DNA of 20,373 bases from positions 1-20,373 of IMG/VR virus record IMGVR_UViG_3300024503_000094. One strand, written 5' to 3'. The DNA comes from a virus. A program made the position numbers and the translations under genes. The notes under the pieces are model-generated. The model did not search any database. It was not told the origin of the DNA and worked only from the letters and a program-made list of their open reading frames with translations. Of the stretch, positions 1-20,373 are shown piece after piece (positions within the stretch are counted from its first letter, which is position 1; every line of letters begins with the position of its first letter).

Positions 1-101
1 AGTATCTTGGCAAACTCTTTTTTACGGAGTTTGGAAATCGCTTCTTCATCGTGTGAAAGACAAGCCTGATACAGTTTCTGAAGCAGTTTTTTCTGTTTCA
101 T
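1..101 (-). CDS. Small basic protein, 3' end cut by window edge
   Basis: A minus-strand reading frame opens with ATG at 101, preceded by a strong Shine-Dalgarno (AGGAGGG on the minus strand, about 108-114), and stays open to the left edge. The visible 33 residues begin MKQKKLLQKLYQACLSHDEE and are rich in Lys and charged helix formers. It lies 23 bases downstream of the zinc-ribbon gene stop and so is probably its operon mate. The family is not recognised, and the C-terminal part is outside the window. Confidence 0.6.
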   Translation of the reverse strand, partial: MKQKKLLQKLYQACLSHDEEAISKLRKKEFAKI

Positions 102-124
102 AGCCAGTCCCTCCTGTAGTGTAT

Positions 125-859
125 TTACGCGAATATCTCCAAAGCAGTACCACATTCGGCGCAAAACTTAGCAGTTGCTCGATTCTGCTTGCCGCAGGTT
201 ACACACTTTGGTTTGTGTTTAACCGTGACAGCTTCCTTGACTGCTTCTCCGCCTAGCAGATGGAATACCATACTGTGTTTTACGGTTTCCAAAATACCAA
301 CAGTCGTAGAAACGAACGATTGATCGCTGTGACTACCGGGAACAGTGATACCAACATCATTAAGAACTGCATGGCTGCTGTTCACTGAATAAGCATCGTA
401 GCTAACTGAACAGGTAGTAGACCCCATAGGCCAGATAGTGTTATCACCAGTAGTGCCACGCAACACACTGTTTTGGTAGATGCTAGGTGTGGCCCAAGTG
501 ATAGGAGCCATTTGCTCGAACTGGAACTCGATTCGAACGAGGCCGTCTTCTAGTTTGACTCCTCGATTCTTTTCGATATTGCCTGTGCGTTCGATGAACT
601 TGAAACGATTGCCTTCGCGAAGATTGCCGTTCTTAATCCAACGCTCAAGATCGACTTCTCGACCCGGGTCTATGACCAATCCGCCAGGAACGGCATCGTC
701 GCCATCTATGAAGATATTAGCTACTGCTCGTTTTGTATTGAGATTTTTTACTAGGATGCTATATTCACTGCCAAATGGAATATAGACTGTGTCCCCGAAC
801 TCACGTAGGACTTTGCCGTTTACTTTGATAGCCGCGGCGAGCTTTGATTCATACATCAT
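125..859 (-). CDS. Zinc-ribbon hypothetical protein, possible virion protein
   Basis: About 244 residues. The first two thirds are beta-rich (for example KVLREFGDTVYIPFGSEYSI) with no motif I can name. The C-terminus has a CxxC...CxxC zinc ribbon (CVTCGKQNRATAKFCAECG) a few residues before the end. The frame extends upstream to a GTG at 883, but AAAGGAG sits directly before ATG codons at 859 and 856, so initiation is placed there. A perfect late promoter (936-943) and a transcript-proximal hairpin (916-930) precede it, so it is expected to be strongly expressed late. That fits a virion component, but no function is assigned. Similar proteins are, from memory, common in marine T4-like phages. 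Confidence 0.8.
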   Translation of the reverse strand: MMYESKLAAAIKVNGKVLREFGDTVYIPFGSEYSILVKNLNTKRAVANIFIDGDDAVPGGLVIDPGREVDLERWIKNGNLREGNRFKFIERTGNIEKNRGVKLEDGLVRIEFQFEQMAPITWATPSIYQNSVLRGTTGDNTIWPMGSTTCSVSYDAYSVNSSHAVLNDVGITVPGSHSDQSFVSTTVGILETVKHSMVFHLLGGEAVKEAVTVKHKPKCVTCGKQNRATAKFCAECGTALEIFA

Positions 860-915
860 GTTTTCTCCTTTTACGGTACACACTCTAAGTACCTATCATT
901 TAAAGAGTGTTGGTT

Positions 916-930
916 GTGGGACCTTCCCAC
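916..930 (-). promoter_or_regulatory. 5'-terminal mRNA hairpin in late leader
   Basis: On the minus strand GTGGGA-AGG-TCCCAC forms a perfect 6-bp stem with a 3-base loop. It has no U-tract, so a terminator is unlikely. It begins about six bases downstream of the late promoter's TATAAATA, placing it at or very near the mRNA 5' end. A matching arrangement precedes the 126-aa gene at 15141. A stabilising 5' stem-loop is inferred. Confidence 0.5.
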
Positions 931-935
931 GCATC

Positions 936-943
936 TATTTATA
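936..943 (-). promoter_or_regulatory. T4-type late promoter TATAAATA
   Basis: The minus strand reads TATAAATA exactly, the consensus -10 element used by the T4 gp55/gp33 late system. It overlaps the TAA stop of the 88-aa gene (939-941) and lies about 77 bases before the zinc-ribbon gene start. Confidence 0.75.
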
Positions 944-1205
944 GATACTGTTCTATAAACGGATCTTCGTTTGGGAAATAGTGTACGTCATACATTATTC
1001 CACCAATGCTATATTCAGCACACCAGCTGTGTTGATTGTTAGTCTCTCTAACTGGCTCTGTTAACTGTAGTAGCAACCAAACGCGATCATGCTCGACACC
1101 TTCTAGCCTACGCTTTGGAGGCCCCATGATCTTGCGGATGAAAGCTTCTGCTTCTTCTTTGGTCTTATGAATTTTAATACCTACTTCCTGGTTGTCCTGG
1201 CTCAT
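939..1205 (-). CDS. Hypothetical protein, 88 aa
   Basis: The product starts MSQDNQEVGIKIHKTKEEAE and ends in an aromatic-rich acidic tail (YDVHYFPNEDPFIEQYL). The start at 1205 overlaps the preceding zinc-finger gene by 32 bases, so translation is probably coupled; no clear Shine-Dalgarno is seen. No known domain is recognised. It ends inside a late promoter, which separates it from the next gene. Confidence 0.65.
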   Translation of the reverse strand: MSQDNQEVGIKIHKTKEEAEAFIRKIMGPPKRRLEGVEHDRVWLLLQLTEPVRETNNQHSWCAEYSIGGIMYDVHYFPNEDPFIEQYL

Positions 1206-1626
1206 TAGAGCCTGTACATTCTAGATTATGATCAGTTGCGTGTGGGCAACGTTTGTTGCCGCAGGTTGGACATACGATCATCACAGTGGCAACGAATGGA
1301 ATGCCTGAGAATGTTTTCTTGTCTTTGTTGCAGTTGAAACAGTAACAGGCAGTTTCATCGTCTTCGATAGCAGGCATAATATCAGGCATAACATATGTTC
1401 GTTCCTGTATATCATCCTGTCCTAACAGCTTGCCAATCTGTTTGGCCATATCTCTCTGATGACTGTTGCTAGTATAAGCATAATCATAATGCAGTTGTAT
1501 AAAAGTAAATGGCTTTGTGTCCGGAGCCATATGCTGCATCTTGATATGGATAGTACCAAAGAAGTCTTTCTCAAACCAAACTTCGGTTGGATAGATGTGT
1601 ACGATTTCAGCAGTTTCGATTTTCAT
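1174..1626 (-). CDS. Cys/His-rich zinc-binding hypothetical protein
   Basis: About 150 residues from MKIETAEIVHIY. The C-terminal half carries a dense metal-binding pattern: CYCFNC, then CPTCGNKRCPHA, then a final Cys in NLECTGSNEPGQPGS. This looks like a zinc finger or zinc ribbon. ATG at 1626 overlaps the previous stop as ATGA (1623-1626), so I prefer it to the frame's longest start at 1662. The NKRCPHAxxH...CTxSN signature is, from memory, widespread in marine T4-like phages as a protein of unknown function. The role here is unknown. Confidence 0.75.
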   Translation of the reverse strand: MKIETAEIVHIYPTEVWFEKDFFGTIHIKMQHMAPDTKPFTFIQLHYDYAYTSNSHQRDMAKQIGKLLGQDDIQERTYVMPDIMPAIEDDETACYCFNCNKDKKTFSGIPFVATVMIVCPTCGNKRCPHATDHNLECTGSNEPGQPGSRY

Positions 1627-1844
1627 TGATTGTCCACAGCCTGTATAATAAGATGTTGCCATTCAGCAACGTCTGCCATATCGGGACCGAATCGAGCATC
1701 ATAACTCAATCCGACTTCTTGTTCTAACAAAACGAAATCGTTTTCTGTGTTAGTTACTTTTAGAACGCCTCGATATTCATCTGTGCGAGTAACTTCGCAT
1801 TGATAGATATTATCGAGTTTTGATTCCCAAATCGTCTGCGACAT
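1623..1844 (-). CDS. Hypothetical protein, about 73 aa
   Basis: The frame opens at 1862, but an AAAAGGAC Shine-Dalgarno lies inside that extension, eight bases before ATG 1844 (MSQTIWESKLDNIYQCEV), so 1844 is taken as the start. The product is small, beta-rich and acidic (YRGVLKVTNTENDFVLLEQE). It overlaps the upstream membrane-protein gene by 35 bases and the downstream zinc-binding gene by four (ATGA). Function is unknown. Confidence 0.7.
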   Translation of the reverse strand: MSQTIWESKLDNIYQCEVTRTDEYRGVLKVTNTENDFVLLEQEVGLSYDARFGPDMADVAEWQHLIIQAVDNQ

Positions 1845-2037
1845 CTTTCTTGTCCTTTTCATTGGCTGGTTCTGGAGGAAGGAAACCTTTCCAACTGTCA
1901 GGGTGGAAGATCTTTACTGGTTTCCAATGTTTGTGCAGTATGTTGTTGACTACTACAATGCCAACAATGATTACCACGATTCCGAGGGTAAAAAGTATGC
2001 TGCCTCCTAAGAAGACAGCCATTGTATTCATATCCAT
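1810..2037 (-). CDS. Small single-span membrane protein, 75 aa
   Basis: One strong hydrophobic helix (about residues 7-30, MAVFLGGSILFTLGIVVIIV and following) is followed by a polar, lysine- and aspartate-rich tail. It sits three bases after the 63-aa membrane gene, two genes downstream of the DUF454 protein and close to the M15 peptidase. That position suggests a role in lysis or at the membrane, for instance as a holin or spanin component, but no family is recognised and it has no lipobox. The start codon at 2037 has only a weak ribosome site. Confidence 0.65.
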   Translation of the reverse strand: MDMNTMAVFLGGSILFTLGIVVIIVGIVVVNNILHKHWKPVKIFHPDSWKGFLPPEPANEKDKKDVADDLGIKTR

Positions 2038-2040
2038 GCT

Positions 2041-2232
2041 TTACTTTATTTCGATACTACCAGTACCCCAAAGGATAGCGATAGTGGGGAGAGCGATATG
2101 CTCGAAAATCTCGTAGAGAGCCCAAAAAGTTAGAGCCAGTGCCCATAAGGGATGACTTTCAGCCTTTTTGCTCAACCAGAGGAAGAACTGTCCATGCCAA
2201 CGTCCAATCTTGTTAGCAAAATCAATAATCAT
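2041..2232 (-). CDS. Small membrane protein, 63 aa
   Basis: An amphipathic N-terminus (MIIDFANKIGRWHGQFFLWL) precedes a hydrophobic stretch at about residues 28-56, with an acidic/aromatic break in the middle (ALYEIFEH). The start overlaps the DUF454 stop as ATGA (2229-2232), which indicates translational coupling. The length and topology would suit a holin or antiholin next to a peptidoglycan hydrolase, but this is inference from position only. Confidence 0.65.
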   Translation of the reverse strand: MIIDFANKIGRWHGQFFLWLSKKAESHPLWALALTFWALYEIFEHIALPTIAILWGTGSIEIK

Positions 2233-2642
2233 TTAAACCATCCAATCTTTTCACCGGCATCTTTACGACGTTGCCATTCTTCTTTGTTAGCTGGATATCT
2301 CCAAGCCCAAATAGCCACTAACAACATAGTGATGCCTGTTGCCACAACGGCTTTGACATTCTGGGTGGTAAACCACATTATGATCAAAGAAGACTCCATG
2401 ACCACGACCATTAATATCTTACCGCTTTTAGGAAATATACGCTTTTCTCCCCAGTTTGTCAAGAAGGGACCAAACCATTTGTGATTATACAGCCAGGCAT
2501 GCATCTTTGGGTTGACTTTGGCGAAACAGTAAGCTGAAAATACTAAGAAGATACTAAATGGAATGCCCGGTGTAACAAATCCAATATAGGCCATTCCTAG
2601 GCTGGCGAAACCTAATGCATTCCAAAGTATCTTTTTGATCAT
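2229..2642 (-). CDS. DUF454 (YbaN-like) inner-membrane protein
   Basis: The 137 residues match the DUF454/YbaN pattern: an N-terminal helix with LGFASLGMAYIGFVTPGIPF, then YCFAKVNPKMHAWLYNHKWFGPFL, then two further hydrophobic helices (about residues 75-92 and 97-114), ending in a charged tail. The family is widespread in bacteria, lies in the inner membrane and has no firmly established biochemical role. The gene is coupled by ATGA to the M15 peptidase before it and to a small membrane protein after it. In a phage this placement suggests a lysis or membrane-remodelling job (inference). Family assignment is from remembered similarity to E. coli YbaN. Confidence 0.75.
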   Translation of the reverse strand: MIKKILWNALGFASLGMAYIGFVTPGIPFSIFLVFSAYCFAKVNPKMHAWLYNHKWFGPFLTNWGEKRIFPKSGKILMVVVMESSLIIMWFTTQNVKAVVATGITMLLVAIWAWRYPANKEEWQRRKDAGEKIGWFK

Positions 2643-3643
2643 CCTGCTACTACCCTGTTTATGCCAGCTTTTTCAATGATATCTGCGTGTAGTCCAGGAG
2701 TGAACTTGCCGCCGGCTGCTCCATTTAGTGTTGCAAGTTGGCTGGCTTTTCCTTTGCTCTTGCCTACACTGATACCACCATGTGGTAAACCTTCGATCGC
2801 ATAACTGCAATGTATCCAAACAGTCTTACCTGGAAGGTATTCGAGCAATAGTTGATCGAATGGAAGATTTTTACTAAACCAAACAGCTACATCGAAATAT
2901 CCACTGCTGTGCAGACCTCTGAACTGAAAGTCTCCTGCTTGACCAGTACCGTGCTGACCTCCACCGATCTTAGCACCATCTCTAAATGTATTGGTCAGGA
3001 ACGCTTTAGGGAACTGTGCCTTGACAGGCTCGTAGATATTGACCGCGAACGCTGCTAGATTGTTAACTATAGTATGAGGTTTCATACCTGGATAACCATT
3101 TGATAGTTGTTCGATAGTCCTAGGAAAGGTTACATTCTTGATCATTTGACCTAGTGTAGTTCCCTTAGATGTTAGTACAGTATCATAGGTGAACTTGGCA
3201 TCAGGACCAAAGACATTAGCACCATTAGTAGTTCCGGTAGGAATGCTTGGCGGTGCAGAAACTCCAGGACCTGCAGGTGCCGGAGTGGTTGTTATTTGTG
3301 TATGCTCTTCTTTGGTAATACGACCTTCAGCAAGGAATCTATCAGCTTCGGCTTTACCTTCTGTGTTTTCTGTGCTACCTTCTACTTGTTGTACAGCGAT
3401 AGAAACAGTTACAGGACCGACTGCGTTTCTTGTAAAACTTCCTTTGGCTGTAGCAGCATTATAAAGAGCAATAACTTGATTGTTAGCTATAACATCAGCA
3501 CTATCATATACTGGTTCAACACGACCATTAGGCCCAAATCGTAACCCTGTGATAGCCGTATAGGGATGTCCGTGAGCTGGTACTCCTGCAGGATTTTGTG
3601 TAATGCCCGGTTGCGGGCTAGGGCTGATGGTTGGTTCGGTCAT
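2639..3643 (-). CDS. M15-type (VanY-like) peptidoglycan peptidase, probably virion-linked or endolysin
   Basis: The product has 334 aa. Residues 1-150 are Pro/Gly/Thr-rich and look like a structural or linker region. The catalytic part (about 185-290) carries the zinc-peptidase signature of M15 enzymes: R221, then H231-x6-D238 (HGTGQAGDF), and a second metal histidine, H278 (WIHCSY). Such enzymes cut the stem peptide or cross-bridge of peptidoglycan. The long N-terminal extension is unlike a minimal endolysin and would suit a tail-associated hydrolase; the following small membrane proteins would suit an endolysin. It shares TAATG with the upstream gene and ATGA with DUF454. The fold is fairly sure; whether it is endolysin or virion hydrolase is not decided. 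Confidence 0.75.
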   Translation of the reverse strand: MTEPTISPSPQPGITQNPAGVPAHGHPYTAITGLRFGPNGRVEPVYDSADVIANNQVIALYNAATAKGSFTRNAVGPVTVSIAVQQVEGSTENTEGKAEADRFLAEGRITKEEHTQITTTPAPAGPGVSAPPSIPTGTTNGANVFGPDAKFTYDTVLTSKGTTLGQMIKNVTFPRTIEQLSNGYPGMKPHTIVNNLAAFAVNIYEPVKAQFPKAFLTNTFRDGAKIGGGQHGTGQAGDFQFRGLHSSGYFDVAVWFSKNLPFDQLLLEYLPGKTVWIHCSYAIEGLPHGGISVGKSKGKASQLATLNGAAGGKFTPGLHADIIEKAGINRVVAG

Positions 3644-3933
3644 TAGGCTAACTTAATTCCTGTGGTTTGTTCTGTGTAGGCGTTGGCAAACTCTTTTAGA
3701 GTAGCTTCCATCACTACCACTGTAGCTGTAGAAATCCTTACAGCCTTGTCTGGATCTACGGTAAAAAGATATGGAACCATACCGATGCCTTTGTTAGTGG
3801 CACTTAATACCATAGGTTTTGAGATCTTGTAATAGAGAGGGCCGATCTCGACCAACTTACCTATAACTTCTTCGCCAGAAGTAAGTTTGATAGTTACTAC
3901 CTCTCCTTCGATGACACCTTTATCAATGAGCAT
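3643..3933 (-). CDS. Small beta-barrel (Sm/SH3-like) hypothetical protein
   Basis: The 96 residues have an N-terminal pattern EGEVVTIKLTSGEEVIGKLV followed by YYKISKPMVL. That is the strand-turn-strand arrangement of Sm/LSm or SH3-like small barrels. The C-terminal half is helical (residues 70-90). The resemblance is to fold only; neither an Hfq Sm2 signature nor known RNA-contact residues can be claimed. It overlaps the glutaredoxin stop by 11 bases and shares TAATG with the peptidase gene. It could bind RNA or be a structural adaptor. Confidence 0.65.
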   Translation of the reverse strand: MLIDKGVIEGEVVTIKLTSGEEVIGKLVEIGPLYYKISKPMVLSATNKGIGMVPYLFTVDPDKAVRISTATVVVMEATLKEFANAYTEQTTGIKLA

Positions 3934-4153
3934 TTGTTAGTTTATTCCTTAGTTCTGTGAACCCACCTACATATTCGTTTTCTAAAAATATCTGTGGTAG
4001 AGTTCTCGCTCCTGGTACTGCTTCTAAAAGTTGTTCTTTCGTCCAATCTTTTTGAATGTTTCTTTCTTCGTATTCAATGCCCTTAGCGTTCAATAGATTC
4101 TTGGCCTGATCGCAATAAGGACACCCATTCTTGCTCCATACAATCGCTCGCAT
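3923..4153 (-). CDS. grx: Glutaredoxin
   Basis: The product has 76 aa and the dithiol active site CPYC (residues 11-14) after the first strand MRAIVWSKNG. It also has the cis-Pro motif TLPQIF and the GG motif (YVGGFTEL) that bind glutathione. ATG 4153 follows AAAGGAAAA at good distance, so the apparent TTG start at 4168 is rejected. It is expected to reduce the C-terminal cysteines of NrdA (CEAC) and so recycle the ribonucleotide reductase encoded upstream, as T4 NrdC does. The gene follows nrdB with only a 55-codon ORF between. Confidence 0.93.
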   Translation of the reverse strand: MRAIVWSKNGCPYCDQAKNLLNAKGIEYEERNIQKDWTKEQLLEAVPGARTLPQIFLENEYVGGFTELRNKLTNAH

Positions 4154-4164
4154 AAGTTTTCCTT

Positions 4165-4332
4165 TCAACTTGAATATATTACGTGATTATTTTTATCAAT
4201 AACACGCACCAACAACATGCCCTTGTTCTTATAAGATAGAGCAGAGCTTACGGCTGCTTGTTCAGTGCCATAATGTCCGATCGTGGTCCAACTTTCGTAT
4301 GGTGAGTGTCTTTTAAACTGTGCTTTATACAT
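4165..4332 (-). CDS. Hypothetical 55-aa protein between nrdB and glutaredoxin
   Basis: This ORF is short enough to be missed by length cut-offs, but it fills exactly the gap between nrdB (stop 4337) and glutaredoxin (start 4153). It starts MYKAQFKRHSPYESWTTIG and ends MLLVRVIDKNNHVIYSS, giving a plausible beta-alpha-beta(beta) mini-domain. The Shine-Dalgarno is weak and the ATG lies four bases after the nrdB TAA, which suggests re-initiation. The stop TGA supplies part of the glutaredoxin ribosome site. Function is unknown. Confidence 0.72.
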   Translation of the reverse strand: MYKAQFKRHSPYESWTTIGHYGTEQAAVSSALSYKNKGMLLVRVIDKNNHVIYSS

Positions 4333-4336
4333 ATTA

Positions 4337-5437
4337 TTATATAGCTGGTAAACTATCGTAATCTAGTTTATCTGACATAACTCCGATCACGTAGTTTGTG
4401 CTTTCGTTTTCCTGTAGAGCTGTCTGCTTCTTGCTAGTATCACTATGCTTGTTAAACCAAGGAATCGGAGTTGACTTTGGAGCAGGATTCCAATATTTGA
4501 TTCCAATATCTTTTAGAGCACCGACAGCAGTATAATCTACGAAATCTTTTAGAATATTAGCATTAAGTCCAATAACAGGACCCTTCATAAACAGATAGTC
4601 TGCCCAGGCCTTTTCTTCATCAATGACATCTTTGTAGATTTGAATAACCTCGTCGTGACATTCTTGTGCTGCTTTGGCAAATCGAGGATCTTCTTTGACT
4701 ACTTGATTGATCAAGAAGGCTGTCCAACCTTTGTGTAGTAGTTCGTCTTGTAGGATTAGGCTGATGATGTTGCCATTACCGATAAAGATCTTGTTCTCTA
4801 CCATGGCCAATGATGTAGCAAAGCTAACCATAAAGCGGAATGCTTCGAGAGCGTAACTGGCATGTAGTGCTAGATAGATAGCACGGACATGGTCTTCTTC
4901 TTTAACATCGCCGTTGCATTCTACAACACAGTTAATCTGGTGTAACTTGTCATAGTATGCACCAACGCTTGAGGCCATATCTACAATCTGTTTTGTATCG
5001 TGGATAGTGTTGAACACATCCTTAGGCACATTATAGATGTTGCGGATGATATGGCTGTAACTGCGACTATGAATGTTAGTTTCAAAGAATGTCCAGTTGT
5101 AAACTAACGCTTCTAGTTCTGGTAGGCTTACGACCGGAGTAAAGATTTGACTTGGGCCGCGACCTTGCAGACTGTCAAGAGCAGTTTGGCGGAGCAGGTT
5201 ACTAGTGAAGATATGTTTAACTGCATCCGATGCTTCCTTAAAATCATTTGCATCTTTGGCTAGACTAATCTCTTCTGGAACCCAGAAAAAGCCACGTGCT
5301 GTTTTTTCAAAGTCAGCGATCTTGTTATACTTTACTTCTTCGAATCGTTGAATAGTAACTGGGCCTGCCGGATCTAAGAACATCTTACGATGAAGGTAGT
5401 CTGTCTTTGCGTGTAGGTTATATTGTTGTTTGCTCAT
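4337..5437 (-). CDS. nrdB: Class Ia ribonucleotide reductase, beta (radical) subunit
   Basis: The product has 366 aa. NrdB houses the diiron centre and tyrosyl radical used by NrdA to make deoxynucleotides. Expected residues are visible: W52 (FFWVPEE), ligand D88 (ALDSLQGRGP), E119 and H123 with radical Y127 (HSRSYSH), E198 (ALEAFRF), and E232/H235 (DELLH). A conserved Tyr sits near the C-terminus (NYVIG). One oddity stands out: E119 and H123 are four residues apart (ETNIH), whereas E. coli and T4 have three (ETIH), so one residue is inserted between two metal ligands. The start overlaps iscU as ATGA. Oxygen-dependent class I activity is inferred. Confidence 0.95.
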   Translation of the reverse strand: MSKQQYNLHAKTDYLHRKMFLDPAGPVTIQRFEEVKYNKIADFEKTARGFFWVPEEISLAKDANDFKEASDAVKHIFTSNLLRQTALDSLQGRGPSQIFTPVVSLPELEALVYNWTFFETNIHSRSYSHIIRNIYNVPKDVFNTIHDTKQIVDMASSVGAYYDKLHQINCVVECNGDVKEEDHVRAIYLALHASYALEAFRFMVSFATSLAMVENKIFIGNGNIISLILQDELLHKGWTAFLINQVVKEDPRFAKAAQECHDEVIQIYKDVIDEEKAWADYLFMKGPVIGLNANILKDFVDYTAVGALKDIGIKYWNPAPKSTPIPWFNKHSDTSKKQTALQENESTNYVIGVMSDKLDYDSLPAI

Positions 5438-5814
5438 TGTCTTTTCTTTTTATAATCGTCTATCGCTGATTTGATTGCATCTTCAGCAAGGATGCTACAA
5501 TGGATTTTGACTGGGGGCAATGCGAGTTCTTCAGCAATCGCTGAATTTTTAATAGTTGAGGCTTCGTCCAGCGTCTTGCCTTTAACCCATTCGGTAACAA
5601 GAGAGGAACTTGCAATCGCAGATCCACACCCGTATGTTTTGAACTTCGCATCTTCAATGATCCCTTTGTCGTTGACTTTGATTTGCAGTTTCATTACGTC
5701 ACCACAAGCTGGAGCCCCAACCATGCCAGTGCCAACATTAGGGTCAGACTTATCAAAGCTGCCAACGTTTCTAGGGTTTTCGTAGTGATCAATAACCTTG
5801 TCTGAGTAGGCCAT
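5434..5814 (-). CDS. iscU: IscU Fe-S cluster scaffold protein
   Basis: The product is 126 aa, full length for the family. IscU assembles [2Fe-2S] clusters with sulfur from IscS and passes them on through HscBA. All key residues are present: C37 and D39 (APACGDV), C63 (YGCGSAIASSS), H105 and C106, and the chaperone-recognition motif LPPVK directly before HCS. Compared from memory, the protein is very close to E. coli IscU along its whole length, which suggests fairly recent capture from a proteobacterium. No IscS, HscA or ferredoxin is encoded nearby, so it must use host partners. It lies between sod and nrdB, overlaps both, and has its own GGGAG ribosome site. Confidence 0.96.
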   Translation of the reverse strand: MAYSDKVIDHYENPRNVGSFDKSDPNVGTGMVGAPACGDVMKLQIKVNDKGIIEDAKFKTYGCGSAIASSSLVTEWVKGKTLDEASTIKNSAIAEELALPPVKIHCSILAEDAIKSAIDDYKKKRQ

Positions 5815-6346
5815 TTACTTTCTCCCAGTTGACTATTTTCCATTGATTCTCTAAATACTTTTTCTTGTCTGCCTGATAGTCAAGAGCCCAGGCATGCTCC
5901 CACCAATCTACTAAAATCAAAATATCTTTCTTGATCTGATGATTAGTTATAGTTTTTATTTTACCATCTTTAGCCAAATAGATCCAACCACTTCCTTGTA
6001 TACTCATAGCTGTTTTGGTAAACTCTTCTTTGAACTTATCGAAACTAGAATAATGTTCTTCAATAAACTCTAGTACGCGACCGCTTGGTTTATTACTAGA
6101 AGAGTATTCTTGATATTGTTGGAACAGTATGTTGTGCAGGAAAACACCGGCTTCATTAAAGTCAGGATCGCCTTCACCTTTGTTATATCTTTCTGCGTAG
6201 GTTTTGGCTAGTTTACCATAATGATAGTCTATGGTGTTTTCTGATATGCTAGGATCTAGTTTTTTAGCATCGTAAGGAAGCGGCTCTATTTCTAATACAT
6301 GAGCCTTGCCTTCCTGTAATACATTACGAATAAAACTAAATGCCAT
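5789..6346 (-). CDS. sodB: Fe/Mn-family superoxide dismutase
   Basis: The product has 185 aa. It should convert superoxide to O2 and H2O2. The four metal ligands are visible: H42 (DYHYGK), H71 (AGVFLHNI), D147 and H151 (LVDWWEHAWALDYQ), plus the GSGW motif. Two points are unusual. The second active-site histidine of the usual YHYGKHH is replaced (YHYGKLA), and the N-terminus carries about 15 extra residues (MAFSFIRNVLQEGK) before the normal LPYD start. ATG overlaps the nrdA stop as TAATG. Iron versus manganese use cannot be decided by eye. The symbol reflects family only. Confidence 0.93.
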   Translation of the reverse strand: MAFSFIRNVLQEGKAHVLEIEPLPYDAKKLDPSISENTIDYHYGKLAKTYAERYNKGEGDPDFNEAGVFLHNILFQQYQEYSSSNKPSGRVLEFIEEHYSSFDKFKEEFTKTAMSIQGSGWIYLAKDGKIKTITNHQIKKDILILVDWWEHAWALDYQADKKKYLENQWKIVNWEKVNGLLRQGY

Positions 6347-8679
6347 TATAACTTACATGCCTCACAGTCTTCTTCTATACTAGTTTCTACTTCTCTTTCA
6401 TTGTGAAATCCGTTATAGTGTACTTCCGGTGTTGCATCAACAACTTTACTTCCTGCCTTATTGATCAGACTATAATAGAATGTCTTCAGTCCCCACATAT
6501 GTGCCTGCATGAGATTCTTAGCGATCAACGTAGTAGGTACTTTACGATCTGGGAAATGAGCAGGGTTGTAGAAAGTATTAGTACTAATACTCTGATCCAC
6601 ATAAGCAGCCAAGACAGCCGCAGTTTTAATATAGTTAACACAGTCAGTCTGATCCCACATTAGTTGGTATTTGTTCTTGAGCTTATTATAATCTGGGACT
6701 ACTTGAGTAAATGATCCAGCCTTGCTTTCTTTGGTCTGAATCAATGTCATTGGTAACTCAATACCGTTGGTACTATTAATAACCACACTACTGCTTTCCA
6801 CAGGAGCAATAGCCATAAGTGTCGAGTTTCTAACACCATGCTGTTTCATATCCTCTCTTAGGCTTTCCCAATCAAGTTCCGGAGTGAAGTCTGCTAGTTC
6901 GTTAACACCCTTAGAACGAAGTTCCCAAGGAAATATTCCTTGTCCATATCTTGTCTTATCACTGTCTAGGCACTTGCCACGCTCTTTGGCCAGTTCAACT
7001 GTAGCTTCAGTTAGATAGTAAGCCTGATGCTCCATCCATGATTTTACTTCCTGTAGTGCATCTTTCTCGCCATACTTAAGGCCGCGCTTGGCGTGCCAGT
7101 AGGCTAGGTTAGTAACACCAATACCCAATGGTTGGATCTCGTCATTGCTTAGTTTGCTCTGTATCGACAAGAAGTCTTGATAGTCAAGGATGTTACACAG
7201 GCTACGCTGTAGAATCCTACAGGCTCTACGCATATCCTCTGGATTTCGGAACGATCCCCAGTTGATAGATCCCAGTGTACATAACGCTATGCGACCACTA
7301 TCGTCGTCGAGTCTCTTAAAAGGACGTGTGGGTAATAGGATCTCACAGCACAAGTTACTCTGATATATCGTGTGATATTCAGGATCAAAGGGTCCTTGAT
7401 TCATTACGTTATCAATGAACACCAAATAGATACGACCCGTGTCTGTGCGTTCTTTCAGTATACCACCCTTGAAAACTTCCTCGGCACTCATGACCTTCTT
7501 GCGTAGGTCTTTGCGCTTTTCATATTTTACATAGAGCTCTTCAAATAGTTTTGTGTCTTTATAGAAGGACTCATAGAGATCAGGAACTTCGTTAGGATCA
7601 AAGAAAGTAATATTTTCTTTGTTCTTAAAACGGCGCCAGAAGAAACTTGATAGGACCACTCCGTAGTCCATGTGTCTAACGCGAGTCTCTTCAGTTCCTT
7701 GATTATTTTTAAGGACGATGAGATCGTCAAACTGATGATGCCAAATAGGATAAAAGACTGTAGCACTAGCATTTCTAATGCCACCTTGTGAACATGAACG
7801 TAAGTCACTGAACCATTTCTTTAAAAAAGGAATCATGCCAGTGTGCATGATCTCTCCACCTCTGATGGGACTACCTAATGGACGTAGTCTACCGATCTCT
7901 AAACCAATGCCTGCACGTTTGCTGGCATACTTGGCCATCATCTCCCCAGAAGCAAATATGCTATCCAGATCGTCGTCACTCCTGATAAGAACACAACTAG
8001 AAAACTGCTTAGTTGGAGTCCCAAGACCAGCCAACACAGGTGTAGCAAGAGTAAACAGACCATCTGAAGCCGCGTTGTAGTACTCTCTGATGTAACGCAT
8101 ACGGGCTGCATTAGGTTCTTCTTTATGGAATACAGTCGCGGCAGCAACCATATAACGAACTTGTGGTGTTTCATATATTTCCTTGGTAGCTCTATTGCGT
8201 ACCAAGTACTTCTCTATCAACTGCTCAATGGCCGCATATGAGTATTCTTCATCTTTAGAATGATCAATCATATCATTCATTTTGTTCCAGTCTTCTTCAC
8301 TATACCATTCAAGAAGCTCCGGAGTGTAAAGACCAACCTTTACATTTCTTTTAACGATTTCATATAAGTGTGGAGGTTCATATTCTCCATAAACATCTTT
8401 TCGTAACATGCTGAGTCTCTGCTTGCCTGCTACGTACTGATAGTTGGTATGGCCAACATCGGGATTGTGTTCGACATCAATAAGATCGATTATCGCTCTT
8501 AGAGTTATTCCATCAATCTCTTCTGTAGTAATACCATCATAAAAGTTAGGCTGTGCTTTGATCTCTATCATTGACTGGCTGACATCTGCGATGCCTTTGC
8601 ACACTTTTGCTACTTGTGCCTGCCACTTTTCTACCGCTAGGGGCTCTTTCGCTCCACTTCTTTTAATAACTGTGATCAT
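6346..8679 (-). CDS. nrdA: Class Ia ribonucleotide reductase, alpha (catalytic) subunit
   Basis: The product has 777 aa, a normal length. Residues 1-95 are an ATP-cone allosteric domain (VIKRSGAKEPL...). The catalytic barrel shows C229 (SSCV), the N442-C444-E446 active-site triplet (NLCCEI), redox partner C467 (IALCTLGSINW) and the tandem Tyr of the radical path (TFYYSL, near 735). The C-terminal CEACKL is the mobile thiol shuttle recharged by glutaredoxin, which is encoded downstream. It reduces ribonucleoside diphosphates for phage DNA synthesis. This is the first gene of the long leftward operon; a late-type AATAAATA precedes it. Confidence 0.97.
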   Translation of the reverse strand: MITVIKRSGAKEPLAVEKWQAQVAKVCKGIADVSQSMIEIKAQPNFYDGITTEEIDGITLRAIIDLIDVEHNPDVGHTNYQYVAGKQRLSMLRKDVYGEYEPPHLYEIVKRNVKVGLYTPELLEWYSEEDWNKMNDMIDHSKDEEYSYAAIEQLIEKYLVRNRATKEIYETPQVRYMVAAATVFHKEEPNAARMRYIREYYNAASDGLFTLATPVLAGLGTPTKQFSSCVLIRSDDDLDSIFASGEMMAKYASKRAGIGLEIGRLRPLGSPIRGGEIMHTGMIPFLKKWFSDLRSCSQGGIRNASATVFYPIWHHQFDDLIVLKNNQGTEETRVRHMDYGVVLSSFFWRRFKNKENITFFDPNEVPDLYESFYKDTKLFEELYVKYEKRKDLRKKVMSAEEVFKGGILKERTDTGRIYLVFIDNVMNQGPFDPEYHTIYQSNLCCEILLPTRPFKRLDDDSGRIALCTLGSINWGSFRNPEDMRRACRILQRSLCNILDYQDFLSIQSKLSNDEIQPLGIGVTNLAYWHAKRGLKYGEKDALQEVKSWMEHQAYYLTEATVELAKERGKCLDSDKTRYGQGIFPWELRSKGVNELADFTPELDWESLREDMKQHGVRNSTLMAIAPVESSSVVINSTNGIELPMTLIQTKESKAGSFTQVVPDYNKLKNKYQLMWDQTDCVNYIKTAAVLAAYVDQSISTNTFYNPAHFPDRKVPTTLIAKNLMQAHMWGLKTFYYSLINKAGSKVVDATPEVHYNGFHNEREVETSIEEDCEACKL

Positions 8680-8712
8680 CTATGTCTCAACTTATAATAA
8701 TGATTAGAAAGA

Positions 8713-8720
8713 TATTTATT
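8713..8720 (-). promoter_or_regulatory. Late-type promoter motif AATAAATA before nrdA
   Basis: The minus strand reads TAATAAATA, joined to the stop of the upstream 143-codon gene, about 34 bases before nrdA. It differs from T4 consensus at the first base. No convincing -35/-10 sigma70 pair was seen, though an early or middle promoter may also exist. Confidence 0.45.
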
Positions 8721-9135
8721 ACAGAGCGTTTCCAGAGTACAGAAGGCTGATTCTGTAGCCTTCTAGCTTGGTTCTAGGAACGACTTCTGCCCAATCTAAA
8801 TTCAAAACGTGTTCATTATCTACTAAGAGAATGAAGCATGTTTCTTTGCCTGCCTGTGCTGTATGTATCTCGCATTTGGAATCCATAAACCGATGTGTTA
8901 ACTTAAGAGTGTACAGCATTCCTAAGGCGATTGCAAGATAGTCGAGACGATCGTCAAGCACCAAATGCCAAGGATCTGGCCATTTGGAAGGATCATTTGG
9001 ATCGAGATAACGATTAACGAATGGGGCTTTACTCCAAAACTTTGCCAACTCTTCTAAGGGTTTTTGGCTAGTTTCAAGTTCGTCTCTAAATCGTTTCCAT
9101 TCAGCTAATCGTTCAGTGCCTCTGAGATTAAACAC
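8719..9135 (-). CDS. Conserved phage hypothetical protein downstream of tailspike
   Basis: About 138 aa with an acidic/aromatic N-terminal half (FNLRGTERLAEWKRFRDEL, then FWSKAPFVNRYLDP) and a central LDYLAIALGMLYTLKLT helix. No catalytic motif is recognised. Its start lies within the end of the tailspike gene. The frame allows TTG at 9150 or GTG at 9135, and I prefer GTG because the conserved-looking block begins there, but neither has a good ribosome site. Position suggests a tailspike chaperone or late accessory protein; this is inference only. Confidence 0.65.
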   Translation of the reverse strand: MFNLRGTERLAEWKRFRDELETSQKPLEELAKFWSKAPFVNRYLDPNDPSKWPDPWHLVLDDRLDYLAIALGMLYTLKLTHRFMDSKCEIHTAQAGKETCFILLVDNEHVLNLDWAEVVPRTKLEGYRISLLYSGNAL

Positions 9136-10696
9136 CGTAGGTAACGTCAAAAGTGATCGTACCAGTGGCCCCAGAAGAGAGAGGGTTCTGATATGACAAC
9201 ACTATTGTATCAATGCCACTGTCGGCATCGTTATCGGTAAGTGTAGCTGTAAACTGAAAGTTTGTCATTCGTATTCCCTCCGGTGATGTTGCATCGATGA
9301 CTGAATAGTGATAGTTATCGCTAACGGATACTTCTCCTTTATAGTCTCCGATGGTTAGGATCAGTTGTCCTAGTCTTGAATGTGGTCCTAGTTCTAAGAA
9401 ATAGTTTACTACTAGGTATTTGTTGAAAGCAGATAATACTGTCAACGGTCTGTAACTGTCTGAAAGATATATATTGGCTTTGATTCTATCGGTAAAGTTT
9501 ACCTTAGAACCGTTGTATACTTCTGTGACCGATGCCACGGTGTCAGAAGAAACGATTCCTGCGGCCTGCTGCCTATCACTGGTGCAGTTTAGTACTATAT
9601 TGTTAGAGCTTTCGCCAAAGTAAACTATCTGTGTAGTTGGTGATGCTGCGGTTCCAGTACCGTTACCGCAGTTTATAAAACGAGTGTCTCTGATTAATGT
9701 GTCAGTGCCGTATGTAGATCTAAATGCCTGATGATGCATCTGTTCAAACACAGTGTCAGAGATAGTCCATTTATTTGATTGTAATGTTACGCCATTGATA
9801 TAGATTGCTGTATAGTTTATAAAGAACTTACATTCTTGTATCTGAAGACGAGTTTCAAATGCATTAGATTGAATAGCTGCCATTGCGATACTTACAGAAT
9901 CAAATGTGCATCTTTTAAAATTAACATCAGTGACTGCTGTACCGATGATGTTATTGCTCCAAGCTACCACAGATTTCTCTGAGTCTATATTAGACACCGT
10001 GGTTCCTAGCGTATAGTTTCCTTTAAATGTTATGTCAGTGAAACTAGAGTTAGCAACACCTGTTAATACAACCTGACCTGTAGTTCTTAGTATGGTTAGA
10101 TTAGAAATATCTATATTGCTTGGTCTATTTGAGCTGTCAAAGAAAATAGCTTCTTGCCCAGCTGATGTGACAAAACGAATATTGTTGCTGCCAATATTAA
10201 TCTTAGCTCCCATCGGTGTCTCGCCTCTAATGATAGTTCCGCTAGGAATAGCGAGAGCGTTAGAGATAAGATATGTTCCGTTAGGAATCATTAAAACTTT
10301 TTTATATTTAGGATTAGCATTTCTAAACAGTTGCGAAAATGCTGTTTCAAAAGCAGTAGTACAATCAGTAGACCCGTCACCTACCGCGCCAAAATCAACT
10401 ACGCTGACATATTCGTCTAGCTTGCTTTGAAAGCCTCTAGGAATACTTTGCGTGATGCTAGTATCTGTGGATGCAAACTGATAAGTTCCTGCTAGATCTA
10501 GAATGTTATCGTGTTCAGTAAGGATCTTGGTGTTGCCTACGTAAGGAGCACCTTCAGAAACGCTGCCGTTACCGATAAAAAGTTCTTGCGTATCGATGGC
10601 CCACGCGAACTCTGCAGAACTTAGTTGCGGAATACCACTATTTGAGTTTTTTTGTCCTCTTCGGACTTGAATTTTAGAGATCTGTACGACGGCCAT
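9128..10696 (-). CDS. Tailspike / receptor-binding protein with right-handed beta-helix
   Basis: The product has 522 aa. Residues 1-65 (VQISKIQVRRGQKN...ELFIGNG) form an attachment-type head domain common at the N-terminus of phage tail fibres. Residues about 95-115 carry VDFGAVGDGSTDCTTAFETA, the classic start of pectate-lyase-3-like beta-helices, followed by about 250 residues of short Asn/Ser/Thr-rich coils. The C-terminal about 120 residues are beta-rich and may trimerise or bind receptor. It probably binds, and perhaps degrades, a host surface polysaccharide; no catalytic acids can be assigned. A late promoter variant precedes it and AAGGG gives a ribosome site. Confidence 0.85.
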   Translation of the reverse strand: MAVVQISKIQVRRGQKNSNSGIPQLSSAEFAWAIDTQELFIGNGSVSEGAPYVGNTKILTEHDNILDLAGTYQFASTDTSITQSIPRGFQSKLDEYVSVVDFGAVGDGSTDCTTAFETAFSQLFRNANPKYKKVLMIPNGTYLISNALAIPSGTIIRGETPMGAKINIGSNNIRFVTSAGQEAIFFDSSNRPSNIDISNLTILRTTGQVVLTGVANSSFTDITFKGNYTLGTTVSNIDSEKSVVAWSNNIIGTAVTDVNFKRCTFDSVSIAMAAIQSNAFETRLQIQECKFFINYTAIYINGVTLQSNKWTISDTVFEQMHHQAFRSTYGTDTLIRDTRFINCGNGTGTAASPTTQIVYFGESSNNIVLNCTSDRQQAAGIVSSDTVASVTEVYNGSKVNFTDRIKANIYLSDSYRPLTVLSAFNKYLVVNYFLELGPHSRLGQLILTIGDYKGEVSVSDNYHYSVIDATSPEGIRMTNFQFTATLTDNDADSGIDTIVLSYQNPLSSGATGTITFDVTYGV

Positions 10697-10717
10697 AGAT
10701 TTATACCCTTGTTAGAG

Positions 10718-10725
10718 TATTTATC
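10718..10725 (-). promoter_or_regulatory. Late-type promoter motif GATAAATA before tailspike gene
   Basis: The minus strand reads GATAAATA, overlapping the TAA stop of the exonuclease gene (10721-10723) and ending 22 bases before the tailspike start. It has one mismatch to TATAAATA. Confidence 0.5.
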
Positions 10726-11431
10726 TTAGACTGTTGTAGTATTCCTCTACCTTGTTGAGCCACAGATCTTGGTATTTGTTAAAGTCGCTGGGCATAAGAT
10801 CAAACTGCTGATATTCAAAAGCCCTAGAACACATGAAGACTACACCCCGACGGATGTCTGTACCGTAGACTTCATTATGTGCTAGTATATAGGCTACTAA
10901 CTGCATCTTGTAATCTTCAACCCATTCTTCTTTCTTGGGCTTGTTAGTCTGCTTGTAATCCATTACTGCTGGTTCACCATTATACACACCGACAAGGTCT
11001 GTAGTGCCCGAATACAATCCCGGGAAGTAAAGGCTCTGTTCCATAGCCCACACTTCATTTACAGAGCTTAGACCGTTGCTGATGATAATATCAGCCATCT
11101 TATGTGCCTGTACCTGCACAGGATGTTGGCCCGGTAAACGGTTTATGCCAGCAATAAATCTTTCTAGGTTGGCATGCATAGCTGTCCCTATGCCAGCAGC
11201 CTCTGTGGTGATTTCTTTGGCCTTGGCTTCTCCTACTCGTTTCTTCCACTCATTAAGTGCTGTCATATCTTTGGTAGCACTGAGAATAGTTGTAACGCTA
11301 GGGAGGCTTTCACCGTCAGGAGTTAGATAAACTCTCTTGCGTGTGACTGGATCATTGACCTGTGTACATTTCTTATATTGAAACTTTTCAATAAAAGGTG
11401 GGGGAGCTATAGTTTGAATATTCATATTCAT
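10721..11431 (-). CDS. PD-(D/E)XK exonuclease, MGME1/RecB-like
   Basis: The product has 236 aa. It has the RecB-type nuclease layout: GTAMH (H86), a conserved Glu at 131, D145 in GTTDLVGVY, the D158-Y-K160 core (VMDYK) and Q177 in the following helix (MQLVAYILA). The KPKKEEWVEDY segment matches, from memory, the mitochondrial exonuclease MGME1 and its phage relatives. It is expected to degrade single-stranded DNA in replication, recombination or host-DNA breakdown. No Shine-Dalgarno is visible before ATG 11431 or the in-frame ATG 11425, so initiation may be leaderless or coupled. Confidence 0.88.
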   Translation of the reverse strand: MNMNIQTIAPPPFIEKFQYKKCTQVNDPVTRKRVYLTPDGESLPSVTTILSATKDMTALNEWKKRVGEAKAKEITTEAAGIGTAMHANLERFIAGINRLPGQHPVQVQAHKMADIIISNGLSSVNEVWAMEQSLYFPGLYSGTTDLVGVYNGEPAVMDYKQTNKPKKEEWVEDYKMQLVAYILAHNEVYGTDIRRGVVFMCSRAFEYQQFDLMPSDFNKYQDLWLNKVEEYYNSLR

Positions 11432-11458
11432 ATATAGTATAGGATTGTTTTAGAAATG

Positions 11459-11851
11459 TCAAGCCTGGACGCCGGCTTGTGCTTGTGCTAGTTGTTTGGG
11501 GGCTGCGCTAGATGCTATCTTATCTACAGCATCTGCGCTTGTTTCGCCGCTGTTTACAGGAGTCTGTTCTTCTTCGCTGTCTGGGGCGCCAGGAACCTTT
11601 AGTTCCATACCGTTGGCATTAAAGTTTTTAACTAGGTTTTGTAGTATAGGATATTGATCATACATAGACTTAAAAGTTTCGTAGTCTGCTCCAAACTCAA
11701 AGCCTGTGTCTTTGCTCATCTGTGCTACTGCATTCCAGTTTAACTTAGCCGGTGCTTTTTTACTGGCTGCACGGCCAATGTGATTTCTTAGTGCGATTAT
11801 AAACTTGTCTATATTCGCATCATTAGAATCTATAAATTCAAAAAATCTCAT
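11459..11851 (-). CDS. Hypothetical protein with capsid-targeting-like N-terminus
   Basis: The product has 130 aa. It begins MRFFEFIDSND, resembling the MKTYQEFIAE capsid-targeting peptide of T4 internal proteins, and a neighbouring gene starts in a similar way. The middle is helical; the last about 40 residues are Ala/Gln/Ser-rich and disordered (from about PDSEEEQTP). It overlaps the coiled-coil gene as ATGA. A head-internal or scaffold-associated role is inferred from the N-terminus and position. No enzyme motif was found. Confidence 0.7.
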   Translation of the reverse strand: MRFFEFIDSNDANIDKFIIALRNHIGRAASKKAPAKLNWNAVAQMSKDTGFEFGADYETFKSMYDQYPILQNLVKNFNANGMELKVPGAPDSEEEQTPVNSGETSADAVDKIASSAAPKQLAQAQAGVQA

Positions 11852-12135
11852 TTCATTGTCGCCAGTTGTTTTTGCTGATCGGCCAGTTGCTTCTGTAGTT
11901 CTACTATCTGCTGTTGTGTCTGCTTGATTTGATCAGTCAGTTCTTTTTTCTTGTTCTGTCTATCCAAGGCCTGTTGAGCCTGCATCTTTGCAGCCGCTTG
12001 AGGATCCTGTGTCGCTTGTGCAGCACCCGGTGCAGCAGCACCTGGAGCAGGAGCAGTTCCAGGAGTTGCTGATGCACCCATTGGTTGGGTCGATGAAGCT
12101 GCATCGGCTTCATGGACTAGATCAGAAAATCTCAT
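11848..12135 (-). CDS. Low-complexity coiled-coil protein, possible head-internal protein
   Basis: The product has 95 aa. The N-terminus MRFSDLVHEAD is followed by an Ala/Pro/Gly-rich disordered stretch (about residues 13-45) and a Gln/Lys coiled coil at the C-terminus (about 55-92, with QQQIVELQKQLADQQKQL). The N-terminus resembles a T4 capsid-targeting peptide, with a possible cleavage after VHE. It is coupled on both sides (TAATG before, ATGA after). A structural or packaged role is inferred. Confidence 0.7.
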   Translation of the reverse strand: MRFSDLVHEADAASSTQPMGASATPGTAPAPGAAAPGAAQATQDPQAAAKMQAQQALDRQNKKKELTDQIKQTQQQIVELQKQLADQQKQLATMK

Positions 12136-13079
12136 TATCCAGCCAATACTTTTAGTAGACGATTCTGATATTCAATGCTTTCGCGTTGTTCACGGCCTGT
12201 GGTTTCCATTCCACCAGCTGCTGGTTCAGCTGCTCCGAAATCGTCTCCGCCGATCGCACCTTCTTCGTCTGGGTTCATCATGTCTGGTTCTGCTGGGCCC
12301 ATTTCATCGCCGCCCATTTCACCGCCAGCTGGCTCACCGCCTAGCATATCTGCAGGTGCTTCGCCGCTAGCAAGACTGCGCACACCACTTGACACTGTGT
12401 CGCGAGTTTGCTTTAGATTTTCTAGTGCTTGTTGGATAGCAGGTGCGCAAGTGCTGATAAAGCTCTTGGCCTGCTCTTGGCCCATTTCGTCACGGATCTG
12501 ATCGCCTAGTTGGAGAAGGGTTTCATTTTCCATACCGGAAAGTTCTTCAATCCAACGGCCGATTCTATCCACCATGGTCTTAGCGGTTACGATCGCACTG
12601 GCCTGTTGGATCTCACCTTCTCTTAGTTTAGTCATGTTATCTCCTGTTTGGGTTGACTCATTCTTGTTCTTATGCTTCCATGCTGTTGCATAAGCAATAG
12701 ATTTTTCTTTGTCTGATAGTTTACCATCTTTGGCATAGCCTTTTTTGATATGCTTTACCATACGTTCGTACTTATCGCCCGGAGGAGCATCCTCTACAGC
12801 GATTGGTTCTTCTACGGGAGCTTCTGATCTAGTAAGAAGCTCGGCGTTGATAGCATCTAGCATGTACTGTGCTTCTAGATACGCTTCATTTTCTACGTCT
12901 TCGTTGAACCCGGACTGTGAACGAACTTGGCTGAGCTGTGTGCGTAGCTTGTTCCTAGCATCTTCTAGCTGTTCTTGGCTAAAAGATTCTAGATTTAGCT
13001 TTCTGCCAAAGGTCTTTTCCAGAGCTTCGTTGAGCTTCTCGGGTGTTCTGTTAATCTTAAAAATATCTGTTGTTTTCAT
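12135..13079 (-). CDS. Probable virion structural or head-associated protein
   Basis: The product has 314 aa. It has a helical N-terminus, a basic block in the middle (KHIKKGYAKDGKLSDKEKSI, about residues 109-128) that I remember from many marine T4-like phages, and a Gly/Glu/Met-rich acidic low-complexity region (about 238-292), then a short helix at the end. No catalytic motif is evident. A late-type promoter (13105-13112) lies 26 bases upstream and two further structural-looking genes are coupled downstream. The virion assignment is by family memory and composition. Confidence 0.7.
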   Translation of the reverse strand: MKTTDIFKINRTPEKLNEALEKTFGRKLNLESFSQEQLEDARNKLRTQLSQVRSQSGFNEDVENEAYLEAQYMLDAINAELLTRSEAPVEEPIAVEDAPPGDKYERMVKHIKKGYAKDGKLSDKEKSIAYATAWKHKNKNESTQTGDNMTKLREGEIQQASAIVTAKTMVDRIGRWIEELSGMENETLLQLGDQIRDEMGQEQAKSFISTCAPAIQQALENLKQTRDTVSSGVRSLASGEAPADMLGGEPAGGEMGGDEMGPAEPDMMNPDEEGAIGGDDFGAAEPAAGGMETTGREQRESIEYQNRLLKVLAG

Positions 13080-13104
13080 TTGTCCGGATCCAGATGTTGT
13101 CTAG

Positions 13105-13112
13105 TATTTATT
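13105..13112 (-). promoter_or_regulatory. Late-type promoter motif AATAAATA
   Basis: The minus strand reads AATAAATA, overlapping the TAA stop of the 143-aa gene (13108-13110) and ending 26 bases before the 314-aa gene. It has one mismatch to the T4 consensus. Confidence 0.5.
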
Positions 13113-13539
13113 CAATCCTCGATAAAGTTTGGGCGCGGTTCTTGGCAGCTACAGCCCGTTCTCTGCTTTCTACGTAGCGAGCCCAGAATATATCTGCCCT
13201 TGAATGACTGCCCGAATCTACAGCTTTTTGGTACATAGATCGTAGGTGTTGGCTATCTTGATACCATTTGCCGTACTCGTGGTCTTCGTTGTATATCTTG
13301 TCTGCAAGTATGTGGCTCTGTCTTTTAGCTATGATGTTGGCTATAGCGATAGCTGCAACATTAAGGCTTATTTCTTTGTAAAGCAAACGATCGTTTTGAT
13401 AGATATGTTTGATCGGCCCATCACTGACTATTAGTACATCACCTACTAGAATACCCTTGTCCGTTTTCACGGGCAATATTGGGCCTTTACGGATTATCGA
13501 TTGTAATCGTTTTTCTAGTTGTTTTGATACTTCAGTCAT
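13108..13539 (-). CDS. Hypothetical protein, 143 aa
   Basis: The N-terminal half has beta hairpins (GILVGDVLIVSDGPIKHIY) and the C-terminal half is charged and helical. No domain is recognised. ATG 13539 begins directly after the seven-U tail of a terminator hairpin whose 3' arm contains the only ribosome-site-like sequence (AGG in ATAGGTCC). Translation and termination signals are therefore fused, and read-through transcripts would have the ribosome site hidden in the stem. Confidence 0.7.
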   Translation of the reverse strand: MTEVSKQLEKRLQSIIRKGPILPVKTDKGILVGDVLIVSDGPIKHIYQNDRLLYKEISLNVAAIAIANIIAKRQSHILADKIYNEDHEYGKWYQDSQHLRSMYQKAVDSGSHSRADIFWARYVESRERAVAAKNRAQTLSRIE

Positions 13540-13562
13540 AAAAAAAGGACCTATGGTCCTTT
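13540..13562 (-). terminator. Rho-independent terminator abutting a start codon
   Basis: The minus strand reads AAAGGACC-ATA-GGTCC followed by seven or more T. It is a perfect 8-bp stem with a 3-base loop ending at the base before ATG 13539. It lies downstream of the coiled-coil/TM gene (stop 13581). The stem sequence is the same as in the terminator at 14707-14729. Confidence 0.8.
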
Positions 13563-13580
13563 ATTTAACTGCGTATATTT

Positions 13581-13826
13581 TCATCCCATCTTCATTAGGA
13601 TCGTTATTACTATACCTAGAACTCCTGCGATAACAGTACCTGCAGTTCCAATAATAACTTTGGTCATTGACTTTTGACCTTCGATGATATCTTTATGTAC
13701 GTCACTTACCTTTTTTTCTAGGCTAGTGAGTCGTGTATCTAAGGTAAGATAACGCATAGCACACAGATCAACGTGTGCTTCCAGGCTTTCTTTTTCTAGT
13801 TTCGTAGTCTGTGATAAATCAGACAT
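13581..13826 (-). CDS. Coiled-coil protein with C-terminal membrane anchor, 81 aa
   Basis: Residues 1-55 form a charged coiled coil (KLEKESLEAHVDLCAMRYLT...RLTSLEKKVSDV) and residues about 57-78 a single hydrophobic span (VIIGTAGTVIAGVLGIVITI). The topology resembles XhlA-type holin partners, but no family call is made. ATG 13826 is preceded by GGAG at about nine bases; the longer frame to 13877 would use TTG and lacks a site. It is followed by a strong terminator and preceded by a late-type promoter and another membrane protein. Confidence 0.72.
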   Translation of the reverse strand: MSDLSQTTKLEKESLEAHVDLCAMRYLTLDTRLTSLEKKVSDVHKDIIEGQKSMTKVIIGTAGTVIAGVLGIVITILMKMG

Positions 13827-13888
13827 AAAGATATTTCTCCAATAAAAATATGGATGCCTAACAATACGCCTGAACAATGCCTGATACT

Positions 13889-14212
13889 TTATTTATCTTT
13901 CGATAAAAGATCTTGTACTATGCTTCTTATGCCTTTGATATCTTTAAGAACATCATCTACACCGTCTTTGGTTTTATCCCATTGATTAACTAGATTCTTC
14001 AATACAAACATTACCCACCACCACCAAAGTACCGCTACCATAAACATAATAGTCTCACCGATGATCATGGCATAACCAAAGATCGTCTTATCATAAAATG
14101 CCCATACGAAAAAAATGCCTGCTAGTGCTGATATTGGGAGTACGGCCGCGGCCCAAGCCCAGCAACGGATTTGGGTTATGGTCTTATCCCTAAAGTTGTT
14201 TAAAAATGCCAT
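13889..14212 (-). CDS. Two-span membrane protein, 107 aa
   Basis: Two hydrophobic helices (about residues 18-41 and 46-71, the second with a Trp-rich VLWWWWVMFVL) are followed by a polar helical tail. AGAGG precedes ATG 14212. It is adjacent to the coiled-coil/TM gene 13581-13826, so the two may form a membrane complex (holin/antiholin or superinfection-exclusion type). Family is not recognised. Confidence 0.7.
   Translation of the reverse strand: MAFLNNFRDKTITQIRCWAWAAAVLPISALAGIFFVWAFYDKTIFGYAMIIGETIMFMVAVLWWWWVMFVLKNLVNQWDKTKDGVDDVLKDIKGIRSIVQDLLSKDK
13890..13897 (-). promoter_or_regulatory. Late-type promoter motif GATAAATA
   Basis: The minus strand reads GATAAATA, overlapping the last codons and stop of the two-span membrane gene, about 64 bases before ATG 13826. 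It has one mismatch to TATAAATA. Confidence 0.45.
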
Positions 14213-14235
14213 AATGGTCTGCCTCTTTATGAAAA

Positions 14236-14243
14236 TATTTAAG
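14236..14243 (-). promoter_or_regulatory. Possible late-type promoter CTTAAATA
   Basis: The minus strand reads CTTAAATA, 24 bases before ATG 14212, with the ribosome site between. It departs from TATAAATA in the first two bases, so support is positional. Confidence 0.3.
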
Positions 14244-14272
14244 GCATTTTGGCGAGAAATTTTAACTAGAGA

Positions 14273-14668
14273 TTATGGAACTATCTCTATGAAGGTATTG
14301 AAGTTGTCTCCTTTAACAAGGAAACAGGCAGGATCTAGATCTGCGTCATCATCGAGTAGAGTAACTATTGGCACTGCATGTAGGTCGTCAACTAATAGCC
14401 CTACAGGATCATCGTCTTTAAGAAACTCATCTACACGTTCTGTATCAAACTCCCAAGTCCAATGATTGGCCTTACCTTTGAATGGACGGGGTAGACTTCC
14501 TGTACGCATCTTTGGATCACTGGCCCAACTTACGTTAGCTCTTAGACCAATAGCCTGTATGAGACTGTTAAAGTTGGCTTGTTGTCCAATCTTCTTTTTA
14601 TCAGTTTCTGAACGTGTGACCTGTGTACGAGTAATGTCCACAAGAGTAATGATTTTATATCGTGCCAT
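14273..14668 (-). CDS. Hypothetical protein, 131 aa
   Basis: It begins MARYKIITLVDITRTQVTRS and has an acidic C-terminal half (VTLLDDDADLDPACFLVK). It probably has an alpha/beta fold, with no motif recognised. I remember similar N-termini in marine T4-like phages. No clear Shine-Dalgarno precedes ATG 14668. It lies just after the terminator of the 126-aa gene, so it needs its own promoter; AGTAAATA at 14679-14686 would leave a leader of only about five bases. Confidence 0.68.
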   Translation of the reverse strand: MARYKIITLVDITRTQVTRSETDKKKIGQQANFNSLIQAIGLRANVSWASDPKMRTGSLPRPFKGKANHWTWEFDTERVDEFLKDDDPVGLLVDDLHAVPIVTLLDDDADLDPACFLVKGDNFNTFIEIVP

Positions 14669-14706
14669 AATGTGCTATTATTTACTCTACAGAAAAAGAA
14701 GTCAAC

Positions 14707-14729
14707 AAAAAAGGACCTTTCGGTCCTTT
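14707..14729 (-). terminator. Rho-independent terminator with GAAA tetraloop
   Basis: The minus strand reads AAAGGACC-GAAA-GGTCCTTTTTT. It is an 8-bp stem closed by a GNRA tetraloop and followed by a U-tract, 32 bases after the stop of the 126-aa gene. It isolates that gene as a single transcription unit. Confidence 0.85.
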
Positions 14730-14760
14730 AATGCTTCCCATCCCTGAGAATATCTTAAGA

Positions 14761-15141
14761 TTAAGATGTTTGGAAAACTGCTGTAGTTACAGTAGCACCG
14801 TTACCTGTTACAGCTTCGATAGCTGCTTCTAGGTCAGCCACTGCGTTTGCGTTTGTTAGTGCGTCATCAGTTGTCTTAGTTTCTTCTGTTCCCTTGCTGA
14901 TAGCAACAACCATGAAGTTTGCTGCGGTTGTTTGAGAATAGTGTACTTCTGCAACGCTTTGGATACCACGTAGTACTTGTGCGTATACGCTGTTAGCATT
15001 GCCTGGGTTAGTACCAACGCCTGTGAACTGAACTTTGTACCACTGTAGTTCACGAATACCATATGCAAATGGTGTAACTGCTTTCTGATAGTTAGCGCCA
15101 ACGGTTGTTGAGCCAACTGCTAATGAGGTAATATCTGCCAT
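14761..15141 (-). CDS. Probable abundant late structural protein, 126 aa
   Basis: The product is Ala/Thr/Val-rich with few charges (starts MADITSLAVGSTTVGANYQK). It is beta-rich, with a C-terminal helix-strand stretch, typical of small head-decoration or tail proteins, but no family is recognised. Its expression signals are the strongest in the window: exact TATAAATA at 15186-15193, a 5'-terminal hairpin at 15163-15177, AAGGAGA before ATG 15141, and a terminator just downstream. High late expression as a single-gene unit is inferred, hence the structural guess. Confidence 0.75.
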   Translation of the reverse strand: MADITSLAVGSTTVGANYQKAVTPFAYGIRELQWYKVQFTGVGTNPGNANSVYAQVLRGIQSVAEVHYSQTTAANFMVVAISKGTEETKTTDDALTNANAVADLEAAIEAVTGNGATVTTAVFQTS

Positions 15142-15162
15142 TTTAGTTTCTCCTTAAATATA

Positions 15163-15177
15163 GTCCCGCTCCGGGAC
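15163..15177 (-). promoter_or_regulatory. 5'-terminal mRNA hairpin in late leader
   Basis: The minus strand reads GTCCCG-GAG-CGGGAC, a GC-rich 6-bp stem with a 3-base loop. It lies between the late promoter and the ribosome site of the 126-aa gene. It starts about nine bases after TATAAATA, so within a few bases of the expected mRNA 5' end. It is a likely RNA-stabilising element by analogy with 916-930. Confidence 0.55.
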
Positions 15178-15185
15178 CGGCATAG

Positions 15186-15193
15186 TATTTATA
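15186..15193 (-). promoter_or_regulatory. T4-type late promoter TATAAATA
   Basis: Exact consensus on the minus strand (AAAATATAAATACTATG context), 45 bases before ATG 15141. Confidence 0.8.
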
Positions 15194-15223
15194 TTTTGGA
15201 GGAAAAATCAGGCGATTAGAGCC

Positions 15224-16342
15224 TTAATCTGCTCGGAATGGAGTCCAGCGATCTCGTGGAACTAGCTTGACGCTTTCAGGTCCGTGTACATAACCCTCGC
15301 CGCCGGGCTTACCTCCGGTGTGAGCAGCTATATCACCGCCAGCTTGATCTAGCTCTGCGATAACTTCATTCTTGGCTTTCATCAACTCACGCACTAGGAC
15401 AAACATATTATCCATGACTCCCTGATGCTGTTGATTTAGTGATGCTATCTTAGCCTGCTTAGGTGCGCTGACTTTGCTGCCCTTGATCCATTCAAAGAAG
15501 TCCTTGCTGCTTAGACTATCTAATGCCTTGTCTCTACTGCGTTGATTAACATAGGTATAGATTATATTCTGTAGATCACTGAGTCCTTGTGTAGGAGTTA
15601 GCAGTTGATCTATCTTCTGTGCATAGCTGTTAGCTAGCTTTTCTATAGTACCTATGTTGTCTGCGTTGACAGCAGGTTGATGGCTAACATAGGTCTGACC
15701 AAACACTACTAGATCCGGGGATCCATTAAACTGTTTTACATCTGCTAGATCTTCTCCGCTCTTATCACCAAAGTAATCTAGATGTTTATGAGCAGCCACA
15801 GCTACCTTAGCCTTGCCTAATCTACGTCCTACTTCGCTAGCACCTTTAACTTCATAGGTAGTTTGGTTAGGAGTAAAGATTAGTTTACCATCACGACCTT
15901 CGTAGGGTTTGCCTGGATGGAATAAGATATCTCCGTAGATATAACCACGGAAGTCTTTAGGCGTAGCACGTTCGAATATAGGCCATAGGCTGGCCATATC
16001 ACCAGCAAACTTTTCACGCCAGTCCTCGCCTTTGCCGCGACTCATGATAAACTGTTTAAGTTCTTCTGGACTAGAACTGCGCCCTTCTTCACGACCCCAG
16101 TTGTTCTTGCCAACCATACGGAAGGTACCGTCTTCGTCTCTACCCCAATATACTGTAGGATTTCCATCCCACTTGATGCTGATGTTTTTGGCATCAGCTG
16201 AAATATTCTTTAATACGCTGACAGCACGTAAAGCACCACGAGGTTCTGTGAATACTAGATCTTCTAGATGGTTGAACTCTCGGCCGACTTTCTTAGGAGC
16301 AGAGGGAGCTAGATCTTCTGTTAAAAACTCAAAAGCTCTCAT
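15224..16342 (-). CDS. KxDG ligase-like nucleotidyltransferase with capsid-targeting-like N-terminus
   Basis: The product has 372 aa. It shows the ordered motifs of covalent nucleotidyltransferases (DNA/RNA ligases, capping enzymes): motif I K57-W-D-G60 (ISIKWDGNP), a motif III-like RGYIYGDILF (about 132-141), motif IV E349-G-Y-V352 and motif V V358-K-L-V. The EGYV block and following VKLV...RW resemble RNA ligases, although the gap between motifs IV and V is short. The first nine residues, MRAFEFLTE, resemble T4 capsid-targeting peptides and end in LTE, a T4 prohead-protease-type cleavage site. ATGA couples it to a pol-beta-type nucleotidyltransferase. Substrate is unknown. Catalytic competence is inferred from motifs only. 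Confidence 0.72.
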   Translation of the reverse strand: MRAFEFLTEDLAPSAPKKVGREFNHLEDLVFTEPRGALRAVSVLKNISADAKNISIKWDGNPTVYWGRDEDGTFRMVGKNNWGREEGRSSSPEELKQFIMSRGKGEDWREKFAGDMASLWPIFERATPKDFRGYIYGDILFHPGKPYEGRDGKLIFTPNQTTYEVKGASEVGRRLGKAKVAVAAHKHLDYFGDKSGEDLADVKQFNGSPDLVVFGQTYVSHQPAVNADNIGTIEKLANSYAQKIDQLLTPTQGLSDLQNIIYTYVNQRSRDKALDSLSSKDFFEWIKGSKVSAPKQAKIASLNQQHQGVMDNMFVLVRELMKAKNEVIAELDQAGGDIAAHTGGKPGGEGYVHGPESVKLVPRDRWTPFRAD

Positions 16343-17109
16343 TTAATAATCTCTATCATCCTACGGAACCATGCGCCAGTTCCTGGTACAAAACTTTCTA
16401 CCTTGCCTGCCTCTGGAAGTTTCAATCCTTCTCTTCCTAGTGTTTCTCTAGCATCTGCGACTAGCTCTTCGTAGTTAGGTAGCTTGATGATATAATCGAT
16501 TACAGCTTCTGGATCTTGTAGATTCTTAGGACTAGCTGTTTGTCCTAGCAGCTTCTTAGCTATTTCGTTTGGATCTTTGGTAATAAGTTCTTTGCCGTCG
16601 CCACTCATTAATCCATTGTTAGGACTCCACTTCATACCACGTGCTTTGGCTATGCTTGCTAACAATACGTGTCTATGGCTTCCTTTTAACTCGCTGCCTT
16701 CTTTGCCGCCTTGTAGGCTCCAGCGAAGCCACGATGGTTCACCAAACATAAAGTCTGCTTGTACGAATCCGTTATCTGGATTACCTTTGATAGGAGTTTT
16801 GAAGTGTACAGATATACCGCTTTTCTTAACCCATTCTTTTGGATTACCACCGTCCTTGGCAATGTAGTCCATAAGACGTTGTGCGAACTCATTTTTGTTT
16901 ACAGCATTAGCATCTACAGCTAGATCTAGATCTCCACTGGTTTCTTTTTTGCCAGTCGTTCCTAGCATGTTATCAGTAAGTTCAAGTCCTGTAACTTTTT
17001 CTAGCCACTGTACTGTGGGCAGAACGTCCGCTTTATTAATGCGTACTGTTAGAACTGTACCGGCATCATCTTTGAAGATATTGCCGCCTTCAAATAGTAA
17101 GTCACTCAT
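16339..17109 (-). CDS. Pol-beta superfamily nucleotidyltransferase
   Basis: The product has 256 aa. Residues 48-66 (MLGTTGKKETSGDLDLAVD) carry the hG[GST]...DxD signature of minimal nucleotidyltransferases with D60 and D62 as metal ligands, and D119 (FVQADFMFG) is a plausible third carboxylate. The central RHVLLASIAKARGMKW resembles the helical segment after the NT core. It would transfer a nucleotide to RNA, DNA, protein or a small molecule; the target is unknown. It overlaps the helical protein before it by eight bases and the ligase-like gene after it by ATGA. The N-terminus MSDLLFEGG contains LFE-G, compatible with a prohead protease site, but this may be chance. Confidence 0.75.
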   Translation of the reverse strand: MSDLLFEGGNIFKDDAGTVLTVRINKADVLPTVQWLEKVTGLELTDNMLGTTGKKETSGDLDLAVDANAVNKNEFAQRLMDYIAKDGGNPKEWVKKSGISVHFKTPIKGNPDNGFVQADFMFGEPSWLRWSLQGGKEGSELKGSHRHVLLASIAKARGMKWSPNNGLMSGDGKELITKDPNEIAKKLLGQTASPKNLQDPEAVIDYIIKLPNYEELVADARETLGREGLKLPEAGKVESFVPGTGAWFRRMIEIIK

Positions 17110-17386
17110 TGTTTGATTCTTCTAGTTTTCTTTTTGCTTTGCGAGATTCTGATATCTTGCGTATTCCGCGGGTGAACTTAGCAGGATCTGCACCTTTGAT
17201 AGCATTGATAAAGCGACGTTCTAGCTCATCTGCCATTTCTGGGTCGTAGGCCTTATGAATGCTTTCTAGCAGATTGATAGCAGAGTTGATGATATTGGTT
17301 GCTCTGCTTTCATACAGGGCATCCTTGTTTCGAACTTCTGCTAACTCATTAAGCTCTTGTAATATTGATCTAGTTTTTACTTTCAT
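17102..17386 (-). CDS. Helical basic protein, 94 aa, first gene of NTase operon
   Basis: It starts MKVKTRSILQELNELAEVRN and is predicted all-helical with a strongly charged, Lys/Arg-rich end (FTRGIRKISESRKAKRKLEE). The basic tail may bind nucleic acid (inference). Similar sequences are, from memory, conserved in T4-like cyanophages with no assigned function. CGGAAC precedes ATG 17386, and GTTAAATA at 17408-17415 may drive the operon. Confidence 0.72.
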   Translation of the reverse strand: MKVKTRSILQELNELAEVRNKDALYESRATNIINSAINLLESIHKAYDPEMADELERRFINAIKGADPAKFTRGIRKISESRKAKRKLEESNNE

Positions 17387-17407
17387 TGCTGTTCCGAGTC
17401 GTTATTG

Positions 17408-17415
17408 TATTTAAC
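17408..17415 (-). promoter_or_regulatory. Possible late-type promoter GTTAAATA for NTase operon
   Basis: The minus strand reads GTTAAATA, 22 bases before ATG 17386, in the divergent intergenic region. It differs from TATAAATA in two bases. Confidence 0.35.
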
Positions 17416-17450
17416 TCAAATACGTTTTAGTTTAAACAAAAGATTTGGCT

Positions 17451-17482
17451 GTGTCAACACTTGCTTTTTGTGCGGTTGCACA
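17451..17482. promoter_or_regulatory. Pair of inverted repeats, candidate operators
   Basis: Two small palindromes sit side by side in the divergent region: GTGT-CA-ACAC (17451-17460) and TGTGC-GGTT-GCACA (17469-17482). The second lies inside a candidate sigma70 promoter, between TTGCTT (17461-17466) and TACTAT (17484-17489). They share the half-site GTG..CAC and could bind a dimeric regulator. No regulator gene is in the window. Confidence 0.35.
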
Positions 17483-17498
17483 ATACTATGTATAAATA
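17461..17498 (+). promoter_or_regulatory. Overlapping sigma70-like and T4-type late promoters
   Basis: TTGCTT (17461-17466), a 17-base spacer and TACTAT (17484-17489) form a sigma70-like promoter. The exact late motif TATAAATA follows at 17491-17498. Both point to the 59-aa gene at 17548, so the plus cluster may be expressed early and late. Confidence 0.55.
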
Positions 17499-17547
17499 CA
17501 TTAGTAGAAACCATGAGTTACTACACACACATACGGAGATTCACATA

Positions 17548-17727
17548 ATGAATAAACTATCAGCAAAAATGCTATCGCTATTGGAGCGACTAGCAGAAAT
17601 GTTTCCTAAGCAACATTACCAAACTCGCTTAGAGCAGTATATCAACAGCAAACGTCCAACCAACGCTGCAGAAGTAGAATATTGGCAGCGTGAGTATGAT
17701 GCTCACCAATGGGGGCGCGGACTATGA
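17548..17727 (+). CDS. Hypothetical protein, 59 aa
   Basis: It starts MNKLSAKMLSLLERLAEMFP and has a helical N-terminus, then YQTRLEQYINSKRPTNAAEVEYWQREYD. The layout vaguely resembles DUF3563-type small proteins; this is not a firm assignment. The frame extends upstream to 17461, but that extension would begin upstream of both promoters, whereas ATG 17548 has CGGAGA about nine bases before it. The stop overlaps the next gene's start as ATGA. It is the first gene of the plus-strand cluster. Confidence 0.75.
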   Translation: MNKLSAKMLSLLERLAEMFPKQHYQTRLEQYINSKRPTNAAEVEYWQREYDAHQWGRGL

Positions 17728-17828
17728 TTAAAGTTTTTAAAAGCATCTATGAGTTTTTAATCGCTTGTTCGGAGTCGCTTTATGAATACAAAAAATCACA
17801 GTACAGCAAACGATACGGCGGATACTGA
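17724..17828 (+). CDS. Hypothetical 34-aa peptide
   Basis: ATG 17724 overlaps the previous stop (ATGA). The peptide MIKVFKSIYEFLIACSESLY continues with a basic, Tyr-rich tail (KKSQYSKRYGGY). It has an amphipathic helix and a tyrosine/lysine end, a composition that I remember from small peptides in marine phages. It is too short for family assignment. The coupling and clean stop directly before the next ribosome-site region support it as real. Confidence 0.55.
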   Translation: MIKVFKSIYEFLIACSESLYEYKKSQYSKRYGGY

Positions 17829-17907
17829 GGAGGCTTGGCCCATGCATGAGAAGATCTGCTTATGGGCCATCCTAGGTATGATTTGTTATCTGGTTATCGC
17901 AGGTTAA
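17782..17907 (+). CDS. Hypothetical 41-aa single-span membrane peptide
   Basis: ATG 17782 has a good site (CGGAGTCGCTTT before ATG) and lies in another frame within the 34-aa gene. The first 24 residues are polar and acidic (NTKNHSTANDTADTEEAW). The rest is one hydrophobic span ending at the C-terminus (ICLWAILGMICYLVIAG), so it looks tail-anchored. An in-frame ATG at 17842 with GAGGAGG before it could give a shorter 21-aa form, so dual starts are possible, as in some holins. Function is unknown. Confidence 0.5.
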   Translation: MNTKNHSTANDTADTEEAWPMHEKICLWAILGMICYLVIAG

Positions 17908-17934
17908 CAAATCTTGCCATTGTATCTGTTTTTA

Positions 17935-17964
17935 GTTGTTTTTTTGCGATAAGAGATATATAAT
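17935..17964 (+). promoter_or_regulatory. Strong sigma70-like promoter
   Basis: TTGTTT (17935-17940), an 18-base spacer and a perfect TATAAT (17959-17964) lie upstream of the gene at 18024. A 6-bp inverted repeat ATCAAC...GTTGAT (17970-17993) begins at about the expected transcript start. Early expression by host polymerase is inferred. Confidence 0.65.
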
Positions 17965-17996
17965 AACACATCAACGAAAAAGAAGTAGTTGATAGT

Positions 17997-18018
17997 GAAC
18001 AGACAAACACACAGGAGA
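17997..18018 (+). repeat. Leader repeat copy 1 (GAACAGACA...GGAGA)
   Basis: GAACAGACAAACACACA followed by GGAGA lies directly before ATG 18024. Copy 2 is at 18250-18273. The shared unit contains the ribosome site and a CA-rich unstructured stretch. Confidence 0.7.
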
Positions 18019-18023
18019 AAAAT

Positions 18024-18245
18024 ATGTTTACACCAGATTTTTACATCGAATCAATCCAGAATGCCAAGAAGGCCGTAGCCAATGCTGTTATCGCTGATAA
18101 AGCATTGAACAAAGCAGCTCATTCTTATATCGACGCTCAGACAGCGTTCGCAAAAGTTCTAGTAAGTAACACTATCGAAGTCACTCGCTTTGCGGTTGAA
18201 AAAGCTTCAACAGTGTTGTTTTCAAGAAAGGACGCAACCGCCTAA
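18024..18245 (+). CDS. Small helical protein with weak phasin-like pattern, 73 aa
   Basis: The protein is almost entirely helical and Ala-rich (SIQNAKKAVANAVIADKALN, then YIDAQTAFAKVLVSNTIEVT), with a Lys/Asp tail. The heptad-like pattern and the DAQTAFAK block weakly recall phasins, which coat polyhydroxyalkanoate granules, but the protein is shorter than typical phasins and the match is by eye only. It has a strong sigma70-like promoter and an AGGAG site, so it should be well expressed early. The next gene shares its leader sequence. Confidence 0.7.
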   Translation: MFTPDFYIESIQNAKKAVANAVIADKALNKAAHSYIDAQTAFAKVLVSNTIEVTRFAVEKASTVLFSRKDATA

Positions 18246-18249
18246 GGTT

Positions 18250-18273
18250 GAACAGACATACACACAAAGGAGA
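18250..18273 (+). repeat. Leader repeat copy 2 (GAACAGACA...GGAGA)
   Basis: GAACAGACATACACACA followed by AAGGAGA lies directly before ATG 18279. It differs from copy 1 by one base and a two-base insertion. A weaker relative (ACACACACATACGGAGA) precedes the gene at 17548. Confidence 0.7.
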
Positions 18274-18278
18274 TTATT

Positions 18279-18551
18279 ATGTCAAATAACGGTTTAGAAA
18301 TGAAACTACCAGAAGTAAAGTTTAATAAGAACGGATATGAAATCCGCACAGATATTCTAGCAATGGCCAAAGACTTGGTCCAGAGCGAATATCATGTTAA
18401 GTTCCAGGGTTGGGAAATGTCAACTAAGCGAGACGAGAAGACAGGTCAGATCGTATCTAAGGTTGATATGCCTGAGTTTCCAGGACTAGATAAGGTGTTA
18501 GAAACCGCAGAAAAAATGTACGCCTTCGTTAACAGTGGCGTGAAGAAATAA
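18279..18551 (+). CDS. Conserved phage hypothetical protein, 90 aa
   Basis: It starts MSNNGLEMKLPEVKFNKNGY, then has EIRTDILAMAKDLVQSEYHV and MPEFPGLDKVLETAEKMYAF. The NGYEIRTDILAMAKDLV block is one I remember from many T4-like marine phages, without known function. Strong AAGGAGA site. The gene is last in the plus-strand cluster and is followed 38 bases later by a bidirectional terminator. Confidence 0.78.
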   Translation: MSNNGLEMKLPEVKFNKNGYEIRTDILAMAKDLVQSEYHVKFQGWEMSTKRDEKTGQIVSKVDMPEFPGLDKVLETAEKMYAFVNSGVKK

Positions 18552-18588
18552 TATTACCCGCATAGCGGCATATTATATTGGTAGAAAG

Positions 18589-18617
18589 AAAAAGGACATC
18601 TCCGGATGTCCTTTTTT
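18589..18617. terminator. Bidirectional rho-independent terminator
   Basis: GGACATC (18594-18600), loop TCCG, GATGTCC (18605-18611), flanked by an A-run on the left and six T on the right, gives a functional hairpin with a U-tract in both directions. It ends the plus-strand cluster and the minus-strand desaturase operon (stop at 18619), which converge here. It shares the AAAGGAC foot with the other two terminators. Confidence 0.88.
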
Positions 18618-18618
18618 A

Positions 18619-19329
18619 TTATGTGGTAGTTCTTAATCTTGCTAGTCCTACTGACTCTAATATCTTTATATAGAGCCAACCTATATCAAACTCCCACCAC
18701 TTCTGAGAGAGGCGGGCACTCGCTGGTTCCAAGTGGTGGTTGTTGTGCAACTCTTCTCCACCAATAACAATGCCCCAAGGCACAATATTACGACTATAAT
18801 CACGTGTCGTTCCATTTCTATACCCCCACCAATGTGCTAGGCCGTTTATTACTCCTGCGGCCCAAAATGGAATCCATATCATTTGTATACCCCATACCAA
18901 CAATCCCCACCATCCAAAGATCAAGGTGTTGAGCACAAGGAGAATGCCAATGCCAAGTCTACTGTGAGGCTGGTATAAGTGAAGCTCCAACCAATCAGCA
19001 GGAGTACCAACACCGTATGTATCGACCATATCTTTATCTTTCGATGCTTCATGATACAATAATGCTCCTTGACTAAACACACGCCATATTCCATATACGT
19101 GGGGGCTGTGTGGATCACCATCTTCATCGCTGAATCTGTGATGCTTACGATGTATAGCTACCCATTGTTTTGTTACCATACCGGTTGTTAGCCATAACCA
19201 GAATCGCATAAAATGCTCAACGGCTGGATGAAAAGTTACTGCTCTATGTGCTTGTGCTCTGTGCAAAAACAAAGTAACACACATAATGGTTATGTGTGTC
19301 ATTATTAAAGTGTATATCAATTCTATCAT
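18619..19329 (-). CDS. Acyl-lipid / acyl-CoA delta-9-type fatty-acid desaturase
   Basis: The product has 236 aa. It has three histidine boxes of membrane diiron desaturases in order: H23-RAQA-H28 (HRAQAHR), H60-RKHH (HRKHHRFSDED) and H195-NNHH (HNNHHLEP), plus the N162-xxx-H166 motif (NGLAHWW) of the stearoyl-CoA desaturase group. Hydrophobic spans flank them (about 1-20, 40-55, 127-160). It introduces a double bond into fatty-acyl chains at the membrane and needs O2 and an electron donor, which is not encoded here. It is shorter than many bacterial homologues but has all boxes. The start overlaps the hydrolase by ATGA. Regiospecificity is inferred. Confidence 0.92.
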   Translation of the reverse strand: MIELIYTLIMTHITIMCVTLFLHRAQAHRAVTFHPAVEHFMRFWLWLTTGMVTKQWVAIHRKHHRFSDEDGDPHSPHVYGIWRVFSQGALLYHEASKDKDMVDTYGVGTPADWLELHLYQPHSRLGIGILLVLNTLIFGWWGLLVWGIQMIWIPFWAAGVINGLAHWWGYRNGTTRDYSRNIVPWGIVIGGEELHNNHHLEPASARLSQKWWEFDIGWLYIKILESVGLARLRTTT

Positions 19330-19910
19330 AGTGATCGTTTTATCCTGTTTATAATCAAATCAACTACTCTGTCACTGATAACCACTTCGTAATGATTTAA
19401 CTCCATCTCGACTATTTCAAAGTCTTTGCGTGATCGCATACTATTTAACGTGACCACTCCGTCGTTGGGTTCACTTATCCACGGGCTCTGTCCAGCAGTT
19501 GTTACTACCTGTGTCCAGTTAGGAGGCGCAGGCAAATGACGAGCTTCCATCATCGGTTCGCTCATAGTACCAACATCCTTCATCAACCTGTTAAATGGTA
19601 AGAAGTATTTGGCAAAATCTGCTTGTTCGCTGCCAGCATAAGGAGTGCTTAAACTGACACCTCCTTTGGTAGTTTCTTTATAATGATGGGCCAAATATAA
19701 ACTATAGATACCGCCTAGACTATGACTGATAAAGAACAGTCTGTCGGCATCATCAAGCTGGCCTTTCATCTTTTCGAGATTGTTGAAGAACCCATCATGG
19801 CTCTTATACTCGAGCATTATGTCGGGTTCTTCAAATGTATCTCTAACATACTGCCTAATGTGCGTAAAGCTCTCAGCTGTCGCACTCGCTCCGTGGATAT
19901 AAACTATCAT
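19326..19910 (-). CDS. Alpha/beta hydrolase, lipase/esterase-like
   Basis: The product has 194 aa. The N-terminal strand and oxyanion motif ([10 protein letters not shown]) is followed by the nucleophile elbow H-S64-L-G-G (ISHSLGGIYSLYLA). Candidate acid D150 (EPNDGVVTL) and base H173 (ELNHYEV) complete the triad. The DGVV...H arrangement recalls lipase and PGAP1-like enzymes. It lacks a signal peptide, so it is probably cytoplasmic. It could release fatty acids from lipids or thioesters, or act on a storage polyester; the substrate is not shown by sequence. It is coupled as TAATG to isocitrate lyase before it and ATGA to the desaturase after it. Confidence 0.85.
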   Translation of the reverse strand: MIVYIHGASATAESFTHIRQYVRDTFEEPDIMLEYKSHDGFFNNLEKMKGQLDDADRLFFISHSLGGIYSLYLAHHYKETTKGGVSLSTPYAGSEQADFAKYFLPFNRLMKDVGTMSEPMMEARHLPAPPNWTQVVTTAGQSPWISEPNDGVVTLNSMRSRKDFEIVEMELNHYEVVISDRVVDLIINRIKRSL

Positions 19911-20373
19911 TAGTGAAACTGATCTGCCTCTGTTGAAGATTTATTAGCTACTGTGCTTGTAGCTCCTACTGCTTCGCTGATCAAATCAAAGTAGCTTACG
20001 CCAACTTCGCGTTGATGTTTGACAGTAGTAAAGCCGCGTTCCTGTGCGGCAAACTCACGTTCCTGCATTTCTGAATAACCAGCCATACCACGTTGCTTGT
20101 AGGCTTCTGCAAGTTCAAATGTTGCTAGGTTAACACTATGGAATCCTGCAAGTGTGATGAACTGGAACTTGTATCCTAGTTCGCCTAGTTCACGTTGGAA
20201 AGTTTCGCATTCATCTACAGATAAAAACTTACGCCAGTTAAAACTAGGAGAGCAGTTATAAGCCAACATTTGGTCTGGAAACTCAGCATGTATAGCATCG
20301 GCGAATTTCTTAGCCTGTGCAATATCAGGTGTACTAGTTTCGAACCATAAGAGATCAGCGTAAGGGGCATAAG
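19910..20373 (-). CDS. aceA: Isocitrate lyase, C-terminal part (5' end beyond window)
   Basis: The frame is open through the right edge; the internal ATG at 20269 is not the start. The visible 153 residues match the C-terminal third of isocitrate lyase: [26 protein letters not shown], then [15 protein letters not shown] and [11 protein letters not shown], ending STEADQFH. The enzyme splits isocitrate into succinate and glyoxylate, the first step of the glyoxylate shunt. The catalytic KKCGH loop lies outside the window, so activity cannot be judged. Overlap with the hydrolase (TAATG) ties it to the phage operon. No malate synthase is seen, but it could lie just beyond the edge. Confidence 0.95.

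What the first reader, a model, noticed from the sequence alone, without database searches (positions are those of the whole stretch)
15224..17386. Two-nucleotidyltransferase operon: pol-beta-type NTase plus KxDG ligase-like enzyme
Seen: overlapping genes encode a minimal NTase (GTT...D60xD62, D119) and a protein with ordered ligase motifs (K57WDG, GYIYGDIL, EGYV, VKLV), preceded by a basic helical protein. Inference: one enzyme may add nucleotides or modify an end while the other seals or adenylates it, giving a nucleic-acid repair or modification pathway, possibly against host tRNA- or DNA-cleaving defences. I know of no described function for this pair, and it is a leading candidate for an undescribed system.
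Basis: partly seen in the sequence, partly recalled or inferred. Interest (0 to 1): 0.8.

Follow-up and report, generated by a model that had tools for sequence, protein, structure and literature searches.

The report
Phage-packaged polymerase and ligase pair
Two neighbouring genes of a T4-like phage encode a small polymerase-like enzyme and a ligase-like enzyme that both carry the kind of cut-off tag T4 uses to load proteins into its head, so the phage probably injects a ready-made nucleic-acid repair kit with its DNA.

Summary
Three overlapping minus-strand genes encode a 94-aa helical protein (17386-17102), a 256-aa nucleotidyltransferase (17109-16339) and a 372-aa ligase-like protein (16342-15224). 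The ligase-like protein is Pfam DUF6267, a family without assigned function. The NTase is a divergent relative of family X DNA polymerases (Foldseek E 3e-5; profile match E 1.6e-4 against a shuffled null).

The main new point is the N-termini. Both proteins begin with a short leader ending (L/I)xE, MRAFEFLTE|D and MSDLLFE|GG, like T4's capsid-targeting and prohead-protease signals (IPIII MKTYQEFIAE|A; gp23 FLTE|A). Leaderless jumbo-phage NTases start exactly at the predicted cut. Genes inserted between NTase and ligase carry the leader in 23 of 32 cases, against 47 of 1,477 other ORFs. Two long relatives encode the T4-type protease. Virion mass spectrometry supports a jumbo NTase homologue and a cyanophage neighbour of DUF6267.

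Best reading: head-packaged, injected enzymes that fill and seal broken nucleic acid. Packaging is well supported by sequence; it is untested in this phage. The substrate is open: DNA slightly favoured, RNA not excluded.

The parts
17102..17386 (-). 94-aa helical protein, family of virion structural proteins (phrog_11854)
   Evidence: PHROG E 4e-17; homologues in PA5oct, CBB, GAP32, RaK2, K64-1 annotated as virion structural; upstream of the NTase in nearly all loci. Its RSILQE motif fits the leader pattern only in form and is not kept in the jumbo homologues.
16339..17109 (-). NTase gene, 256 aa, divergent family X DNA polymerase-like
   Evidence: AlphaFold2 pLDDT 85.8; Foldseek Pol lambda E 3e-5; Z 10.2 to Pol beta over residues 13-201; profile match to PolX.
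17089..17109 (-). NTase leader MSDLLFE, predicted cut before GGN
   Evidence: (L/V/I)xE|GG in 58 of 60 homologues; jumbo homologues start at the GG/SG.
16924..16932 (-). NTase catalytic D60-x-D62
   Evidence: invariant
16753..16755 (-). NTase third catalytic D119
   Evidence: invariant
15224..16342 (-). Ligase-like gene, 372 aa, Pfam DUF6267
   Evidence: 72 bits, cut-off 27; AlphaFold2 pLDDT 88.1; the 50 listed structural rows are ligases and capping enzymes, Z 4.7-6.1.
16316..16342 (-). Ligase leader MRAFEFLTE, predicted cut before D10
   Evidence: leader in 63 of 65 homologues followed by a linker of 3-93 aa; disordered in the model.
16163..16174 (-). Ligase motif I, K57-W-D-G60
   Evidence: invariant
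15287..15298 (-). Ligase motif IV, E349-G-Y-V
   Evidence: E349 and G350 invariant
15266..15268 (-). Ligase motif V, K359
   Evidence: invariant
11848..12135 (-). another gene of the block with a leader-like start, MRFSDLVHE|AD
   Evidence: matches the strict leader pattern

Best explanation
The two enzymes are head-packaged cargo of a T4-type phage. Each is made as a precursor whose 7- or 9-residue N-terminal leader targets it to the prohead core; the T4-type prohead protease removes the leader after (L/I)xE; both then enter the cell with the DNA. There the PolX-like enzyme adds or fills nucleotides at a broken end or gap and the ligase-like enzyme adenylates and seals it, before phage genes are expressed. 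Shown here: genes, conservation, active-site residues, leaders and their conservation, leader-bearing genes inserted between the two, and the protease in relatives. Predicted: both folds. Inferred: packaging and cleavage in this phage, injection, enzymatic activity, repair role, DNA as preferred substrate. My split estimates: packaging 0.85; nucleic-acid end processing given packaging 0.65; DNA rather than RNA 0.55.
For: Leader: T4 IPII/IPIII begin MKTYQEFIAE|A, gp23 is cut after FLTE-65 and gp24 after MAKINELLRE-10; Alt loses six residues at ITE-6 (PMC5694885). Ligase leader in 63/65 and (L/V/I)xE|GG in 58/60 NTases. Leaderless jumbo NTases start at the predicted cut. Genes inserted between NTase and ligase: 23/32 with leader against 47/1,477 other ORFs. 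T4-type protease PF03420 in two long relatives; capsid protein of one has KYLAE|SATAG. Virion MS annotation: PA5oct NTase homologue EST35_0231; cyanophage T4-GC190 in S-SM1 virions (PMC3037559), which begins MKKFSAFLNE|AE and lies next to DUF6267. Folds and motifs. Ligase-like genes also adjacent to or near the NTase in Atu_ph07, Phosso and PA5oct.
Against: No proteomics exists for this phage. DUF6267 in P-HM1, DSL-LC02, P-RSM6 and S-SM1 lacks the leader, and I could not see whether DUF6267 itself was detected in S-SM1 virions. The PA5oct NTase lacks the leader, so its virion detection does not test the leader. The ligase-like protein has no room for an OB domain after motif V and its fold match is modest (Foldseek E 0.29, Z 6.1), so sealing is not assured. 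A CCA-adding enzyme in the same slot points to RNA. The Fisher count is not corrected for relatedness.
Confidence: 0.55

Rival explanations
1. RNA repair: the NTase restores lost nucleotides and the ligase rejoins tRNA cut by host anticodon nucleases, as proposed for RlaP NTases with RNA ligases; the enzymes may still be packaged and injected.
For: RlaP plus RNA ligase is a described phage pairing (PMC7824862). The best structural rows of the ligase are RNA ligases. A CCA-adding enzyme with the same leader occupies the slot in one lineage. The neighbouring ligase-like protein of Atu_ph07 weakly matches Pfam RNA_ligase, E 0.002, below the cut-off.
Against: The NTase resembles DNA polymerase X by fold and profile; no RlaP model appeared among the Pfam matches of 60 homologues. 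DNA ligases 1 and 4 score within about 1 Z of the RNA ligases.
Confidence: 0.28
2. Injected protein modifiers: the covalent nucleotidyltransferase and the NTase transfer nucleotides to host or defence proteins, as T4 Alt transfers ADP-ribose, and no repair takes place.
For: T4 precedent of injected Alt (PMC5694885); other modifying enzymes are packaged in phage heads (PMC9503650); the ligase-like protein lacks an OB domain.
Against: The NTase has the thumb as well as the palm of a polymerase; two unlike ligase families lie beside the same NTase family in different phages.
Confidence: 0.09
3. Ordinary expressed replication or repair enzymes; the leader-like N-termini have another meaning and the proteins are not packaged.
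For: DUF6267 is leaderless in several cyanophages; the gene block lies near nrdA and an exonuclease.
Against: Leader conservation with a variable linker behind it, leaderless homologues starting at the cut, 23 of 32 inserted genes with leaders, and virion detection of relatives.
Confidence: 0.08

Closest known systems
T4 internal head proteins IPI-III and Alt (capsid-targeting sequence, gp21 cleavage)
   Same: Short N-terminal leader ending (L/I)xE; T4-type protease, and a capsid protein with such a site, in relatives.
   Different: Known T4 cargo is an anti-restriction protein and an ADP-ribosyltransferase; here the cargo is a polymerase-like and a ligase-like enzyme with an insertion slot between them.
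RlaP NTase plus RNA ligase (jumbo phages, PMC7824862)
   Same: Pol-beta superfamily NTase genetically linked with a covalent nucleotidyltransferase ligase.
   Different: Neither protein matched RlaP or RNA_ligase models in Pfam; the NTase is closer to DNA polymerase X; leaders suggest packaging.
Family X DNA polymerases
   Same: Palm-thumb fold and the three catalytic aspartates; profile match E 1.6e-4.
   Different: GT in place of the usual GS motif, no Pfam match; activity unknown.
Pfam DUF6267 / cyanophage T4-GC71 and its neighbour T4-GC190
   Same: The ligase-like protein is a member; the cyanophage neighbour bears a leader and was found in virions.
   Different: Cyanophage DUF6267 is often leaderless and paired with a cytidylyltransferase, not with this NTase.
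Virion-packaged repair enzymes of large eukaryotic DNA viruses (own knowledge, not tested here)
   Same: A family X polymerase and a ligase carried by the particle, as I recall it.
   Different: Unrelated viruses and packaging; recalled only as a lead.

Membership tests
T4-type capsid-targeted internal proteins | N-terminal leader of about 6-20 residues ending (L/I)xE | tested here: met
   MRAFEFLTE|D and MSDLLFE|GG, kept in 63/65 and 58/60 homologues; same pattern as T4 IPII, IPIII, gp23, gp24.
T4-type capsid-targeted internal proteins | T4-type prohead protease in the same phage | tested here: met
   In two long relatives carrying the gene set (PF03420, E 6e-25 and 5e-26); the window itself is a fragment, so not seen there.
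T4-type capsid-targeted internal proteins | mature protein present in the virion and cut at the site | not testable with these tools
   Only relatives: PA5oct NTase by MS annotation, T4-GC190 in S-SM1 (PMC3037559).
Family X DNA polymerase | palm-thumb fold and three catalytic aspartates | tested here: met
   Foldseek E 3e-5, Z 10.2 over residues 13-201; D60, D62, D119 invariant.
Family X DNA polymerase | recognisable family sequence profile | tested here: inconclusive
   No Pfam match; profile-profile E 1.6e-4 and top ranks with a custom PolX HMM whose single E-values are weak.
Family X DNA polymerase | nucleotide addition to DNA | not testable with these tools
   needs an enzyme assay
DUF6267 (PF19782) | score above the gathering cut-off | tested here: met
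   72 bits against 27; all 65 homologues match the model.
ATP-dependent ligase (classical) | covalent nucleotidyltransferase motifs I, III, IV, V | tested here: met
   K57xDG, D138, E349G, K359 invariant.
ATP-dependent ligase (classical) | OB or equivalent C-terminal domain after motif V | tested here: not met
   The chain ends 13 residues after K359; a helical insert at about 227-334 instead. Hence ligase-like, not filed as a classical ligase.
RlaP NTase | match to the RlaP family model | tested here: inconclusive
   None among Pfam matches of 60 homologues at E up to 10, but HMMER's filters can drop weak matches.

The most novel reading that the evidence does not exclude
T4-like phages, and some jumbo phages, carry a pre-made DNA repair kit inside the head: a family-X-type polymerase and an unusual OB-less ligase, tagged for packaging, cut free by the prohead protease and injected to mend gaps, nicks or host-made breaks in the entering genome. 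The gap between the two genes is an exchange slot where new tagged cargo (further NTases, a CCA-adding enzyme, small Cys/His proteins) is swapped in.
Probability: 0.35. Interest if true: 0.87.

Novelty: new variant of a known kind. Interest (0 to 1): 0.73.

Why it matters
It proposes a function for DUF6267 and for an unannotated NTase family found in many aquatic phage contigs, and gives a sequence rule (short leader, M-R/K to (L/I)xE) for guessing which unknown proteins of T4-like phages are loaded into the head and injected. If right, such phages would begin infection with repair enzymes already in the cell, before any phage gene is expressed, which is directly testable. The exchange slot would be a place to look for further injected proteins, including counter-defence ones.

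Tried and rejected
tblastn of the window ligase against phage records found nothing at E 1e-5; divergent homologues were needed as queries. HMM search of PDB sequences gave only chance-level matches. Pfam, NCBIfam and PADLOC gave no usable hit for the NTase. A first hhalign with a three-sequence PolX profile was inconclusive and a run with altered settings gave a meaningless one-column match; the default run with 12 diverse PolX sequences worked. The DUF6267 profile did not align with a three-sequence jumbo set that wrongly included EST35_0229, which is not a ligase; the PA5oct ligase-like gene is EST35_0228. One scan of prokaryote genomes found no relative of the NTase. A leader for the 94-aa protein was considered and left open because the jumbo homologues do not keep the E. 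RlaP membership was considered; no match seen.

Full report
OBSERVATION. The window is a 20,373-bp virus record. Its minus strand carries three overlapping genes at 17386-15224: a 94-aa helical protein, a 256-aa nucleotidyltransferase (NTase) and a 372-aa ligase-like protein. Searches of viral contigs confirmed 287 ligase and 145 NTase relatives and kept the best 80 loci of each. Of 156 locus records, window and overlapping ones included, 149 hold all three genes. L064, L071 and L110 are cut by contig ends; two longer loci, L120 and L121, keep the helical protein and the NTase but have no ligase in the place where it is expected. In alignments of 60 NTases and 65 ligases the catalytic residues are invariant.

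WHAT THE PROTEINS ARE: LIGASE. It belongs to Pfam DUF6267 (72 bits, cut-off 27), a family without assigned function and not named in any paper of the library searched. The AlphaFold2 model is good (pLDDT 88.1) except for the disordered first 20 residues. Foldseek gives no significant PDB hit: best E 0.29, with tRNA, DNA and RNA ligases at the head of the list. On realignment the 50 rows shown are RNA ligases, DNA ligases and capping enzymes, Z 4.7 to 6.1. That is below the tool's caution line of 8, so the claim leans on the ordered, invariant motifs K57xDG, D138, E349G and K359; the K, D, G, E, G and K also hold in cyanophage and methylophage DUF6267 and align to the ligase-like proteins of Atu_ph07 and Phosso. 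A helical insert at about 227-334 and the lack of an OB domain after motif V set it apart, so I call it ligase-like.

WHAT THE PROTEINS ARE: NTASE. The model (pLDDT 85.8) matches Pol lambda and Pol beta at Foldseek E 3e-5 to 1e-3, probability 1.0, and Pol beta at Z 10.2 over residues 13-201, palm and thumb. By sequence it has no usable Pfam match. A profile of 12 diverse PolX sequences aligned to the NTase family with E 1.6e-4 and score 33.7, while 100 column-shuffled versions reached at most 20.8. The same PolX HMM run over 1,789 ORFs from these loci put NTase-family members (100 of the 1,789) in all top 10 and 41 of the top 50 places, although each E-value alone is weak. I read it as a divergent relative of family X polymerases.

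THE LEADERS. Both enzymes begin with a short segment ending (L/I)xE: MRAFEFLTE|D and MSDLLFE|GG. In T4, IPII and IPIII begin MKTYQEFIAE|A, gp23 loses 65 residues (ending FLTE) and gp24 ten (MAKINELLRE). T4 Alt loses six residues at ITE (PMC5694885). Such leaders, capsid-targeting sequences, bring proteins into the prohead core and are removed by gp21; the proteins enter the host with the DNA (PMC7411985). In the ligase family the leader is kept in 63 of 65 sequences and followed by a linker of 3 to 93 residues; in the NTase family (L/V/I)xE|GG is kept in 58 of 60 with variable residues before it. NTase homologues of the jumbo phages Phosso, Atu_ph07 and PA5oct have no leader and start M-GG or M-SG, at the predicted cut. 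A 162-kb relative encodes the T4-type protease and a Gp23 capsid protein with KYLAE|SATAG; a 364-kb relative also encodes both families. In the 162-kb genome 8 of 213 genes match the leader pattern against 0.8 expected from shuffled N-termini (maximum 4 in 200 shuffles); one of the 8 is the 94-aa protein, whose match may be only formal.

THE SLOT. In 61 of 138 loci with both genes the NTase and ligase lie more than 30 nt apart. Of 32 distinct genes in the larger gaps 23 carry the leader, against 47 of 1,477 other ORFs (Fisher P 9e-26, not corrected for relatedness). They include a second NTase, a CCA-adding enzyme (PF01743, E 2e-36) and small Cys/His or basic proteins. This is what one expects of a place that collects packaged cargo.

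VIRION EVIDENCE FROM RELATIVES. The PA5oct NTase homologue EST35_0231 is annotated as structural by ESI-MS/MS. The 94-aa protein belongs to a family annotated as virion structural in several jumbo phages, and the block from it to the exonuclease resembles virion-protein blocks of PA5oct and CBB. In cyanophages DUF6267 (T4-GC71) sits directly upstream of a cytidylyltransferase, T4-GC190, which was found in purified S-SM1 virions (PMC3037559) and begins MKKFSAFLNE|AE. The DUF6267 model also matches a 591-aa cytidyltransferase-like protein of S-PM2 (E 1.6e-14), which suggests a fusion of the two. Against this, several cyanophage DUF6267 proteins are leaderless; they may ride in with a partner or not be packaged.

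HOW IT MOST LIKELY WORKS. Inferred: both precursors join the prohead core through the leader, are cut by the prohead protease, stay in the head with the DNA and enter the next cell. There the PolX-like enzyme fills or extends an end and the ligase-like enzyme seals it. DNA is favoured by the PolX resemblance and by the benefit of mending the entering genome. RNA is favoured by the CCA enzyme in the slot and the RlaP precedent (PMC7824862). Ligase-like genes also lie next to or near the NTase in Atu_ph07, Phosso and PA5oct, with sequences very unlike DUF6267, which supports a shared task.

NOVELTY. Capsid-targeted injected proteins, packaged ADP-ribose enzymes (PMC9503650) and NTase-ligase pairs are known separately. 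A packaged polymerase-like plus ligase-like pair with an exchange slot was not found in the library searched, which holds no preprints and lacks most subscription journals. I rate it a new variant of a known kind.

Noticed in passing
L011, L035, L094 and others; S-SM2 gp108 (L257:2195-2623): A small Cys/His module, about WSKKYKxSINCSNPKGFSQKAHCAGRKK, follows the leader or lies near the end of otherwise unlike phage proteins on dozens of contigs; a basic Cys-rich tail (KTAVTTKPSKLKKGSKASKRRKSYC...) recurs in inserted genes.
   Followed up: partly
L153:8911-10053; L171-L174: A CCA-adding/poly(A) polymerase-type enzyme with the leader MRAFEFLIE, found on four contigs; in L153 it lies between NTase and ligase.
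   Followed up: partly
L094:4025-5146 and alignment A6: A second NTase family (GSS...GDVDL...VQVDF) with LxE|GGWDTT, distantly like the window NTase (hhalign E 1.7e-4) and without Pfam or PHROG match.
   Followed up: partly
S-SM1 SSM1_190 (L259:30257-31420), DSL-LC02 (L255:3664-4743), S-PM2 A0A0M6VVW4: Cyanophage cytidylyltransferase T4-GC190 has a capsid-targeting-like leader and sits beside DUF6267; its role in the virion is unknown.
   Followed up: partly
window 5434-6346, 3923-4168, 18619-19910: By eye only, not searched: possible host-type metabolic genes (IscU-like, superoxide dismutase-like, glutaredoxin-like, fatty-acid desaturase-like, hydrolase-like).
   Followed up: no
L158 (Atu_ph07) 9558-16402: About ten consecutive genes, mostly near 250 aa, follow the NTase; the two read begin MRLFQLLE|T and MRWHQLIE|N, perhaps an array of leader-bearing cargo.
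   Followed up: no
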